From Croceivirga radicis (GTDB lineage Bacteria > Bacteroidota > Bacteroidia > Flavobacteriales > Flavobacteriaceae): a stretch of 64,000 nucleotides of DNA. The notes beneath the pieces were generated by a model that saw only the letters and a program-made list of their open reading frames with translations, had not been told where the DNA came from and made no database searches. The stretch lies in the NCBI RefSeq assembly GCF_002072105.2, contig NZ_MTBC01000004.1, positions 124,001 through 188,000 on the forward strand. Reading direction: 5' to 3'. Positions 1 through 64,000 of this stretch are shown piece after piece. The first letter of the stretch is position 1. Each line of letters starts with the position of its first letter. Both the position numbers and the translations under genes were made by a program.

Positions 1-340
1 AAAAATCTTTTTCTTGACGGTAGTAATAGCTCCAGTTTTAGAGGAATTACTATTTAGAGCACCTCTTGGACTTTTTAGAAACAAAAGCTTCTATACGTAT
101 TGGTTCTATTTTTTTACCATAGCTTTTGGTCTTGTGCACCTAATGAATTTTGAAAATATGGGTACAGCTATTTGGTTTGCCCCAATTTTGGTTTCTCCCC
201 AGCTCATAGCGGGTATATTTTTAGGTTATACACGTAATAAACTTGGGCTATTGTATTCTATGGCCTTACATGCATTGTTTAATCTAATTCTTGTTAGTCC
301 TGTTTTAATTCTTAAACTATTAAAAGGAGTTGTTTCTTGA
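1..340 (+). CDS. CPBP-family intramembrane metalloprotease, 3' part only
   Basis: The reading frame is open to the left window edge, so only about the last 112 residues are present. The motif EELLFR is the first catalytic motif (Glu-Glu plus Arg) of the CPBP/Rce1 (CAAX protease and bacteriocin-processing) family. FGLVHL and HALFNL supply the conserved histidine and the His/Asn of the later motifs. The rest is hydrophobic membrane segments, as expected for this inner-membrane family. The substrate is unknown. The stop codon overlaps the TTG start of the next gene, so the two are probably co-transcribed. An internal TTG near position 14 is not a likely start because coding continues upstream of it. 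Confidence 0.85.
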   Translation, partial: KIFFLTVVIAPVLEELLFRAPLGLFRNKSFYTYWFYFFTIAFGLVHLMNFENMGTAIWFAPILVSPQLIAGIFLGYTRNKLGLLYSMALHALFNLILVSPVLILKLLKGVVS

Positions 341-1098
341 AAAAATCCGAATTAAAATCGTTTTTGGACGAAAAGGCCGCTTATTATGAAAATCCAACTT
401 TTTTGGATTCAGATCCCATTCAGATTCCACATTTATTTTCACTTAAAGAAGATATAGAGATTATTGGCTTTTTAACGGCCACAATAGCTTGGGGCAACCG
501 TAAAAGTATTATTAACAATGCACATAAAATGGTGGCGTTTATGGGTAATTCGCCCTATGATTTTGTTCTAAACCACACACAAGAAAATTTAGAACCACTT
601 AGCAATTTTGTTCATAGGACCTTTAACGGAACAGATTTTACATTTTTTATAAAGGCACTACAGCATCTATATACGTTTCACGGTGGGCTAGAAGCAATCT
701 TTACACAATATCAATCCAAAGACAGTTTGCAACCTGCTATTACGGAGCTAAAAAAGCACTTTTTTGAAATTGAACATTTGCCAAGAAGCCAAAAACACCT
801 AAGTGATCCAAGCAAAGGCTCTGCCGCCAAACGTATAAACATGTTTTTAAGATGGATGTGCAGACCAGCAACCAAAGGGGTAGATTTTGGGCTTTGGAAT
901 ATTTCTACTGCTAAACTATCGTGCCCATTGGATGTGCATTCTGGAAATGTTGCACGCAAGCTAAAACTGATTAAACGCAAACAAAACGATGCAAAAACAT
1001 TGTTAGAGCTAGACCATTCCCTTAGAAAATTAAATCATAAAGATCCGGTTAAATATGATTTTGCGCTTTTTGGTCTTGGTGTTTTTGAATCATTCTAA
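337..1098 (+). CDS. TIGR02757 (DUF2400) family protein
   Basis: A 253-residue soluble protein that matches the conserved Bacteroidota family TIGR02757, whose function is unknown. Visible family marks are ATIAWGNRKSI in the first third, PSKGSAAKRINMFLRWMCR in the middle, and CPLDVHSGNVARKL near residue 200. The last motif resembles the (V/L)DxHxxRxA segment of helix-hairpin-helix DNA glycosylases such as endonuclease III, so a link to DNA-repair folds is possible; that is inference. It starts at a TTG that overlaps the stop of the upstream CPBP gene by 4 bases, which indicates translational coupling. Confidence 0.85.
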   Translation: MKKSELKSFLDEKAAYYENPTFLDSDPIQIPHLFSLKEDIEIIGFLTATIAWGNRKSIINNAHKMVAFMGNSPYDFVLNHTQENLEPLSNFVHRTFNGTDFTFFIKALQHLYTFHGGLEAIFTQYQSKDSLQPAITELKKHFFEIEHLPRSQKHLSDPSKGSAAKRINMFLRWMCRPATKGVDFGLWNISTAKLSCPLDVHSGNVARKLKLIKRKQNDAKTLLELDHSLRKLNHKDPVKYDFALFGLGVFESF

Positions 1099-1219
1099 AT
1101 AGTAACACAAGCTTAATGCAGTTAAGATTCAGCTAAACCAATCAAAATATCCACTTAAGATATTCTTAATGTTCTCCAGGTACTTTTAGCACAATTAAAA
1201 GAAAAACCTTTATTAAAAA

Positions 1220-2692
1220 ATGAGAACACTTAAAAACACCCTAATTTTTATTGGTCTTGCTACATTCGCTTCTTGCGATAGAATTGAAGATTTTATCGGA
1301 GAAGGAGGCAATGAAGGCGAAGAACCAAAAGGTATTGAGCTTGCCAACCACTCTAATACCGCTGCTTACTTTAAAACCATGCCTGGTTTTGAGAACGTTG
1401 AGATTTATTCTTTGTTAAGTTCTGGAGACCAATTACCAGATTCTCCAAATTTTGTTTACGGTTCCATGGCAGATGGTGCTGGTTTAATTGCAGAAGATGA
1501 TGGTACCTTTACGCTTATTAACAACATAGAAGCAGATTATTCCATAGCCAGAATTACTTTAGACGAAACGTTTAAGCCGGTAAAAGGAGAATATATTCTT
1601 AATGCGGAAGCCACTGCATATACAGCCCAATGTTCTGGTTCCTTAATTACTCCAGAAGAACATGGATTTGGTCCTATCTACCTTTCTGGTGGCGAATGGG
1701 GCGGTTCTTCCAAAGGGGTTTTTGCGACAGACCCTTACAAAAGCACCACCAACGCTGGCGTAGCTTCTTTGTTACCAAATTTTGGACAATGGTCTACAGA
1801 AAATGCAGTAGTTATTGGCAAAGATGCTTTTCCTGGTAAAACTGTAGCTTTTATAGGTGATGACCATTCAGACAACGAAGTTCCTTCTGGACAATTGGGT
1901 ATGTACGTTGGTGATCATGGCGATTTAAACGGAGGTAAACTATACACCTTAAAGGTAATTACAGAAGGCATCAACTACGAAATGGATATGGTAGAGGGTG
2001 AAACTTACGAAGCTGAGTTTATTGAAATGGAAGAAAGAACTATTGAGCTTTTGGATGCCGAGGCTAAAGAAAAGGGTGCAATGGGCTTTTCTAGATTAGA
2101 AGATATAGACTGGAGAAGAGGTGTTGGCGCTAACCAAAGAGAAATCTATTTTGCCGTAACAGGTAGAAAAAAAGATGGCTTAGTGGGTAAGGGTACCCTT
2201 TATGGTAGAGTTTATAAAGTGGTGTTGAGTGCGGATGACCCAACTAAAGCTACTATCTCTTGTGTATTAGATGGCGATAAATTAGATGGCAAAGCCAAAG
2301 AATTTCATAGCCCAGATAACATAGTAGTTACTCAAAACTATGCTTACATACAAGAAGATCCAAATGGTTATCCAGATACTGATGATAAAGCACATTACGC
2401 TCGTTTATACCAGTATAACTTAAATACTGGAGAAATTAAAACTGTACTAGAATGCGACCAATTAGCTGCTGCGTCTAATGGCATTGGTAATGCAACAAGT
2501 ACTTGGGAAATTACGGGTATGATAGATATTTCTGAGACCATTGGTGTAGAAGATACTTTTATCATGATTACCCAAAATCATGGGTGGGAGCCTACAGACG
2601 GTTCTGCGTTTACAGACCCAAAGGCAAGTACAGACCCTAACTCAAGAAAAGAAGGAAGCCAAATGTTTGTAGTGAAAGGATTGGCCAACTAA
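1220..2692 (+). CDS. PhoX-like (DUF839) secreted lipoprotein
   Basis: A 490-residue lipoprotein: the N-terminus is a short signal peptide ending in the lipobox-like FASC, so the mature protein should be anchored by Cys19. The segments FSRLEDIDWR and HSPDNIVVTQNYAYIQED resemble the conserved blocks of the PhoX/DUF839 beta-propeller family (Ca/Fe-dependent alkaline phosphatases and relatives). Many acidic residues, including DDHSDNE and GDHGDLNGG, could bind calcium. Whether it is an active phosphatase cannot be told from sequence. It lies 8 bases before a diheme peroxidase-like gene, and the two look like one unit. About 120 bases without a gene precede it. Confidence 0.65.
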   Translation: MRTLKNTLIFIGLATFASCDRIEDFIGEGGNEGEEPKGIELANHSNTAAYFKTMPGFENVEIYSLLSSGDQLPDSPNFVYGSMADGAGLIAEDDGTFTLINNIEADYSIARITLDETFKPVKGEYILNAEATAYTAQCSGSLITPEEHGFGPIYLSGGEWGGSSKGVFATDPYKSTTNAGVASLLPNFGQWSTENAVVIGKDAFPGKTVAFIGDDHSDNEVPSGQLGMYVGDHGDLNGGKLYTLKVITEGINYEMDMVEGETYEAEFIEMEERTIELLDAEAKEKGAMGFSRLEDIDWRRGVGANQREIYFAVTGRKKDGLVGKGTLYGRVYKVVLSADDPTKATISCVLDGDKLDGKAKEFHSPDNIVVTQNYAYIQEDPNGYPDTDDKAHYARLYQYNLNTGEIKTVLECDQLAAASNGIGNATSTWEITGMIDISETIGVEDTFIMITQNHGWEPTDGSAFTDPKASTDPNSRKEGSQMFVVKGLAN

Positions 2693-2700
2693 TATTAGTT

Positions 2701-4518
2701 ATGATATACTATTTTAAAACTATTACCAAAGGGGTTTATGCTTGCATAGGCCTCTTTGCTATTTTGTCTATTTCTTGTAAAAACACAGAGAATGGCGAAG
2801 CAAATAATGCGAACAAACCCTCTTTAAACTCCTTTATTGCTCAAACCTATAAGGAAAATCTAATAAATTGTGCTGCTTATGTAGATAGTATTCAACATAC
2901 CCAAAGTAGACAAGAGCTAGAACGTTATTATCTTGAGGCACGTTCACTTTTTAAAGCAGCGGAACCTGTTTTAGCTTTTCAAGATGTTAGCAATTACACC
3001 TTTTTAAACGCTCCCAATATTTTAAAAATAGAAGAGGAAGATTTAACCAATATTCGCCTCAACGACCCTAAAAGTTTCCAAACTTTAGAAGAAAGCATTT
3101 ATGCGGATAATTTGGATATGCAAACCATTCATGGAGCAGCACATTTAATTACCCAACGCCTTAAACTTTTAGAAAAGAATACAGATCTATCGTATTTAAA
3201 AGACCATCATATTTTATGGATGCTTCGCGATGCTTTATTGCGTGTAGCATTAACAGGAATTACCGGTTATGATTCTCCCGTTCTAGAAGCTTCCCTTTCA
3301 GAAAGTGCAACGGTTTATAATACCTTAAAAAGCATTATAATCGCAGCAAAACCAAAATTCCAAGATAAAGCTCTTTACGATGCATGGTTAAACGAAATTA
3401 ACCAGACCATTGGGTTGTTGAGTAAAGGAGAATTTATCAGTTTTGACCGGTTTAGTTTTATAAAAAATCACACCAACAAACAACTTACCCTTTTTAATAA
3501 AACAGTTGCCGATTGGAAGGTAAAGTTTCCGTTTACCATGGCCATTAACAATGATGCTACCTCGGCTTTCTCTAATGCCACTTTTAATACCAAACACTTT
3601 ACGGATTTAAAAAATCCTAAAACAGGAGATGCCGTTGTACAATTAGGTCAACTATTATTTAATGACCCAAATTTGTCTAAAAAAGGGAACATGAGCTGTG
3701 CCACGTGTCACCACAAAGACAAGGCATTTACAGATGGCCTACAAATATCTAGAGGTCAAAAAAGAAACGCCCCTACCCTTACCTATGCCGCTTTGCAACA
3801 AAAATTCTTTTATGACACCAGAGCAGGCAGTCTAGAAGGCCAAATTGTAGCGGTAGTTACCAACCAAACGGAGTTTCATGCAGATTTAGACTATTTATTG
3901 GAAAAAGTAGAACAAAATACAGCATATAAACCCTTGTTTGATAGTACCTATAATGGCAAGATTACCGATTTTACCATCCGTAACGCCATAGCAGAATACA
4001 TTCGTAGCCTTTCACCATTTAATTCGAAATTCGATAACAATATAAATGGATTAGAAAATACGATTACAGATAGTGAAAAACTAGGTTTCAATATATTTAT
4101 GGGGAAAGGAAAATGTGCAACATGTCATTTTCCACCGGTATTCAATGGTACTATTCCACCCGCATTTAATGAGACTGAAGTAGAACTTTTAGGGGTGCCT
4201 TCTAAAAATGATACTATAAGTGCTTTGGTAGATGCAGATTTGGGTGGATTTCATTTATTTGGCACAGCAGAACGTAAGTACTTTTTTAAAACACCTACTG
4301 TTAGAAATGCTGCTCTTACGGCACCTTACATGCACAATGGTGTATATACGGAATTAGCAGAAGTGGTAGATTTTTACAATCGTGGTGGCGGTGCCGGTAT
4401 TGGTATAGATTTACCCTTACAAACATTACCACCAGACCCATTACAACTTACCAAAAAAGAACAACAAGCGGTAGTAGATTTTATGGCGTCTTTAACAGAT
4501 AGCAACTTTAAAAAATAA
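2701..4518 (+). CDS. Lipoprotein with imelysin-like N-half and diheme cytochrome-c peroxidase (MauG-like) C-half
   Basis: The 605-residue protein has a signal peptide with lipobox SISC. Residues of about 40 to 280 are helical and look like the imelysin/iron-regulated family common in Bacteroidota, but lack a motif I can name with certainty. From about residue 310 it is a cytochrome-c peroxidase/MauG module with two haem-c sites, MSCATCHHKDKAFTDG and GKCATCHFPPVF, and the TPTVRNAALTAPYMHNG segment near the end, typical of this family. It probably acts in the periplasm on peroxide or as an electron-transfer oxidase for a partner protein. The likely partner is the PhoX-like lipoprotein encoded just upstream. 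A strong terminator starts at its stop codon. Confidence 0.85.
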   Translation: MIYYFKTITKGVYACIGLFAILSISCKNTENGEANNANKPSLNSFIAQTYKENLINCAAYVDSIQHTQSRQELERYYLEARSLFKAAEPVLAFQDVSNYTFLNAPNILKIEEEDLTNIRLNDPKSFQTLEESIYADNLDMQTIHGAAHLITQRLKLLEKNTDLSYLKDHHILWMLRDALLRVALTGITGYDSPVLEASLSESATVYNTLKSIIIAAKPKFQDKALYDAWLNEINQTIGLLSKGEFISFDRFSFIKNHTNKQLTLFNKTVADWKVKFPFTMAINNDATSAFSNATFNTKHFTDLKNPKTGDAVVQLGQLLFNDPNLSKKGNMSCATCHHKDKAFTDGLQISRGQKRNAPTLTYAALQQKFFYDTRAGSLEGQIVAVVTNQTEFHADLDYLLEKVEQNTAYKPLFDSTYNGKITDFTIRNAIAEYIRSLSPFNSKFDNNINGLENTITDSEKLGFNIFMGKGKCATCHFPPVFNGTIPPAFNETEVELLGVPSKNDTISALVDADLGGFHLFGTAERKYFFKTPTVRNAALTAPYMHNGVYTELAEVVDFYNRGGGAGIGIDLPLQTLPPDPLQLTKKEQQAVVDFMASLTDSNFKK

Positions 4519-4540
4519 AGCCCCAATTTGGGGCTTTATT
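4514..4540. terminator. Bidirectional rho-independent terminator
   Basis: A perfect 11-bp stem (AATAAAGCCCC / GGGGCTTTATT) with a 5-base loop AATTT. It overlaps the stop codon of the peroxidase gene and sits 4 bases from the stop of the convergent oxidoreductase gene. T-rich and A-rich flanks allow it to act on both strands. Confidence 0.85.
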
Positions 4541-4543
4541 CTA

Positions 4544-5677
4544 TTATGCAAATCCGTAATCTTTTGGTATATCCAGGCGTATCGTTTTGCCTCCTTTAGC
4601 AATAGACTCATAAATTGCACTAACAATTATCATATCTCGTTTACCCATTTCTCCCGGAGCCAAATTGGTAGAACCGTGTAAAATATGGGAGGCAAAATCG
4701 TCCATCTGTAACTTTTGTTGACTTTCATGCGGAAAATCCAAAATTTTACCATCAGAGGTGCTACCGCTTAACGGCCCGTAGTTGTTGGCAGGTTGTAATT
4801 TAAACCAGCCATTGGTACCTGCTACATACATACTATTTGCGCTAAAATTATGTGAGGTGGTAATGTTAGCTATGGCCCCACTGGGGAAATTTAATTGTGC
4901 GGTTATGGTTTCATCAGTGTCTTTAAAATATTCTGGCCTAGTAGAAAACTCTTGTGCCGCTACAGAAATAGGATTTTCACCGGTACCGTAAATTGCACTT
5001 TGTATGGCATAAACCCCCATATTAACTAAGGCACCGCCTCCAGATAATTCTCTATTTAATCGCCATTGATCTGGGTTACCGGTAGAACGGTAGGCTGCCT
5101 CTGCAGAAACAAAGGTTACATCTCCATACGTTTTCTTTTTTACAAATTCTTGAACCTGTTGGGTATAGGGTTCTGAATGCAACCTATAACCCATGCCTAA
5201 TTTTACGTTTGCTTTTTTACAAGCACTAATTATCTGTTCGCATTCTGCTACATTCATTGCCATAGGCTTTTCACAAATAACATGTTTGCCAGCTTTTGCG
5301 GCACGTATACAAAAATCTGCATGCATAGCATTGGGCAGCACCACATAAACTATATCTATATCCTTGTTATCTTTTATCGTATCAAAATTTTCATAATTAT
5401 AGATACAATGTTCAGCAAGACTATATTTTTTGGCCCAACTTATTGCCTTAGAGGGTGTGCCCGTTACAATACCTGCTAAATAACAATTCTTGGTATCTTG
5501 CAAAGCCGGAGCCAATTGGTAAGTACTGTAACTACCCAAACCTACCAAAGCTATACCTAACTTTTTATCTGGTGTGCATGCGGCATAAATACCCATTGGC
5601 AAACTAGCGGCTACCATGGCAGCCCCTGTTCCCTTAGTTATTTTACTTGTAAAATCGCGTCTAGTAAGCTTATTCAT
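4544..5677 (-). CDS. Gfo/Idh/MocA family oxidoreductase with Tat-type signal
   Basis: A 377-residue NAD(P)-dependent oxidoreductase of the glucose-fructose oxidoreductase family. The N-terminus carries TRRDF followed by a hydrophobic stretch, a Tat-type export signal, so the folded enzyme with cofactor is probably exported. The Rossmann motif GIALVGLGSYS follows at about residue 41, and the catalytic EKP motif lies in CEKPMAMN. YGDVTFVSAEA and GGGALVNMGVYAIQ are typical of the C-terminal substrate domain. The substrate is probably a sugar or sugar acid but cannot be specified. It is transcribed alone, convergent with the peroxidase gene. IYAAC could also serve as a lipobox. Confidence 0.9.
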   Translation of the reverse strand: MNKLTRRDFTSKITKGTGAAMVAASLPMGIYAACTPDKKLGIALVGLGSYSTYQLAPALQDTKNCYLAGIVTGTPSKAISWAKKYSLAEHCIYNYENFDTIKDNKDIDIVYVVLPNAMHADFCIRAAKAGKHVICEKPMAMNVAECEQIISACKKANVKLGMGYRLHSEPYTQQVQEFVKKKTYGDVTFVSAEAAYRSTGNPDQWRLNRELSGGGALVNMGVYAIQSAIYGTGENPISVAAQEFSTRPEYFKDTDETITAQLNFPSGAIANITTSHNFSANSMYVAGTNGWFKLQPANNYGPLSGSTSDGKILDFPHESQQKLQMDDFASHILHGSTNLAPGEMGKRDMIIVSAIYESIAKGGKTIRLDIPKDYGFA

Positions 5678-5782
5678 AAGTCTTTAGTTGTTTTCTCTAA
5701 ATATATAAAATTACCTAAGCCTATACCCAATTACATACCATTAAAAAATCCTTATTTTTAGGAATAACTAAATAGACCTAAA

Positions 5783-7270
5783 ATGAATAAGACCTTTTTA
5801 CTTACCTTAATTACAGGTTTTACCGTATTGTGCGGTAGTGCACAAAGAACTATACCGGTAGATACTACTGTTACCACACAACACAGCGTAACTATAAATG
5901 GTAACGCATTAAATTACACAGCAGTAACTGGCACCCAACCTGTTTGGGATAACAATGGTAAAGCTATAGCTGCCGTACATTATACCTACTACACCAAGAA
6001 TGGTGTGAAAAATAGAGAAAATAGGCCCCTTTTGTTTTCTTTTAATGGCGGTCCAGGATCAGGATCGGTATGGATGCACTTGGCCTATACAGGACCTAGG
6101 ATTTTAAAAATAGACGACGAAGGTTATCCTGTACAACCGTATGGTGTAAAAGAGAACCCCTATTCCGTATTAGACGTAACAGACATCGTTTACATAAACC
6201 CTGTTAATACAGGCTATTCTAGGACTATTCCAGAAAGCGGCAAAGAAGTAGACCGCGATCATTTTTTTGGTATCAATGCTGATATTAAGTACTTAGCGGA
6301 ATGGATGAACACCTTTGTTACCCGCAACAACCGCTGGCGTTCTCCAAAATATATTATTGGAGAAAGTTATGGTGGCACTCGCGTCATGGGACTTTCATTG
6401 GCGCTACAAAACCAACAGTGGATGTATCTAAATGGGGTAATAATGGTTTCTCCTGCAGATTATAAAGTAATCCGTGTGGGTGGACCTGTTTCTTCTGCAT
6501 TAAATTTACCTTATTACACAGCTGCTGCCTGGCATCATAAAGCTTTGCCATCTTCGCTTCAATCTAAAGATTTATTAGCGATTTTACCAACAGTGGAAGA
6601 TTTTACCATAAACGAGTTAATACCCGCAATAGCCAAAGGCGGATTTATTGGGGAAACAGAAAAAAATTCAATTGCAGCAAAAATGGCCGAATACTCAGGC
6701 TTAAACAAACAAGATATTTTAGACCATAATCTAGATGTGCCTACCCGTTTTTTCTGGAAAAATCTATTAAAAGATAAAGGAGCATATACAGTTGGTAGGT
6801 TAGATAGCCGTTATTTGGGTATAGATAAACAAGTATTTGGAGACAGCCCTGATTATAATTCTGAAATTACCTCGTGGCTACATAGCTTTACTCCTGCAAT
6901 TAATTATTACCTACAAGAAGAACTAAATTTTAAGACCGATGTAAAATATAATATGTTTGGTCCTGTACGCCCATGGAATAATGAAAATGATAATACCAGA
7001 GATAATTTAAGACAAGCTATGGCACAAAACCCTTATTTGAACGTTTTGATCCAATCTGGTTATTATGATGGGGCTACCACCTATTTTAATGCTAAATATA
7101 CGATGTGGCAGGTAGACCCAAGTGGTAGAATGAAAGACCGTTTTGAATTTAAAGGATACAGATCTGGTCATATGATGTATTTAAGAAAAGAAGACTTGAA
7201 AAAGGCAAATGATGATATTAGGGCCTTTATTTTAAGAACAACTACAAACGGTAAAAGCGCCAAGTATTAA
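5783..7270 (+). CDS. S10 family serine carboxypeptidase-like peptidase
   Basis: A 495-residue exported protein with a signal peptide ending near CGSAQ. It has the serine carboxypeptidase layout: oxyanion segment FNGGPGSGSVW (about residue 90), nucleophile motif GESYGG (about residue 195), catalytic Asp in SGYYDGATTYF and catalytic His in SGHMMY close to the C-terminus. It should trim C-terminal residues from peptides in the periplasm. Its stop overlaps the start of the next gene by one base, so the two are co-expressed. A near-consensus -7 box (TATTTTTA) lies just upstream, but no clear -33 box. Confidence 0.92.
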   Translation: MNKTFLLTLITGFTVLCGSAQRTIPVDTTVTTQHSVTINGNALNYTAVTGTQPVWDNNGKAIAAVHYTYYTKNGVKNRENRPLLFSFNGGPGSGSVWMHLAYTGPRILKIDDEGYPVQPYGVKENPYSVLDVTDIVYINPVNTGYSRTIPESGKEVDRDHFFGINADIKYLAEWMNTFVTRNNRWRSPKYIIGESYGGTRVMGLSLALQNQQWMYLNGVIMVSPADYKVIRVGGPVSSALNLPYYTAAAWHHKALPSSLQSKDLLAILPTVEDFTINELIPAIAKGGFIGETEKNSIAAKMAEYSGLNKQDILDHNLDVPTRFFWKNLLKDKGAYTVGRLDSRYLGIDKQVFGDSPDYNSEITSWLHSFTPAINYYLQEELNFKTDVKYNMFGPVRPWNNENDNTRDNLRQAMAQNPYLNVLIQSGYYDGATTYFNAKYTMWQVDPSGRMKDRFEFKGYRSGHMMYLRKEDLKKANDDIRAFILRTTTNGKSAKY

Positions 7271-7902
7271 TGAAAAAAATAAAATTTGATTCTGCCCATC
7301 GAAAAAAGCATTTTGCTTTTTTCAATGGCATGAGTCATCCCCACTTTCAGTTAACGGCCAACATTGTTATAACCAACTTTTATAAAACATTAAAGACTTA
7401 CAACAAGCCGCTTAACAACAGTTTGGTGTATCTTTTATCCAAGACCGCCAATGATATTAAAGAGTTTAGATGGCGTATTCGTGGAGAAGAAGTTGTTGAG
7501 CACCCAATGGCAAGACCTTCTTTTACCGTTCCTACGGAGCAAGCAGATGTTTTTAGCTTTTGTACAGTAGATTATATAACAGATTATGAAGCTTTTTTAG
7601 CTGAAGCCTCAAGAATCCAAGAATTAATGCGTACCAATCCGTCTTTTGAAGACGAAGAAGGAATGGATAACTATTTATTTATGTCTGCCATACCTTGGGT
7701 TAAGTTTACCGGTATACAACATGCCATGAATTACCACCCTCATGATTCCGTTCCTAGAATTTCTTGGGGCAAAATCTATGAAGAAAATACGGAAATTCTA
7801 ATGCCGGTTAGCGTACAAGCGCACCACGCATTAGTAGATGGTAGGCATATGGGAATGTATTTTAACAATCTTGAAGAAAACGCGCTTAATTTTAAATTAT
7901 AA
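7270..7902 (+). CDS. Chloramphenicol acetyltransferase (CAT)-like acyltransferase
   Basis: 210 residues, the normal length of type A CAT enzymes. The catalytic signature HHALVDGRHMGMYF near the C-terminus keeps the active-site His and the DGxH of the family. HFAFFNGMSHPHFQLTANI at the N-terminus matches the CAT fold start. Chromosomal CAT-like proteins are common in Flavobacteriia and often act on unknown acceptors, so resistance is possible but not shown. It is translationally coupled to the S10 peptidase gene (TAATG overlap), which hints at a shared substrate or simple co-expression. Confidence 0.88.
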   Translation: MKKIKFDSAHRKKHFAFFNGMSHPHFQLTANIVITNFYKTLKTYNKPLNNSLVYLLSKTANDIKEFRWRIRGEEVVEHPMARPSFTVPTEQADVFSFCTVDYITDYEAFLAEASRIQELMRTNPSFEDEEGMDNYLFMSAIPWVKFTGIQHAMNYHPHDSVPRISWGKIYEENTEILMPVSVQAHHALVDGRHMGMYFNNLEENALNFKL

Positions 7903-7914
7903 GCAAACGTTTGC
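7903..7914. promoter_or_regulatory. 12-bp perfect palindrome, operator-like
   Basis: GCAAACGTTTGC begins directly after the stop codon of the CAT-like gene and about 130 bases before the next gene. The central CG and outward symmetry resemble LacI/PurR-type operators. A weak alternative is a short hairpin (AGCAA/TTGCT) followed by a T-rich stretch, acting as a poor terminator. Confidence 0.35.
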
Positions 7915-8042
7915 TGTTTATTTTCATTTTTATGTAACGTTTTAGGTTTTAAAGCTACGTATAAGTATCAATCGTGGAATGTACTTATTTCGTTTTTAAG
8001 AGCTATAAAGCCTTTCTACATCAATCATAAAAACAAACAATC

Positions 8043-8312
8043 ATGGGATTTTCAAGCGCAGCACGTAGTGTTAAATTCAATTTAAATCAGTTAGGAAAAA
8101 GACCACACAAAGATTATAAAGACGTTTTTGGCAAAAAGAATAAAGCAACAAAACTTGAATTCAATTTAAAGAATACAACTAGAAGAGTGGATATTCAATC
8201 TATAATAGCCCAAAACAAAAAACGGGAGGTATTCTGGAATAGCATTACAATTGCACTACCCTTAGTTTTAGTTGCTATTGGTTTTTTATTCGTGTTAATC
8301 TATCTTAAATAA
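8043..8312 (+). CDS. Small single-span membrane protein, unknown function
   Basis: An 89-residue protein I do not recognise. The first 60 residues are basic and polar (for example GKRPHKDYKDVFGKKNKATK), followed by one transmembrane helix at about residues 66 to 88 (ITIALPLVLVAIGFLFVLIY) that ends the protein. This predicts an inner-membrane protein with a cytoplasmic basic tail. It stands alone between an operator-like palindrome and the luciferase-like gene. Codon use matches its neighbours, and the basic then hydrophobic layout makes it a credible gene. Confidence 0.7.
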   Translation: MGFSSAARSVKFNLNQLGKRPHKDYKDVFGKKNKATKLEFNLKNTTRRVDIQSIIAQNKKREVFWNSITIALPLVLVAIGFLFVLIYLK

Positions 8313-8352
8313 TGTAAGCCCTACCATCATTTTGCGTACAATTAAATAGCAT

Positions 8353-9375
8353 ATGAAGAAGCGTAATTGTATGGAGCCAATAAAATATTCAGTATTAGAT
8401 TTAGTACCCATTGCAGCGGGTGACGATACTTCCCAAGCTATTGATAAGAGCTTAGATTTAGCAAGGCATGTAGAAAAATTAGGCTACGAAAGGTTTTGGG
8501 TTTCGGAACACCACAATACACCCAGTTTGGCCAGCTCTGCCACGGTAATTATTTTAAGCCATTTATTGCAGGGAACAGAGCATATACGTATTGGTTCTGG
8601 CGGTATAATGTTGCCCAACCATGCTCCTTTGGTTGTGGCCGAACAATTTGGTACCCTAGCGGCTTTGTATCCAGACCGAATAGATCTTGGTTTGGGCCGA
8701 GCTCCGGGTACAGACCAAGCAACTGCTCACGCCCTTAGACGCGGTATACAGGAAAGTGTACAAGATTTTCCAAAAGAAGTTTTGGAATTGCAGCAGTTTT
8801 TATCGGAAGGTAATTGGAATTCATTGGTAAGGGCTTTACCGGGAGAAGGCGCTAATATTCCTATCTATTTATTAGGTTCTAGCACCTTTAGTGCAGAATT
8901 GGCAGCAAAATTAGGATTGCCTTACGCTTTTGCCAGTCATTTTGCACCTACCCACTTATACCATGCGTTAGAAAAGTACCATACATTATTTAAGCCAAGT
9001 AATGCCTTGGTTACTCCCTACCCTATGGCCTGCGTTAATGTTATTGCCGCAGACACAGACCAAGAAGCCCAATATTTAGCAACTAGTTTTTATCAATTTG
9101 CTATGGGCATAATCACCAACGTTAGAAAACCTTTGCCTCCACCAGTAAAGAGTATGGCGGGCATATGGTCTTTAGAACAAGAAATGATTATAAAAAATAT
9201 GATGCATTATACCTTTATTGGTTCTATAGAAACTATACGGGAACAATTAGCTGAATTTGTAGAAAAAACAAAAATTAAAGAGCTAATTATCACCACCAAT
9301 ATATTTGAACATGAGGCACGTAAAAAATCTTACACACTAGCAGCAAAAGTTCTAGAAGATTTGGTATTGGTCTAA
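8353..9375 (+). CDS. LLM class flavin-dependent oxidoreductase (luciferase-like, group 1)
   Basis: A 340-residue bacterial-luciferase-like monooxygenase. It has the diagnostic run of group 1 proteins: YSVLDLVPI near the start, [36 protein letters not shown] and [14 protein letters not shown]. These form the TIM-barrel flavin site. The enzyme should use reduced FMN and oxygen; the substrate is unknown. The start is either the ATG at 8353 or the ATG at 8371 (MEPIKYS), which better fits homologue length. A near-consensus -7 box (TCATTTTG, 8327-8334) lies upstream. Confidence 0.9.
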
Positions 9376-9413
9376 TATTTTGTTTTATCTTTTGTGGTCT
9401 AACTGCACCAATT

Positions 9414-10088
9414 ATGAAATTGACCAAAATTATAGTTCTAATTATGTTATCGTTTTTAGGATTTTCAAAAAACAGTACGGCACAAGAACAAGACTGGGCC
9501 AATCTAACCAAGTATAAAGAAGCCAATACAAAGGCAAAAACTGCATCTGTGGTCTTCATGGGGAACTCCATTACAGAGGGCTGGGCAAATGTAAATCCAG
9601 ACTTTTTTACTGCTAATAATTATGCAAATAGAGGTATTAGTGGGCAAACTACACCACAAATGCTCTTACGTTTTAGACAGGACGTAATCTCTTTAAAACC
9701 TAAAGCTGTTGTTATATTGGCTGGCACCAATGATATTGCTGGCAATACAGGACCTATTACCTTAGAACAAATTAGAGATAATATTTTATCTATGGTAGAG
9801 TTGGCACAAGCCAATGACATTCTGCCAATAGTATGCTCTGTTTTACCTGCTTACGACTATCCGTGGCGACCTGGTCTACAACCCAATATAAAGATTCCTA
9901 AATTGAACGCACTTCTAGAAGATATGTGTACCAAAACTGGGGCGGTTTATTTAGATTACTTTACATCGTTGGCAGATGAACGCAACGGTCTACCAAAAAA
10001 ACACTCTTATGACGAGGTACACCTTACAGAAGAGGGTTATAAGGAACTAGAAAAAATGGTTGCGGCCTGTTTAAAAAAACAGCTTTAG
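9414..10088 (+). CDS. SGNH/GDSL-family hydrolase, exported
   Basis: 224 residues with a signal peptide (to about residue 23, ending in STAQ). All SGNH blocks are present: VVFMGNSITEGW (nucleophile Ser), RGISGQTTPQML (oxyanion Gly), LAGTNDIAG (Asn) and SYDEVHLTEEGY (catalytic Asp/His). It is close to platelet-activating-factor acetylhydrolase-type esterases, which in this lineage often deacetylate carbohydrates. The 3' end overlaps the convergent GH99-like gene by four bases. A carbohydrate role would fit that neighbour, but they are on opposite strands. Confidence 0.92.
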   Translation: MKLTKIIVLIMLSFLGFSKNSTAQEQDWANLTKYKEANTKAKTASVVFMGNSITEGWANVNPDFFTANNYANRGISGQTTPQMLLRFRQDVISLKPKAVVILAGTNDIAGNTGPITLEQIRDNILSMVELAQANDILPIVCSVLPAYDYPWRPGLQPNIKIPKLNALLEDMCTKTGAVYLDYFTSLADERNGLPKKHSYDEVHLTEEGYKELEKMVAACLKKQL

Positions 10089-11485
10089 TATTTGTTTCCA
10101 TAAAACAACCTTACAGCTTGTAATAGTAACTTGGCACGTTTGGTTTGTCCCTTTTTCATATATAAATAGGCCCTATCCAAGTATTTAACTGGATTTGAAT
10201 ATTCTTTTTGTGTTTTGCTTTTTGCCACAGTTGTAGAACTAGAAAGCACCTTTCTTAACTGGTAAAGTTCCAAAGCCGTTTGTAAATCTTCTGGTGTATA
10301 AGGTACGCCGGTGTATTGTTGTAATAATTGCAAGTACATAAAACCAAATTCTTCCGTAGGTTCTATCATAGTACCCTCGCCAAAATCATTCCATGTAATT
10401 AGTTGTATAAAATCGGCATCCTGATGGTGGGTATAGTTTAAGGTCTCTACAAAAGTATCACCATTGTTATGGGGTATTTGCCAATCGTGTTGCAATCCCC
10501 AACCACCGTTTTCACTAAAATTAATAAAACCGGGATATGTACTGCCAACTGTCATTTTATTAAACTGTGGGTAATACCAATAATAGTGGTCATGTGCCTC
10601 TAAATGCGTACGGTCTACCCAGGTAAACTCGCCACTTGCATTTTCTCCAACCCAATTTGCGGCAGTACCCCATAAGCTTAGGTAATTGGGCTTATTTTCA
10701 GGTGTAAAAATATTAAATATCTCGTCCCAAGCTTCTGGTTCTTGAATGTGGTGTGGTCCAAAAACAAAAAGGAAGGGTTGGTTACGCCATTTCATATACC
10801 GTGGACTGGTAAAATAAGTGTCTTTTATGTAATTAAAATCCTGCTTTGCGGCCTCTATTTTATTAGGTGCAAAACCCAATTCTACTGCCTGTACGGCCGT
10901 TCTATCTTCATACATTACTGAAAAATCGAGCCCTAAATCTTCTAAGCGCCACATAAAAGATTCGGTTGCTTCTTTTATGATTTGATAGTCATAGAAATCT
11001 CGGCTTCCGTACCAATCAAAAATTACCCCATCAATTCCTGCCAATTTCATCATTAAAAAATGATATTCCTGTAAATCTGGATCAATTGATGAATACGGAC
11101 CAATTAAGGGATAAAAATGGGAAGCAATCTCTCGTTTACCGCTAGCATCAATTGAATCTGGGTTTTTATTGGCCATTGTCCAATGCTTACCCCAGTACCC
11201 ATCAATCGGTTTACTTTGAAACCACGGCATATAATGGGCAAATACTTTTTTAGGATTGGTTTTTACGACATCCATGCCGGTAATATCCATTATTTTGCCA
11301 GTTTCTCCTTGTTCTAGAAGACTGTCTTCTTCTTTTAATAGTTGTTTTAAGTCTATGGCGGATAAAGTAGTTTCAGATGGTATAGATGTATTATCAAAGC
11401 TGTTGTCTACCTCCTTTTCACAAGAAATAAGAAATATCACAGCTAATGCTACATAGAGGTAGATATTGGGTTGTTTCTGGTGCAT
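10085..11485 (-). CDS. GH71/GH99-like glycoside hydrolase lipoprotein
   Basis: A lipoprotein (signal ending in FLISCEKE) of 466 residues from the chosen start. KVFAHYMPWFQSKP, YGSRDFYDYQII and HHQDADFIQLITWNDFGEG are typical of the GH99-like endo-alpha-mannosidase/mannanase clan, including the W-N-D-[FY]-x-E segment near the active site. It should act on alpha-mannoside-type glycans at the cell surface or in the periplasm; the exact substrate is inference. I chose the ATG at 11485 over 11506 because a consensus -7 box covers the upstream ATG. No SusC/SusD genes are nearby, so it is not in a standard polysaccharide locus. Confidence 0.85.
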   Translation of the reverse strand: MHQKQPNIYLYVALAVIFLISCEKEVDNSFDNTSIPSETTLSAIDLKQLLKEEDSLLEQGETGKIMDITGMDVVKTNPKKVFAHYMPWFQSKPIDGYWGKHWTMANKNPDSIDASGKREIASHFYPLIGPYSSIDPDLQEYHFLMMKLAGIDGVIFDWYGSRDFYDYQIIKEATESFMWRLEDLGLDFSVMYEDRTAVQAVELGFAPNKIEAAKQDFNYIKDTYFTSPRYMKWRNQPFLFVFGPHHIQEPEAWDEIFNIFTPENKPNYLSLWGTAANWVGENASGEFTWVDRTHLEAHDHYYWYYPQFNKMTVGSTYPGFINFSENGGWGLQHDWQIPHNNGDTFVETLNYTHHQDADFIQLITWNDFGEGTMIEPTEEFGFMYLQLLQQYTGVPYTPEDLQTALELYQLRKVLSSSTTVAKSKTQKEYSNPVKYLDRAYLYMKKGQTKRAKLLLQAVRLFYGNKY

Positions 11486-11503
11486 GGTGTTGGTTTTAGA
11501 CAG

Positions 11504-11511
11504 CAAAAGTA
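11504..11511 (-). promoter_or_regulatory. -7 box of the GH99-like gene
   Basis: On the minus strand the bases read TACTTTTG, a perfect TAnnTTTG box of the Bacteroidota housekeeping sigma factor. It predicts transcription starting near 11497 and a leader of about 12 bases before the ATG at 11485. Confidence 0.5.
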
Positions 11512-11525
11512 AGAATTAACCTACA

Positions 11526-11559
11526 TTGTTTTATATAATTTCGATAAGCGGTATATTTA
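11526..11559 (+). promoter_or_regulatory. Promoter of the glycosyltransferase gene
   Basis: TTG (11526-11528), 23 bases, then TATATTTA (11552-11559), a one-mismatch -7 box. The ATG at 11566 lies 6 bases downstream of the box, so the mRNA may be leaderless or nearly so. Confidence 0.4.
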
Positions 11560-11565
11560 GCCCCA

Positions 11566-12561
11566 ATGGTAAGTATTATAATCCCCTTTAAAAACACAGA
11601 AAACTATATAGAGGCTTGCCTAAATTCTATTATAAAACAAGATTATAAAAATTGGGAAGTCTTGGCAATAGATGATAGCTCTACGGATAACAGTACCGAG
11701 ACGGTTAAAAACCTAGCCAGTAGACATGATAAAATTCATTATCTAAAAAATAAGGGAAAGGGAATTATTCCTGCCTTACAAACAGGATACGAACAAGCAA
11801 CCGGTATGTTTATTACCCGGATGGATTCTGATGACATCATGACCAAAAAAAGGCTTAGTACAATGGTAAACGCCTTAAAAAACGCTGGAAAAGGTCATGT
11901 AGCCGTTGGCCAAGTAAAGTATTTTTCTGATGAAGGTATAAGTGATGGCTATGCGAAATACGAATCTTGGTTAAATCAACTTACGGCACAGGGCACTAAT
12001 TATGAAGAAATATATAAAGAATGTGTTATCCCCTCCCCTTGTTGGATGGTTTACAAAACCGATTTTGATGCCAGTAACGGATTTAACCCATTAAGATACC
12101 CAGAAGATTATGATTTAACTTTTCGCTTTTACGCAAACGGTCTTAAAATAATTCCGTGTAATAAAATACTGCACTACTGGCGCGATTACGGTACGCGAAC
12201 CTCTAGAACTCATGAGCATTATGCGCAAAACTATTTTTTAGATATTAAACTACACTATTTCTTAAAGCTTGAATATACTTTTAACAGGCCCCTAGTTTTA
12301 TGGGGCGCAGGTTTTAAAGGAAAAACAATAGCAAAAAAGTTGACCAAAAAACAGGTACCATTTATCTGGGTGTGCGATAATCCTAATAAAATAGGAAAGA
12401 ACATTTACGGAACTACCCTTAAGCATTATTCCGTTTTAAAAAGCATCCAGAACCCACAAAGCATTGTTACGGTTGCTAATGAAAAGGCGCAATTAGAAAT
12501 TAGAGGCTTTTTAGGGAAACAAGGACAAAGACAAGCAGTTGATTATTTCTTTTTCTGCTAA
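11566..12561 (+). CDS. Family 2 glycosyltransferase with extra C-terminal Rossmann-like segment
   Basis: A 331-residue cytoplasmic GT-A enzyme. VSIIIPFKNTENYIEACLNS is the standard GT2 start, VLAIDDSSTDNS binds the nucleotide, and TRMDSDD holds the DxD metal site. NPLRYPEDYDLTFRF matches the acceptor-side ED motif. After the catalytic domain (about residue 240) comes VLWGAGFKGKTIAKKL, a nucleotide-binding-like beta-alpha motif found at the end of some flavobacterial GT2 proteins. The sugar donor is unknown. Transcribed alone in front of the BatA-like operon. Confidence 0.9.
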   Translation: MVSIIIPFKNTENYIEACLNSIIKQDYKNWEVLAIDDSSTDNSTETVKNLASRHDKIHYLKNKGKGIIPALQTGYEQATGMFITRMDSDDIMTKKRLSTMVNALKNAGKGHVAVGQVKYFSDEGISDGYAKYESWLNQLTAQGTNYEEIYKECVIPSPCWMVYKTDFDASNGFNPLRYPEDYDLTFRFYANGLKIIPCNKILHYWRDYGTRTSRTHEHYAQNYFLDIKLHYFLKLEYTFNRPLVLWGAGFKGKTIAKKLTKKQVPFIWVCDNPNKIGKNIYGTTLKHYSVLKSIQNPQSIVTVANEKAQLEIRGFLGKQGQRQAVDYFFFC

Positions 12562-12572
12562 GACCAAAAGCG

Positions 12573-12580
12573 TATCTTTG
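12573..12580 (+). promoter_or_regulatory. -7 box of the BatA-like operon
   Basis: TATCTTTG matches TAnnTTTG exactly and predicts a start near 12587, ten bases before the ATG. No clear TTG is seen at -33. Confidence 0.5.
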
Positions 12581-12596
12581 AAAATTAAAACACGGA

Positions 12597-14510
12597 ATGC
12601 AGTTTAAACATCCTGAAATTCTTTGGGCACTACTTCTACTGATTATTCCAATCCTCATCCATTTATTTCAACTAAGAAAATTTAAGAAAACTGCCTTTAC
12701 CAATGTGGTAATGTTACAAAAGGTTTTTTCTGAATCGCGTAAGAGTAATACATTAAAAAAATGGTTGCTGCTTTTATGCAGGCTAGCCATCTTAAGCTGT
12801 ATTATACTTGCATTTGCACAACCTTTTACTGCAAACTTTTTAGCCCTGAAAGAAAAAGAAACAGTTATCTATATTGATGATTCTTTTAGCATGGAGGCAA
12901 CCAATGATGGTGTACCTTTATTACAAAAAGCAATACAAGAAGTTTTACAACATGCAGATAGAGATGAAGAAATATCCCTATTTACAAATTACCTAACATA
13001 CCAAAACAGCAAACTGTCCAGTCTCACCAATCGTTTATTGAATATCAAGGCAAGTGCTAAACAGCTCAATAAAGAACAAATTCAACTAAAGGCCAACTCA
13101 CTCTTTACAAAGTCTACCACAACAGAAAAGCAATTTATTGTAATTTCTGATTTTCAAGAGGTTATAAATTGGAACAATACACCTATACCCGGAATCAGTA
13201 CTTTTTTGGTACCTTTAAAACCAACTATACAAAACAATGCTAGTATAGACTCTGTTTACATAGAAGATAAAGGTAATCCTAATAGGTACACCCTAGCGTT
13301 TACAGGAATACCAGAAGGAGAACAACTACCACTTTCTATTTATCAAAACGATACGTTGATTAGCAAACTGGCCGCTGTAGGAACTAGTGAGCTTAAAACC
13401 AATGTAACCGTAGACCTACCTGATAAAAAAGAACTAAATGCGCATGCTGTATTAGCAGACAATTTATTACCGTATGACAATCATTTCTATTTCTCAAAAG
13501 ATGCAACATCTAAAATAAAGGTGATGGGTATTTCTGATGGTAGCGATGGTTTTTTAAAACGAATCTACACAGAAGATACATTCTCTTTTATAGGATTTAC
13601 AGCTTCAGATTTAAACTATAGTCTAATTGATGAACAACATACCATAGTATTAAACAATTTAAAGAATATACCTTCAAATTTAATAACTTCGCTAACCAGT
13701 TTTTATAAAAATGGTGGTTCATTGGTTGTTATACCTCCGGTAAAAATGCCTACTGAACAATATAATAAATTGCTACTACCATTAGAGGGGATTTCTTTTA
13801 CAGAAAACATTTTGAACACCCAAAAAATAAGCAACATCCAATTTAAACACCCCTTGTATAAAAATGTATTTGAAAAAGAGGTGCGTAATTTTGATTTTCC
13901 TAGGGTAGATAGCTACTACAACCTTAGTAGTACTACAGGTACGGCTTTGGCTTTTGATAACGGAAAACCATTTTTACAGGTTGTAGATAGACTTTATGTA
14001 TTTACAGCTAGTTTAGATGAGCAGAACAGCAACTTTACCAACGCTCCTTTAATAGTTCCTACATTTTTCAATATTGGTTTCTTTAGTTTTCCAAATCAGC
14101 AGTTGTATTTTACGGTAGGCGAAAATAGTAACCTTGCTGTTAACCAAGCTAACGGCAATTCCATTATAAAATTAAGTAAAGGTGTTAATGAAATTATACC
14201 GTTGCAGCAATCTTTTGCCAAATACAGTTTACTCAATTTCAAAGACGCACCTGAACGTGATGGCATTTATACCTTACTAATAGATAAAGCCCCTAGCGGC
14301 AGTATAAGTTTTAATTACAATCGTACAGAAAGTGCCTTAAAATATAGTGCTACAGAAACATATACCAATTTTAAGGTTATAGACTCTATTGAAAATTTAT
14401 TTACAGCTTTAAAAGCGGCCAATAATAGCACCGCCTATTGGAAATGGTTTGTTATTTTTGCCTTACTATTTTTGCTTTTAGAGGTGGGCATACAAAAATT
14501 TCTATCATGA
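12597..14510 (+). CDS. BatA-domain membrane protein (N-terminal double-transmembrane domain)
   Basis: A 637-residue inner-membrane protein. It begins with the TIGR02226-type N-terminal module, FKHPEILWALLLLIIPILIH and LRKFKKTAFTNVVML, followed by a second helix near residue 60. A von Willebrand-like region starts at about residue 90 (VIYIDDSFSMEA, a DxSxS-like motif), and a final transmembrane helix lies at residues 618 to 636. Proteins of this type belong to the Bat/aerotolerance group linked to MoxR AAA ATPases, although no MoxR gene is here. Its stop overlaps the next start by ATGA, so it is coupled to the dihydroorotase-like gene. Confidence 0.88.
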   Translation: MQFKHPEILWALLLLIIPILIHLFQLRKFKKTAFTNVVMLQKVFSESRKSNTLKKWLLLLCRLAILSCIILAFAQPFTANFLALKEKETVIYIDDSFSMEATNDGVPLLQKAIQEVLQHADRDEEISLFTNYLTYQNSKLSSLTNRLLNIKASAKQLNKEQIQLKANSLFTKSTTTEKQFIVISDFQEVINWNNTPIPGISTFLVPLKPTIQNNASIDSVYIEDKGNPNRYTLAFTGIPEGEQLPLSIYQNDTLISKLAAVGTSELKTNVTVDLPDKKELNAHAVLADNLLPYDNHFYFSKDATSKIKVMGISDGSDGFLKRIYTEDTFSFIGFTASDLNYSLIDEQHTIVLNNLKNIPSNLITSLTSFYKNGGSLVVIPPVKMPTEQYNKLLLPLEGISFTENILNTQKISNIQFKHPLYKNVFEKEVRNFDFPRVDSYYNLSSTTGTALAFDNGKPFLQVVDRLYVFTASLDEQNSNFTNAPLIVPTFFNIGFFSFPNQQLYFTVGENSNLAVNQANGNSIIKLSKGVNEIIPLQQSFAKYSLLNFKDAPERDGIYTLLIDKAPSGSISFNYNRTESALKYSATETYTNFKVIDSIENLFTALKAANNSTAYWKWFVIFALLFLLLEVGIQKFLS

Positions 14511-15763
14511 ACGTACTGCTAAAATCGGCCAAGATTGTGGCGCCAGAACAACCAGAATACCACCTAAAAAAAAGAGATATTCTTATTAGAGAGGGCAAAA
14601 TAACCTCTATTGCATCTAAAATTGAAGATGCTACGGTAGAAAACATTAGTTATAAAAATCTACATGTTAGCCTTGGATGGTTTGATTCTAGTGTTTGTTT
14701 TGGGGAACCAGGATATGAAGAACGTGAAACAATAGACCATGGTTTAGATGTTGCGGCAAAGAGCGGTTTTACGGATATTGTACTAAATCCAAACACTAAA
14801 CCCAGCCCAAACGCTAACAGCACCATAGTTTTCCTAAAAAACCGTGCAAACCACAAACTTACGGGCTTACATCCCTTAGGCAATTTTACCATAGATGCTA
14901 AAGGTGTAGACTTAGCGGAATTGTACGACATGAAAAGTGCAGGTGCAGTAGCATTTTATGATTACAAAAGAGCCATTGCCAATCCAAACCTGCTTAAGAT
15001 TGGTTTACAATATGCACAGAATTTCGATGGATTAATCTATTCTTTTCCAATGGATGTAAAAATAAAAGGAAAAGGTATAGTTAATGAAGGAAAAGTAAGT
15101 ACTACCCTTGGATTAAAAGGTATTCCTGCGCTTGCAGAAGAATTACAAGTTTCTAGGGATTTGTTTTTATTGGAATATACCGGTGGTAAATTACATATAC
15201 CTACAATTTCTACCGCTGGATCCGTAAAACTCATTGCCGCTGCCAAAAAGAAAGGGTTAAACGTTAGCTGTAGTGTTGCCGTTCACAATTTAATTCTAAC
15301 GGACGAAAGTTTAACCGAGTTTGAAACCAGTTATAAGGTCATGCCTCCCCTACGCACAAAAAAAGATGTGCTTGCCTTGTTAAAAGGACTAGAAAATGGT
15401 ACCATTGATTTAGTTACTACAGATCATACGCCTATAGATGTTGAACAAAAAAAGGTGGAATTTGATAATGCTGAATATGGAAGTATTGGTCTTGAATCTG
15501 GTTTTGGTCTTATAAACCAGGCAATGGGAATGGAAACCGCAATTAGCTTGCTTACCAAAGGAAGATCCATTTATGGAATTGAAGAACCAGATTGGAAAGA
15601 AGGGAGTGATGCAAATTTAACGCTGTTTAATCCGGAAGGGGAACATGTTTTTAATGCTGAAAAAATTTGGTCTACCTCTAAAAACACTGCTTTTTTAAAT
15701 ACAAAAATCAAGGGCACTGTATACGGTACTATCAATAACAATAAGTATATGAAGAGCTTATGA
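14507..15763 (+). CDS. Dihydroorotase-like amidohydrolase lacking metal ligands
   Basis: 418 residues from the ATG at 14507, which overlaps the previous stop as ATGA; a longer frame starting at 14438 is less likely. The amidohydrolase layout is clear: an N-terminal beta-sandwich, HVSLGWFDSSVCFGEPGYE where dihydroorotases have GxxDxHxHxREPG, VAVHNLILTD, and VTTDHTPID where TDHAPH is usual. The HxH pair is replaced by Ser-Val and other ligands also appear lost, so catalysis by the classical binuclear site is doubtful. It may be a non-catalytic PyrC-like protein supporting aspartate transcarbamoylase, as known for PyrC' of pseudomonads, but this is inference. Expressed in the BatA-like operon. 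Confidence 0.85.
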   Translation: MNVLLKSAKIVAPEQPEYHLKKRDILIREGKITSIASKIEDATVENISYKNLHVSLGWFDSSVCFGEPGYEERETIDHGLDVAAKSGFTDIVLNPNTKPSPNANSTIVFLKNRANHKLTGLHPLGNFTIDAKGVDLAELYDMKSAGAVAFYDYKRAIANPNLLKIGLQYAQNFDGLIYSFPMDVKIKGKGIVNEGKVSTTLGLKGIPALAEELQVSRDLFLLEYTGGKLHIPTISTAGSVKLIAAAKKKGLNVSCSVAVHNLILTDESLTEFETSYKVMPPLRTKKDVLALLKGLENGTIDLVTTDHTPIDVEQKKVEFDNAEYGSIGLESGFGLINQAMGMETAISLLTKGRSIYGIEEPDWKEGSDANLTLFNPEGEHVFNAEKIWSTSKNTAFLNTKIKGTVYGTINNNKYMKSL

Positions 15764-16092
15764 AAAACGACATAAAAAACGGTAAAACTACCGCTATTGT
15801 ATCTTACATAACCATAGTTGGCTGTTTAATAGCTATTACCATGAATCTAGAACCCAAAAATAGTTTTGCACGTTTTCATATAAGACAAGCTTTTGGGATT
15901 CATTTATTGTTCCATGCTATGGCTATAGTAGCTACATTTTCTGGAATTGCCGTAGCTTCTATTTCTACAATACTTTATTTGTTTTATATGGCAATGTGGA
16001 TATTTGGCTTTGTGCAAGTTCTTAACGAAAAAGAAACAGAATTGCCCCTATTAGGTAACCATTTTCAAAAATGGTTCACTTTCATTAATTAA
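15760..16092 (+). CDS. Small multi-span membrane protein (Tic20/DUF4870-like)
   Basis: A 110-residue protein with three to four hydrophobic segments: residues about 12 to 27, 42 to 62 and 64 to 88. The polar stretch ARFHIRQAFGIHL between the first and second segments resembles the RxHxxQA motif of DUF4870/Tic20-like small membrane proteins. The function is unknown. The ATGA overlap with the upstream stop shows coupling to the dihydroorotase-like gene. Confidence 0.7.
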   Translation: MKNDIKNGKTTAIVSYITIVGCLIAITMNLEPKNSFARFHIRQAFGIHLLFHAMAIVATFSGIAVASISTILYLFYMAMWIFGFVQVLNEKETELPLLGNHFQKWFTFIN

Positions 16093-16105
16093 TCCCCACA
16101 ATATC

Positions 16106-16768
16106 ATGAATACCCAGACCTTATCCTTAGAGCACCTAATTAGACCAAATAGTGTAAAAAAAACTAATAAACCGGCGGTAACTTTTTTATTACATGGGTA
16201 TGGAAGTAATGAAGAGGATCTATTTTCTTTTGCTCCGGAATTACCAGAAGACCAATTCATAATTTCAGTTAGAGCTCCTTACAATCTAGAGCCTTTTGGT
16301 TATGCTTGGTATGCTATTAACTTTGATGCAGAACATGGAAAATGGAGCGATGATGAACAAGCTAAAACCTCAATTGGAAAAATTTTAGATTTTATAAATG
16401 AAGCTTGTGAAAGCTATAATTTAAATCATGAAGAGATAACATTAATTGGTTTTAGCCAAGGTTGTATACTTAGCTATGCCTTAGCCCTATCTTACCCAAA
16501 TAAAATTAAACGGGTAATTGCCTTAAGTGGTTATATTAACGAGGGTATTTTAAAAGAAAACTATGAAAATAATGATTTTTCACAGTTAAGTATTTATGCA
16601 TCACACGGTCTTGTGGATCAAGTAATACCAGTAGAATGGGCACAAAAAGCTCCTGAATTATTAGAAAAACTAGGTGTTGATCACAAATACAGTGAATACC
16701 CAGTAGGTCATGGTGTTGCACCGCAAAATTTTTATGATTTTAAAGCTTGGTTAGAGCGTAAATCTTAA
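16106..16768 (+). CDS. Phospholipase/carboxylesterase-family alpha/beta hydrolase
   Basis: A 220-residue soluble hydrolase without signal peptide. It has the family marks of the LysoPLA/carboxylesterase group: LLHGYGSNEEDL (oxyanion region), GFSQGCILSYAL (nucleophile elbow GxSxG), ASHGLVDQVIPV (catalytic Asp) and YPVGHGVAP (catalytic His). Length matches the family norm of about 210 to 230 residues. It should hydrolyse short esters or lysophospholipids in the cytoplasm. It is the last gene of the BatA-like run, 13 bases after the membrane protein, and its end overlaps the convergent gene by four bases. Confidence 0.9.
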   Translation: MNTQTLSLEHLIRPNSVKKTNKPAVTFLLHGYGSNEEDLFSFAPELPEDQFIISVRAPYNLEPFGYAWYAINFDAEHGKWSDDEQAKTSIGKILDFINEACESYNLNHEEITLIGFSQGCILSYALALSYPNKIKRVIALSGYINEGILKENYENNDFSQLSIYASHGLVDQVIPVEWAQKAPELLEKLGVDHKYSEYPVGHGVAPQNFYDFKAWLERKS

Positions 16769-17259
16769 TTGCTTCTGCTATAAAGCAAATGATCCATAAG
16801 GGTAAAGTCTACGCTGCGATCATCGTTTATTTGGTATTTAATAATTAAGTCTCCCCAATATTTACCGTCACTAAAATCAGTAACGATCCACTTGTGGTTT
16901 AAAACTTTAATTTTATTTAATTTAAAATCGCTGTTCATACCCTCATAAGGAATTAGTGGGTTATCTCCTTTCTGTTCATTGGTTTCCATTAGTTTATCCT
17001 CTACATAACGCGTAGGGTTTTCTAATCCCAAATGGTCATAAAATGCTAGGGCATCATCGTTGTTATCCAAAGAAAAATACTGCAAATCTGCCTGTTTTAT
17101 CCGTGCGGCTTGCAAAGAATCTTCTAATTGGGTTATGGTTACCATCAACTCATTAATCTTATTATCGTTGGCATTGGATTTTTTATTACCGGTAACCAGT
17201 GCATAAAGGGCAATTAAACTGGCAAAAACAAATAAATAAAGAAACAGATTCTTTTTCAT
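16765..17259 (-). CDS. Single-span membrane/secreted protein with short coiled coil, unknown function
   Basis: 164 residues. Residues 1 to 24 form a hydrophobic anchor or signal (LFLYLFVFASLIALYALV). A short coiled coil follows (INELMVTITQLEDSLQAAR), then an acidic globular part containing WIVTDFSDGKYWGDLIIKY. I do not recognise a family with a known function. The gene begins one base after the stop of the upstream metallo-hydrolase gene on the same strand, so the two form a two-gene operon. Its end overlaps the carboxylesterase gene. Confidence 0.75.
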   Translation of the reverse strand: MKKNLFLYLFVFASLIALYALVTGNKKSNANDNKINELMVTITQLEDSLQAARIKQADLQYFSLDNNDDALAFYDHLGLENPTRYVEDKLMETNEQKGDNPLIPYEGMNSDFKLNKIKVLNHKWIVTDFSDGKYWGDLIIKYQINDDRSVDFTLMDHLLYSRSN

Positions 17260-17260
17260 G

Positions 17261-18037
17261 CTAGATTTCTATAGTTAAATTATCGTAGGCCAAATGTACA
17301 TTTTCTGGCAGTTCTTTCTCTACTTCAGAATGAAAACCCAATAAATGACTTATATGGGTAAAATACGTTTTTTTAGCACCCACTTTTTGAGCAAAAGCTA
17401 TTGCTTCTTCCAAATTAAAATGTGAATAATGAGGCTCTATCCGTAAGGCATTAATTACCAATACATCTAAATTTTCTAATTTTTCGCACTCGCTTGGTTC
17501 CACTTTTTTAACATCTGTTAAATAAGCAAAATCTTTAAAACGATACCCTAAAACAGGTAAGCGATTATGAAAGGCTTCAATTGGGGTAACTTTTAAATTG
17601 TTCAGCAAAAACGGTTGGTCTTTATTTACTAAATTAATATTAACAGCTGGTGCACCTGGATATCTATTTTCTGTTGCAAAAATATAATCAAAACGTTGCT
17701 TTAGGGATGCAATTACCCTTTCATGCGCATATACGGGGATATCTCCCTGCCTAAAAAAGAAAGGACGTATATCATCTATACCTGCTGTATGATCAGAATG
17801 TTCATGAGTAAATAGCACACCGTCCAATTTAGGAATGGGGTGTTTTAACATTTGTTGCCTAAAATCAGGACCGCAATCAATTACATAATTAAATTCTTTC
17901 CAAGATATAAGAACAGAAACTCTTAAGCGTTTATCTTTAGGATCATTACTCAAACATACTGGGTGTTTGCTCCCTATAATTGGAATACCTTGAGAAGTAC
18001 CAGTTCCTAAAAATGTGACTTTCAACCTATCGCTCAT
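17261..18037 (-). CDS. MBL-fold metallo-hydrolase, PhnP-like
   Basis: A 258-residue metallo-beta-lactamase-fold enzyme of the PhnP-like group. LGTGTSQGIPIIGSKHPVC is the classic N-terminus, FTHEHSDHTAGIDDIRPF is the HxHxDH metal motif, and YFTHISHLLGF holds a later ligand. PhnP-type enzymes are cyclic phosphodiesterases, so a phosphodiester substrate is likely but unproved. I prefer the start at 18037 (MSDRLK) over 18046, because a -7-like box (TAATTTTG on the minus strand, 18044-18051) covers the longer start and homologues begin close to this Met. Confidence 0.88.
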   Translation of the reverse strand: MSDRLKVTFLGTGTSQGIPIIGSKHPVCLSNDPKDKRLRVSVLISWKEFNYVIDCGPDFRQQMLKHPIPKLDGVLFTHEHSDHTAGIDDIRPFFFRQGDIPVYAHERVIASLKQRFDYIFATENRYPGAPAVNINLVNKDQPFLLNNLKVTPIEAFHNRLPVLGYRFKDFAYLTDVKKVEPSECEKLENLDVLVINALRIEPHYSHFNLEEAIAFAQKVGAKKTYFTHISHLLGFHSEVEKELPENVHLAYDNLTIEI

Positions 18038-18085
18038 GTATTTCAAAATTATAACATAAAAATTTAAAAGCTTTATATAACTTAT

Positions 18086-18093
18086 TAACTTTG
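18086..18093 (+). promoter_or_regulatory. -7 box of the 489-residue protein gene
   Basis: TAACTTTG matches TAnnTTTG and lies 19 bases before the ATG at 18113, giving a predicted start near 18100. No TTG is seen at the usual -33 distance. Confidence 0.45.
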
Positions 18094-18112
18094 GCCTAAC
18101 AAAATATTAGAT

Positions 18113-19582
18113 ATGCCCATTGCACCGCATAAAGAATACGAGTTTGAAAATGTACCATCCATAAAGGCAAAAACCTTACGGATAAATTTGAACAACAACA
18201 TTTACGGAACCTTTGCAGAAATTGGTGCGGGCCAAGAAACCGCACGCCATTTTTTTAGGGCTGGTGGTGCCTCTGGTACCATAGCAAAAGCCATGAGTGC
18301 TTATGATAAGGCTTTTAGTGATGCCATTTATGGTATTGAGGAAGATGGTAGGTATGTAACCCAATCTAGGTTACGTAAAATGTTGGCCTATGAAATGGAA
18401 TTGGTAGAGGAGCGTATTTCTAGGGAAGATAATCCAAACTACTTATTCTTTACCTACGCCAATACTGTAGCTACCATAGATTTTTCTAAGCGTTACAAAG
18501 GTCATGGGTGGATTGGTCTAAGATTTCAATTAGACCCTGAGCAAAAGGAGTTTGATGAAATTATTCTACACGTACGTTTTAAGCAGAATGAAGCTAGGTT
18601 ACAACAGGAAACCCTTGGTATCCTTGGTGTAAATCTTATATATGGTGCTTTCTACAAATTTGACAAGCCAAAGAAAATCTTGAAATATCTATACGATCAT
18701 ATTGATAAGGATACCCTTGAAATTGATATGATCAACTTTATGGGTCCAAGTTTTAGTCATGTAGACAATCGTTTAATGAGCTTACAGCTTATTAAAAACG
18801 ATATGACAGATGCGGTAATGTTTGGACCAGACGGAAACAATCTACTACCTGCAGCCGTTCTATACAAAAAGAACATTTTAGCTTTGCGTGGTAGTTTTAG
18901 GCCAGTTACCAAGGTAAATATGGATATGTTCCATAAATCGCACGATATTTTTATTAGAGAGCCCACGGTAGACCACGACAACACCATTGTTATTTTTGAA
19001 ATTACACTATCTAACCTAAAAGCTTCTGGAGAAATAGACGAGCAAGATTTTATGGATCGTGCAGAACTGCTATGTTCTATGGGGCATACGGTTATGATTT
19101 CTAAATTTCAGGAATACTATAAGCTGGTAGAATATTTTAATAACTATACCAAGAATAAAATTGGACTTACTATGGGTGTCAATAACTTGGTTGATGTTTT
19201 TGATGAAAAATATTATCGCCATTTAAGTGGTGGTATTCTTGAGGCCTTTGGTAAATTATTCTTTAAAGACTTAAAAGTATACCTGTATCCAATGAAAGAC
19301 CCGGAAACAGGACAAATACTTACCTCTAATAATGTACGAGTACATCCTAGGATGAAAGAACTTTACAAATTCTTTAAGTATAACGGTAAGGTTATGGATA
19401 TTATAGATTACGATCCAGAAATTTTACACATTTTCTCTAGAGATGTTCTTAAACGCATAATAAACAAAGAAGAAGGTTGGGAAAAAATGCTACCAGAAGG
19501 TGTAGCCGATATGATCAAGGAGGAAAACTTGTTCATTAGAAAAGAAAATACCTTACCAGAAAAAGAGAAGATTGATAAATAA
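18113..19582 (+). CDS. Conserved cytoplasmic protein of unknown function (489 residues)
   Basis: A soluble protein without signal peptide or membrane helices. The N-terminal part has TFAEIGAGQETARHFFRAGG, and the middle has NFMGPSFSHVDNRLMSLQLI followed by VMFGPDGNNLLPAAVLY and ALRGSFRPVTKVNMDM. These dense conserved-looking Gly/Asp segments suggest an enzyme. I believe relatives occur in other Flavobacteriia under inconsistent names, but I see no TonB-receptor features and no (H/T)xGH nucleotidyltransferase motif, so I assign no function. It is monocistronic, with its own -7 box and a strong terminator. Confidence 0.8.
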   Translation: MPIAPHKEYEFENVPSIKAKTLRINLNNNIYGTFAEIGAGQETARHFFRAGGASGTIAKAMSAYDKAFSDAIYGIEEDGRYVTQSRLRKMLAYEMELVEERISREDNPNYLFFTYANTVATIDFSKRYKGHGWIGLRFQLDPEQKEFDEIILHVRFKQNEARLQQETLGILGVNLIYGAFYKFDKPKKILKYLYDHIDKDTLEIDMINFMGPSFSHVDNRLMSLQLIKNDMTDAVMFGPDGNNLLPAAVLYKKNILALRGSFRPVTKVNMDMFHKSHDIFIREPTVDHDNTIVIFEITLSNLKASGEIDEQDFMDRAELLCSMGHTVMISKFQEYYKLVEYFNNYTKNKIGLTMGVNNLVDVFDEKYYRHLSGGILEAFGKLFFKDLKVYLYPMKDPETGQILTSNNVRVHPRMKELYKFFKYNGKVMDIIDYDPEILHIFSRDVLKRIINKEEGWEKMLPEGVADMIKEENLFIRKENTLPEKEKIDK

Positions 19583-19612
19583 AAAAAGCGGCTGTAAAAG
19601 CCGCTTTTTTTA
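19582..19612. terminator. Bidirectional rho-independent terminator
   Basis: A 13-bp stem (AAAAAAAGCGGCT / AGCCGCTTTTTTT) with loop GTAAA between convergent genes. It starts at the last base of the upstream stop and covers the stop of the peroxiredoxin gene. Confidence 0.9.
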
Positions 19613-20062
19613 TTTCAAAATTTGAGCCGCATGCTCTTTTGTTTTAACTTTTGATATTACTTCATCTACAATACCTTCTTCATTAATTAGAAATGTAGTA
19701 CGGTGAATACCGTCATATTCCCTACCCATGAATTTTTTTGGTCCCCAAACACCAAAAGCATTGATAACCGTATGGTCCTCATCTGCCAATAGCGGAAAAG
19801 GAAATTCATACTTGTTCTTAAAATTAGCCTGTCTTTTCTGGGAATCCGCACTCACTCCCAAAAGCTCAAAACCTTGTTCCCGCAGGGCCTTATAGTTATC
19901 CCTTAAATTACAGGCTTCTGCCGTACAGCCCGGTGTACTTGCCTTTGGATAGAAAAAAACAACTAATTTTTTTCCTACGTAATCAGATAATTTCACCGTA
20001 TTACCATCCTGATCTACTGCGGAAAAATCTGGAACTTTATCCCCAACCTTTAATGTTTTCAT
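19610..20062 (-). CDS. bcp: Thioredoxin-dependent thiol peroxidase (Bcp/PrxQ)
   Basis: 150 residues, the usual Bcp length. PKASTPGCTAEACNLRDNY carries the peroxidatic Cys and, five residues on, the resolving Cys that defines PrxQ/Bcp enzymes. The PxxxTxxC context and the Arg in RTTFLINEEG are intact. It reduces hydrogen peroxide and alkyl peroxides in the cytoplasm with electrons from thioredoxin. It is divergent from the endonuclease III gene across 44 bases, and a -7 box for this gene lies in that gap. Confidence 0.95.
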   Translation of the reverse strand: MKTLKVGDKVPDFSAVDQDGNTVKLSDYVGKKLVVFFYPKASTPGCTAEACNLRDNYKALREQGFELLGVSADSQKRQANFKNKYEFPFPLLADEDHTVINAFGVWGPKKFMGREYDGIHRTTFLINEEGIVDEVISKVKTKEHAAQILK

Positions 20063-20091
20063 AGCTTTGTATTGTTTAAATTATTTTCTTT

Positions 20092-20099
20092 CAAAATTA
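20092..20099 (-). promoter_or_regulatory. -7 box of bcp
   Basis: The minus strand reads TAATTTTG, an exact TAnnTTTG match, 30 bases upstream of the bcp start. It sits in the 44-base divergent region shared with the endonuclease gene. Confidence 0.45.
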
Positions 20100-20106
20100 A
20101 ACAATA

Positions 20107-20769
20107 ATGACCAAAGCAGAGAAGGTAGATTTTACCATTAAAACACTAGATAATTTATATCCAGAAATTCCAATCCCCCTAGATCATAAAGACCCCTATA
20201 CCCTATTAATTGCCGTATTATTATCAGCACAAAGCACAGATGTTAAGGTAAATCAGATTACCCCAATATTATTTAGGGTAGCAGATAACCCATTTGATAT
20301 GGTTAAATTAACCGTAGAAGAAATACGAGAAATTATACGTCCAGTAGGTTTATCTCCCATGAAGGCAAAAGGTATACACGGCCTATCGCATATTTTAATT
20401 GAAAAATATAAGGGAGAGGTTCCACAAGAAATCGAATTATTGGAAGAATTACCCGCCGTGGGACATAAAACCGCTAGCGTTGTGGTTTCGCAAGCCTTTG
20501 GTATACCCGCGTTCCCAGTAGATACACATATTCACAGGTTAATGTATAGATGGGGATTTAGCAATGGAAAAAATGTAGTGCAAACAGAAAAAGATGCCAA
20601 AAGGTTGTTTCCTAAAGAAATTTGGAACCGTTTGCATTTACAAATAATTTGGTATGGAAGGGAATATTCTCCTGCTAGAGGCTGGAATTTAGAGAAAGAT
20701 ATCATAACCAAAACAATAGGAAGAAAATCTGTAATTAACACCTATTTAAAAACAAAAAAAAACCGCTAA
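20107..20769 (+). CDS. nth: Endonuclease III without iron-sulfur cluster
   Basis: A 220-residue HhH-GPD DNA glycosylase/AP lyase. LLSAQSTDVKVN matches the Nth core, LPAVGHKTASVVV is the helix-hairpin-helix with the catalytic Lys, and FPVDTHIHRL holds the catalytic Asp. It should remove oxidised pyrimidines in base-excision repair. The C-terminal four-cysteine 4Fe-4S loop of E. coli Nth is absent; in its place is YGREYSPARGWNLEKDIITK, and the whole protein contains no cysteine. The fold is otherwise complete, so this looks like a cluster-free variant rather than a pseudogene. Confidence 0.92.
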   Translation: MTKAEKVDFTIKTLDNLYPEIPIPLDHKDPYTLLIAVLLSAQSTDVKVNQITPILFRVADNPFDMVKLTVEEIREIIRPVGLSPMKAKGIHGLSHILIEKYKGEVPQEIELLEELPAVGHKTASVVVSQAFGIPAFPVDTHIHRLMYRWGFSNGKNVVQTEKDAKRLFPKEIWNRLHLQIIWYGREYSPARGWNLEKDIITKTIGRKSVINTYLKTKKNR

Positions 20770-20783
20770 AAAATAGCGGTTTT
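20759..20783 (+). terminator. Rho-independent terminator after nth
   Basis: A 10-bp stem (AAAACCGCTA / TAGCGGTTTT) with loop AAAAA, overlapping the nth stop codon and followed by G and TTT. Confidence 0.8.
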
Positions 20784-20805
20784 GTTTATTTGTATGGTTT
20801 GTGTC

Positions 20806-20949
20806 TTAATTTAAGACCGTTTCGAACTGCATGTTATCATAATTGATAACTTTCAATGATTTAGAGAACCCAAGTAGAAACTGAACCGTTTCTGGTTTTG
20901 CGCTAGCAATTCTACAAACTTTAGGTTCTTCAGAGTAAATTTTTTCCAT
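20806..20949 (-). CDS. 47-residue small protein downstream of ECF sigma gene
   Basis: A short frame on the minus strand (ATG at 20949, stop TAA at 20806) that reads MEKIYSEEPKVCRIASAKPE, continues with VQFLLGFSKSLKVIN, and ends in QFETVLN. It lies 71 bases downstream of the sigma factor gene on the same strand. There is one Cys near residue 12. No signal peptide or membrane helix is seen, so it should be cytoplasmic. The protein-like composition, proper start and isolation in an otherwise empty stretch support a real gene. Its function is unknown; a role with the sigma factor or on nascent mRNA is only a guess. Confidence 0.6.
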   Translation of the reverse strand: MEKIYSEEPKVCRIASAKPETVQFLLGFSKSLKVINYDNMQFETVLN

Positions 20950-21020
20950 ATTCTAGCGTTTAAATTCTAAATAATAACGCCAGTAAAATGGATTTATTGT
21001 TGGTATCGTTCTAATGCCGA

Positions 21021-21602
21021 TTAATTCGTTAAAACGATATTGTTGCGCTCAACTATCTTTCTTAGGTTGATTAAAGCATAACGCATTCTACCCAATGCCG
21101 TATTTATGCTAACACCTGTGTTTTCAGAAATTTCCTTAAAACTCATATCCTTATAGATACGCATAATTAAAACTTCTCTTTGATCATCTGGTAATTCATC
21201 AATTAGCACGGATAAATCACTATCTATCTGATTTTTGATCATTTGCTTTTCAGCATTTAGCTTGTCGTCATGAATAACAGAGAAGATGTTGAAGTCATCA
21301 CTTCCTTCAAATTTTGGCATCCTCTTATTTTTTCTAAAGTGATCAATAATTAGATTGTGTGCTATACGCATTACCCAAGGTAAAAATTTACCTTCTTCAC
21401 TATACGATCCACGTTTAAGCGTCTTAATTACCTTAATAAAGGTATCTTGGAAAATGTCTTCTGTAATGTCTTTGTCCAATACTTTAGAATAAATAAAGCT
21501 GGAAATTTTTTGGTTGTGCCTGTTAATAAGCACTTCTAGGGCTTTTTCGTCTCCTTGAATGTAGTTCTTTACTAATACCGAGTCATCTATTTGCAGTTCC
21601 AT
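21021..21602 (-). CDS. ECF-type RNA polymerase sigma factor
   Basis: 193 residues. Region 2 is visible as DIFQDTFIKVIKTL and LPWVMRIAHNLIIDHFRKNKR (core binding and -10 recognition). Region 4 follows as LPDDQREVLIMRIYKDMSFK and EISENTGVSINTALGRMRYA (helix-turn-helix for -35 recognition). It is close to the widespread Bacteroidota ECF factors that have no adjacent anti-sigma gene; none is seen here either. The regulon is unknown. A minus-strand -7 box lies about 130 bases upstream, giving a long leader. The downstream 47-residue ORF may be co-transcribed. Confidence 0.93.
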   Translation of the reverse strand: MELQIDDSVLVKNYIQGDEKALEVLINRHNQKISSFIYSKVLDKDITEDIFQDTFIKVIKTLKRGSYSEEGKFLPWVMRIAHNLIIDHFRKNKRMPKFEGSDDFNIFSVIHDDKLNAEKQMIKNQIDSDLSVLIDELPDDQREVLIMRIYKDMSFKEISENTGVSINTALGRMRYALINLRKIVERNNIVLTN

Positions 21603-21727
21603 ACAAATTACTTTTTTTGGTTATAACAGTCCTGTCCTACAACTAGTTAGGAAGTCTATTGTTATTAGTTATTAAATAAAAAAGTAATTATTTACTGTAT
21701 AGGCCTATCAGAGATTTAATTACACTT

Positions 21728-21735
21728 CAAATATA
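21728..21735 (-). promoter_or_regulatory. -7 box upstream of the sigma factor gene
   Basis: The minus strand reads TATATTTG, an exact TAnnTTTG match, about 126 bases upstream of the sigma start. No clear -33 box. Confidence 0.35.
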
Positions 21736-21804
21736 GATATTAGGTATACCTGTGAAAAAACTATGTTGTGATCTGCGGTATTTGTGATGTCAAAGTTAAC
21801 AATA

Positions 21805-21835
21805 TTGGTATAAACTGCATTCAATCGTATCTTTA
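21805..21835 (+). promoter_or_regulatory. uvrA promoter
   Basis: TTG (21805-21807), 20 bases, then TATCTTTA (21828-21835), a one-mismatch -7 box. The predicted start is about 13 bases before the ATG at 21855. Confidence 0.45.
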
Positions 21836-21854
21836 TTCTTTAATTTTCTGGTAA

Positions 21855-24635
21855 ATGACCCTTATTAAAGACGTAGATCCCAAGCAAAATATAATCATTA
21901 AAGGTGCCAAACTACACAACCTCAAGAACATTGATGTTATAATTCCAAGAAATAAGCTAGTAGTTATTACTGGATTATCAGGTTCCGGTAAATCTAGTTT
22001 AGCGTTTGACACTTTATATGCAGAAGGCCAAAGAAGATACGTAGAGAGTCTTTCTTCTTATGCTAGACAATTTTTGGGTAAACTGGATAAACCTAAGGTA
22101 GATTATATTAAAGGTATTGCTCCCGCAATTGCCATTGAACAAAAAGTTAACTCTACCAATCCTAGATCTACGGTAGGTACCACTACAGAAGTATATGATT
22201 ATCTAAAACTCTTGTATGCGCGTATTGGAAAGACCATTTCCCCTATTTCTGGTAACGAAGTAAAAAAAGAAACCGTTTCCGATGTGGTAGACTATGTAAA
22301 GTCTTTTTCTGAAGGTACTAAAATGCTATTGCTGGCTCCTATACAAATTAGTGAGGATAAAGACACTTTAAAATCCTTAACCTTATTTTCAAAACAGGGG
22401 TATGCAAGAATAAAATATAATAATAAGGTATACCGTATAAATCAAGTTCCAGAAGATATTGGTAAATCGTTTTACTTGGTTGTTGATCGTATTGTGGTAA
22501 AGAAAGAAGATGAAGACTTTTTAAACCGCTTGGGAAATGCTGTAGATAATGCATTTTTTGAAGGCAAAGGCTATTGTGTAATAGAGGACTTAGATACCAA
22601 TAACGAAAAACAATTCAGTAATCAATTTGATTTGGACGGGATAAAGTTCTTAGAGCCCAATGTACACTTATTCAGTTTTAATAATCCCTACGGAGCTTGT
22701 CCTAAATGCGAAGGTTATGGTGATATTATAGGTATAGACCCGGACTTGGTAATACCAAATACCGCTTTATCGATCTATGAAGAAGCTGTTTTTCCGTGGC
22801 GAGGAGAAAGTATGGGTTGGTATAGAGAGCAATTGGTAAATTCTGCTTACAAATTTGATTTTCCAATTCACAAACCTTGGTTTAAGTTAACCGAGGCTCA
22901 AAAAGAGTTAGTTTGGAACGGTAATCAGCACTTTATTGGGCTACATAAGTTTTTTGACCAACTAGAAGAAAAAAGCTATAAAATACAGAATAGGGTTATG
23001 CTATCTAGGTACCGCGGTAAAACTAAGTGCCCTGTTTGTAATGGAAAAAGGCTTAGGGAAGAAGCAAATTATGTAAAGATTAATGGGAAATCCATTTCAG
23101 AATTAATTGCATTACCAATTAAAAATCTTATTCCATTTTTTGATGATTTACAATTATCTGAGCATGATGCTGCTATAGCAAAAAGACTTTTAAAAGAAAT
23201 AACTACCAGATTATCCTTTTTGGATAAAGTAGGTTTAAGCTATTTAACTTTAAACCGTAAATCTAATACCCTTTCTGGAGGGGAAAGCCAACGAATTAAT
23301 CTAGCAACCAGTTTAGGTAGTAGCTTGGTCGGTTCCATGTATATCCTAGACGAACCCAGTATTGGCCTACACCCAAAAGATACAGAAAACCTTATAGAAG
23401 TTCTAAAATCATTAAGGGACCTAGGCAATACGGTAATAGTGGTAGAACACGACGAAGATATCATGAAAGCCGCGGATAGCATTATAGATATTGGACCAGA
23501 AGCCGGAACTTTAGGTGGAAATGTTGTTGCAACCGGAAGTTTTGAAGCCATATTAAAAGCAGAATCGCTTACTGCCAAATATTTAAATGGCGATTTGGAA
23601 ATATCCGTTCCTATGGAGAGAAGAACCTCCAAAAATTATGTGCAAATAATAGGAGCAAGAGAAAATAACCTTAAAAATATAGATGTAACCTTTCCGTTAA
23701 ACATGCTTACGGTGATTACTGGGGTATCTGGAAGTGGCAAAAGCACCTTGATTAAAAAGATACTATATCCTGCTATGCTAAAAGAAGTTGGTGGTTATGG
23801 TGAAAAAGTAGGTCAGTTTTCTGAACTAAAAGGTAAATACTCGCAAATAAAACATGTAGAATTTGTTGATCAGAATCCTATTGGGCGTTCCTCAAGATCA
23901 AATCCAGTAACCTACATTAAGGCCTATGATGATATTAGGGCGCTTTTCGCAGCACAAAAACTAAGTGTTTTAAGAGGCTACAAAACCAAGCATTTTTCGT
24001 TCAACGTTGATGGTGGTAGATGCGAAAAATGCAAAGGTGAAGGAGAAATTACCGTAGAAATGCAGTTTATGGCAGACGTGCATTTAGTCTGTGATGTTTG
24101 TGAAGGTAAACGGTTTAAAAAGGAAGTGCTAGAAGTAAAGTTTGAAGAAAAAAACATTAATGACATTTTAAACCTAACCATTGATGATGCGGTTGCACAT
24201 TTTGAAACCTATGGCCAGAAAAAAATTGTTCAAAAACTAAAACCATTACAAGATGTTGGTTTAGGATACGTAACCTTAGGGCAAAGCTCTTCTACCCTGT
24301 CTGGTGGTGAGGCCCAACGCATTAAATTAGCATCATTTTTGGTTAAGGGCCATACAAAAGATAAAGCACTTTTTATTTTTGATGAACCAACAACAGGACT
24401 TCACTTTCACGATATTAAAAAACTACTCAAATCCTTTAACGAACTTATTGATAAAGGACATTCCATAGTAGTTATTGAGCATAATATCGATTTAATAAAG
24501 TGTGCCGATTATCTTGTTGATTTAGGTCCTGAAGGGGGTGAAAACGGTGGTAATTTATTGGCAGAAGGTACACCAGAAGAAGTAGTCAAAAACAACGCTT
24601 CGTTTACAGCTAATTATTTAAAAGATAAGATATAG
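21855..24635 (+). CDS. uvrA: Excinuclease ABC subunit A
   Basis: 926 residues, near the family norm of about 940. It has two ABC ATPase halves: Walker [21 protein letters not shown] in the first and [10 protein letters not shown] in the second, with signature [17 protein letters not shown] and [16 protein letters not shown]. The zinc sites are CPKC and CPVC in the first half, and [10 protein letters not shown] with CDVCEGKRF in the second. UvrA dimers scan DNA for bulky lesions and load UvrB in nucleotide-excision repair. It is transcribed alone from its own promoter; no SOS LexA-type operator was seen, as expected for Bacteroidota lacking classical LexA. Confidence 0.98.
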
Positions 24636-24788
24636 AATTCAAATTTTTTTTCGGTTAAGGTATTTCATAGAGGCCTACAAGGCAAAGAATCCCTAAAACT
24701 GATATCATCCTAAGAAAATCTCGTTTCAACCAAAAGCAGCATTATTTTATTTAATTGATTATCAATGACTTAAAAACATATAGAGTTT

Positions 24789-24805
24789 TTGGCACGCTGT
24801 TTGTT
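24789..24805 (+). promoter_or_regulatory. Candidate sigma-54 (RpoN) promoter
   Basis: TTGGCACG, four bases (CTGT), then TTGTT. This matches the -24/-12 consensus TTGGCACG-N4-TTGCW with only the -12 C changed to T. It sits about 50 bases before the ATG of the basic repeat-rich protein gene. The GG-to-TG spacing is correct. Confidence 0.55.
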
Positions 24806-24855
24806 TTGTTTTAGTCGAGTACAAATAATTGTATTCTTAATTTAAAACAGAACGT

Positions 24856-26112
24856 ATGAAAAAGTTAGTACTATTAATGGCGGCAGTCTTGTTTGGAGCT
24901 ACTAACATCCACGCAGAGACTTTGGAAGAATCAACAACAATTAGGTCTTATACATACGGTAACTCATTTATTTTTACAGAGGGTGGTATAACCTTTTCTG
25001 TATATCCAGATGGTGAATTTGATTTTTATATAGATAATCAGGTAAATGTAGGTGTAGGTGCCCGTATAGGTAACGTAGGTATCACCTTTAATTCTGGTTG
25101 GGATTACAATCCTTTTGTTCAATATGATGATTATGGGGCAATAATCCAGGTAGAAAACGTTCCTATTTTTTACGATTACTACGGTAGGGTATCTCAAATT
25201 GGAGATGTAGATGTTTGGTATAGAAATGGTAGGGTTAGAAGATTGGGTGGACTAAACGTATTTTATAATGGAGGTGCAATAAGTCATTATACCGGTTTTA
25301 TAAACATTTATAATAGAAGATATGTATATAGGCCTTTCCATAGGTGGTTTGCAAGACCAGCAGTAGGTTTCTGCAATGTATACACAACCCCATACAGAAG
25401 GTATTATACACCTGTTAGATATACATGGTATAAGCCATATAGAAACAATTATAGAAGGTCTTATGCGCATATTGGTAAAGAGTATAGATATAACAAAGCA
25501 AGAAGAAGTACAATTTATAGAAACGATAATCGTGTAGCTGTTAACGATAGAGCGGTAAGAAGGTCTTCTAATAGCGGTAGAAGTAATTTAGATTACGCGG
25601 CCAATAGAAGCGCTAATAGAAGAACACCAGTTGCTACTAATAATAAAAGCTATAGAAATAGTCAACGTTCTAGTACTTCTAAAGCAAATAGAAGTAACAT
25701 CAATTCTAGAAGTAATACTAAGGTTTCTAGAGGGCAAGCAACAAATTCTTCTAATAGAAACGATGTGTATAGAAGAAGTAGTACTGCTCAAAGAGGTAAT
25801 ACCACTACTAAGCGTACGGTAACTAAAACACCAAATAGAACAACGGTTACTAAACGTAGTGTAACCAAAGCGCCAAATAGCAACCGTACGGTAACTAAAA
25901 GAAGTACATCTACTTATAGAAAGCCTAATAATAACACTTCTTCTAGAAGTTACGCTAAAAGAAGCACAACGGCATCTAAGAGTAATAATAGCAGTAGATC
26001 AGTAACAAAAAGAAGTACAAGCGCTGTTAAGAAATCTGCACCTAGTAGAACCAGTAGATCCTCTAGTGCTAGAAGTAGTAGCGCTAGAAGTACAACAAGA
26101 AGAATGCAATAA
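24856..26112 (+). CDS. Exported, highly basic Arg/Ser/Thr/Asn-rich protein
   Basis: 418 residues with a cleavable signal peptide (about residues 1 to 20, ending ATNIHAE). Residues 30 to 160 form an ordered-looking domain rich in Tyr, Gly and Asp (FSVYPDGEFDFYI, GNVGITFNSGWDYNP). From about residue 165 the protein becomes extremely basic, and from residue 215 it is low-complexity: degenerate repeats of TKRSV/TVTKR, NRS and SSAR. The arginines are almost all AGA. No Cys besides one. Such a tail could bind polyanions (DNA, LPS, acidic glycans) or be disordered surface material; this is inference. A sigma-54-like promoter lies upstream. Confidence 0.85.
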   Translation: MKKLVLLMAAVLFGATNIHAETLEESTTIRSYTYGNSFIFTEGGITFSVYPDGEFDFYIDNQVNVGVGARIGNVGITFNSGWDYNPFVQYDDYGAIIQVENVPIFYDYYGRVSQIGDVDVWYRNGRVRRLGGLNVFYNGGAISHYTGFINIYNRRYVYRPFHRWFARPAVGFCNVYTTPYRRYYTPVRYTWYKPYRNNYRRSYAHIGKEYRYNKARRSTIYRNDNRVAVNDRAVRRSSNSGRSNLDYAANRSANRRTPVATNNKSYRNSQRSSTSKANRSNINSRSNTKVSRGQATNSSNRNDVYRRSSTAQRGNTTTKRTVTKTPNRTTVTKRSVTKAPNSNRTVTKRSTSTYRKPNNNTSSRSYAKRSTTASKSNNSSRSVTKRSTSAVKKSAPSRTSRSSSARSSSARSTTRRMQ

Positions 26113-26134
26113 AATATAGGTTGGTTAGTTGTTT

Positions 26135-26167
26135 AACCCCTTGGTAAATTAAGTTTATCAGGGGGTT
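26135..26167 (+). terminator. Rho-independent terminator after the basic protein gene
   Basis: A stem of about 14 bp, from AACCCCTTGGTAAA to TTTATCAGGGGGTT with G-T pairs, loop TTAAG, then a T-run. The right arm overlaps the stop codon of the convergent flippase gene. Confidence 0.8.
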
Positions 26168-27627
26168 TTTCTTTTGAACTTTTGCAGTATACCTATTATT
26201 ATTTCATTGATTTCTATAGAAATACGGAATTTGTAAATTACCAAGGTATAGACCATTACTATTAGCATAGTTTTGAATCCAATATTTATAATTGGGCTAA
26301 ATGGTAATGAGACATACCAAAAAATCAATGTAATACCGGCAATTAATACAAACGTTTTTAGCGTGCTTGTGGTCAAAGGCCATAAACCAAACTTTTGTTT
26401 AACAAAAAGAAGCTTAACTACATTAAAAACGAACAATGCAATAAAACTAGCTAATGCCGCACCAAAAATCCCGTATTTAGGAATAAAATATAAGTTGAGG
26501 ACAATAGTAGACATCGCTAGTAACACACCTAAAATAAGGATAGTTTTATAGTATTTAGAATTATATAGAATAGAGTTAACATTGCCCGTAAGTGACTCCA
26601 TAACTTTTGCTAAACCAATTAAGAACACAACACTAAACCCTTTTGCATATTCTTTAGGCAGAAGAAGATAGAGATCATTAATATTTAGTATAATCAATAG
26701 AAATATGATTCCGGAAGCAATAAATAAGGTTAAGGAAGTTTTTTTATATAATTGATTTAAACCATCTAAATCATCATCATTCAACAACTTGGCGGTTAGT
26801 GGGTAGGTAATTTGATGCATTGCCCTAGACGGTACTATAATTACCGTAGCAATAAAGATTGCTACACTGTAATAAGCTACGTTAGCGATTTCCTCAAATT
26901 GATTAATCATAAATTTATCCACCTCCAAGAGAATCAAGGCAGCAGAACCGCCCAGGATAATGTAAAGACTATAACCTAATATTTCTTTAACATTGCTTGG
27001 TAATGAAAACGATAATCTAGGACGTTTAAGCCTAAACACATAGACATTCATAATAATGGTTCTTACCACGTAAGTAATTACCATTAATTTCAAAAAAATA
27101 GGCACAGAAAGTACTTCAAAATACAATAGGAGAAGTAAAACCATGGTGCCAAGACGTACAAAAACTTCTTTCATGAAATTGCCAAAAACACTTTTCAAGT
27201 ATACTTTGCTCCAGGCATAAAAAACCTCAAAATAGGACATGGCCACGCCAATCCAGAAAATGTACCAAATATAATCGCCCACCAGTTCGTTTTCTTTTGA
27301 AAGAAACGCCTTTATTTCTTGTTCAAAAACAAGTAGTATTGCAGATACCGGAAGTATTGCAAGTAAGGGACCCAATAACATTAATATTAAAAACGTATCT
27401 TTTTCTTCTTCTGGCTGGCCACTATAAAATTTAACTAAGGTGTTTTGAATTCCAAATGCCAACAAAGGCATTAAAATGGCAGCAGTAGCCAATATAAAGT
27501 TTACCAAGCCAAAATAGGCCGGGGTTAGAATGTGGGTGTACAAGAATAGAATATTGATAGCTCCTACACCAAAACCAATGTAGGTAACTACCATATTTTT
27601 AATAGATTGTTTAATTACGATTCCCAT
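26158..27627 (-). CDS. Polysaccharide flippase (Wzx/MATE-like membrane protein)
   Basis: 489 residues with about 12 to 14 hydrophobic helices and few charged loops, starting IKNMVVTYIGFGVGAINILF. This is the layout of the oligosaccharide flippase/MVF (RfbX-like) superfamily, which moves lipid-linked glycans across the inner membrane. It ends a leftward unit (DUF4834, YfhO, glycosyltransferase, flippase), and its start overlaps the glycosyltransferase end by 17 bases. The context supports a cell-surface or O-antigen glycan role, but no Wzy polymerase is obvious here. Confidence 0.88.
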   Translation of the reverse strand: MGIVIKQSIKNMVVTYIGFGVGAINILFLYTHILTPAYFGLVNFILATAAILMPLLAFGIQNTLVKFYSGQPEEEKDTFLILMLLGPLLAILPVSAILLVFEQEIKAFLSKENELVGDYIWYIFWIGVAMSYFEVFYAWSKVYLKSVFGNFMKEVFVRLGTMVLLLLLYFEVLSVPIFLKLMVITYVVRTIIMNVYVFRLKRPRLSFSLPSNVKEILGYSLYIILGGSAALILLEVDKFMINQFEEIANVAYYSVAIFIATVIIVPSRAMHQITYPLTAKLLNDDDLDGLNQLYKKTSLTLFIASGIIFLLIILNINDLYLLLPKEYAKGFSVVFLIGLAKVMESLTGNVNSILYNSKYYKTILILGVLLAMSTIVLNLYFIPKYGIFGAALASFIALFVFNVVKLLFVKQKFGLWPLTTSTLKTFVLIAGITLIFWYVSLPFSPIINIGFKTMLIVMVYTLVIYKFRISIEINEIIIGILQKFKRKTP

Positions 27628-28897
27628 GAATCACTTTTGCTAAATCTTTGGCCAAATAGCTGCGTTGGTATTTTTGTATCCCCTCTGCTTCAACACTTAA
27701 ATTGCCATTTTTAAAATCAGAATAAAAGGCCAAAACAGCATTTTTTATTTGTTCTTTTTCATTGGCAGGGGCATAACTGCCAACCCTGTGGTCAACAACC
27801 ATATTCCCAGCTTCCCAATTGTTTGGTCCTATGGCCAAAATTGGTCGTTTTGCGTTAAAATATTCAAACAATTTACCTGGAATTATACCCCTAGTTCTAT
27901 CAGAATCTATTTCTAAAAGTAGCAATACTTGTGCACTTTTTTGATGCATCAAAACAGAATCATGTGCCACATATGGAATTAATTCCAAGTTATTTTCCAA
28001 ACCATTACTCTTTAAGGAATCTATGATAGCTTTTCCAGTAGTTCCTACCAATTTAATTTTTAGATGCGCTTTAAAATCAGACAATTCCATGCTTAACTCC
28101 CGTAACACCTCCCATAGCAGTTTAGGATTACGATCCGTAAGTAAAGAGCCTATATGCGATAGCGTAAATGTTTGGTCTACCTGGCAATTAGCCGTATTTG
28201 GTAAATATCCATTTGTAATTACCTTAATGGGCCTATTGGTTAATTTAGAAAATTCTAACTGGGTATGTTTACTAGTAACGATTACGGTATCTGCTTGGTT
28301 TAGTACTTCTAGCTCTAATTGCTTGTGCGTTTTGCGGGTACTTTTAGACAGTTTTAATTTGGAATGATATCCAATGCTTGTCCACGGATCCCTAAAATCT
28401 GCAATCCAATTTATTTGAAGCTTGTTTTTTAATTTGAGTCCTATTAAATGAAGACTATGAGGCGGCCCAGTGGTTATAAGCGTATCTATTTGATGTTCTT
28501 TTAAATACGACTCTAAATATAATACAGAAGGCTTAACCCAAAATTTTCTCGCATCTGGAACAAATAAATTACCTCTTATCCATAGCATCAAACGTTCAAG
28601 AACAGATTGCTTTTCCTTATTCGCTATAATTCCAGAACTTATTCGCTTGGTTTTTTTACCAGAAAATAATTTGGCCAAACCATAAGGTTCCCAAATGGGT
28701 TGTTTTAGTATGGTTACATTTTCTGGTACTTTGTCCACTAAACTTTTATCAGTTAGCGGATAGTGAGGATTTTTTGGTATATAAACCGTTGGCGCTACCT
28801 CAAATTCAGGAAGAAATCGAACAAAATTTAACCATCGTTGAACCCCTGGACCACCAGCAGGCGGCCAATAATAGGTTACGATTAGAACTTTTTTCAT
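27611..28897 (-). CDS. Family 4-type glycosyltransferase
   Basis: 428 residues, GT-B fold. The N-terminus LIVTYYWPPAGGPGVQRW is the classic start of wbuB-like GT4 enzymes. IKVITNGYLP marks the inter-domain linker. In the C-terminal part, GIIPGKLFEYFNAKRPILAI holds the E(x)7E-type donor-binding Glu-rich loop. It probably transfers a hexose or UDP-HexNAc-derived sugar to a growing glycan. It overlaps YfhO by one base upstream and the flippase by 17 bases downstream, so all are one transcript. Confidence 0.9.
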   Translation of the reverse strand: MKKVLIVTYYWPPAGGPGVQRWLNFVRFLPEFEVAPTVYIPKNPHYPLTDKSLVDKVPENVTILKQPIWEPYGLAKLFSGKKTKRISSGIIANKEKQSVLERLMLWIRGNLFVPDARKFWVKPSVLYLESYLKEHQIDTLITTGPPHSLHLIGLKLKNKLQINWIADFRDPWTSIGYHSKLKLSKSTRKTHKQLELEVLNQADTVIVTSKHTQLEFSKLTNRPIKVITNGYLPNTANCQVDQTFTLSHIGSLLTDRNPKLLWEVLRELSMELSDFKAHLKIKLVGTTGKAIIDSLKSNGLENNLELIPYVAHDSVLMHQKSAQVLLLLEIDSDRTRGIIPGKLFEYFNAKRPILAIGPNNWEAGNMVVDHRVGSYAPANEKEQIKNAVLAFYSDFKNGNLSVEAEGIQKYQRSYLAKDLAKVIHGNRN

Positions 28898-31335
28898 TAT
28901 TCTTGGATTTTATCCTTTTTTCTATTAAAAAGAAGGAACAATCCAGATACGAGCAAGAGGGCTAAAACGATGTTACCTATCAATGAAATTGTACTTCCTA
29001 ATTGAACAACATCCGGTTCAAATTCAAAAACTATTTTATGGTTTCCAGGAGGTATTAATAAACCTCTTAAAGCATAGTTAACCTTATAAATTGAAGCAGG
29101 CTTACCGTCTATGGACGCTTTCCAACCATTAGCATAGAACATTTCTGAAAAAACGGCAAAACCCTCATTTTTATTCTCAGATTGATAACTTATAAAGTTA
29201 GGTCTATAATCTTTTACTACAATCTGGGCCGTACTATCCAAAGCAAAATTGGTTTTAACTAACTGTTTATTATCAGTTGACTCAACAAGTGCCTTCTTTC
29301 TAGTATTTAAATCTTTAAGGCCCAAAATAGCTTCATCTGCAGAGGCAACAGGCTCTATTGTATCTACGAACCAAGCCGGCCCATTAACATCTGGATTTAA
29401 CGCAGGATAACTCCTACCCTCTTCATCTTGTTGAACTATGTATTTAACGTTGAGCATGTTCAATACTTCCACATTGTTGGCATACAAATGAAAATCGAAC
29501 AGGTTCTGCATTTTCTGTGGTTTAGCTGCATGGTAACCACCTATAGACTTATGAAAGTAAGAGGTACGTGCACCATTTAAACCTTCTTGAGGATCAAATA
29601 CCCTAAAAACGCTTTTATCTTGTTGAATGGCTTTATCCAATTCAGACGCAGTGAACGGTCTATTGATTTGGCGCTGACTTACAAAGTCGTCTTGATTCAC
29701 ATAACGCTTGTCTACACCCACCAAGTCTATCAATATTATTAGACCTAAACCAACTATAGCGACATTCTGGTTTAGTTTTTCTCTAATAAAAAGAAACAAC
29801 ACAGTAGCAGAGGCAAGTAACAAAAAGAAGGATCTAAATACGTCTTGTGTAAATACTGTTTCACGATCACGTTGAATCATTTGCATTAGTTCTTCCCCAA
29901 AATATTGCCTGTAAGTACCATCACTCAAACCTTCAAAACTAAAAGTACCCTTAAGCAAAAACAGCCCTATTAACAATCCAAAACAAATAAATACCGCATT
30001 ACGCAATGCATTTAGTTTTGCTTTCTTTTCTATATTTTTTTTAAAGAGTGATTTTAAACCAAGAACCGCCAGAATTGGCATACAGAGTTCCAGAACTATT
30101 TGAATGGAAGAAACGGCCCTAAACTTATTGTAGAGGGGAAAGTAGTCTATCATAAAATCTGTAAGTACACTAAAGTTTTTACCCCAGGATAAGAGTAAAG
30201 AAAGTATAACACCGCCCAATAACCACCATTTATGTTTTTGCTTTATTAAAAACAAAGCTAAAATTGCCAAAAAGAATACCACCGCCCCTATATAAGCAGG
30301 CCCTGCTACTATAGGTTGTTGTCCCCAATACAAGGGCAAACCCTCTGTAAATTCAAGTGCTTTGGAAACAGATAGCCCTTGGGCAGTTAAAAAATCATAA
30401 GCCTTGGAGCTTTTTCCTAAATCTTCGCTATTGCTACCACCATATAATCTTGGTACTAGTAAATTAAGCGATTCCGCTATACCGTAACTATATTGGGTAA
30501 TATACTCTTTATCCAAGCCTGTTGCAGCTTCTTTTGCACTTCCATCTGGGTTAATACTTAATTCTGATTTTCCTCTTGTACTCCACTCTGCATATTCCTT
30601 GGTTGCCAAAAGACTGGTAGTATTGGTTGCAATCCCTAAAATCACAGCCAAAACTAAAACCCCAATAGCCTTGGCATAAGCCATCAACTTTTTATTTTTA
30701 ATGGCATAAATAAAATAAACCAAACCAACAAGTAATACCAATAACATAAAATAGTATGTCATCTGATAATGGTTAGCACTTACTTCTAATGCCATAGCTA
30801 CTGCAGTTAGTAAAAAACCAGCAATGTATTTTCTTCTAAATGCCAATAGAATACCCCCCAATAACATTGGTAAATAGGCAATGGCATGTGCCTTAGCATT
30901 ATGCCCTACTCCAAGTATAATAATGTAGTAGGTAGAAAAACCAAAGGCAAGGCTACCCAATATAGCTAGTCTATAGTCTACTTTTAAACATAACATTAGA
31001 ATATAAAATCCAATAAAATATAGAAATAGATAGTCTGCAGGTCTAGGTAAAAACCGAATTAAACGGTCTAATTTCTTCACATAATCATGAGGATAGTTAG
31101 CGCCTAATTGGTACGTTGGCATACCGCCAAAAGCACTATTGGTCCAATACGATTCTTCGCCAGTAGATTCTTTATAAATTTCCCTTTCCTGGGCCATTCC
31201 TTTGTATTGGGCTATGTCTGATTGGAATATACCCTTACCTTGAATAACAGGGTAAAAATAAATTACCGATGCGGCTATAAAGAAAAGGAGTACTGCTAAA
31301 TGGGTAAAAACTGCTTTGGTGGTAAGCTTCATCAA
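28897..31335 (-). CDS. YfhO-family membrane protein (GT-C-like)
   Basis: An 812-residue protein with about 13 to 14 transmembrane helices, then an extracytoplasmic C-terminal domain of about 280 residues and a last helix. DIAQYKGMAQEREIYK and SYWTNSAFGGMPTYQLG in the first large loop are characteristic of YfhO proteins. YfhO relatives glycosylate lipoteichoic acid in Gram-positives, with an acidic loop near the N-terminus; in Bacteroidota the acceptor is unknown. The location in a glycan unit fits a lipid-linked glycosyl transfer on the periplasmic side. Confidence 0.93.
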   Translation of the reverse strand: MMKLTTKAVFTHLAVLLFFIAASVIYFYPVIQGKGIFQSDIAQYKGMAQEREIYKESTGEESYWTNSAFGGMPTYQLGANYPHDYVKKLDRLIRFLPRPADYLFLYFIGFYILMLCLKVDYRLAILGSLAFGFSTYYIIILGVGHNAKAHAIAYLPMLLGGILLAFRRKYIAGFLLTAVAMALEVSANHYQMTYYFMLLVLLVGLVYFIYAIKNKKLMAYAKAIGVLVLAVILGIATNTTSLLATKEYAEWSTRGKSELSINPDGSAKEAATGLDKEYITQYSYGIAESLNLLVPRLYGGSNSEDLGKSSKAYDFLTAQGLSVSKALEFTEGLPLYWGQQPIVAGPAYIGAVVFFLAILALFLIKQKHKWWLLGGVILSLLLSWGKNFSVLTDFMIDYFPLYNKFRAVSSIQIVLELCMPILAVLGLKSLFKKNIEKKAKLNALRNAVFICFGLLIGLFLLKGTFSFEGLSDGTYRQYFGEELMQMIQRDRETVFTQDVFRSFFLLLASATVLFLFIREKLNQNVAIVGLGLIILIDLVGVDKRYVNQDDFVSQRQINRPFTASELDKAIQQDKSVFRVFDPQEGLNGARTSYFHKSIGGYHAAKPQKMQNLFDFHLYANNVEVLNMLNVKYIVQQDEEGRSYPALNPDVNGPAWFVDTIEPVASADEAILGLKDLNTRKKALVESTDNKQLVKTNFALDSTAQIVVKDYRPNFISYQSENKNEGFAVFSEMFYANGWKASIDGKPASIYKVNYALRGLLIPPGNHKIVFEFEPDVVQLGSTISLIGNIVLALLLVSGLFLLFNRKKDKIQE

Positions 31336-31357
31336 TATAATTTTGAGTGGCTAAAGA

Positions 31358-31618
31358 TCACTCAATTTCTTCAAATTCTATGTATTCTCCAACTTTTTTT
31401 GAAGGATTGGATTTAGGATTTGATTTTTTGTAGACAGTGGTCTGGCCCTCTTGCTTTACTTTTTCACCGTTTTGTTCAAAACCTTGAAATTGTGACCCAA
31501 ACTTTTCTTCAGCTTTTTTTGCTGCATATTTAAGCATTCTAGGCGCCAACAATTTTAGCAGTAATTTAGCACCGTAGTATACAATAATAAGGATTAATAT
31601 CGTTTTTAATAAAACCAT
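31358..31618 (-). CDS. DUF4834-family small membrane protein
   Basis: 86 residues: one N-terminal membrane helix (residues 1 to 24, LLKTILILIIVYYGAKLLLK), then a basic stretch and a Lys/Ser/Pro-rich tail ending in the acidic EYIEFEEIE. This matches the flavobacterial DUF4834 family, whose function is unknown. It is the first gene of the YfhO unit, 22 bases upstream of YfhO, so it may be an accessory factor of that membrane protein. Confidence 0.85.
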   Translation of the reverse strand: MVLLKTILILIIVYYGAKLLLKLLAPRMLKYAAKKAEEKFGSQFQGFEQNGEKVKQEGQTTVYKKSNPKSNPSKKVGEYIEFEEIE

Positions 31619-31636
31619 AGTTATGCTCTAATAGTT

Positions 31637-31644
31637 CAAAAGTA
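31637..31644 (-). promoter_or_regulatory. -7 box of the DUF4834-YfhO unit
   Basis: The minus strand reads TACTTTTG, an exact TAnnTTTG match, 18 bases upstream of the DUF4834 start codon. No clear -33 box. Confidence 0.45.
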
Positions 31645-31702
31645 AAAGGTTGGTAGCATAATCATAGTTTTTGTTTCATAAAATAGTATTAAATCTATTG
31701 CC

Positions 31703-32668
31703 GTGGCCTCATCCAGCAGATACCTATTACTTGTTTTTCTAGTTTTACCATTTTTGGTTAAAGCACAATATACAGACGTTATCAATTCTAATAGACCAGG
31801 TATTGCGGTTAGCGCTTATGCCGTTGGCACCAACGTAATTCAGGCAGAGACCGGTTTTTTATATGAAAAAAGAAACCATTCCACATTAAATACGGATGCC
31901 AGTAGGTTTGGAGGGGAGTTAGCACTTAGGTATGGTTTGTTATTTGAGCAATTAGAAGTTATATATGAAGGTACTTTTTTAAAAGAAAATATTACCTATA
32001 AAAATTTTGGTTTCACAGATAACCGAACAGATTTTACTAGAAATAGAATGGGACTTAAATATTTAATCTTTGATCCCTACAAGAGCGCTGAAGCCAATAA
32101 ACCTAATCTATATAGCTGGCGGGCGAATAATAAGTTTCAATTAAAAAATTTAGTTCCCGCGGTGTCTTTGTATGGTGGTGCAACCTTTAACCTTGGCGAA
32201 AATCCTTTTTATCCAGAAGATGGTACTATTAGCTACAGGGCCATGATAGCCACACAAAGTAGGCTTACTCCTAAATCTGTTTTAATAACCAATATTGCAT
32301 ACGACCGTATTACTACTGATTTTCCAGAACTAAGCTATGCCGTATCCTATTCTAGAGCCTTTAGAAATCCTAAATGGAGTGTATTTGTAGAGCATCAAGG
32401 CATAAAAAGCGACAGGCATTCAGATTTATTGCTTCGTACCGGTATTGCCCATCTATTTAGCCCAGATTTCCAGGTTGATTTTAGTATTGGCGGCAGTTTC
32501 AAGGATACACCTATGCGCCTTTTTGGAAGAACTGGTTTATCTTATCGTTTGGACTTTCATAAAGATAAGTTAGTACCCATAAACGATCAGGCTCCAAAGA
32601 ATAAAATAAAAAAGAAGGCCATGAAGTCTAAAAAGAAGAAAAGAAAAAAGAACAAACTAGATTTTTAA
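31703..32668 (+). CDS. Outer-membrane transporter-like protein (MetA-pathway/phenol family)
   Basis: 321 residues with a signal peptide (to VKAQ) and alternating hydrophobic patterns typical of an outer-membrane beta-barrel. VINSNRPGIAVSAYAVGTNV and VIQAETGFLYEK match the start of the family named putative MetA-pathway of phenol degradation, whose true substrates are mostly unknown. GLKYLIFDPYK and GIAHLFSPDFQVDFSIGGSF are barrel strands. The C-terminus is a short Lys-rich tail (KKKAMKSKKKKRKK) that is unusual for a barrel, which normally ends in an aromatic residue; it ends LDF. Confidence 0.8.
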   Translation: MASSSRYLLLVFLVLPFLVKAQYTDVINSNRPGIAVSAYAVGTNVIQAETGFLYEKRNHSTLNTDASRFGGELALRYGLLFEQLEVIYEGTFLKENITYKNFGFTDNRTDFTRNRMGLKYLIFDPYKSAEANKPNLYSWRANNKFQLKNLVPAVSLYGGATFNLGENPFYPEDGTISYRAMIATQSRLTPKSVLITNIAYDRITTDFPELSYAVSYSRAFRNPKWSVFVEHQGIKSDRHSDLLLRTGIAHLFSPDFQVDFSIGGSFKDTPMRLFGRTGLSYRLDFHKDKLVPINDQAPKNKIKKKAMKSKKKKRKKNKLDF

Positions 32669-32706
32669 GCCCCGATTTAAAAAACCATCACTTTTATTTT
32701 TTTAAT

Positions 32707-32730
32707 ATTGTGCTCCTAACAGAGCACAAT
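32707..32730 (+). promoter_or_regulatory. Hairpin or operator containing the start codon of the GNAT gene
   Basis: A perfect 9-bp inverted repeat ATTGTGCTC / GAGCACAAT separated by CTAACA. The last two bases of the right arm are the A and T of the ATG at 32729. In RNA it would bury the start codon; in DNA it could be an operator close to the -7-like TAATATTG (32703-32710). Confidence 0.55.
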
Positions 32731-33850
32731 GATCAGCATACACGAGGTTACCAACAAATCTGAACTAAAAGAATTTGTAAAATTCCCGTTTTCACTTTAC
32801 AAAAACAATCCATACTGGGTTCCTCCTATAATAAAAGACGAGATGGAGTCTTTTGATACCAATAAAAATCCTGTGTTTAAAAATGCGGAAGCACAGCTTT
32901 TTCTTGCAAAGAAAAAGGGTAAAATAGTAGGTAGGGTTGCTGCTATTATTAATTGGTTAGAAGTAAAAGACCAAGGTTTAAAAAAAATGCGTTTTGGGTA
33001 TTTTGACTTTGTAGATGATCTAGAAGTATCCAAAGCTTTGTTAGATAAAGTAAAAGCTATTGGGGATAGCCATAAATTAGATTTTATGGAAGGACCCGTG
33101 GGATTTTCTAATTTAGATAAGGTTGGCGTACTAATAGAAGGCTTTGAACATATTGGCACAATGATTACCTGGTACAACCATCCTTATTATAAAGACCATT
33201 ATGAGCAACATGGTTTTGTAAAAGAAAAAGAATATTTAGAAAATAAATTTAAAGCTTCTGCGGCAGATCCTAAGCTTTTTGAAAAAGCCAACATGCTCAT
33301 CAAAAAACGATTTCAATTACGAGTATTAAACTTCTCTAATAGCGATGAAATAATGCCCTGGGTTGATAAAATGTTTGATTTGTTCAATGGAACCTATGCT
33401 AAACTATCTTCTTTTGTAAAAATAACAGATGACCAAAAAGCGTATTTTAAAAAGAAGTACATTTCTTTCATTAACCCGGAGTATATTAAATTTGTAGTTG
33501 ATAAGGATGATGAATTGGTTGCTTTTGCTATTGTTATGCCTTCTTTTTCAAAGGCGTTGCAAAAAGCCAATGGCAAGTTATTTCCGTTTGGGTTCTTACA
33601 TCTTTTAAACGCAAGAAAGAATAGCAAAGACGTTATCTTTTACTTAATTGGAATTAGACCTGACTTTCAAAATAAGGGAATTACCGCAATAATTTTTAAC
33701 GAGTACTACCACACGTTCAAAGAAAAAGGTGTGGAAAACTGTATTAGAACACCAGAATTGGAAGAAAATACAGCAATACGTCAAATGTGGAAGCATTTTG
33801 ATCCTATTACACATAAACGCAGAAGAACGTATCGCAAAAACTTGGTTTAA
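32729..33850 (+). CDS. GNAT-like acyltransferase, YghO-type
   Basis: 373 residues. The N-terminus has FPFSLYKNNPYWVPP, the signature of the YghO-like N-acetyltransferase-related family. Later YFDFVDD, EGPVGFSNLD and the C-terminal IRPDFQNKGITAIIF (a GNAT motif A-like acetyl-CoA loop) support the acyltransferase fold. The substrate is unknown. The start codon lies in a hairpin. The gene is translationally coupled (TAATG) to a fructosamine-kinase-family gene. Confidence 0.8.
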   Translation: MISIHEVTNKSELKEFVKFPFSLYKNNPYWVPPIIKDEMESFDTNKNPVFKNAEAQLFLAKKKGKIVGRVAAIINWLEVKDQGLKKMRFGYFDFVDDLEVSKALLDKVKAIGDSHKLDFMEGPVGFSNLDKVGVLIEGFEHIGTMITWYNHPYYKDHYEQHGFVKEKEYLENKFKASAADPKLFEKANMLIKKRFQLRVLNFSNSDEIMPWVDKMFDLFNGTYAKLSSFVKITDDQKAYFKKKYISFINPEYIKFVVDKDDELVAFAIVMPSFSKALQKANGKLFPFGFLHLLNARKNSKDVIFYLIGIRPDFQNKGITAIIFNEYYHTFKEKGVENCIRTPELEENTAIRQMWKHFDPITHKRRRTYRKNLV

Positions 33851-34704
33851 TGTATACTTGGGTAAAAAATCTAATACCCGAAACACTAATTCATATAAAA
33901 CCACTTTCCGGGGGTGACACTGCGAAGGTTTTTAAAATCGAAGCTAAAAACAAAAGCTATCTATTAAAAACAAATCAATTATACCCAACAAATGATTTAT
34001 TTAGCAGTGAGGCCATAGGCTTAGAGACTATACGAAAATCTAATACGATAAATGTGCCCAAAGTGTTTAAAGTAGGTACAAAGGATAATCTATCTTATTT
34101 ACTTTTAGAATATATACCCTCAAAACCACCAAATGCCAAATCCTTTAAAAAGTTAGGACATAAATTAGCCTTGTTACATAAACATACAAGCTTTACCAAG
34201 TTTGGTTTTGATTCCAACAACTTTATTGGAAGCCTACCTCAACGGAATTGTTGGAGCAAGGATTGGTCTACATTTTACCTTACCCAACGGCTAATACCAC
34301 AATTTAAACTAGCAGTAGAAAACAAATTATGGGACAAGCATAAAATACCTTCTGAAACTATTTTATACAAACAATTGAACGCTTTAATTGGTGACGTAAC
34401 ACCATCTCTACTTCATGGTGATTTATGGAATGGTAATTATCTAATACACCATAATGGTACTCCTTATTTAATTGATCCATCTATCCATTACGGTCATAAT
34501 GAAGTAGACTTGGCCATGACCAAACTTTTTGGAGGTTTTGACAATTCATTTTATGAAGCTTACTATGAAGTTGTGGCCCCACATGAAAATAAAAATGCAC
34601 TAACCGAAATATATCAACTATACTACCTGTTAGTGCATCTTAATCTATTTGGAAAAAGCTATTTTGATAGCGCCAATACAATTGTAAAGCGCTATTTTAA
34701 TTAA
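33850..34704 (+). CDS. Fructosamine/ketosamine-3-kinase family protein
   Basis: 284 residues, protein-kinase-like fold. LSGGDTAKVFKI is the glycine-rich loop; LLKTN supplies the ATP Lys; LLHGDLWNGNYLI is the HGDxWxxN catalytic loop; YLIDPSIHYGHNEVDLAM is the DPxxxxGHxExDLAM signature of fructosamine kinases. It should phosphorylate ketoamines on glycated amines or proteins and so start deglycation. Length is the family norm. Its start overlaps the GNAT gene, and its end lies one base from the convergent acyltransferase gene. Confidence 0.93.
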   Translation: MYTWVKNLIPETLIHIKPLSGGDTAKVFKIEAKNKSYLLKTNQLYPTNDLFSSEAIGLETIRKSNTINVPKVFKVGTKDNLSYLLLEYIPSKPPNAKSFKKLGHKLALLHKHTSFTKFGFDSNNFIGSLPQRNCWSKDWSTFYLTQRLIPQFKLAVENKLWDKHKIPSETILYKQLNALIGDVTPSLLHGDLWNGNYLIHHNGTPYLIDPSIHYGHNEVDLAMTKLFGGFDNSFYEAYYEVVAPHENKNALTEIYQLYYLLVHLNLFGKSYFDSANTIVKRYFN

Positions 34705-34705
34705 C

Positions 34706-35965
34706 CTATTCTCCCATTGCAGCAGCTACGGCCGCAGATAATCTTTTGTACGTACCATTCTGTAAACGTTCTCTAATAGCAGAAAAAGCCTCTAACGTTT
34801 CTTCAATATCTGCCATTGTATGGGTTGCAGTAGGTATTAAACGTAATAATATTAATCCTTTAGGTATTACAGGATAAACCACAATTGAGCAGAATATGCC
34901 ATAATTCTCTCTTAAATCTTTAACCAAAGCCATTGCCTCTGGTATACTACCATTAAGATATACAGGCGTTACACAACTTTGTGTGGTACCCAAGTCAAAA
35001 CCTCTTTCTCTTAAACCACTTTGCAAGGCATTTACATTCTCCCAAAGTTTGGCTTTAAGTTCTGGCATGCTTCGCAACATATCCAATCGTTTTAAGGCAC
35101 CTTTTACAAATACCATTGGTAACGATTTTGCGAACATTTGGGAACGCATATTATATTTTAAGAAGTTTATAATTTCTTGGTCTGCTGCAACAAAAGCACC
35201 AATACCAGCCATAGACTTGGCAAATGTTGCCAAATAAACGTCTATCTGGTCTTGAACGCCCTGCTCCTCTCCTGCTCCGGCACCAGTTTTACCTAAAGTA
35301 CCAAAACCGTGTGCATCGTCTACCAATAATCTAAACTGGAATTTTTCTTTTAAGGCAACAATTTCTTTAAGAATACCTTGTTCCCCACGCATGCCAAAGA
35401 CACCTTCTGAAATAACTAGTATACCACCACCGGTTTCGTTGGCCATTTTGGTAGCACGCTCTAGGTTTTTTTCTAGACTTTCAACATCGTTATGTTTAAA
35501 AGTGAAACGTTTACCAACATGTAAACGAACACCGTCTATGATACATGCGTGGCAATCTACATCATAAACAATAATATCATCCTTAGACACCAATGCGTCT
35601 ATTACGGACATAAAACCTTGGTAACCAAAATTTAATAAGTAAGATGCTTCTTTATTAACAAAAGCGGCAAGTTCTTGCTCCAATTGTTCATGGTAGTTGG
35701 TATGTCCGCTCATCATACGTGCACCCATAGGGTATGCCGTACCGTGCTCTAAAGCTGCATCGGAATCTACTTGTTTGATTTCCGGTAAATTAGCTAAACC
35801 TAGATAGTCATTTATACTCCAGGTTATCACTTCTTTACCCCTAAACTTCATTCTATTTGAAATGGGGCCTTCCAATTTTGGAAATACGAAATAACCTTCG
35901 GCCTGAGAAGCCCATTTGCCCAAGGGGCCTTTGTTTTCAATGATTCTATCAAAAATATCCCTCAT
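34706..35965 (-). CDS. Alpha-oxoamine synthase; probable cysteate fatty-acyltransferase (sulfonolipid synthesis)
   Basis: A 419-residue PLP enzyme of the family of serine palmitoyltransferase, KBL and BioF. NDYLGLANLPEI, ARMMSGHTNYHEQLEQELA, DCHACIIDGVRL, LVDDAHGFGTLG and ATFAKSMAGIGAF (PLP Lys) are all present. In F. johnsoniae and other Bacteroidota a member of this family joins cysteate with a fatty acyl group, giving the precursor of capnine. A cysteine-synthase-like gene sits immediately upstream, which favours that role over sphingolipid or glycine metabolism; this is inference. It has its own complete promoter and starts after a terminator, so it is regulated apart from its neighbour. 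Confidence 0.85.
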   Translation of the reverse strand: MRDIFDRIIENKGPLGKWASQAEGYFVFPKLEGPISNRMKFRGKEVITWSINDYLGLANLPEIKQVDSDAALEHGTAYPMGARMMSGHTNYHEQLEQELAAFVNKEASYLLNFGYQGFMSVIDALVSKDDIIVYDVDCHACIIDGVRLHVGKRFTFKHNDVESLEKNLERATKMANETGGGILVISEGVFGMRGEQGILKEIVALKEKFQFRLLVDDAHGFGTLGKTGAGAGEEQGVQDQIDVYLATFAKSMAGIGAFVAADQEIINFLKYNMRSQMFAKSLPMVFVKGALKRLDMLRSMPELKAKLWENVNALQSGLRERGFDLGTTQSCVTPVYLNGSIPEAMALVKDLRENYGIFCSIVVYPVIPKGLILLRLIPTATHTMADIEETLEAFSAIRERLQNGTYKRLSAAVAAAMGE

Positions 35966-35987
35966 CTACCTAAAATTGATTTAAATG

Positions 35988-36017
35988 CAAAAGTATGGAT
36001 TTTCTACAACCATACAA
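35988..36017 (-). promoter_or_regulatory. Complete promoter of the acyltransferase gene
   Basis: On the minus strand: TTG (36015-36017), 19 bases, TACTTTTG (35988-35995). Both boxes and the spacing fit the Bacteroidota consensus. The predicted start is near 35981, 16 bases before the ATG. Confidence 0.6.
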
Positions 36018-36031
36018 TTTTGTTTCAACAC

Positions 36032-36065
36032 AAAAAAAGACAATGAATATAAATTTCATTGTCTT
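36032..36065 (-). terminator. Terminator of the cysteine-synthase-like gene
   Basis: An 11-bp perfect stem (AAGACAATGAA / TTCATTGTCTT) with a 7-base loop; read on the minus strand it is followed by a run of seven T. It lies about 22 bases after the upstream gene's stop. Confidence 0.8.
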
Positions 36066-36087
36066 CTTTTCTATGTTTAATATATTC

Positions 36088-37128
36088 TTATTTGATGTAT
36101 TCTATTTCTTTGGGTTTAAATGCTTTTTCACCTTCAAAAAAGCCTTGATTATCCATCCACTCGTCACTATATACCTTACTCATATATCTAGACCCATGAT
36201 CTGGAAAAATTACCACTACCTTGCTATCAGAGTCAAACTCTCCTTCTAAATGGTATTGCATAATAGCCTGCATTGCCGCTCCACTAGTATAGCCAACAAA
36301 CATACCTTCTTCTGTTGCTATACGTCTTGCCATATGTGCACTTTCAGAATCGGTAACTTTTATGTAACGGTCTATGATATTAAAATCCGTTGCTGTAGGT
36401 ATTAGGTTTTTGCCCAAACCTTCAATACGGTAAGGATACACCTCGTTATGATCAAACTCTCCGGTTTCATGATACTTTTTTAGTACAGAACCATAGGCAT
36501 CTACTGCCAAAACCTTAATATTAGGGTTCTGTTCCTTTAGGTATCTTGCTGTTCCAGAAATGGTGCCACCAGTACCACTACAGGCCACCAAGTGGGTAAT
36601 CTGCCCTGCTGTTTGCTCCCAGATTTCCGGCCCGGTACTTTTATAATGTGCTTCAATATTAAGCTCATTAAAATACTGGTTAATATAGATAGATCCAGGT
36701 GTTTCTTTGTGTAAACGTTTGGCAACTTCATAATAGGAACGTGGGTCGTCTGCGCTTACGTGCGCAGGACATACATAAACCTTTGCACCCATTGCCCTTA
36801 ACATATCTATTTTATCTGGAGAAGATTTAGAGCTAACGGCCAAAATACATTCATAACCTTTAACCATACTGGCCATAGCTAAACTAAAGCCTGTGTTACC
36901 AGATGTGGTTTCTATGATGGTGCTATTGGCCTTTAAAATGCCCTTGCGTTCTGCCTCCGCTATAATATATGTAGCAATCCTATCTTTAGCAGAGTGCCCA
37001 GGATTAAATGCCTCGACTTTGGCATAGAAATCACCCAAAAGCGATTCTGTTAATCGATTTAGCTTTACCAAGGGGGTGTTACCAACTAAATCTAAAATAC
37101 TGTCGTAGGCTTTTATTTGGTTTTTCAT
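36088..37128 (-). CDS. Cysteine-synthase-family PLP enzyme; candidate cysteate synthase
   Basis: 346 residues from the start at 37128 ([10 protein letters not shown]). A longer start at 37158 is unlikely because a -7 box at 37166-37173 predicts transcription starting there. Family marks: [25 protein letters not shown] (PLP Lys), [14 protein letters not shown] and [16 protein letters not shown]. The C-terminal [20 protein letters not shown] resembles cystathionine-beta-synthase-type proteins. Enzymes of this fold make cysteine, cystathionine or, from phosphoserine and sulfite, cysteate. The neighbouring acyltransferase makes cysteate synthesis the best guess. Confidence 0.85.
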
Positions 37129-37165
37129 ATCGATAGTATTTAGACAGCTATTCGCCATCTGCCTG

Positions 37166-37173
37166 CAAAAGTA
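37166..37173 (-). promoter_or_regulatory. -7 box of the cysteine-synthase-like gene
   Basis: The minus strand reads TACTTTTG, an exact match and the same 8-mer as the box of the downstream acyltransferase gene. The predicted start is near 37159. Confidence 0.45.
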
Positions 37174-37180
37174 CTATTTT

Positions 37181-39325
37181 TTAATTTGATGGGATTTTTC
37201 CTTCCAAATCTAAAAGAAATGCATACTCTTTAGCGGTTTCCTTTAAAGCCTCGAACCTGCCTGAAGCGCCACCATGACCTGCATCCATATTTGTATCTAA
37301 AAACAGTAGCTTATTGTCCGTTTTTAAATCCCTCAATTTTGCCACCCATTTAGCTGGTTCCCAGTATTGAACTTGAGAATCATGCAAACCGGTGCTTACA
37401 TACATATTTGGATAATCCTTAGCCGTAACATTATCATAAGGAGAATACGATTTCATATACTCATAATAGGTTTTATCGTTCGGATTTCCCCACTCATCAT
37501 ATTCGCCTGTAGTCAAAGGAATAGTATCATCTAACATTGTTGTAATTACATCTACAAACGGCACCTGTGCTACTACGCCGTTGTATAAATTGGGCTCCAT
37601 GTTTATTATGGCCCCCATTAGTAAGCCACCTGCAGACCCACCCATAGCATACAAATGTTGGCTACTTGTATAGTTTTGTTCTATCAAATACTTAGAACAA
37701 TCTATAAAATCTGTAAAGGTGTTTTTCTTTTTTAACAACTTACCATCATCGTACCAAGGTCTACCCAAATATTCACCCCCTCTAATATGGGCAATGGCAA
37801 AAATGAATCCTCTATCCAATAAACTTAACCTTTGTGTAGAAAAATAAGGATCTATGGTAGAGCCATACGATCCATAAGCATACTGCAGCAATGGAGCGGT
37901 ACCGTTTATTGATGTGTCTTTATGATAAACCAAACATATTGGAACCTTTTTACCATCTCTTGCATTGGCCCAAATACGTTTTGCTTTATAATTCTGCTTA
38001 TTAAATTTTCCGCCTAGGACTTCTTGTTCCTTTAGAATGGTTTTTGCTTTAGTTTTCATGTCCATTTCTACAATAGCGTATGGAGATTCCATAGCATTGT
38101 AGAAATACCGCAGTTTATCGGTTTCAAAATCTAAATTAGTATAGGTGCCGGCCACGTAGGTTTCACTATCAAAAGGTAGATAATAAGCATCCGTACCATC
38201 CCACCTAACAATTTTTAGCTTGTTAAGACCTTCTTCCCGTTCCGATAGGACATAATAATCTTCAAAAATCTCTATATCCTCCAATAGCACGGCTTCCCTA
38301 TGAGGTATAAACTCTTCCCAATTAGCTATGTTTGTGTTCTTCTCCGCAACCTGCATTAGTTTAAAGTTGGTTGCATCGTCTTTGTTGGTTAAAATGTAAA
38401 AGGTATCTCCAAAATGGTAAATGCTATATTCTAAACCTCTTTCCCTGGGTGAAAAGACAGTAAATGCCGCATCTGGCTCATCTGCCTTGATAAAACGATA
38501 TTCTGAAGTAAGCGTACTTACAGACCCTATTACAATATACTTTTTGGACTTTGTCTTGTATACAAAAACATTGAAAGTTTCATCCTCTTCTTCAAAAACC
38601 AAAACATCTTGGCTTGTTGGGGTACCAATTTGATGTTTATATATTTTATCTGACCTTAGTGTTACGGGGTCTTTTTTTGTGTAGAATATCGTTTTATTAT
38701 CTGCCGCCCAAACAGAACTACCTGTGGTATTCTCTATTTTGTCTGGATAAATCTCATTGGTTTCCAGATTTTTAAATTGAATATCGTATTGTCTTCTAGA
38801 TACAGTATCTGTACCAAAAGTGGCCAATTTGTTATTCGGGCTCACTGATATACCCCTTAGATTGAAAAATTCGTGTCCTTTTGCCATTAGGTTGCAATCA
38901 AACAAAATTTCTTCTTCGGCATCTAAAGATCCTTTTTGCCTAAAATAGATAGGATATTCTTTTCCTTTTTCGAATCTACTGTTGTAGAAATAGCCGTTTA
39001 ACTTATAAGGCACGGATTCATCATCTTGTTTAATACGCCCTTTTAATTCGTTATAAAGCTCTTCTTGAAATTTGTGTGTATGAGAAGTCATTTCATTGTA
39101 ATACTTATTTTCTGCTTCCAAATAAGCTATTACTTCATCATCTTCCCGGTTATTTAACCAATAGTAATTATCTACTCTGGTATCTCCATGTACGGTCAAT
39201 TCCTTCGGAATTTTTTTTGCCTTTGGAGGTTGTGGCACGATTGTTTCTTTCATATTACTAGAACAAGAGCTGGCAAAAGTAGTACAGAATAAAAGAATGC
39301 CAAGCTTTCTTAATATAATTGTCAT
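37181..39325 (-). CDS. S9 prolyl oligopeptidase family peptidase (oligopeptidase B-like), lipoprotein
   Basis: 714 residues: lipoprotein signal with FASSC, a seven-bladed propeller (about residues 60 to 430) and an alpha/beta hydrolase domain. YAMGGSAGGLLMGA is the nucleophile motif, the catalytic Asp lies in STGLHDSQVQYWEP, and the His in MDAGHGGASGRFE. YGSYGSTIDPYFS and HIRGGEYLGRPWYDDG are typical of oligopeptidase B, which cuts short peptides after basic residues. The lipobox places it in the envelope, unlike cytoplasmic PtrB of E. coli. Confidence 0.93.
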   Translation of the reverse strand: MTIILRKLGILLFCTTFASSCSSNMKETIVPQPPKAKKIPKELTVHGDTRVDNYYWLNNREDDEVIAYLEAENKYYNEMTSHTHKFQEELYNELKGRIKQDDESVPYKLNGYFYNSRFEKGKEYPIYFRQKGSLDAEEEILFDCNLMAKGHEFFNLRGISVSPNNKLATFGTDTVSRRQYDIQFKNLETNEIYPDKIENTTGSSVWAADNKTIFYTKKDPVTLRSDKIYKHQIGTPTSQDVLVFEEEDETFNVFVYKTKSKKYIVIGSVSTLTSEYRFIKADEPDAAFTVFSPRERGLEYSIYHFGDTFYILTNKDDATNFKLMQVAEKNTNIANWEEFIPHREAVLLEDIEIFEDYYVLSEREEGLNKLKIVRWDGTDAYYLPFDSETYVAGTYTNLDFETDKLRYFYNAMESPYAIVEMDMKTKAKTILKEQEVLGGKFNKQNYKAKRIWANARDGKKVPICLVYHKDTSINGTAPLLQYAYGSYGSTIDPYFSTQRLSLLDRGFIFAIAHIRGGEYLGRPWYDDGKLLKKKNTFTDFIDCSKYLIEQNYTSSQHLYAMGGSAGGLLMGAIINMEPNLYNGVVAQVPFVDVITTMLDDTIPLTTGEYDEWGNPNDKTYYEYMKSYSPYDNVTAKDYPNMYVSTGLHDSQVQYWEPAKWVAKLRDLKTDNKLLFLDTNMDAGHGGASGRFEALKETAKEYAFLLDLEGKIPSN

Positions 39326-39358
39326 GGTTAAAAAACTAGTGTTAGTTATACAATTTAG

Positions 39359-39366
39359 TAATTTTG
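39359..39366 (+). promoter_or_regulatory. -7 box of the YbaB gene
   Basis: TAATTTTG, an exact TAnnTTTG match 22 bases before the ATG at 39389, in the divergent region between the S9 peptidase and YbaB genes. No clear -33 box. Confidence 0.45.
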
Positions 39367-39388
39367 AACGGTTATAAAATTTAAAAAT

Positions 39389-39715
39389 ATGTTTGGAGAT
39401 ATTATGGGCATGATGGGTAAACTAAAAGAAACCCAACAAAAAGTAGAAGAAACAAAAAAAAGACTGGACACCGTATTACTGGAAGAAAAGTCTAACGACG
39501 ATTTGCTAAAGGTAACCATTACCGCAAATAGAGCAATCAAAAGTATTTCTATAGATGAAGCCTTGTTGGAAGACAAAGAACAATTAGAGGATTATTTAAT
39601 TCTTACACTAAATAAAGCCATTGAACAAGCCACAAAAGTTAACGAGGCCGAATTAGCTGCGGTGGCTAAAGATGGTATGCCCAATATTCCTGGAATGGAT
39701 TCGTTATTTAAATAA
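39389..39715 (+). CDS. YbaB/EbfC family nucleoid-associated protein
   Basis: 108 residues, the usual length. [20 protein letters not shown] forms the N-terminal helix of the YbaB fold, [15 protein letters not shown] the central strand pair, and [20 protein letters not shown] the C-terminal helix. The family forms dimeric tweezers that bind DNA. In many bacteria it sits by dnaX/recR; here it precedes a thioredoxin-like gene by 10 bases and probably shares its transcript. Confidence 0.92.
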
Positions 39716-39725
39716 AAGACGTTTT

Positions 39726-40175
39726 ATGAAGTGGATAGTATACGTATTTTCTATAGCGATAGCACTATTTCAACTCAATACCGGTGCTAGAAATACCATT
39801 GAATGGGAAACCAATTACGAGCAGGCTTTTAAAATGGCCAAAAAGGAAAATAAGAATGTGCTTGTTTATTTTACCGGGAGTGATTGGTGTGGACCTTGTA
39901 AAATGCTAAAGAAAGATTTGTTTGAGACAGAAGCATTCAATACCCTTTCAAAAGATTACGTTCTACTTTATATAGATATACCAAGGAATAAGGATTTATT
40001 AACACCAGCTGAATACAAACAGAACAAAGAACTTTTGCAAAAATGGAATAAACGCGGTGTATTTCCGCTTCTTTTGGCAGTATCTGCAAAACAAAAAGTT
40101 TTAGATGAATACTCTGGTTATAGTATGAACGGTGAAGTTGGTTACCACCTACAATTTTTAGAAAAGAACAAATAA
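39726..40175 (+). CDS. Exported thioredoxin-fold protein
   Basis: 149 residues from the ATG at 39726; a longer frame begins inside the YbaB gene and lacks the signal peptide. Residues 1 to 19 form a signal peptide (VYVFSIAIALFQLNTGA). TGSDWCGPCKMLKKDLF is the WCxxC redox site of the thioredoxin_7 group, with a Gly-Pro between the cysteines. It should act as a periplasmic disulfide reductase or isomerase. A strong terminator follows. Confidence 0.88.
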   Translation: MKWIVYVFSIAIALFQLNTGARNTIEWETNYEQAFKMAKKENKNVLVYFTGSDWCGPCKMLKKDLFETEAFNTLSKDYVLLYIDIPRNKDLLTPAEYKQNKELLQKWNKRGVFPLLLAVSAKQKVLDEYSGYSMNGEVGYHLQFLEKNK

Positions 40176-40177
40176 TG

Positions 40178-40206
40178 AAAAAGCCCTCCATGTTGGAGGG
40201 CTTTTT
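40178..40206. terminator. Bidirectional rho-independent terminator
   Basis: A 13-bp stem (AAAAAGCCCTCCA / TGGAGGGCTTTTT) with loop TGT, between the thioredoxin-like gene and the convergent OmpA-family gene. Confidence 0.9.
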
Positions 40207-40226
40207 TATTTTAATGTTTACCAGGT

Positions 40227-41330
40227 TTAGTTGTTAATTAACCTAAACTCTGTTCTTCTGTTTGCAGAATGCTCTCTTTCTGTACAAGATACACCGTCTG
40301 CACATCTGTTTTTAAGTCTTGTTTCGCCATAACCATTAGCTACCAACAAACTAGAATTAACACCTTTAGTAATTAAATAATCTGCAACTGCTTTAGCTCT
40401 TCTTTCAGAAAGGTTTTGATTAGAAGAAGCGGAGCCTCTTGCGTCTGTATGTGAAGCTATCTCTAACTTTACTCCAGGATTTTGCTGTAAAACAGGCATT
40501 AATCTAGTATCTATAATTCTTTTAGCTTCTGCTGTTAAAGTAGCACTACCCAAATTCCAATTTATTGGTAATGCCTGATACTCTACCAAAGCACACTCAA
40601 CTTCCTTCCAAGAAGTTAAACCACCTTTGGACTGTAATACTTCCTTAGATACCGTTTTAGTAACCGCAGGGATTACTTCTTCTACGGTATAAGCATCCTT
40701 ATCTAAAACCGTTTTAGTAATTGTAGCATACTCTGCAGGGATTACTTCTTCTACCACCTTTGCTGGCTCAATCAATACCCTTTTTGTGTAAGAACCAGAT
40801 TTTTCTGAACCAGGTATTCTATTAAAGCTAGCATCATTAGCAAGTGTTTGCGTGCTCACTGTTGTATATTCTGCCGGATAACCTTTGTAACACCAGTATC
40901 TACAATCGTCTGGATTACCACTGGCGCAATCCGGAGCGGGCGAACCCAATTCCCATTGTGCATAAGCTGGTTTTATCTCGATAGTTTCAGAACTTGGAGC
41001 AAATGCAGCAGGTACAATGCGTAAAGAACTACCTGCTTCCTTTGAAACATAAGATACGGTTTCCGTGCCCCATTTAGCGGGTACTACAACCAACTTTTTG
41101 CTCTCTTCTTTTACCAAAACACGTTCAGTAACCGTTTTAAATGTAGCTGGTACCGTTTTCAATACCTTGTAAGCCGGTTTTACCGTAACAGTAACCGTTT
41201 CATTAGTATATACATCTGGAGTTGTACATCTAACATAACATTTACCTGGTTCTGGATTAGTAGGCAAATCTTGCGCATAAGTTGTTGCCGCTGCGGTAAA
41301 CAAGGCGGCAATAAAAAGTACTTTTTTCAT
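40227..41330 (-). CDS. OmpA-family protein with repeated periplasmic region
   Basis: 367 residues with a signal peptide (to TYAQ). The C-terminal OmpA/Pal peptidoglycan-binding domain spans about residues 255 to 367 (SHTDARGSASSNQNLSERRA; the conserved Asp and Arg contact peptidoglycan). The N-terminal 230 residues are not a barrel: they hold degenerate units around PA(K/E/T/Y) followed by a Val/Thr-rich strand (VPATFKTVTERVLVKEE, IPAEYATITKTVL, VPAKWGTETVSYV). Paired cysteines in CYVRC and near CASGNPDDCRYWC may form disulfides. It probably tethers an exterior structure to the cell wall. Confidence 0.88.
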   Translation of the reverse strand: MKKVLFIAALFTAAATTYAQDLPTNPEPGKCYVRCTTPDVYTNETVTVTVKPAYKVLKTVPATFKTVTERVLVKEESKKLVVVPAKWGTETVSYVSKEAGSSLRIVPAAFAPSSETIEIKPAYAQWELGSPAPDCASGNPDDCRYWCYKGYPAEYTTVSTQTLANDASFNRIPGSEKSGSYTKRVLIEPAKVVEEVIPAEYATITKTVLDKDAYTVEEVIPAVTKTVSKEVLQSKGGLTSWKEVECALVEYQALPINWNLGSATLTAEAKRIIDTRLMPVLQQNPGVKLEIASHTDARGSASSNQNLSERRAKAVADYLITKGVNSSLLVANGYGETRLKNRCADGVSCTEREHSANRRTEFRLINN

Positions 41331-41797
41331 AATTTGTTAGTGTTTGTTAAATTATTAGACCACTTAATTAATTCTGTACTTATGAAACCTATATCTTAAA
41401 AAAGTCACAAAATTTTTATCTAATTATTTAAACTAACTACTAAAGTTTAAACACTTATACAAAACCTAAAAACCTTAAATATCTGTTTAACACCAACATA
41501 AAGCTATACATTCTTAAACTTGAATGCTGGGAAAAATTTATTTTTTACTAAATATTTGTTAAGGATAATTAAGTGGAATTCATTTAGAACAACCAATAGC
41601 TTGAGAAGAATGAAAATAAACTGGTAAAGACTAAAATCGCAAAAAAATAGACCCTCAGGTCAAAAAAATATGATTTCAATTAAAGAAGTTGTTCTATTTT
41701 GAAGATACCAAATGAAGTTAGCCTACATTAAAATATCCATACTTTTTTAAGCAAGTATGGATATTCTTACCTGGGAATTTTATATTTAGTACTAGAC
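41331..41797. other. 467-base intergenic region
   Basis: No frame of credible length is present. The only structure I see is a perfect 13-bp inverted repeat (AATATCCATACTT / AAGTATGGATATT, 41732-41765, 8-base loop) close to the end of the threonine aldolase gene; it may end that gene's transcript, although no strong T-run follows. The right part is the OmpA-gene promoter region, with no clear TAnnTTTG box. Confidence 0.5.
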
Positions 41798-42820
41798 TTA
41801 GAATGCTTTGAGACTAGCCAAAACAATATCATGCATTTCTTTGGTATAGTCCAAGTGGGTAACCATTCTTAACTTACCATGCCCCATATTTATTATGGAT
41901 ATTTTTTTAGCGGCCAAGTAACTAACAAGCTTTTCTTCTGAGGTTAGTGCGGTATCCAATTCAAAAATGACAATATTGGTCTCTACCGGTTCTACTTGCT
42001 TTACCCAATCACAATTAGTTAAGCAAATACCTAATTCTTTAGCCCTTTTATGATCTTCACTAAGTCTATTTCTGTTATGGTCTAAAGCATAAATACCAGC
42101 AGCTGCCAAATAACCTACTTGGCGCATACCCCCACCTAGAATTTTACGGATACGCAGGGCTTTTTGCATATTTTCATTTGATCCCACCAATACCGAACCA
42201 ATAGGACAACCCAACCCCTTACTAAGACATACGCTAATTGTATCAAAAAGTGAACCATATTGTTCAGTTGTCTCTACAGTAGCTGCAAGCGCGTTCCATA
42301 ACCTAGCTCCATCTAAATGATAACCCAAGTTATGCTTATTACAAACTGCCTTTATTCGTTCTAGCTCCTTAAAGCTCCAACATGCACCACCACCCTTATT
42401 TGTAGTATTCTCTATGGCAACTAATCTAGTTAAAGGACTATGGTAAAAATCAGGCGGATTTATTGCCGTCTCTACCTGTTCTGCCGTCATCATACCTCTA
42501 TGGCCATCTACTAATTTACAAGAAGCTCCACTATTAAAACTTACGCCACCTCCTTCATAATTATAAATGTGGGCATATTTATCACAAATAACCTGATCAC
42601 CAGGTTGCGTATGAATTTTAATCGCAGTTTGGTTGGCCATAGTTCCAGACGGAAAAAACAAAGCAGCCTCCATATTAAAAAGCTTGGCCACTTTATCTTC
42701 TAATTCATTTAAAGTAGGGTCGTTCTTAAAAACATCATCGCCTACCTTGGCACGCATCATAGCATCTAGCATACCTTTAGAAGGCCTAGTTACCGTATCA
42801 CTAATTAAATTAATTTCCAT
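41798..42820 (-). CDS. ltaE: Low-specificity L-threonine aldolase
   Basis: A 340-residue PLP enzyme of fold type I. The start INLISDTVTRPSKGMLDAM is typical; FFPSGTMANQTAIK is the cofactor phosphate site, HLDGARLWNALAA the PLP-stacking region, and CLSKGLGCPIGSVL holds the PLP Lys. It cleaves L-threonine and allo-threonine to glycine and acetaldehyde in the cytoplasm. It lies 10 bases behind the metalloprotease gene and is probably in its transcript. Confidence 0.95.
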   Translation of the reverse strand: MEINLISDTVTRPSKGMLDAMMRAKVGDDVFKNDPTLNELEDKVAKLFNMEAALFFPSGTMANQTAIKIHTQPGDQVICDKYAHIYNYEGGGVSFNSGASCKLVDGHRGMMTAEQVETAINPPDFYHSPLTRLVAIENTTNKGGGACWSFKELERIKAVCNKHNLGYHLDGARLWNALAATVETTEQYGSLFDTISVCLSKGLGCPIGSVLVGSNENMQKALRIRKILGGGMRQVGYLAAAGIYALDHNRNRLSEDHKRAKELGICLTNCDWVKQVEPVETNIVIFELDTALTSEEKLVSYLAAKKISIINMGHGKLRMVTHLDYTKEMHDIVLASLKAF

Positions 42821-42829
42821 TTGCTTTTT

Positions 42830-45244
42830 TTAATCTTGCATACAATCCATTCCAATAGGAGAACCATCTGGAATGGTAGGTGCTTCTGTCTTTACTTTAT
42901 ATCCTTTAGGATTGGCGATAAACCCTTCCACTTCCTTCTTTAAAAGAATAGCGCTAGGATCAGTTGCGCGCTTACCTTCCCCTAAATAGGTCTTAAGCTT
43001 CATCATTTCAAAAAGCACGGTAGCCGTAACTTGCGGATAACTTTCTTTACTGCTGGCCAAATGCATCATTTCTTGTAAAACCGTCCAATTTATAATTTGC
43101 TGCACTTCCCCTTCCAATCCGCTTTGTAATTTTGCTTTAACCGTTGCATTTAATAGTTGCTCCAATACTTCTTGCAATCCTAATTGATTTTGGTCCATTC
43201 CCTTTTGTTGTACCATTCTATTGGCTCTCTGTGGATGCAGCAATAAGCTTGCCGTCATTTCTGCCGCGGTCTCCGCCGCCCCTAAGGCATCAAAACCTAC
43301 ACCCATCTTACTTTTAAAAGATTCCCTTGTTCTATTGTAACCTATACTTCTTGGGGCAAATAAGTTAAGTTTATCTTTTGGTATAGTTAAATGTTCTGGT
43401 TGTAACGTTTTTATAATGCTATTTAAAGCCAGTTGTTGTGTTTTTTTAGGCAACCATTTTACAGCTATTTGGCTATCTCCTTTTACCTTATAATTATAAT
43501 CCAAGCCACCAACCACTTTGGCTGCAGCTTCTGTTTGATACCTATGTAAGAAGTACAATGGTACAAAAACGTCTTCCATTACGGAAAAGGGTTCTGCTGT
43601 TTTAATATTATCTATAGAAAAGTTATCAATAGCTTGTTTTCTTACAGATAAAATACGGTTTAATTCATCATAAGCATTGGCTCCATTATCCCATAAATGT
43701 GCTAGTGCATGGGCTCCGCCTATTGGCCTCGCATCTTGGTCCGAAATATATCTAAGCCCATCCTTTTCTGCTTTTGCCAGTATGGCGTTCAAAGCGGAAT
43801 CTTCATCAGTTCCGGCTGGAAAGTCCGAATAGGCATAAGCAACGGTTACCTTATCCCAATCTCCAATTCCGGTAGCATATGCGTTAGAAAAATCCATTTG
43901 ACCATCTTTAAATTCTAGATAGGGATGCGGATAGTCCATAACCGATGCCCTATTATTGGTACTTGCCGCAAAATTGTGCGCAAAACCAAGGGTATGTCCA
44001 ATTTCATGGGCAGATAATTGCCTAATCCTTGCTATGGCCATTTCTAACATAGGATCTACATTATCATCAGAATTTTTAAAGGGTGCATTCATAAGTGCTT
44101 GAGCGATCATGAAATCTTGTCTTATACGAAGACTTCCTAAACTAACGTGCCCTTTAATGATTTCTCCCGTTCTTGGATCTCTAACACTTGCTCCATAACT
44201 CCATCCTCTAGTTGATCGGTGCACCCACTGTATCACGTTATATCGTACATCCATAGGATCTGCATCATCCGGTAGTATTTTTACTTGAAACGCATTTTTA
44301 TAACCAATGGCCTCAAATGCTTGGTTCCACCATTGCCCCCCTTCTAACAATGCTGACCTTACAGGTTCTGGTGTTCCATTATCCAAATAATAGATTATTG
44401 GCTCTACGGCCTCGCTAACAGCTGCTTCAGGATTTTTCTTTGCCAACCTATGCCTTGGAATGTATCGCTTAACAATAGGTTCTTCTACTGGTGTTGCGTA
44501 ATCATAATAAGAAAACGGATACGCACCACTTCTAGGATCAAACTTTCGTTTTTCAAATTTATCGTCCGGTAATTTCACAAATGAATGGTGTTGGTTAACC
44601 GTAACGTTACTAGATGTAGGTGTTACAGAGCGTATATTGCCCCCCTTGGCTTTACCAGAAAAAGTCAGTAGTACATCAAACTCTATATTATCTGGAAACG
44701 ATTTTGTACGTTCAAAATTCAAGGCACTTTTGCTTTGGTCTAATTTATAATTGCCTTGCCCTCTGCTAGCCAAACGATCCGTAACTCCATGGGCATCTTG
44801 CATCAAAAATTCGGTAAGTTCAATTAAATAGCTTCCGTTTTTAGCTTCAACTATAGGAAAACCAAACAGAACCGATTTTGCGAACGCTTGCTCTACAGAT
44901 TTTTTTTCCAAAACATTATCTGTGTTGGCCCTGTATTTTAAATTAGGCTGTACCAAAAGGATTTTTTGGCCCATTTTTCTAAAATGTACCACTTGTTCAT
45001 TGCCCAACTGGCCCCTATCCAAACCTATATCATTACTTCCTATACCGCTGCTAAGGGAATAAACGTACAGAAAGTCTTGCTCCAAATTATTTATTTGCAA
45101 ATACAGCTTATCAGTAGTGCCATCATAAAAGGTATCAAAATACCCTTTGTAATGCTCTAAATCCTTGGTCTTTTCAAAATTCTGCGCCAGTAGTAAATTC
45201 TGGCCCATAAGAAAGGTAATTAAAACAATAAAGTATTTTTTCAT
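42830..45244 (-). CDS. Zinc-dependent metalloprotease (DUF5117/DUF4953 type)
   Basis: 804 residues with a signal peptide (to LLLAQ). HEIGHTLGFAHNF is the metzincin-like HExxHxxGxxH zinc motif (about residue 415), followed by SVMDYPHPY with the Met of the Met-turn. DUF5117 sits before and DUF4953 around the zinc site. Length is usual for this Bacteroidota family. It should act in the periplasm or at the surface; substrates are unknown. It starts a two-gene operon with threonine aldolase. Confidence 0.92.
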   Translation of the reverse strand: MKKYFIVLITFLMGQNLLLAQNFEKTKDLEHYKGYFDTFYDGTTDKLYLQINNLEQDFLYVYSLSSGIGSNDIGLDRGQLGNEQVVHFRKMGQKILLVQPNLKYRANTDNVLEKKSVEQAFAKSVLFGFPIVEAKNGSYLIELTEFLMQDAHGVTDRLASRGQGNYKLDQSKSALNFERTKSFPDNIEFDVLLTFSGKAKGGNIRSVTPTSSNVTVNQHHSFVKLPDDKFEKRKFDPRSGAYPFSYYDYATPVEEPIVKRYIPRHRLAKKNPEAAVSEAVEPIIYYLDNGTPEPVRSALLEGGQWWNQAFEAIGYKNAFQVKILPDDADPMDVRYNVIQWVHRSTRGWSYGASVRDPRTGEIIKGHVSLGSLRIRQDFMIAQALMNAPFKNSDDNVDPMLEMAIARIRQLSAHEIGHTLGFAHNFAASTNNRASVMDYPHPYLEFKDGQMDFSNAYATGIGDWDKVTVAYAYSDFPAGTDEDSALNAILAKAEKDGLRYISDQDARPIGGAHALAHLWDNGANAYDELNRILSVRKQAIDNFSIDNIKTAEPFSVMEDVFVPLYFLHRYQTEAAAKVVGGLDYNYKVKGDSQIAVKWLPKKTQQLALNSIIKTLQPEHLTIPKDKLNLFAPRSIGYNRTRESFKSKMGVGFDALGAAETAAEMTASLLLHPQRANRMVQQKGMDQNQLGLQEVLEQLLNATVKAKLQSGLEGEVQQIINWTVLQEMMHLASSKESYPQVTATVLFEMMKLKTYLGEGKRATDPSAILLKKEVEGFIANPKGYKVKTEAPTIPDGSPIGMDCMQD

Positions 45245-45283
45245 GGAGCTAGTTATTTAAGTTCCTAAAATAAAATAATATAG

Positions 45284-45313
45284 TTGTACAGCCATAATGA
45301 AACCTTATTTTTG
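45284..45313 (+). promoter_or_regulatory. prfB promoter
   Basis: TTG (45284-45286), 19 bases, then TATTTTTG (45306-45313), an exact TAnnTTTG box. The predicted start is about 8 bases before the ATG at 45328. Confidence 0.6.
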
Positions 45314-45327
45314 CGAAAAAGACAATT

Positions 45328-46426
45328 ATGGTAACTACAGATCAACATAAAGATCTTATTGATCGCCTTGGTGCGTTAAGGAGGTATCTTTGACATTGAT
45401 GCCAAGCTTATTGAAATAGAAAACGAGGAAGAAAAAACCTTGGAACCTGATTTTTGGAACAACCCTCAAGAGGCCCAAAAACAAATGCAATCCATAAAAT
45501 CTAAAAAGAAATGGGTTCAGGATTATAAAGAAGCGGAAACTTTAGTAAGTGATTTAGAAGTTTTGCTAGAATTTCATCAAATGGGTGAAGTTACGGAGCA
45601 AGAAGTCTTAGCTAAATACACTACAGGTTTGGATTTAATTGAAAAATTAGAATTCAAAAATATGCTTTCTGATGAGGGCGATGAGTTAACCGCCGTGTTG
45701 CAAATAACGGCCGGTGCCGGTGGTACGGAAAGCTGTGACTGGGCCTCTATGCTTATGCGTATGTACATGATGTGGGCAGAAAAAAATGGCTATAAAGTAA
45801 AAGAACTTAATTATCAGGAAGGTGACGTTGCGGGAATAAAGACAGTAACCTTGGAAATTGAGGGTGAGTTTGCCTTTGGTTGGCTAAAAGGAGAAAACGG
45901 AGTACACCGATTGGTGCGCATTTCCCCGTTTGATAGTAATGCAAAACGGCATACCTCTTTTGCTTCTGTTTATGTATACCCGCTAGTAGACGATAGTATA
46001 GAGATAGAAATAAACCCTTCTGAAATTGAAATTACCACCGCAAGATCCAGTGGTGCCGGCGGACAAAACGTAAACAAAGTTGAGACCAAGGTACAATTGG
46101 TCCATAAACCAACGGGAATCCAAATTTCATGTTCAGACAGTAGGTCTCAGCATGATAATAGGGCTACGGCATTAAAAATGTTAAAGTCTCAATTGTATGA
46201 GATAGAACTACGAAAAAAACAAGAAGCAAGAGCAGAAATAGAATCGTCTAAAATGAAAATTGAGTGGGGCTCGCAAATAAGAAATTACGTAATGCATCCA
46301 TATAAGTTAGTAAAAGATGTAAGAACTAGTGAAGAGACTGGTAATGTTGATGCTGTTATGGATGGTGAAATTGATGCTTTCTTAAAAGCCTATTTAATGA
46401 TGATGGGACAACAAGAAAAAGCCTAG
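45328..46426 (+). CDS. prfB: Peptide chain release factor 2 with programmed +1 frameshift
   Basis: The gene is split in two frames: codons 1 to 21 (45328-45390, [20 protein letters not shown] then Leu), then an in-frame TGA, and the rest in the +1 frame from 45392. The product is 365 residues. [16 protein letters not shown] holds the SPF anticodon-like tripeptide that reads UAA/UGA, and [15 protein letters not shown] has the catalytic GGQ. RF2 ends translation at UGA, and its own level sets how often the TGA is bypassed. A frame that starts at 45440 is only the downstream part. Confidence 0.97.
45379..45394 (+). promoter_or_regulatory. prfB +1 frameshift site
   Basis: AGGAGGTATCTTTGAC: an SD-like AGGAGG, three bases, the slippery CTT, the in-frame TGA and the following C. 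This is the standard RF2 autoregulatory site; the SD-like part is notable in a lineage that rarely uses Shine-Dalgarno for initiation. Confidence 0.97.
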
Positions 46427-46503
46427 CGTTAATCTTTTCTTAAACATTTTATAGTATTTTACCAATTAACAAAGCATTGGCAAAACAGTGTAATGGCAAC
46501 ACC

Positions 46504-46511
46504 TAAATTTG
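46504..46511 (+). promoter_or_regulatory. -7 box of the 153-residue protein gene
   Basis: TAAATTTG, an exact TAnnTTTG match; a TTG lies 24 bases upstream (46477-46479). It falls after an alternative ATG at 46493, so the ATG at 46526 is the better start. Confidence 0.5.
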
Positions 46512-46525
46512 AAAATCGCATTAAA

Positions 46526-46987
46526 ATGAAAACAGCTATACGTAAAATTTTACCTCTATCCTTATTATTCTTCTCTGTATTATCTATGGCACAATATGGT
46601 TATGGAAGTAGATACGGTGGGTATGGCAGAAGAAGTAGCATTCCACAAGCCCAGACACCCGAAAAAGAGCCAGAAAAACTAACAGCAGAAGAAATTGTTG
46701 AACAAGAGATGCCTAAGATTATAGAAACTTTAGCCTTAGACCCTTTTGAGGAAGCAATTATGAGAACCACATTGGTAAATTCTGTAAAGAAACGTATGGA
46801 GCTTCAAATATTAAACTTGGAGCCCCAAAAAATGCGGGAAGAGTTTAAAAAAATTCAAGATCAACAAGAAAAAGAGTTGAAGGCTGGACTGCCTCCTGAA
46901 AAGTACCAGATTTATTTGGACATGAGGGAAAATCCAACAAAGACCAAACGAAAACAGAAAAAGAAAAAAAAGAAATCCAAAACCTAG
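46526..46987 (+). CDS. Small exported protein with Gly/Tyr-rich start and Lys-rich tail
   Basis: 153 residues from the ATG at 46526, where the signal peptide begins (ILPLSLLFFSVLSMAQ); the ATG at 46493 would add an unlikely polar extension. After cleavage comes YGYGSRYGGYGRR, then a helical middle (TAEEIVEQEMPKIIETLALD and MELQILNLEPQKMREEFKKI) that resembles short periplasmic Cpx-like/LTXXQ-type helical proteins, and a terminal KRKQKKKKKKSK tail. I do not know its function. It lies two bases before the TonB receptor gene and is co-transcribed. Confidence 0.72.
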   Translation: MKTAIRKILPLSLLFFSVLSMAQYGYGSRYGGYGRRSSIPQAQTPEKEPEKLTAEEIVEQEMPKIIETLALDPFEEAIMRTTLVNSVKKRMELQILNLEPQKMREEFKKIQDQQEKELKAGLPPEKYQIYLDMRENPTKTKRKQKKKKKKSKT

Positions 46988-46988
46988 T

Positions 46989-49481
46989 ATGAGAAAACTG
47001 TTCCTTACAATTTTGTCACTGACCACATTAGCAACATTTGCACAACGCCCAACAACACAGACCAAACCGATAAAAATAACCGGAACAGTAGTAGATAAAG
47101 ACTCTGGACAACCTTTGGAGTTTGCTACGCTTGTTGTACAATCCGTAGATGACCCCAGCAAAGTAGATGGTGGTATTACCGATTTTGACGGTAAATTTAC
47201 CGTTAACGTACCGGCAGGCAACTACAACCTTAAAGTAGAGTACATCTCTTACAAAAGTTTTACCCTAAATAATCAGAACCTTACAAGCGATAAAGATTTG
47301 GGCAAAATAGCCTTGACTTTAGATGCCACCCAATTAGAAGCTGTTGAAGTTGTTGGAGAGCGCACTACGGTAGAGGTAAGGTTAGATAAAAAGATTTATA
47401 ATGTTGGTAAAGATTTAACCAACAGTGGCGCAACAATAAGCGATGCCTTAAACAACATACCTTCTGTAGATGTAGATGTAGAAGGAGCTATTAGTTTAAG
47501 AGGAAATGAAAATGTTAGAATCCTGATTAATGGTAAACCCTCTGCCCTAGCAGGATTTGGTTCTACCGATGCCCTAAGACAGTTACCTGCAGATGCCATT
47601 GAAAAAGTAGAGGTTATAACCAGCCCTTCTGCCAGATACGATGCTGAGGGTACAGCGGGTATCCTAAATATTGTACTTAAAAAAGAAAAGGTTTTAGGTT
47701 TTAATGGATCCGTAAACGCTTTTGTTGGTGACCCTGCAAATGCCGGAGTTACTTTTAATGGCAACCTAAGAACTAAAAAATTCAATTTGTTTACCACCCT
47801 TGGTTATAGATATAGAGATGCCCCTGGTAATGCTATTTTTGATAACACCTACACATCTGGCAGCTTTGATCGTGTTTTTGAAGATAGAACTTACAACAGG
47901 TTAGACAAGAACTTGAATGCCAATTTGGGCATCGAATATTTCTTAACAGAAAATTCTTCTATTACGGCCGCTGGTTTTTATCGTCAATCAGATGAAAATG
48001 ATTTAACAGAGAACAGCAACCAAAGATTCAACGATGGTAGCGTTACTAGCGAGACTTTTAGAGAAGAAGACCAGAATGAAGACGGAGATACTTATCAAGT
48101 TTCATTAAACTACGTTAATAATTTTAATGACGACGGGCATAAGCTAACGGCAGATTTCCAGTATTCTAAAAACAATCAAATACAAACCTCTGTAATTGAA
48201 GAAAATCAAAACATACCCACCAACGAACTTATCGCTTTGGAAAATGTTTTTGAAGACGAAGAAGAACGAGAATATTTAATACAGGCAGATTATGTATTAC
48301 CCATGGGCGAAGCCCAGTTTGAAGCCGGTTTTAGAAGTACTTTAGAACAATCGATTACAGATTATCAATTAGATAGTTTAGATCAAGCCTCTGGTAATTT
48401 TGTTACCAATGAGAATTTGACCAATAAATTTACGTATGATGAAAATGTACATGCCGCTTATGTACAGTATGGTAATAAATACGGTAAGTTTTCGGTTTTG
48501 GCTGGTTTAAGGCTAGAGAATACAATTTTAAAAGGTAAGGTAGAGTCAGAGTTTGATCCTGAAGCCTTGCAAGAAGAATTGGGTATAGACGTAGACGTAA
48601 ATTTTGACAAAGATTATTTGGGCCTATTTCCTACGGTTAACCTTGTTTACGAAATTTCTGAAACAGAAAATTTTAGTATTGGGTACAACAGAAGAATAAA
48701 TAGACCAAGAGGTTGGTTTATTAACCCATTCCCATCTCGTTCTAGTAGAACAAACATCTTTCAAGGGAATCCAGATTTGGACCCAGCCTATTCTAATGCT
48801 TTTGATATAGGTTATTTAAAGAGATGGAAAAAATTGACACTAACCAGCTCTGTATATTACCAGAAAGAAACCAACTCTTTTGAAAGAGTACAAGAAGAAA
48901 CAGGACAAACTACTACTGATGGTATAGAAATAGTGCGTTCCATTCCTATTAACCTATCTACCCAGAACAGATACGGAGCCGAAGCTTCTGTACTGTACAA
49001 TCCAACAAAATGGTTACGCCTAACCAGTAGTTTTAATTACTTTAAATTTTCTACAGAAGGTTTTTTTAATGGGGTAGATTACGGCACCGACAATAGTAGT
49101 TATTTTGCTAGATTGGGTTCTAAAATTACCCTACCTGCAGACATAAATTGGCAAACCAATGCCTTTTATTTTGGACCAAGAGCAAACGCACAAACAGAAA
49201 CAAAAGGAATTACCTCTATAAACCTGGCATTTAGTAAGGACATTTTTAAGGATAACGCCACCGTAAGTTTAAACGTAAGTGACTTATTAAATAGCCGTAG
49301 ACGTAAGTCTTTCACGGAGACCGAATTTTTTACTTCTAGAAGTGAATTTCAATGGAGACAAAGACAAGTTACCCTTTCATTCCTCTATAGATTTAACCAG
49401 TCTAAAAATGATAGACAACGCAACGGAAATAGAAACGGCGGTGGAGATGATGATTACGAATTTGAAGGAGGTCAATCATAA
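46989..49481 (+). CDS. TonB-dependent receptor (outer_membrane_beta-barrel family)
   Basis: 830 residues: a signal peptide (to TFAQ), a carboxypeptidase-regulatory-like domain (TGTVVDKDSGQPLEFATLVV), a plug (VRILINGKPSAL, DAIEKVEVITSPSARYDAEG) and a large beta-barrel ending in a hydrophobic strand and an acidic tail. There is no SusD partner. It belongs to the barrel group often seen with small peptides or unknown ligands rather than SusC-type glycan uptake. It follows the small exported protein gene by two bases, which might encode an accessory factor. Confidence 0.92.
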   Translation: MRKLFLTILSLTTLATFAQRPTTQTKPIKITGTVVDKDSGQPLEFATLVVQSVDDPSKVDGGITDFDGKFTVNVPAGNYNLKVEYISYKSFTLNNQNLTSDKDLGKIALTLDATQLEAVEVVGERTTVEVRLDKKIYNVGKDLTNSGATISDALNNIPSVDVDVEGAISLRGNENVRILINGKPSALAGFGSTDALRQLPADAIEKVEVITSPSARYDAEGTAGILNIVLKKEKVLGFNGSVNAFVGDPANAGVTFNGNLRTKKFNLFTTLGYRYRDAPGNAIFDNTYTSGSFDRVFEDRTYNRLDKNLNANLGIEYFLTENSSITAAGFYRQSDENDLTENSNQRFNDGSVTSETFREEDQNEDGDTYQVSLNYVNNFNDDGHKLTADFQYSKNNQIQTSVIEENQNIPTNELIALENVFEDEEEREYLIQADYVLPMGEAQFEAGFRSTLEQSITDYQLDSLDQASGNFVTNENLTNKFTYDENVHAAYVQYGNKYGKFSVLAGLRLENTILKGKVESEFDPEALQEELGIDVDVNFDKDYLGLFPTVNLVYEISETENFSIGYNRRINRPRGWFINPFPSRSSRTNIFQGNPDLDPAYSNAFDIGYLKRWKKLTLTSSVYYQKETNSFERVQEETGQTTTDGIEIVRSIPINLSTQNRYGAEASVLYNPTKWLRLTSSFNYFKFSTEGFFNGVDYGTDNSSYFARLGSKITLPADINWQTNAFYFGPRANAQTETKGITSINLAFSKDIFKDNATVSLNVSDLLNSRRRKSFTETEFFTSRSEFQWRQRQVTLSFLYRFNQSKNDRQRNGNRNGGGDDDYEFEGGQS

Positions 49482-49499
49482 CAACTTATACAAGATAAA

Positions 49500-49532
49500 A
49501 TAAAAAAGGAGCTAATTCAGCTCCTTTTTTTA
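49500..49532 (+). terminator. Terminator of the TonB receptor gene (first copy of an inverted pair)
   Basis: A 12-bp stem (AAAAAAGGAGCT / AGCTCCTTTTTT) with loop AATTC, followed by T. The 33 bases are the exact reverse complement of 49644-49676. Confidence 0.9.
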
Positions 49533-49643
49533 TATGTATATGTGTTGTTTCGTTTAATAAAAAGCAAAAGAGTGTTTTAAAATCCAAGGGTATCAAATCC
49601 GTTGCACTAATTATCAATTATAGGTAGACCACCAATCAAGAAC

Positions 49644-49676
49644 TAAAAAAAGGAGCTGAATTAGCTCCTTTTTTAT
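49644..49676 (-). terminator. Terminator of the small membrane protein gene (second, inverted copy)
   Basis: Read on the minus strand this is identical to the first terminator over 33 bases, including the loop. It follows the stop of the gene at 49676-49849 by no bases. Confidence 0.88.
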
Positions 49677-49849
49677 TATTCGTTACGTTTAGCTTTTTTA
49701 GCCGCTCTTTTCTCTTTTAAAATTTCCATAATGTTACCTGTTAACCAATATGGTACAACAAAGGTTAAAAGAAATATCATTAACCAAAAACCTATAGTTA
49801 AAATGGTCAAGAAAGCTAAAAATCCTAAATATTGGTCAAACTCTACCAT
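49676..49849 (-). CDS. Small double-span membrane protein, unknown function
   Basis: 57 residues from the ATG at 49849 (MVEFDQYLGFLAFL). Two hydrophobic stretches (LGFLAFLTILTIGFWLMIF and LLTFVVPYWLTG) are followed by a basic tail (KEKRAAKKAKRNE). I do not recognise the family. A longer frame from 49897 is less likely because a complete promoter with TTG-N20-TATCTTTG lies between. It is monocistronic. Confidence 0.72.
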   Translation of the reverse strand: MVEFDQYLGFLAFLTILTIGFWLMIFLLTFVVPYWLTGNIMEILKEKRAAKKAKRNE

Positions 49850-49866
49850 GAAATACAATTTGTAAA

Positions 49867-49898
49867 CAAAGATACCCTTAAAATTTTCAAAATTCAAA
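49867..49898 (-). promoter_or_regulatory. Complete promoter of the small membrane protein gene
   Basis: On the minus strand: TTTTG (49895-49898 plus flank), 20 bases, TATCTTTG (49867-49874). Both boxes fit the consensus. The predicted start is near 49860. Confidence 0.6.
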
Positions 49899-49942
49899 AC
49901 ACATTCGTAAAAAATGTAACAACGGCTATTAGAAGATAAAAA

Positions 49943-49966
49943 TAAGGCTGCTAAGCCTTACCTTTG
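49943..49966 (+). promoter_or_regulatory. fumC -7 box overlapped by an operator-like palindrome
   Basis: TAAGGCT-GCTA-AGCCTTA (49943-49960) is a perfect 7-bp inverted repeat. Its last two bases are the TA of TACCTTTG (49959-49966), an exact -7 box. A bound regulator would block this promoter. Confidence 0.45.
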
Positions 49967-49990
49967 TGTTTCTACAAACGAATTTTCATT

Positions 49991-51388
49991 ATGGAATATA
50001 GAATTGAAAAAGATACCATGGGGGAAGTAAAAGTCCCTGCGGATAAATATTGGGGTGCCCAAACAGAACGCTCTAGAAATAATTTTAAAATTGGAGCTGC
50101 CGGTTCCATGCCGTTAGAAGTTGTATACGGTTTTGCTTATCTTAAAAAAGCAGCGGCATTTACCAATCATGAGCTAGGTGTGCTAACCGTAGAAAAAAGG
50201 GATTTAATTGCCCAAGTTTGCGATGAAATTCTTACTGGTAAGCATGACGACCAATTTCCATTAGTAATTTGGCAAACTGGATCTGGAACCCAGAGTAATA
50301 TGAACGTAAATGAGGTTGTTGCCAATAGAGCACACGAAATTGCAGGTAAAAAAATTGGTGAAGGTGAAAAAACCATTCAACCAAATGACGACGTAAACAA
50401 GTCACAATCCTCTAATGACACCTTTCCCACCGGAATGCATATTGCAGGTTATAAGAAAATTGTAGAAACCACTATTCCGGGTGTAAAGCAATTACGAGAT
50501 ACCTTAAAAAAGAAGGCAGAAGATTTTAAAGATGTGGTTAAGATAGGTAGAACGCATTTAATGGATGCAACACCCCTAACCCTAGGTCAAGAATTTTCTG
50601 GCTATGTTTCTCAATTAGATCACGGTTTAAAGGCATTGGAAAACACCTTGCCACATCTAGCAGAATTAGCTCTTGGTGGAACAGCAGTTGGCACAGGATT
50701 AAATACACCAAAAGGTTATGACGTTTTGGTTGCCAAATATATAGCTCAATTTACGGGTTTACCGTTTATAACGGCAGATAACAAATTTGAAGCACTTGCT
50801 GCCCATGATGCTATTGTAGAATCTCATGGAGCACTAAAACAATTAGCCGTTTCATTAAATAAGATTGCAAACGATATACGATTAATGGCTTCTGGTCCAC
50901 GCTCTGGAATAGGTGAATTAATTATACCAGCAAACGAACCTGGAAGTTCTATAATGCCAGGTAAGGTAAACCCAACACAGTGTGAAGCTCTAACAATGGT
51001 TTGCGCCCAAGTAATGGGCAATGACGTTGCCATTACAATAGGTGGTACTCAAGGGCATTATGAGCTTAATGTTTTTAAACCTTTAATGGCTGCAAACCTA
51101 TTACAGTCTGCTCAATTAATTGGCGATGCCTGTGTAAGTTTTGAAGAAAACTGTGCTGTGGGTATTGAGCCCAACCACACAACTATTAAAAAATTGTTGA
51201 ACAACTCCTTAATGTTGGTTACTGCACTAAATACCAAAATTGGTTATTACAAAGCTGCAGAAATTGCTAATACGGCTCATGAAAATGGCACAACGTTAAA
51301 AGAAGAAGCCATTAACCTAGGATATGTTACTGCAGAAGAGTATGATGCCTGGGTAAAGCCAGAAGATATGGTAGGTAGTTTAAAATAA
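49991..51388 (+). CDS. fumC: Class II fumarate hydratase
   Basis: 465 residues from the ATG at 49991 ([20 protein letters not shown]), the standard start; the frame extends further up to 49964 without homologous content. [47 protein letters not shown], and the superfamily signature [15 protein letters not shown] are all intact. It is a homotetramer that hydrates fumarate to L-malate in the TCA cycle, without an iron-sulfur cluster. A strong terminator follows. Confidence 0.97.
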
Positions 51389-51419
51389 ACCGCTTATCCA
51401 TAAAAAAAACACCAAAATA

Positions 51420-51452
51420 AAAAAGGGCATCCGTTAAACGGATGCCCTTTTT
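51420..51452. terminator. Bidirectional terminator after fumC
   Basis: A 15-bp stem (AAAAAGGGCATCCGT / ACGGATGCCCTTTTT) with loop TAA between convergent genes. Confidence 0.92.
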
Positions 51453-51475
51453 AAGTGTAATGTGGATAGTGTTGT

Positions 51476-52363
51476 TTATTTTAAAGTGAACTTAGATGTT
51501 CCTAGCAATTTTAAACCATCGTCATAAACATTAACCATGTAATTTCCTTTCTGGAACTCTGCAGCTGGTTTGTTTATATAATCACAAACATCTAAAGCAC
51601 TATTTTCGTAATAGAAACTTGTACCCTTGCTATAAGTTATACTAGCGCCATTTTCGTTGCTTTTGGTAAAACTCTCTCCCAATACATTACCTTGAGGATC
51701 CAATACTTCAATAAAGAACTCACGGTCTCCTGCTTGCGCAATAGAATTATCGGCAACGGTAAAACATACTTTAAATTTATCTGTTGCACGAGCCCTAGAT
51801 GTAGAAACTAATTTTCCACTACTACGTTCTTTTACGGCATCAATCTTAAAATTAGATAAATTTAACGCAGAACCTCTTTCTACTGCTTCTGCCAATTGCG
51901 TATTCTGTACTACTAAAGAATCATTAAAAACTGTTTGTTTTTCTAATTCTGTATAGGTACTATCTCTTTGCATAGCCAATAGCGTGTTACTTTGGGTTAA
52001 GCTATCAACTTGTTTTAACAATTGCTCTCTTTCTGCTTTTAACACAGAAACTTGTCTTCTATATCTAGATAGAGTGGCAACGTCTGCCTTCATCGTTTTA
52101 ATAGAATCAATATATTTTGCAATGTTGTCTCTAGCTGCAACCAACTCTTCATTAGTGGCATTACTTTCTAAAATAGCTTTGTCATACTCAGATTTAAGAC
52201 TATTTAAATCCTCTACAACCATCTCTTTCTCTTGTGTAAGAGCTGCAGCAGTTTTCTGCTTGTCTTGGTAAAGGCTAACCGTGTAGATCAACAAACCTAC
52301 TAATACAACGCCTAATAAACCGGCTATTACCTTTAAACTGTTGTTACTTTTTGCTTCACTCAT
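51476..52363 (-). CDS. Membrane-anchored coiled-coil protein, unknown function
   Basis: 295 residues from the ATG at 52363 (MSEAKSNNS); a -7 box covers the longer start at 52390. One N-terminal transmembrane helix (about residues 12 to 32, VIAGLLGVVLVGLLIYTVSL) is followed by a coiled coil of about 130 residues (for example LKAEREQLLKQVDSLTQSN), then a C-terminal domain rich in beta strands (FKVCFTVADNSIAQAGDREF and YENSALDVCDYI) with two cysteines. The layout suggests a periplasmic structural or scaffold protein. I know of related flavobacterial proteins but not their role. Confidence 0.78.
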   Translation of the reverse strand: MSEAKSNNSLKVIAGLLGVVLVGLLIYTVSLYQDKQKTAAALTQEKEMVVEDLNSLKSEYDKAILESNATNEELVAARDNIAKYIDSIKTMKADVATLSRYRRQVSVLKAEREQLLKQVDSLTQSNTLLAMQRDSTYTELEKQTVFNDSLVVQNTQLAEAVERGSALNLSNFKIDAVKERSSGKLVSTSRARATDKFKVCFTVADNSIAQAGDREFFIEVLDPQGNVLGESFTKSNENGASITYSKGTSFYYENSALDVCDYINKPAAEFQKGNYMVNVYDDGLKLLGTSKFTLK

Positions 52364-52387
52364 AATATTAAGTTTTAACGCTTTAAA

Positions 52388-52395
52388 CAAATATA
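52388..52395 (-). promoter_or_regulatory. -7 box of the coiled-coil protein gene
   Basis: The minus strand reads TATATTTG, an exact match, giving a predicted start near 52381. No clear -33 box. Confidence 0.45.
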
Positions 52396-52522
52396 AATTT
52401 GTTAGTGTCTGTTTTATATACGTACTTGGTTAAGGTTTGGATGTTGCCTTTTGAAAAAATTGTTAAATAAATAGTACCAAGCTTAGGTATTTTATAGCTT
52501 TAACTAAAAAGATAATTATATT

Positions 52523-53332
52523 ATGAATTGGAAATCAGCCTTTTACGCGTCTTTAACTTGTGTTTTTTTATTCTCTTGTGGAAATAAAAAAAAATCAGAA
52601 AATTCTAAACCTAATCATCTTACACAGGAAGGCAATAGCAAAGAACTAGCTACAAAAACCGCTAGCACGCTAACTATTAATCCTATTGAGCACGCTACCA
52701 TGGTTTTAGAAAAAAACGGAACTGTTGTTTATATTGACCCAGTTGGTGGAGCAGAGAAATTTGAATCATACAAAATGCCCAATTACATCTTAATAACAGA
52801 TATTCATGGAGATCACTTAAATGTGGAAACTTTATCTGGATTATCGTTAGATGATGTAAAAATTATAGCACCAAGCGCTGTTGCCGAAAAATTACCTGAA
52901 GACTTAAAAGGTAAAACAATTGTCCTAAATAATGGTGATACCGAACAATTGAACACCGAACTTTCCGTTAACGCCATTCCTATGTATAATTTAAGAGAAG
53001 AAGCGCTAAAATTTCATGAGAAAGGACGTGGAAACGGTTATGTTTTAAATTGGATTGATGAAAGAATTTATATTTCTGGCGACACTGAGGATATTCCAGA
53101 AATGCGAAATTTAAAAAATATTGACAAGGCCTTTGTTTGTATGAACCTACCTTATACAATGCCAGTTGCCAGTGCAGCTGCTGCTGTAACTGATTTTGAA
53201 CCAACTGTGGTTTACCCATACCACTATAGGGGAACTCAAGGGTTAAGCGATATTGAAGAATTTAAACGTTTGGTCTTAGCAGAAAAGCCAAACATTGAAG
53301 TAAACTTTTTAAATTGGTATCCTGCACAGTAA
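52523..53332 (+). CDS. MBL-fold metallo-hydrolase lipoprotein (UlaG-like)
   Basis: 269 residues. A lipoprotein signal (VFLFSCGNK) is followed by a metallo-beta-lactamase fold related to UlaG-type hydrolases: IEHATMVLEKNGTVVYIDP at the start, DIHGDHLNVETL at the metal site, SGDTEDIPEM and VYPYHYRG later. The first His of the usual HxHxDH motif is Asp here (DxHxDH), which may alter metal binding. The substrate is unknown. It is monocistronic. Confidence 0.85.
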   Translation: MNWKSAFYASLTCVFLFSCGNKKKSENSKPNHLTQEGNSKELATKTASTLTINPIEHATMVLEKNGTVVYIDPVGGAEKFESYKMPNYILITDIHGDHLNVETLSGLSLDDVKIIAPSAVAEKLPEDLKGKTIVLNNGDTEQLNTELSVNAIPMYNLREEALKFHEKGRGNGYVLNWIDERIYISGDTEDIPEMRNLKNIDKAFVCMNLPYTMPVASAAAAVTDFEPTVVYPYHYRGTQGLSDIEEFKRLVLAEKPNIEVNFLNWYPAQ

Positions 53333-53337
53333 ATTAA

Positions 53338-53362
53338 AAAAGCCAGCTTATAGCTGGCTTTT
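53338..53362. terminator. Bidirectional terminator
   Basis: An 11-bp stem (AAAAGCCAGCT / AGCTGGCTTTT) with loop TAT between the metallo-hydrolase gene and ettA. Confidence 0.88.
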
Positions 53363-53376
53363 CTTTTATTAAGTTA

Positions 53377-55068
53377 TTACCTAACCAATTTTTTGTATTT
53401 AATACGTTTTGGCATAATATCACCTCCCAGTCGCTTTTTCTTATTCTCTTCATAATCCGAAAAAGAACCTTCAAAAAAGTATACTTGGGAATCACCTTCA
53501 AAGGCAAGGATGTGCGTACAAATTCTATCTAAAAACCACCTATCGTGAGAAATAATTACCGCACAACCAGCAAAATTTTCCAAACCTTCTTCCAGTGCAC
53601 GTAGCGTATTTACGTCCAAATCGTTAGTAGGCTCATCTAATAGTAAAACATTACCTTCTTCCTTAAGGGTCATTGCCAAATGCAAACGGTTTCTTTCCCC
53701 ACCAGATAACATGTTTACTTTTTTGTTTTGCTCACTTCCAGAAAAATTAAAACGACTTAAGTAAGCTCTAGAATTAACTTGCTTACCCCCCATCATGATT
53801 AATTCTTGCTCATCACTAAAATTTTGCCAAATGGTCTTTTCAGGATCTATATTGGAATGCGACTGGTCCACGTAGGCAATCTTAGCGGTGTCTCCAACCA
53901 CAAATTCACCTTTATCTGCCGTTTCTTCCCCCATAATCATTCTAAAAATGGTAGTTTTACCGGCCCCGTTAGGTCCAATAATGCCAACAATACCTGCCTG
54001 TGGTAAATTAAAGTTCAGGTCTTCATAAAGTAGTTTATCGCCATACGCTTTACTAACTCCTTTGGCTTCTATAACATTTGTGCCCAGTCTAGGACCATTT
54101 GGTATGTAAATCTCTAGCTTTTCTTCTAATTGTTTTTGGTCTTGGTTGGCCAATTTATCGTAATTTTTTAAACGGGCTTTCTGTTTGGCCTGTCTACCTT
54201 TTGCCCCTTGTCTTACCCAATCCAATTCTCGCTCCAAAGTCTTTTGACGTTTAGAAGCTTGTTTGCTTTCTTGCGCTAAACGTTTTGCTTTTTGATCCAA
54301 CCATCCAGAATAATTACCTTTCCATGGAATGCCTTCTCCCCTATCCAATTCTAAGATCCATCCCGCAACGTTATCTAAAAAATATCTATCGTGCGTAACT
54401 GCAATCACCGTTCCCTTATATTGAGCCAAATGATGCTCTAACCAGTGTACGGATTCTGCATCTAGGTGGTTGGTAGGCTCATCTAGCAATAATACATCTG
54501 GTTCTTGCAACAACAACCTACACAATGCTACCCTACGCCTTTCGCCTCCAGAAAGTACACCAATTTTTTTATCGGCATCTGGGGTTCTCAAAGCATCCAT
54601 GGCAATTTCTAACTTGGTATCTAATTCCCATGCATTACTGGCATCTATTTGATCTTGCAGTTTGGCCTGTTTGTCCATAAGCTTCTGCATCTTGTCCGCA
54701 TCCTCGTAAACTTCTGGCAAACCAAACATGTCGTTGATTTTATTATACTCTTCTAATACCGCAACCGTTTCTGCTACACCTTCTTTAACCACATCTAAAA
54801 CCGTTTTCTCCTCGTCTAACTGTGGCTCTTGTTCTAAATAACCTACAGAATAACCTGGTGAGAAAACAACATCTCCTTGAAAATTTTTATCTACCCCCGC
54901 AATTATTTTTAATAAGGTAGATTTACCAGAACCATTTAATCCTAAGATTCCTATTTTAGCTCCGTAAAAGAAACTTAAATAAATATTTTTTAATACTGGG
55001 GTATTGGCGTTTTTGTAGGTCTTAGTGACCCCAGACATTGAAAATATTACTTTTTTATCGTCAGACAT
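53377..55068 (-). CDS. ettA: Energy-dependent translational throttle protein EttA
   Basis: 563 residues, ABC-F family. Two ATPase domains: Walker A GLNGSGKSTLL with LSGGERRRVALCRLL, and GPNGAGKTTIF with LSGGERNRLHLAMTL; no membrane domain. The linker between them includes the basic ARLKNYDKLANQDQKQLEEK region, and the arm that touches ribosomal protein L1 is seen as DMFGLPEVYEDADKMQ. EttA binds the ribosomal E-site and couples initiation to ATP level. It lies 19 bases downstream of a CAL67264-family small membrane gene. Confidence 0.97.
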   Translation of the reverse strand: MSDDKKVIFSMSGVTKTYKNANTPVLKNIYLSFFYGAKIGILGLNGSGKSTLLKIIAGVDKNFQGDVVFSPGYSVGYLEQEPQLDEEKTVLDVVKEGVAETVAVLEEYNKINDMFGLPEVYEDADKMQKLMDKQAKLQDQIDASNAWELDTKLEIAMDALRTPDADKKIGVLSGGERRRVALCRLLLQEPDVLLLDEPTNHLDAESVHWLEHHLAQYKGTVIAVTHDRYFLDNVAGWILELDRGEGIPWKGNYSGWLDQKAKRLAQESKQASKRQKTLERELDWVRQGAKGRQAKQKARLKNYDKLANQDQKQLEEKLEIYIPNGPRLGTNVIEAKGVSKAYGDKLLYEDLNFNLPQAGIVGIIGPNGAGKTTIFRMIMGEETADKGEFVVGDTAKIAYVDQSHSNIDPEKTIWQNFSDEQELIMMGGKQVNSRAYLSRFNFSGSEQNKKVNMLSGGERNRLHLAMTLKEEGNVLLLDEPTNDLDVNTLRALEEGLENFAGCAVIISHDRWFLDRICTHILAFEGDSQVYFFEGSFSDYEENKKKRLGGDIMPKRIKYKKLVR

Positions 55069-55087
55069 TTGTCGTAAATTAATTTGT

Positions 55088-55264
55088 TTAAACTCTACCT
55101 TTTAAGGCATTAAAAACCCAAGCAACGGCAAAAAAACCTATTCCCACGGCTGCAAAACCATATCCGGCTACTTCATCATATTTAAAGGCCCCTAAAGCAA
55201 TCATACCTAAGCCTACCAATATCATAATAAAGGTAGCAATAGCCAATACTTTATTCTTATCCAT
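55088..55264 (-). CDS. CAL67264-family small membrane protein
   Basis: 58 residues, ATG at 55264 (or 55267, one codon more). It reads MDKNKVLAIATFIMILVGLG, then MIALGAFKYDEVAGYGFAAV, then GIGFFAVAWVFNALKGRV: two membrane helices with short loops. This fits the flavobacterial family named CAL67264, of unknown function. It sits 19 bases before ettA on the same strand and is probably co-transcribed with it. I judge it real because the composition and linkage fit, despite the short length. Confidence 0.85.
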   Translation of the reverse strand: MDKNKVLAIATFIMILVGLGMIALGAFKYDEVAGYGFAAVGIGFFAVAWVFNALKGRV

Positions 55265-55313
55265 CATGTTTCAAATTCTTTAAAAGTTGACAAATATCCG
55301 AAAATAGAACATT

Positions 55314-56291
55314 TTACTCAAAAGGAAACTTCACTCCAATGATTTTTCTAACATCATCCATCATTTTGAGCAAATTTCTACTGTCTTGTAAAGACCAAAG
55401 TTCACTTTCTGTTTTACCGTTATTTAAGCAGTTCATAACTTCAAGAATTTCATAATAGTAACCCATACCAATTGTAGGGATTGAGAATTCTTCTATTTCG
55501 TTATTTCTTTCTAGCCTATACGTCTCTGCCATATGCCACTGTTGGCCTATATGGATACTTCCTGTGGTTCCTACCACTTTTGCCTTGGTCTCTAAGTGGG
55601 TTCCCAAACCAGAATGTAAGATGGCTTGGGCATTTTCATAATCAAGAATAATAGAAACTTGTTGTTCTATTCCTGTTTTATAAAAGTTAGCACTAGCATA
55701 TATTTTTTTTGGTTTACCCAAAAACAAATAAGCAAAAAACAGCGGGTAAATACCAATATCTAGCAACGAGCCGCCAGCCAAATTAGGATTCAATAATCGT
55801 TTGCCATCACCCCGATCTAATCCGTAAAAGGTAAAGTCTGCATTAACATAGCCTATGTCACCTATGGTTTCCGCATCTACTAATTCTTTCACCATTTTAA
55901 TAGTTGGGTTAAACCTAGACCACAATGCCTCCATTAAAAAGCGCTTTTTTTGCTTTGCCAAAGCAATCATCTCTTCTAGCTGCTTACTATTTACCCCAAT
56001 TGGCTTTTCGCATAACACATGTTTACCATGTTGTAAGGCCAACATGGTATGCGCAAAATGAAAATTATGTGGTGTTGCTATATAAATAACCTCTGCATCA
56101 CTTTCTATTAAAAGTTTTTCATAACTTCCATAGGCGGCATCTGCGTTATAGGTTTCTGCAAACATTTTAGCCTTTTCCAAATCCCTTGAGGCTACAGCCG
56201 ATAATTCTGCTTCTTTAACCAATGCTAAATCCTTTGCGAATTTTCCTGCTATATTACCAAGGCCAATTATTCCCCATTTAGTTTTTTTCAT
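55314..56291 (-). CDS. Gfo/Idh/MocA family oxidoreductase
   Basis: 325 residues from the ATG at 56291 (MKKTKWGIIGLG), which gives the usual length; the frame extends to 56309. WGIIGLGNIAGKF is the NAD(P) Rossmann motif at the very start, CEKPIG the catalytic EKP, and FTFYGLDRGDGKRL with GGSLLDIGIYPLFFAYLFLG belong to the substrate domain. It resembles dimeric dihydrodiol/xylose dehydrogenases. No export signal, so it is cytoplasmic, unlike the Tat-exported paralogue near 5 kb. Confidence 0.92.
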   Translation of the reverse strand: MKKTKWGIIGLGNIAGKFAKDLALVKEAELSAVASRDLEKAKMFAETYNADAAYGSYEKLLIESDAEVIYIATPHNFHFAHTMLALQHGKHVLCEKPIGVNSKQLEEMIALAKQKKRFLMEALWSRFNPTIKMVKELVDAETIGDIGYVNADFTFYGLDRGDGKRLLNPNLAGGSLLDIGIYPLFFAYLFLGKPKKIYASANFYKTGIEQQVSIILDYENAQAILHSGLGTHLETKAKVVGTTGSIHIGQQWHMAETYRLERNNEIEEFSIPTIGMGYYYEILEVMNCLNNGKTESELWSLQDSRNLLKMMDDVRKIIGVKFPFE

Positions 56292-56365
56292 ACTCCAAGT
56301 TCTAAGCATAAAGTTACTTAATAATCATCCGTATCTTTACAAGAGTTTACAACAATTTATGCTGA

Positions 56366-57994
56366 ATGGACTTAAATTTTAACAAAAACGAAGATTACAA
56401 CAAACTGCTACGTTCAGACCTTAATAGGCGCTTGGCCAAGGTAAAATTAGGTGGAGGAACCAAACGTATTGAAAAACACAAAGCAAAAGGAAAACTAACT
56501 GCAAGAGAAAGAATAGGGTATTTATTGGACAGTGATGAAGAAGCAATAGAAATTGCCGCCTTTGCAGGAGAAGATATGTACACGGAACACGGTGGTTGCC
56601 CATCTGGTGGTGTAGTGGTTAAAATAGGAAAAGTAAAAGGCAAACAATGTATAGTTGTTGCAAACGATGCTACAGTAAAAGCTGGAGCTTGGTTTCCAAT
56701 AACTGGAAAAAAGAACCTTAGAGCACAGGAAATTGCCATAGAAAACAAATTGCCCATAATTTATTTAGTAGATAGTGCTGGCGTTTATCTACCCATGCAA
56801 GACGAAATTTTTCCTGATAAAGAACATTTTGGCAGAATCTTTAGAAATAATGCCGTAATGAGCAGTATGGGCATTACCCAAATTGCTGCGGTAATGGGCA
56901 GTTGTGTGGCAGGTGGCGCTTATTTACCCATTATGAGCGACGAAGCCTTGATAGTAGACAAAACCGCAAGTATTTTTCTTGCCGGATCTTATTTGGTAAA
57001 AGCTGCAATAGGTGAATCAATTGATAATGAAACCCTAGGTGGGGCCACAACCCATTGCGAAATAAGTGGAGTTACCGATTATAAAGCGGCAGATGATAAG
57101 GACGCCTTAGATAAAATTAAGTCTATAATGGGTAAAATTGGAGATTTTGACAAGGCAGGCTTTAACCGGGAACCTTCTAAATTACCTGCAAAAAACCAAG
57201 AAGATATTTTTGGTATTTTACCTAAATCTAGAGGGGACCAGTACGATATGTTGGAAATAATTGAACGTTTGGTAGACGATTCCAAATTTGAACAATATAA
57301 ACAAGACTACGGTAAAACAATTTTAACTGGCTATGCCAGAATAGATGGTTGGGCAGTTGGTATAATTGCCAACCAACGTAAGGTAGTAAAGACCGGTAAG
57401 GGCGAAATGCAGTTTGGCGGTGTTATCTATTCTGACTCTGCAGATAAAGCAACTCGTTTTATAGCAAATTGTAATCAAAAGAAAATACCACTTGTATTCT
57501 TGCAAGATGTGACTGGCTTTATGGTTGGTAGTAAAAGTGAACATGGTGGCATCATAAAAGACGGCGCCAAAATGGTAAATGCGGTGAGCAATTCTGTTGT
57601 ACCCAAATTTACCGTTGTAATTGGTAATAGTTATGGGGCAGGAAATTATGCCATGTGCGGAAAAGCTTATGACCCTAGATTAATTTGTGCTTGGCCCAGT
57701 GCCGAATTGGCCGTAATGAGCGGTAACTCTGCCGCGAAAGTATTATTGCAAATAGAAAAGGCATCATTAGAGAAACAAGGTGAAGCCTTTGACGCTGAAA
57801 AAGAAAAAGCACTGTACAGTAAGATTAAAGCACGATATGACAACCAAATATCTCCTTATTATGCAGCTGCTAGAATTTGGACCGATGCTATAATTGACCC
57901 AATGGATACGAGAAAATGGATAAGTACCGGAATAGAAGCGGCCAACCATGCTCCTATAGAAAAACAATTTAACATGGGGGTGCTACAAGTGTAG
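56366..57994 (+). CDS. Acyl-CoA carboxylase beta (carboxyltransferase) subunit
   Basis: 542 residues. The protein shows two crotonase-like carboxyltransferase halves: GKLTARERIGYLLD, HGGCPSGGVVVKIGKVKGKQ and VDSAGVYLPMQDEIFPDKEH in the first, QDVTGFMVGSKSEHGGIIKDG and VVIGNSYGAGNYAMCG in the second. GGATTHCEISGVTDY places it near methylcrotonyl-CoA carboxylase-type beta subunits. It transfers carboxyl from biotin to an acyl-CoA. The biotin carboxylase/carrier subunit is not encoded in the window. A terminator overlaps its stop. Confidence 0.93.
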   Translation: MDLNFNKNEDYNKLLRSDLNRRLAKVKLGGGTKRIEKHKAKGKLTARERIGYLLDSDEEAIEIAAFAGEDMYTEHGGCPSGGVVVKIGKVKGKQCIVVANDATVKAGAWFPITGKKNLRAQEIAIENKLPIIYLVDSAGVYLPMQDEIFPDKEHFGRIFRNNAVMSSMGITQIAAVMGSCVAGGAYLPIMSDEALIVDKTASIFLAGSYLVKAAIGESIDNETLGGATTHCEISGVTDYKAADDKDALDKIKSIMGKIGDFDKAGFNREPSKLPAKNQEDIFGILPKSRGDQYDMLEIIERLVDDSKFEQYKQDYGKTILTGYARIDGWAVGIIANQRKVVKTGKGEMQFGGVIYSDSADKATRFIANCNQKKIPLVFLQDVTGFMVGSKSEHGGIIKDGAKMVNAVSNSVVPKFTVVIGNSYGAGNYAMCGKAYDPRLICAWPSAELAVMSGNSAAKVLLQIEKASLEKQGEAFDAEKEKALYSKIKARYDNQISPYYAAARIWTDAIIDPMDTRKWISTGIEAANHAPIEKQFNMGVLQV

Positions 57995-58006
57995 CCCCCT
58001 TTTTTT
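57976..58006 (+). terminator. Terminator within the 3' end of the carboxylase gene
   Basis: GGGGG-(TG)-CTA pairs with TAGCCCCC (8 bp with a 2-base bulge) and is followed by seven T. The stop codon TAG is inside the right arm; the T-run reaches the stop of the convergent gene. Confidence 0.75.
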
Positions 58007-58283
58007 AACTGTCTAATTCTAGGATTTTCTCTTGATTATCTTCAAGATTTAAGGTCTCTAGTTTTCCCCATTTTTTAAGTAACGGTTCTTCCAATGCTTT
58101 TTCCCTAAATTCATCTGGGGTCATAATTGGAATACCATAAATTACCGGATAATAACGTTTGCATTTGGGGCAAGTCATTAATGCCTCAATTATTTGACCT
58201 TCTTCGTCTTGTAAAAATATCTGTGTTTTTAAATCTGCCTTATCTATAGGGCAACACAATTTATTCAAGAATTCTTTTCTCAT
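58005..58283 (-). CDS. Trm112-like zinc-ribbon protein
   Basis: 92 residues. LCCPIDKADL near residue 10 and MTCPKCKRYYPVIYGIPIM near residue 40 form the four-cysteine-type ribbon of the Trm112/UPF0434 family, with the typical YPVIYGIP(I/V)M ending. Eukaryotic and archaeal Trm112 proteins activate SAM methyltransferases by direct binding. It is the last gene of the TPP-riboswitch operon, whose first gene is a class I methyltransferase, so a partnership is possible (inference). Overlaps the upstream ThiE-like gene as ATGA. Confidence 0.85.
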   Translation of the reverse strand: MRKEFLNKLCCPIDKADLKTQIFLQDEEGQIIEALMTCPKCKRYYPVIYGIPIMTPDEFREKALEEPLLKKWGKLETLNLEDNQEKILELDS

Positions 58284-58912
58284 AATAGTGTACGTATTTT
58301 TAGGGCATATGATTTTGTGGTCGTAGCTATGTCATTAGCTTTCATAATGCCAGAGATTACAGCTATCCCTTGAATAGGATATTGTTTTAGGTTATTAATG
58401 GTTTTATGATTGATGCCGCCAGAAACAAAGAAGGGAAGTTTTGTTATTGCCCTTGCATTCTTTATGGTCTCTAGTGATACCAGTTCACAATCTATAGCAG
58501 ATTGGGAGGGAAAAACGGCACAGAATGATATATAATCTAGGTTATTTGCCACGGCCTTCTTTATGACTTCCAAATCATTGGAACACGTAAGCCCAAATAA
58601 GTAGTTATTCCCAAAATTGTTTTTATTAAAGTTATTTGGAATGGTATCCAAATGAAACCCATCCACCTTAATAAAAGGTTCCAATTCTAAATTTTCGTTT
58701 ATAAGAAGCGGTATTTTATGGTATGAAGTTAGTTCGTATAAACGAGCTACTAAGACCACTTTTTCTTCAACGGAAATACCTGTTGGCCAATTGTTCCATA
58801 TCTGTACTAGGTTGACTCCGTTCTCCAATGCAATTTCTACTTTATCCAGCAATTCCTCTAAAGGGAGTGCAGGGTCCACAACAAGATAAAGTCCTCCTAT
58901 ATCTAACTCCAT
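58280..58912 (-). CDS. Divergent ThiE/TenI-like thiamine phosphate synthase family protein
   Basis: 210 residues, TIM barrel. GGLYLVVDP, VKVDGFHLD-like VDGFHLDTIP, GLTCSNDLEV, LDYISFCAVFPSQSA and FFVSGGINHKTI follow the order of ThiE/TenI motifs. However the ThiE marks are weak: the QxR(E/D)K loop is VQIWNNWP, and the (T/P)xTK region is PSQSAID. It may be a TenI-like thiazole tautomerase or have a new substrate. Control by a TPP riboswitch upstream supports a thiamine-related role. Coupled to both neighbours by overlaps. Confidence 0.75.
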   Translation of the reverse strand: MELDIGGLYLVVDPALPLEELLDKVEIALENGVNLVQIWNNWPTGISVEEKVVLVARLYELTSYHKIPLLINENLELEPFIKVDGFHLDTIPNNFNKNNFGNNYLFGLTCSNDLEVIKKAVANNLDYISFCAVFPSQSAIDCELVSLETIKNARAITKLPFFVSGGINHKTINNLKQYPIQGIAVISGIMKANDIATTTKSYALKIRTLL

Positions 58913-59964
58913 CCGTTTTCCAAAGCTTTAAAATAAGCCTCCCAATAAGGGTCTATACCGTTAAACGTTATGTTGGACCACGTTTGACCTTTTTTTATAC
59001 TACAGGCTTCTCCTGCTTTAGAAAAGTTACCTATCTGTTTGGCATCAATTTTATGTTTGGCCAAATGTTGAACCAAGCTTTCAGCTTTTTCTTGCTTAAC
59101 CATTATTAACATAGCCCCGGTTCCTAAAGAGAATCTATGGTCAATACCAAACAACTCTGTAATTGCCTTTTGGGTAGTACCTAAAGGAATTAATTCATCT
59201 TTAATATCAAAACCGATTCCGCAGGCTTCTGCAACTTCCATAAGGCCACCTACAACACCACCTTCCGTAACATCATGCATGGCATGAAGTTCATCATTGG
59301 GTATAAGTAACTCACGTGTTATAATAGCTTCTTCTACCACCGAAGTTTTGTAAAATTGATCTGCAGCTAATTTTTGGATTTCTGCCCCTATTAAATCACC
59401 AACTTTATTTGGAAAACTAGCTGCTAGAATCGCGGATGAACTGAACGCTGCGCTTTTGGTCACAATAATGGCATCACCTTCTTGTACCCCATCACTTGTT
59501 AAAATTTCATCTTTTGGTGCGGTCAAGAACATAGTTCCCCCTCCGGAGATGGTACTTTGTTGTCCTTCTATTTTACAAGTATGCCCTCCTGTAATGGCAA
59601 TACCTAAACGCTCAGAGAATTCGTGAATGTATTTCCAATATTCCTCAAAATCAGCATTGGACATAGATGCCGGTAAATTTAAAACATACTGTGCGTATTG
59701 CGGTTTAAACCCTGTAGTGGCCATATCATTGGCTAAAAGTTGTACCGATAACCAAGCAGATTTCTTTAACCCCATAGAAGGAATTAAAGACAAAGGATCG
59801 CTACTTGTTGCTAAAGCCATACCGTTACCTATATCTATAACAGCTGTATCCACACCAAACTTAGGACCTTTTATTACGGTTTCTCTCTTAGCTCCCGTTA
59901 GTGGAAAAACCATTTTTTTAAATCCGCTACTGGTTATTTTGCCTAATGGTAAAACTTTACTCAT
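58903..59964 (-). CDS. HypE/PurM-like AIR synthase-related ATPase
   Basis: 353 residues of the PurM/HypE/ThiL/SelD superfamily. KFGVDTAVIDIGNGMALATS corresponds to the metal/ATP GDDaA motif, ANDMATTGFKPQYAQYVL to the ND(I/V)A motif, and MHDVTEGGVVGGLMEVAEAC is typical of HypE-like proteins. It lacks the C-terminal Cys (PRxC) that HypE needs for hydrogenase maturation, and no hyp genes are near. Members of this superfamily phosphorylate or dehydrate with ATP; ThiL is the thiamine-phosphate kinase. In a TPP-controlled operon a kinase-like thiamine role is plausible, but this is inference. Confidence 0.85.
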   Translation of the reverse strand: MSKVLPLGKITSSGFKKMVFPLTGAKRETVIKGPKFGVDTAVIDIGNGMALATSSDPLSLIPSMGLKKSAWLSVQLLANDMATTGFKPQYAQYVLNLPASMSNADFEEYWKYIHEFSERLGIAITGGHTCKIEGQQSTISGGGTMFLTAPKDEILTSDGVQEGDAIIVTKSAAFSSSAILAASFPNKVGDLIGAEIQKLAADQFYKTSVVEEAIITRELLIPNDELHAMHDVTEGGVVGGLMEVAEACGIGFDIKDELIPLGTTQKAITELFGIDHRFSLGTGAMLIMVKQEKAESLVQHLAKHKIDAKQIGNFSKAGEACSIKKGQTWSNITFNGIDPYWEAYFKALENGWS

Positions 59965-60692
59965 TAGTCCACATCATTTAGTTTAACATGCAATCCAAAA
60001 AAATCTCCCACGGGTACGTTCCATTGTTGTACCGGAAACCATTTAGGCAAACCTGTAGTTGTCCAATTAATAGAATAATCCCTGCCCTTTAGGGCTTTAT
60101 CTATAACCGCTTTTAAGGTTTTAGGCGTATAAAAGTTTGCGGTAACATAAAAGTGGTTTCTACCAAACTGTTGTTGCACCCTTCGTCTAATTAACTTGGG
60201 AGTATTTCGATTCATCATACCAAAAACAATTCCATATTTTCCTACCCTTACGGCTTCTCGTATTACTTTAACCGGGTCTTTATAATACTCAAAGGTGGTT
60301 ACAAACGCCAAAACATCAAAAGTGTGATCTTTAAATGGCATATGATGACTATCTGCCATTACCAAGTCGCCCTGAAAACGTTGGGCGGCCTGCCCAAGCA
60401 TAAAGGGTGAAATATCGCCACCGCATGCTTCTATTCCAATTTCTTGCCACCAACGCGTAAATCTAGTAGTTCCACAACCAAATTCTAACAGGGTATTGAT
60501 ACGGTCATCGCTCTTTACCAATGAGGCCAACACCTTTTTCTGCCAAACTTCTGCTCTTTTGTAAGGCCCTTCATAGTATTCTTCGTAAGTATCGGTATAT
60601 TTTCTATTAAAAAACCACTCGTCCCTACCTTGCCATTGTTGCAAATTCTGGGTAACTAATTGAAAGCTTTCTTTTTCTTGTAAATTACTCAT
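59964..60692 (-). CDS. Class I SAM-dependent methyltransferase
   Basis: 242 residues with the Rossmann methyltransferase core: LLEFGCGTTRFTRWW (motif I, SAM Gly loop), GGDISPFMLGQA (acidic motif II) and VMADSHHMPFKDHTFDVLAF (motifs III and IV), with EYYKDPVKVIREAVRV after. This group methylates small molecules as a rule. It is the first gene of the operon under a TPP riboswitch, and its start codon lies next to the switch hairpin. The substrate could be a thiamine-pathway compound, but nothing in the sequence names it. Confidence 0.85.
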   Translation of the reverse strand: MSNLQEKESFQLVTQNLQQWQGRDEWFFNRKYTDTYEEYYEGPYKRAEVWQKKVLASLVKSDDRINTLLEFGCGTTRFTRWWQEIGIEACGGDISPFMLGQAAQRFQGDLVMADSHHMPFKDHTFDVLAFVTTFEYYKDPVKVIREAVRVGKYGIVFGMMNRNTPKLIRRRVQQQFGRNHFYVTANFYTPKTLKAVIDKALKGRDYSINWTTTGLPKWFPVQQWNVPVGDFFGLHVKLNDVD

Positions 60693-60693
60693 A

Positions 60694-60722
60694 TTCAGGT
60701 ATACATTAATTATACACCTGAA
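60694..60722 (-). promoter_or_regulatory. Expression-platform hairpin next to the methyltransferase start codon
   Basis: On the minus strand TTCAGGT (60716-60722) pairs with ACCTGAA (60694-60700), one base before the ATG (60690-60692); inner pairs extend it. The same TTCAGGT can instead pair with ACCTGAA in the TPP aptamer (60792-60798), making two exclusive states. Confidence 0.6.
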
Positions 60723-60761
60723 GCTAGATAAGTAGAATAGGTTCTATGCTGAACTAAGTGT

Positions 60762-60851
60762 CCTTAACTTTCCTACGCTGGTATTATCCAGTTCAGGTTT
60801 ACGGGTATATTCTCAGCACCAATTAGGAGCACCCCGAGCTACAGGCTAAGG
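60762..60851 (-). ncRNA. TPP (thiamine pyrophosphate) riboswitch, THI element
   Basis: On the minus strand the leader reads GGGGTGCT, then GGTGCTGAGAATA and ACCTGAACTGGATAATACCA followed by GCGTAGGAA: the conserved TPP aptamer blocks (CUGAGA and the ACCUGA...GGAUAAUACCAGCGUAGG run). The closing P1 helix is CCTTA / TAAGG at the ends. It should turn the four downstream genes off when thiamine pyrophosphate is plentiful. Confidence 0.93.
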
Positions 60852-60964
60852 TACGAACCTTTTACGCAAGTAATAAATTTTTGATTTAAAAATTAATTGT
60901 ACAGCTTTAAAAAACCAAAATAGATTCTAATGAATGACCTTTTTTTAAAATGGAATTATATAAT

Positions 60965-62161
60965 TTAATCTGTTTTTGACAATTGAATATTAAAAATAAA
61001 TCTATTCTTTATTTTAAATTGTTTATTGACAAAACCTTTTTTAAAGTAACTAATCAAATCGCCTTTTTTTCCTTCTATCTTGTATCTGCCATTCTTATTG
61101 GTAAATACACTTTGCTTAGTTCTATGATTAAATACCTCTACTCCTGCTATCATTTTTCCATTCAAAATTGCGAACCCAGATAAAAATTTCTTTGCTAATC
61201 GACGTTTTTCACTTTGTTTTAAGTATCTGTTATATTTTTTTTCATCTACAATTAATGAACTTTCTAGAGAATAAGCCATATTTAAATTTGTAAAACGTTC
61301 CCACTTTGACTGGCTTGCATATCTCCTATAAGAACCATGCCCATCATCTATTGTATTTGTCCATCCATTGTTCTCTAGGTTAAATTTTTCTTGTGTAAAA
61401 TCTTTAACTGCGGCTAATATTAGCCCCAAGTCTGATTCACCGTAAATTTTAAGTAATTCAATAGCGATTATAAAATCATTCTCTACAAAAATTGAATAGG
61501 GTTTTAAGTCTACACTTACCATACGTTCACCACGAGTAATAGTTTTAACGATATTCTCGTTAGACTTATTTAAATTTGATAAAGGAATTCTTAAATTTCT
61601 ATCTATATTATAAATATTTACCCTTATCAATAAACTATCAGAAGGATTGTTTACGACCTCAAAAGTAAATTTATCCAGCCTTCTTAATCCACTTTTCACA
61701 ACAACTTTTGTAGCTAATTCTCCACCAAGAGCAATGTTATCTTTAAAATATCCATACACTTCCTCTCCTAAGTTAGCATAACCAATATTCTCTGGAACAA
61801 GTAGAACTCTTTTGTCCGTAACTACAACTTCATTCAAATTGTAGGTAGTTGGAATTAATTCTACTTTAGGATAATCCGCATAAACGATATCTGCTTCTTT
61901 AACTAATATCTTTTTAGTTTCATAACCAAGTGAAGAAAATACCAGTGTATCTGTGGGTTTAATGTGCAGATTATTCAAGGGTAAATGAAAGAATCCTTCT
62001 TCATCACTGACCGTACCTATTCCTTTTTCTAATATACCAATATTTACAAAGGGAATTGGATTCTTACTGGAAGCATTCAAAACCTGACCCTTATAGTCTT
62101 GCTGGGGATACATTTTATTAACAAAACAGATTAAGAAAATGAAAATGATAAAGATTCTCAT
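60965..62161 (-). CDS. Carboxypeptidase-regulatory-like domain protein
   Basis: 398 residues with a signal peptide (to MYPQQ). The N-terminal domain (residues about 22 to 110) is a carboxypepD_reg-like beta-sandwich, from GQVLNASSKNPIPFVNIGIL to VFSSLGYETKKILV, followed by the LNEVVVTDKR segment seen before TonB plugs. There is no barrel. The middle is a beta-rich domain that I do not recognise, and the C-terminus has a second regulatory-like domain (GVEVFNHRTKQSVFTNKNGR). It probably acts in the periplasm or at the outer membrane. It is monocistronic. Confidence 0.82.
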   Translation of the reverse strand: MRIFIIFIFLICFVNKMYPQQDYKGQVLNASSKNPIPFVNIGILEKGIGTVSDEEGFFHLPLNNLHIKPTDTLVFSSLGYETKKILVKEADIVYADYPKVELIPTTYNLNEVVVTDKRVLLVPENIGYANLGEEVYGYFKDNIALGGELATKVVVKSGLRRLDKFTFEVVNNPSDSLLIRVNIYNIDRNLRIPLSNLNKSNENIVKTITRGERMVSVDLKPYSIFVENDFIIAIELLKIYGESDLGLILAAVKDFTQEKFNLENNGWTNTIDDGHGSYRRYASQSKWERFTNLNMAYSLESSLIVDEKKYNRYLKQSEKRRLAKKFLSGFAILNGKMIAGVEVFNHRTKQSVFTNKNGRYKIEGKKGDLISYFKKGFVNKQFKIKNRFIFNIQLSKTD

Positions 62162-62459
62162 TGATAAGATATTATATTTATTGTATTGTAAATCAAAATA
62201 TTAAATCTTTTAGACAGCAAGGATTAATATGAATTTGTTTCTTTTAATTACTATGCATTAAAAAAAGAATATGAGCCACTAATAAGTAAATTTGATACTT
62301 TACTTATTACGGTTTCTTAATTTAAAAGAAACAAACACCATTTCTTACCGTTAGGGATATAAATGACTTGGAGGAAAAGTGAATTCGTCTACATTCAATC
62401 CATTATTGCTTAAATATATATCTAATAGAACATCGATAAATACGGTTTTGGTAATTTAC
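62162..62459. other. 298-base intergenic region
   Basis: AT-rich with no credible frame. It holds an 11-bp inverted repeat (TAATAAGTAAA / TTTACTTATTA, 62280-62309, 8-base loop) without an adjacent T-run; I see no other feature. Confidence 0.5.
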
Positions 62460-64000
62460 CTATCTAGAAACCACTTTAAGGGGAGAATTAACAGTGAACA
62501 ATTCATGGTTTACTCCCTTTATACCTAATTTAAATAGTTGCACGGTTTTATTTTGCATATGAGTACCATAGTTTTCGTAAATAGTGGCTTTAAGGTAAGT
62601 TGGCGTTAAACTTTTGTTGCCATAATAAGTAATATTCACCTTCCATGTACCTGGCAGAGAATTATCTAATAAGTACTCTTTTACATTATAACCAAAATCT
62701 TTTTCTCTTTTAATTTCTTCTTGAGAATCTGCAAGACTATGTTTCCATAAATAATACTGATTTTCTGGATTTACAAACTGTAAATCAAATTCCGCCTCAC
62801 TATCATTCCATTCAAACACCAGACGAGTACCCTTAAACTCCTCTTCCGCTACAAATAATTGATTTTTAGATTTATTTACTATTGTATTTTTATCCAGTAA
62901 CAGCAAATTATTAAACTCTCTACTAATTATTGGATCAAAACCAATAGAGTCTTGACTTAAAAAACCTTCCTGCACAAGATATTGATATCTAGAATAAATT
63001 GAGGCGGCTTGCTTGGAAGCATCTAAATCCCTGTAACTATTTGCCAGGTCCATATAACTCTGAACATAATTAGGGCGCTGAACAAAAATTTCTTTATAAG
63101 TCTCGTTTGCTTTTGTATGGTTGCCAAAAAAGTCATACATATAAGCAAGAGCCTTTAAAAGTACAGGATTATCTTGAAAAAGCCCTTGATTTTCAGTTAT
63201 GATTAGTTTAGCAAAATTATCATCATTTTTTGAAGAAAAATACTTGTAGGCATCTAAAATAAAATAAGGAGAATTGCTATAAGTAGCTTCAAATTTTCCA
63301 TAAATATTCCTAGCTTCATCTAAGCTACTAGATTTATAAAGTTCTTTTAAATAGGTTGGTTCGTTCTCAAAAACCTTTTCTCTAGAAAGAACAGCTGAAG
63401 ATAAAAAGTTATTACGTAACCTTGCTTGATCCACTATTTTATTGTTGCCTGCAGTTCCTGTAATCGTATTCACAACAATAACCCCACCGTCTCCTAGGTT
63501 ACCGTATGCCACCGTGCTTGCTAAATTTCCTAAAATTGCTATTCTTTTGATATTGTTTATATCCACCCAAATTGGAACATTCGTGAAGATTTGTCCATCA
63601 ACATCAAAAATTGCTGGATTAGAATTGGTCAAAGACCCACCCCCACGTATAAAAACAGCTCCACCTGTTAATGAGGCGGTAGAAATAGAACCAACGCCAA
63701 AGGTTTGCTTGCCACTTGTGCAATTACCAACAACACGGATACCTGAAAATCGATTACGAAGTAAATCAAGTAAACAAAGACCAACTGGATTAATTTCATC
63801 TTCAGATAACATCCTTACCTTTCCACTTATCCTATCTGCATCTAGATAGCCATAAGCGGTTTTGATAATATTTTTATTGCTAAAATAATCTTCTGATAAT
63901 TCTTGTTGCGATCTACGTTTACTGGCCTCTACGGTTACCTCTTCTAACTCTTGTACGTCTGGCGTCATTACCAAATTTAAGCGGGTAGTAACATCTTCAA
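62460..64000 (-). CDS. TonB-plug and TPR-repeat protein, 5' part missing
   Basis: The frame is open to the right window edge, so at least 513 residues are seen and the true start lies beyond. Near the visible start is a linker ending in LEEVTVEASKRRSQ, the usual entry to a TonB plug; the plug follows (AVFIRGGGSLTNSNPAIFDVD, GGVIVVNTITG). There is no beta-barrel. Instead residues of about 200 to 340 look like helical TPR-like repeats (AYMYDFFGNHTKANETYKEI, ANSYRDLDASKQAASIYSRY), and the C-terminus is a beta-rich domain. Such plug-without-barrel proteins are known in Bacteroidota but their role is unclear. Confidence 0.8.
   Translation of the reverse strand, partial: EDVTTRLNLVMTPDVQELEEVTVEASKRRSQQELSEDYFSNKNIIKTAYGYLDADRISGKVRMLSEDEINPVGLCLLDLLRNRFSGIRVVGNCTSGKQTFGVGSISTASLTGGAVFIRGGGSLTNSNPAIFDVDGQIFTNVPIWVDINNIKRIAILGNLASTVAYGNLGDGGVIVVNTITGTAGNNKIVDQARLRNNFLSSAVLSREKVFENEPTYLKELYKSSSLDEARNIYGKFEATYSNSPYFILDAYKYFSSKNDDNFAKLIITENQGLFQDNPVLLKALAYMYDFFGNHTKANETYKEIFVQRPNYVQSYMDLANSYRDLDASKQAASIYSRYQYLVQEGFLSQDSIGFDPIISREFNNLLLLDKNTIVNKSKNQLFVAEEEFKGTRLVFEWNDSEAEFDLQFVNPENQYYLWKHSLADSQEEIKREKDFGYNVKEYLLDNSLPGTWKVNITYYGNKSLTPTYLKATIYENYGTHMQNKTVQLFKLGIKGVNHELFTVNSPLKVVSR

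Follow-up and report, generated by a model that had tools for sequence, protein, structure and literature searches.

The window, the whole stretch of 64,000 nt of DNA that was analysed, carries four overlapping genes on its reverse strand, preceded by a TPP riboswitch aptamer. In the direction of transcription, the features of this locus are:

60753..60846, reverse strand: TPP riboswitch aptamer (THI element, RF00059) in the operon leader
60694..60722, reverse strand: 12-bp hairpin one base from the start codon, a possible expression platform (RNA fold of 60850-60680)
59964..60692, reverse strand: first gene, class I SAM-dependent methyltransferase, 242 aa (PF08241, 63.9 bits)
58903..59964, reverse strand: second gene, AIR-synthase-superfamily (AIRS; HypE/ThiL/SelD-like) protein, 353 aa (PF00586 + PF02769)
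58280..58912, reverse strand: third gene, ThiE/TenI-like TIM barrel, 210 aa (PF02581, 105.7 bits)
58005..58283, reverse strand: fourth gene, Trm112-like zinc ribbon, 92 aa (PF03966, 31.6 bits, cut-off 22)

In the ORF list of the window, successive operon ORFs overlap by 1, 10 and 4 bases, exactly as the first-pass annotation of this DNA had described, and the TPP aptamer that it placed ahead of them was borne out by the RF00059 match. Pfam assigns the four proteins to Methyltransf_11, AIRS plus AIRS_C, TMP-TENI and Trm112p, all above curated cut-offs, which upholds the methyltransferase, HypE-like, ThiE/TenI-like and Trm112-like identities originally given to them. The remark that classical thiamine genes are missing from the unit also holds: none belongs to the conserved, TPP-switched set.

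The aptamer matches the full RF00059 model (1-105) with 73.7 bits (E 1.2e-12; gathering score 54.3), and is the sole match to this model at the gathering threshold within the window. Its score is 82.9 bits with a covariance model built partly from the window itself. The hairpin at 60694..60722 is a weak candidate for the expression platform, because the fold of the leader has a z-score of only -1.29. The window leader has no hairpin with a T tail between the aptamer and the first gene; a perfect hairpin followed by a T tail occupies this interval in 12 of 76 leaders, with a mean of 1.3 across 20 shuffles. The sequence TAnnTTTG, which we take to be the Bacteroidota -7 promoter motif, occurs in 45 of the 76 leaders (shuffled mean 4.4), and no exact copy was found in the window leader. 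Simple scans of the window stretch were uninformative for both promoters (11 promoter-like sites versus 10.8 expected) and terminators (5 terminator-like versus 2.9 expected).

Of 232 relatives, the 80 best, each from a genome representing its own species, served to assess conservation of the operon. All four genes occur in the same order at 76 of these 80 loci and the other four loci are interrupted by contig ends; in other words, the genes stand together in 76 of 76 uncut loci. As the loci were picked by methyltransferase match, conservation of the methyltransferase among them is inflated. A search via the AIRS protein recovered the order in seven more genomes of the window's taxonomic order. 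The gene order that the first-pass annotation proposed to seek in other genomes is thus conserved, and the four-gene set is confirmed as a real unit behind a TPP switch.

The accompanying expectation, that a TPP riboswitch always precedes the set, held for most relatives and failed for a few. A covariance model made from 23 of the 80 loci plus the window, and hence not independent for these, detects a switch in 76 of 80 loci overall, and in 75 it lies 47-154 nt ahead of the start of the methyltransferase match. A regular expression had placed it at only about half of the loci (37 of 80, with that of L027 2.4 kb upstream), and was too strict. With Rfam's own RF00059 model, 46 of 50 genomes that carry the operon (42 of the 50 hand-picked from the 80 loci, mostly isolates) show a switch close to it, 45 of them above the gathering score; matches below 45.4 bits were omitted from this count, and none came from a genome then left without a neighbouring switch. 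The switch of G201 is weaker than the gathering score and lies about 2.4 kb upstream of the operon. Three Lewinella-type carriers (G213, G218 and G228) have the operon genes and no RF00059 match anywhere in the genome. Since a TPP switch precedes the set in 76 of 80 species-representing loci, the operon very likely belongs to thiamine physiology, though its members look unrelated.

No other recurrent neighbour was found within 10 kb, where the commonest family occurs at 26 of the 80 loci and the next at 13 and 10; by eye, the commonest families resemble large generic ones. Searches for mobile copies were negative, with no relative among 26 viral pattern matches and only distant methyltransferases (at most 35.5% identity) in 10 plasmid records. 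The distribution of the operon is patchy, and one genus appears in two tree clades. Such a spread would suit an operon whose product is derived from thiamine (an antivitamin, signal or storage form) and made or tuned by the TPP level, as would the combination of a methyltransferase with an ATP-activating enzyme, a common tailoring pair. However, a pathway that spends thiamine should not be switched on when TPP is scarce, and no accessory gene within 10 kb exceeds 26 of 80 loci, leaving this explanation very unlikely.

The structure model of the barrel (pLDDT 94.9) has thiamin phosphate synthase (1xi3/2tps) as its nearest fold, with a Foldseek TMq of 0.85 to 2tps and 0.73-0.75 to TenI. The barrel reaches neither curated cut-off, scoring 105.5 of 145.1 bits against TIGR00693 (thiE) and 49.3 of 251 bits against PRK07695 (TenI). 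A TenI role would also go with the ThiG pathway, and a convincing ThiG is present in just 1 of 50 carriers. Residues R59, K61, D112 and K159, which we take to be the pyrophosphate/Mg residues of TMP synthase in both role and numbering, are replaced: none of 76 aligned barrels (window included; ORFs of unusual length dropped) keeps any of them, while all four are intact in the true ThiE of G168. On this sequence evidence, the barrel is probably no ordinary ThiE. Residues Q37, H87, T109, C131 and C142 are invariant in all 76 sequences and therefore point to a maintained active site. The operon barrel shares the GGI motif and the pocket Gln and His with ThiE/TenI, but has, unlike them, two cysteines that never vary and a Trp present in 74 of the 76 sequences. 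It also retains an A-x-x-S segment, which with GGI presumably forms the phosphate end of the barrel fold.

Pfam labels this family thiamine monophosphate synthase, and such annotation may therefore wrongly credit carriers with thiamine joining. Taken at face value, the TMP-TENI score of 105.7 bits and the match of 37 of 37 scanned barrels to TIGR00693 at E <= 0.001 would make the operon a set of ordinary paralogues for HMP/thiazole salvage, with the barrel as TMP synthase, the AIRS protein as a second ThiL, and the methyltransferase and ribbon as passengers. This account is highly doubtful given the shortfall of the window barrel against the curated thiE model, the loss of residues that the G168 ThiE preserves, the canonical ThiL already present in 50 of 50 carriers, and the inseparability of the four genes in uncut loci.

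The AIRS protein shares the two-domain build of the HypE/ThiL/SelD/PurM superfamily and, by analogy, presumably uses ATP. It nevertheless falls far below every curated cut-off that it matches, including those of TIGR02124 for HypE (73.1 of 251.6 bits) and TIGR01379 for ThiL (61 of 184.15 bits); its closest solved relative by profile is HypE 2i6r (67.5 bits). Acidic residues D39, D56, D80 and D231 are present in at least 97% of 78 sequences (window included; ORFs of unusual length dropped). The protein carries GGHT, also found in wider AIRS relatives, where the separate, true ThiL encoded by the same genome has GGDT. A conserved C-terminal DPYW sets it apart from HypE, ThiL, SelD and PurM, and it ends in NGWS, without the C-terminal cysteine that forms part of the HypE motif. 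In records from archaea and clostridia, AIRS relatives lie in mixed gene contexts, and one, in Haloarcula, adjoins a Thiamine_BP gene.

The methyltransferase is the best conserved operon member: its copies in seven other genomes of the taxonomic order are 64-81% identical (one is partial), compared with 41-54% for the AIRS protein. Length-filtered alignments, from which ORFs of unusual length were dropped, hold 75 methyltransferase and 66 ribbon sequences, window included. No solved sequence relative of the methyltransferase was found at E 1e-8. Its structure model is of middling confidence (pLDDT 72.8), and the Trm112-bound archaeal methyltransferase 6f5z is among its 309 Foldseek matches at E <= 0.001. 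The best PDB matches of the ribbon in a profile search are 6zxw_H, from what we take to be the Trm11-Trm112 complex, and 6f5z_C; against the stricter model NF038101 it scores 53.2 of 77 bits, below cut-off. The archaeal holoenzyme 6f5z therefore has chains matched by both the ribbon (by profile) and the methyltransferase (by model). With C11-P-I-D14, 23 residues and C38-x2-C41, the ribbon fits [C/D]PX[C/D]X19-36CX2C, given in the available part of a 2017 review as the signature of the short archaeal Trm112 subfamily (PMC5372719). Genetic linkage, the profile match and the fold similarity of the methyltransferase model to 6f5z suggest that the ribbon is the probable partner of the operon methyltransferase.

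In the same part of that review, tRNA, rRNA and release factors are named as targets of the Trm112 partners known from other systems, and the function of the bacterial Trm112 family is termed unknown (PMC5372719). The operon offers a setting for this family. The known targets also raise a thiamine-sparing or stress response, in which enzymes induced at low TPP would bypass a TPP-dependent reaction or modify RNA or protein, and the re-used barrel would be blind to thiamine compounds. The loss of the TMP-synthase residues from all 76 barrels, the pre-eminent conservation of the methyltransferase and the mixed contexts of AIRS relatives outside Bacteroidota are consistent with such a response. 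It is judged rather unlikely, as relatives of both ThiE and ThiL/HypE share one TPP switch, which indicates a thiamine-like ligand, and the Haloarcula relative adjoins a Thiamine_BP gene.

Among the 50 carriers, neither ThiC nor a convincing ThiG was found in 49. The one full-length ThiG match (367 bits) belongs to G168, which carries a full thiS-thiC-thiE-thiG-thiH-thiF cluster besides the operon; hence the operon does not serve auxotrophs alone. Short partial ThiG matches in 37 other carriers (best single match 34.4 bits) were discounted, although 31 of these genomes pass the low Pfam cut-off of 23 bits. The operon barrel is the sole TMP-TENI protein above cut-off in 45 of the 50. The suggestion that carriers are genomes without the usual genes thus has partial support; within the taxonomic order, however, they are not enriched for ThiC loss, with ThiC in 1 of 8 carriers versus 32 of 188 non-carriers (Fisher p = 1), and the reading that the operon simply stands in for ThiC was rejected. 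Setting all 50 carriers (1 with ThiC) against the 188 non-carriers gives p = 0.005, a comparison that mixes different orders and ignores kinship.

Retention of the operon by genomes lacking thiL, a further idea of the first-pass annotation, was not borne out. All 50 carriers have a canonical ThiL, which says nothing about the operon since 154 of 196 genomes of the taxonomic order have one too, and ThiL retention was discarded as proof of TMP synthesis. Away from the operon, carriers have 69 TPP matches, of which 34 were inspected: 26 precede a TonB-receptor-type gene of one cluster, four a PnuC-like gene and four neither. The window's own genome also has the TonB-receptor-type gene.

ThiL requires TMP, and carriers mostly have ThiL without ThiC, convincing ThiG or another ThiE-family protein. 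A new formation route, in which the operon and housekeeping enzymes would make TMP or one half of it, replacing ThiC, ThiG and ThiE in so-called B1 auxotrophs, would account for this combination. Yet at least 121 of the 163 genomes of the order without ThiC keep ThiL (154 genomes have ThiL and 33 have ThiC), so its retention is not diagnostic. According to the accessible text of PMC12448291, experiments showed one Arenibacter isolate to be auxotrophic for B1, and the whole thiamine cluster is lost in the Flavobacteriales auxotrophs of that study; the operon is present in two other Arenibacter species (L022 and L082). Carriers also retain genes of thiamine-uptake type, and G168 combines the classical cluster with the operon. 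Such a route is considered quite improbable.

Because the unit is conserved behind a TPP switch yet contains no standard thiamine gene, its role is probably a step, so far undescribed, by which vitamin B1 is obtained or salvaged. The first-pass annotation had proposed a thiamine salvage or repair pathway, and a related reading is tentatively preferred here, at a little short of even confidence: a TPP-repressed unit that salvages or remodels a phosphorylated compound related to thiamine and so serves thiamine acquisition in mostly B1-dependent Bacteroidota. Counted in its favour are the conserved order and switch, carriers without ThiC, convincing ThiG and usually any other ThiE-family protein, the TonB-receptor switches, the barrel fold nearest to TMP synthase/TenI, the invariant residues, the 6f5z matches, and the lack of any other family above 26 of 80 loci within 10 kb. 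Counted against it are the full thiamine cluster of G168, the three switchless Lewinella-type carriers, the failure of the operon to track ThiC loss in the taxonomic-order sample, a methyltransferase model of middling confidence for which 6f5z is one of 309 matches, and the possibility that methyltransferase and Trm112 equally target RNA or protein.

It is proposed that, in such a salvage unit, falling TPP would allow operon expression, while a thiamine-related substrate would probably be imported by the TPP-switched TonB receptor of the same genomes. The methyltransferase and Trm112-like ribbon would act as a heterodimer, the AIRS protein may activate the substrate with ATP, in keeping with its superfamily, and the barrel may act on a phosphorylated intermediate resembling thiazole or thiamine, with no pyrophosphate as the leaving group. 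By the joint action of the four proteins, a compound related to thiamine would be salvaged, repaired or remodelled into a form convertible to TPP by the widespread ThiL or another kinase. A bolder and unlikely proposal is an undescribed thiamine route, in which thiamine or TMP would be formed, repaired or rebuilt by the four proteins without HMP-PP and thiazole phosphate as precursors, with the help of an AIRS enzyme driven by ATP and of a methyltransferase that Trm112 activates. If this were true, seldom-tested compounds related to thiamine would sustain many Bacteroidota that are currently classed as plain B1 auxotrophs. The operon thus gives four definite genes through which to study an undescribed step of the vitamin B1 economy in a phylum rich in predicted auxotrophs.

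To our knowledge, the methyltransferase and Trm112 families have no thiamine role, and a literature search found no description of a four-gene TPP-switched operon of this kind. The TPP-riboswitch operons of Bacteroidetes given in the part of PMC5613172 available are thiSEGCHF-tenI, OMthi and pnuT-tnr3; they share phylum and switch class with the four-gene unit, which differs from them in having no classical gene. As in those systems (PMC5613172, same part), carriers own a switched TonB receptor, with a PnuC-like gene at 4 of the 34 inspected loci. Compared with the archaeal Trm112-methyltransferase holoenzymes 6f5z and 6zxw, the operon encodes a predicted pair that is bacterial and linked to a TPP switch.

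The sole Rfam match at the gathering threshold in the window is a TPP aptamer on the minus strand, and sixty bases past it, on the same strand, begins a chain of four genes that overlap consecutively by 1, 10 and 4 bases. The first-pass annotation had described genes, overlaps and switch correctly.

The operon and its switch (window coordinates; RF00059 is Rfam's TPP riboswitch model)
60846-60753, - strand: TPP riboswitch aptamer, RF00059, 73.7 bits (gathering threshold 54.3)
First operon gene, - strand: class I methyltransferase, 242 aa, above Pfam cut-off
Second operon gene, - strand: AIRS protein, 353 aa, above Pfam cut-off
Third operon gene, - strand: TMP-TENI protein (ThiE-like barrel), 210 aa, above Pfam cut-off
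Fourth operon gene, - strand: Trm112-like protein (ribbon), 92 aa, above Pfam cut-off

A methyltransferase profile search of the genome collection returned 232 relatives, the best 80 of which were retained as loci. The proposed conservation of gene order was confirmed: all four genes share order and strand in 76 of these best 80, and in the remaining four (L025, L030, L043 and L059) the contig ends before the full set. With open reading frames (ORFs) taken by the longest-frame rule, neighbours overlap or lie at most 7 bases apart in 65 of 72 methyltransferase–AIRS, 70 of 75 AIRS–barrel and 51 of 64 barrel–ribbon pairs. Within 10 kb, no other family exceeds 26 of the best 80 loci. The AIRS protein occurs in 8 of 196 genomes of the window's order, the window's own among them, accompanied in all eight by the other three genes (the methyltransferase of L013 is cut by the contig start). 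The 77 of the 80 loci that enter the AIRS tree belong by record to Bacteroidota or Balneolota. The window's long branch groups there with Cytophagales, Balneolota and Cryomorphaceae in a clade of 37 rows; rows labelled Flavobacteriaceae stand apart from this clade, and Algoriphagus rows fall on both sides of the division. This clade mixing, together with the patchy distribution, suggests transfer, or an old duplication with loss.

The TPP switch belongs to the unit. Trained on 24 aptamers, one from the window and the rest from 23 loci, a covariance model detected an aptamer in 76 of the best 80 loci, in 75 of them 47-154 nt ahead of the methyltransferase match start and in L027 2.4 kb upstream; it found none in L043, L048, L058 and L074. 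An independent RF00059 run on 50 genomes carrying the operon (8 from the order sample and 42 hand-chosen from the 80 loci) gave a match in 47, near the operon in 46 and above the gathering score in 45, the weak one being in the genome of L027 (G201). In G150, which has no operon-adjacent match, the operon is cut at the contig start; RF00059 matched nowhere in G213, G218 and G228. These three genomes, of Neolewinella and Lewinella, hold an intact operon without an adjoining switch (L048, L058 and L074). A perfect hairpin followed by a T tail lies between aptamer and gene in 12 of 76 leaders (shuffles: 0-3 in 20 rounds), and the Bacteroidota -7 promoter motif TAnnTTTG occurs near the aptamer start in 45 of 76 (shuffled mean 4.4). 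The window leader has no T-tailed hairpin of this kind; it shows a 12-bp hairpin one base ahead of the start codon, an unremarkable z-score and, by motif scan, no exact TAnnTTTG copy.

The window genome (completeness 99.97%) was found to have no ThiC; its only TMP-TENI protein is the operon's own, and its canonical ThiL is separate from the operon AIRS protein. An AIRS_C search of this genome returned a 1246-aa PurL-type protein, ThiL and the operon protein, with no separate PurM at E 0.001, PurM being divergent or missing. Among the 50 carriers, one (G168) has ThiC, and it alone has full-length ThiG (367 bits). Short partial ThiG matches in 37 others (best single match 34.4 bits) were discounted, since they cover only part of the profile and control genomes match almost throughout; Pfam's low cut-off is formally passed by 32 of the 50 overall. 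No second TMP-TENI protein scores above cut-off in 45 carriers, and five have one (G168, G198, G211, G236 and, by summed pieces only, G232). The thiamine cluster of G168 comprises ThiS, ThiC, TenI-like, ThiE, ThiG, a radical-SAM/BATS (ThiH-like) protein and ThiF, with its own TPP switch and a ThiD-type kinase nearby. G168 is the sole carrier of the 50 with both biosynthesis cluster and operon, each with its own switch (L171 and L172).

ThiC is rare in the window's order anyway (33 of 196 genomes), and carriers (1 of 8) do not differ from non-carriers (32 of 188). The suggested link with thiL loss was not borne out: ThiL scores above cut-off in all 50 carriers and is present in 154 of the 196 order genomes. 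Its presence in carriers proves nothing, because at least 121 of the 163 order genomes without ThiC have it; TMP is the substrate of ThiL. That the operon is a new thiamine-forming route is improbable. PMC12448291 describes an Arenibacter isolate as an experimental B1 auxotroph (half-saturation 0.17 nM), and states that that study's Flavobacteriales auxotrophs have lost the whole cluster. The operon is present in two other Arenibacter species (L022 and L082); across that difference in species, the Arenibacter data speak against full prototrophy via the operon.

Away from the operon, 34 of the carriers' 69 TPP matches were inspected. The switch is followed by a gene of one TonB-receptor-type cluster in 26, by a PnuC-like and then an acyl-CoA-dehydrogenase-like gene in 4, and by neither a TonB-receptor-type nor a PnuC-like gene in 4; a Pfam check of receptor identity covered one gene of the cluster and the receptor in the window genome. 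Judged by these genes, carriers appear to import thiamine or a thiamine-like compound. In L154, L160, L161 and L163, the acyl-CoA-dehydrogenase-like gene (~330-360 aa) behind switch and PnuC-like gene has no obvious thiamine role; the L161 PnuC-like copy is confirmed by Pfam (PF04973). The window genome has another TPP match, weaker at 45.4 bits, ahead of a TonB receptor; upstream are a PnuC-like transporter gene and a fusion of AAA_28 (NadR-like) with DUF4301.

Second switched region of the window genome
L008:7202-9670, L008:47-2143, L167:8454-9086 (contig C1): weaker TPP match, TonB receptor, PnuC-like and AAA_28-DUF4301 region

Small proteins starting MSSHHIV lie near a switched TonB receptor (L175:6881-7468; L169:5553-6200, - strand), and their cluster also occurs in L153 and L170. 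Two copies scanned had no Pfam match; they are possibly divergent thiamine pyrophosphokinases.

The high-confidence barrel model (pLDDT 94.9) has thiamin phosphate synthase as its closest structural match, with TMq reaching 0.85, followed by TenI at 0.73-0.75. Seventy-six barrels (the window's and 75 relatives) were aligned with the true ThiE of G168. At the TMP synthase positions R59, K61, D112 and K159, located with pairwise alignments, they carry W/Y, N/H/G, mostly P, and A/V/S/I/T, and none keeps any of the four. Q37, H87, T109, C131 and C142 are invariant in all 76, and S187 in 75. The active site has thus been preserved in altered form. The barrel would retain the phosphate end and lose the pyrophosphate end, and may handle a phosphorylated thiazole- or thiamine-like compound.

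The findings support a conserved pathway, under TPP control, that acts on a thiamine-related compound. A thiamine-sparing function is rather unlikely, and a pathway making a thiamine-derived product very doubtful. Among the candidate chemistries, the favoured one is that the unit salvages or remodels a thiazole- or thiamine-like phosphorylated compound, since carriers devote genes to uptake and the barrel seems to keep the phosphate end but not the pyrophosphate end. None of the papers listed by the open-access literature searches describes the four-gene unit. PMC2211319 reports twelve TPP-switched genes that have no relatives in databases, of which two resemble each other; PMC5613172, PMC3766115, PMC9666465 and PMC5372719 were also consulted.

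For the window AIRS protein, the highest-scoring models are HypE (73.1 bits) and ThiL (61), both far below cut-offs, and all eight members scanned match the same models; by profile, the nearest solved structure is HypE. Its GGHT and H-D-x-T-E motifs recur in Haloarcula and Acetoanaerobium relatives and in part (GHT) in a Halobacterium relative, so the subfamily extends beyond the operon. On a Haloarcula pelagica plasmid (L176:5547-7008), a relative with 31% identity to the window protein is arranged head to head with two genes, a Thiamine_BP gene and one annotated as thiamine ABC substrate-binding protein; the Halobacterium and Acetoanaerobium records inspected showed no Thiamine_BP neighbour.

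Of the methyltransferase's 242 positions, 113 are identical in 97% or more of 75 sequences; selecting loci through this protein inflates that figure. In the order sample, for which the AIRS protein served as query, the methyltransferase is still the best conserved member (64-81% versus 41-54% for AIRS). The predicted structure has intermediate confidence (pLDDT 72.8). Its 309 Foldseek matches at E <= 0.001 include, at ranks 5 and 10, the two methyltransferase chains of the Haloferax Trm112 complex 6f5z. Among solved structures, the ribbon is closest to 6zxw_H and 6f5z_C, and it carries the zinc signature given for short archaeal Trm112 in PMC5372719.
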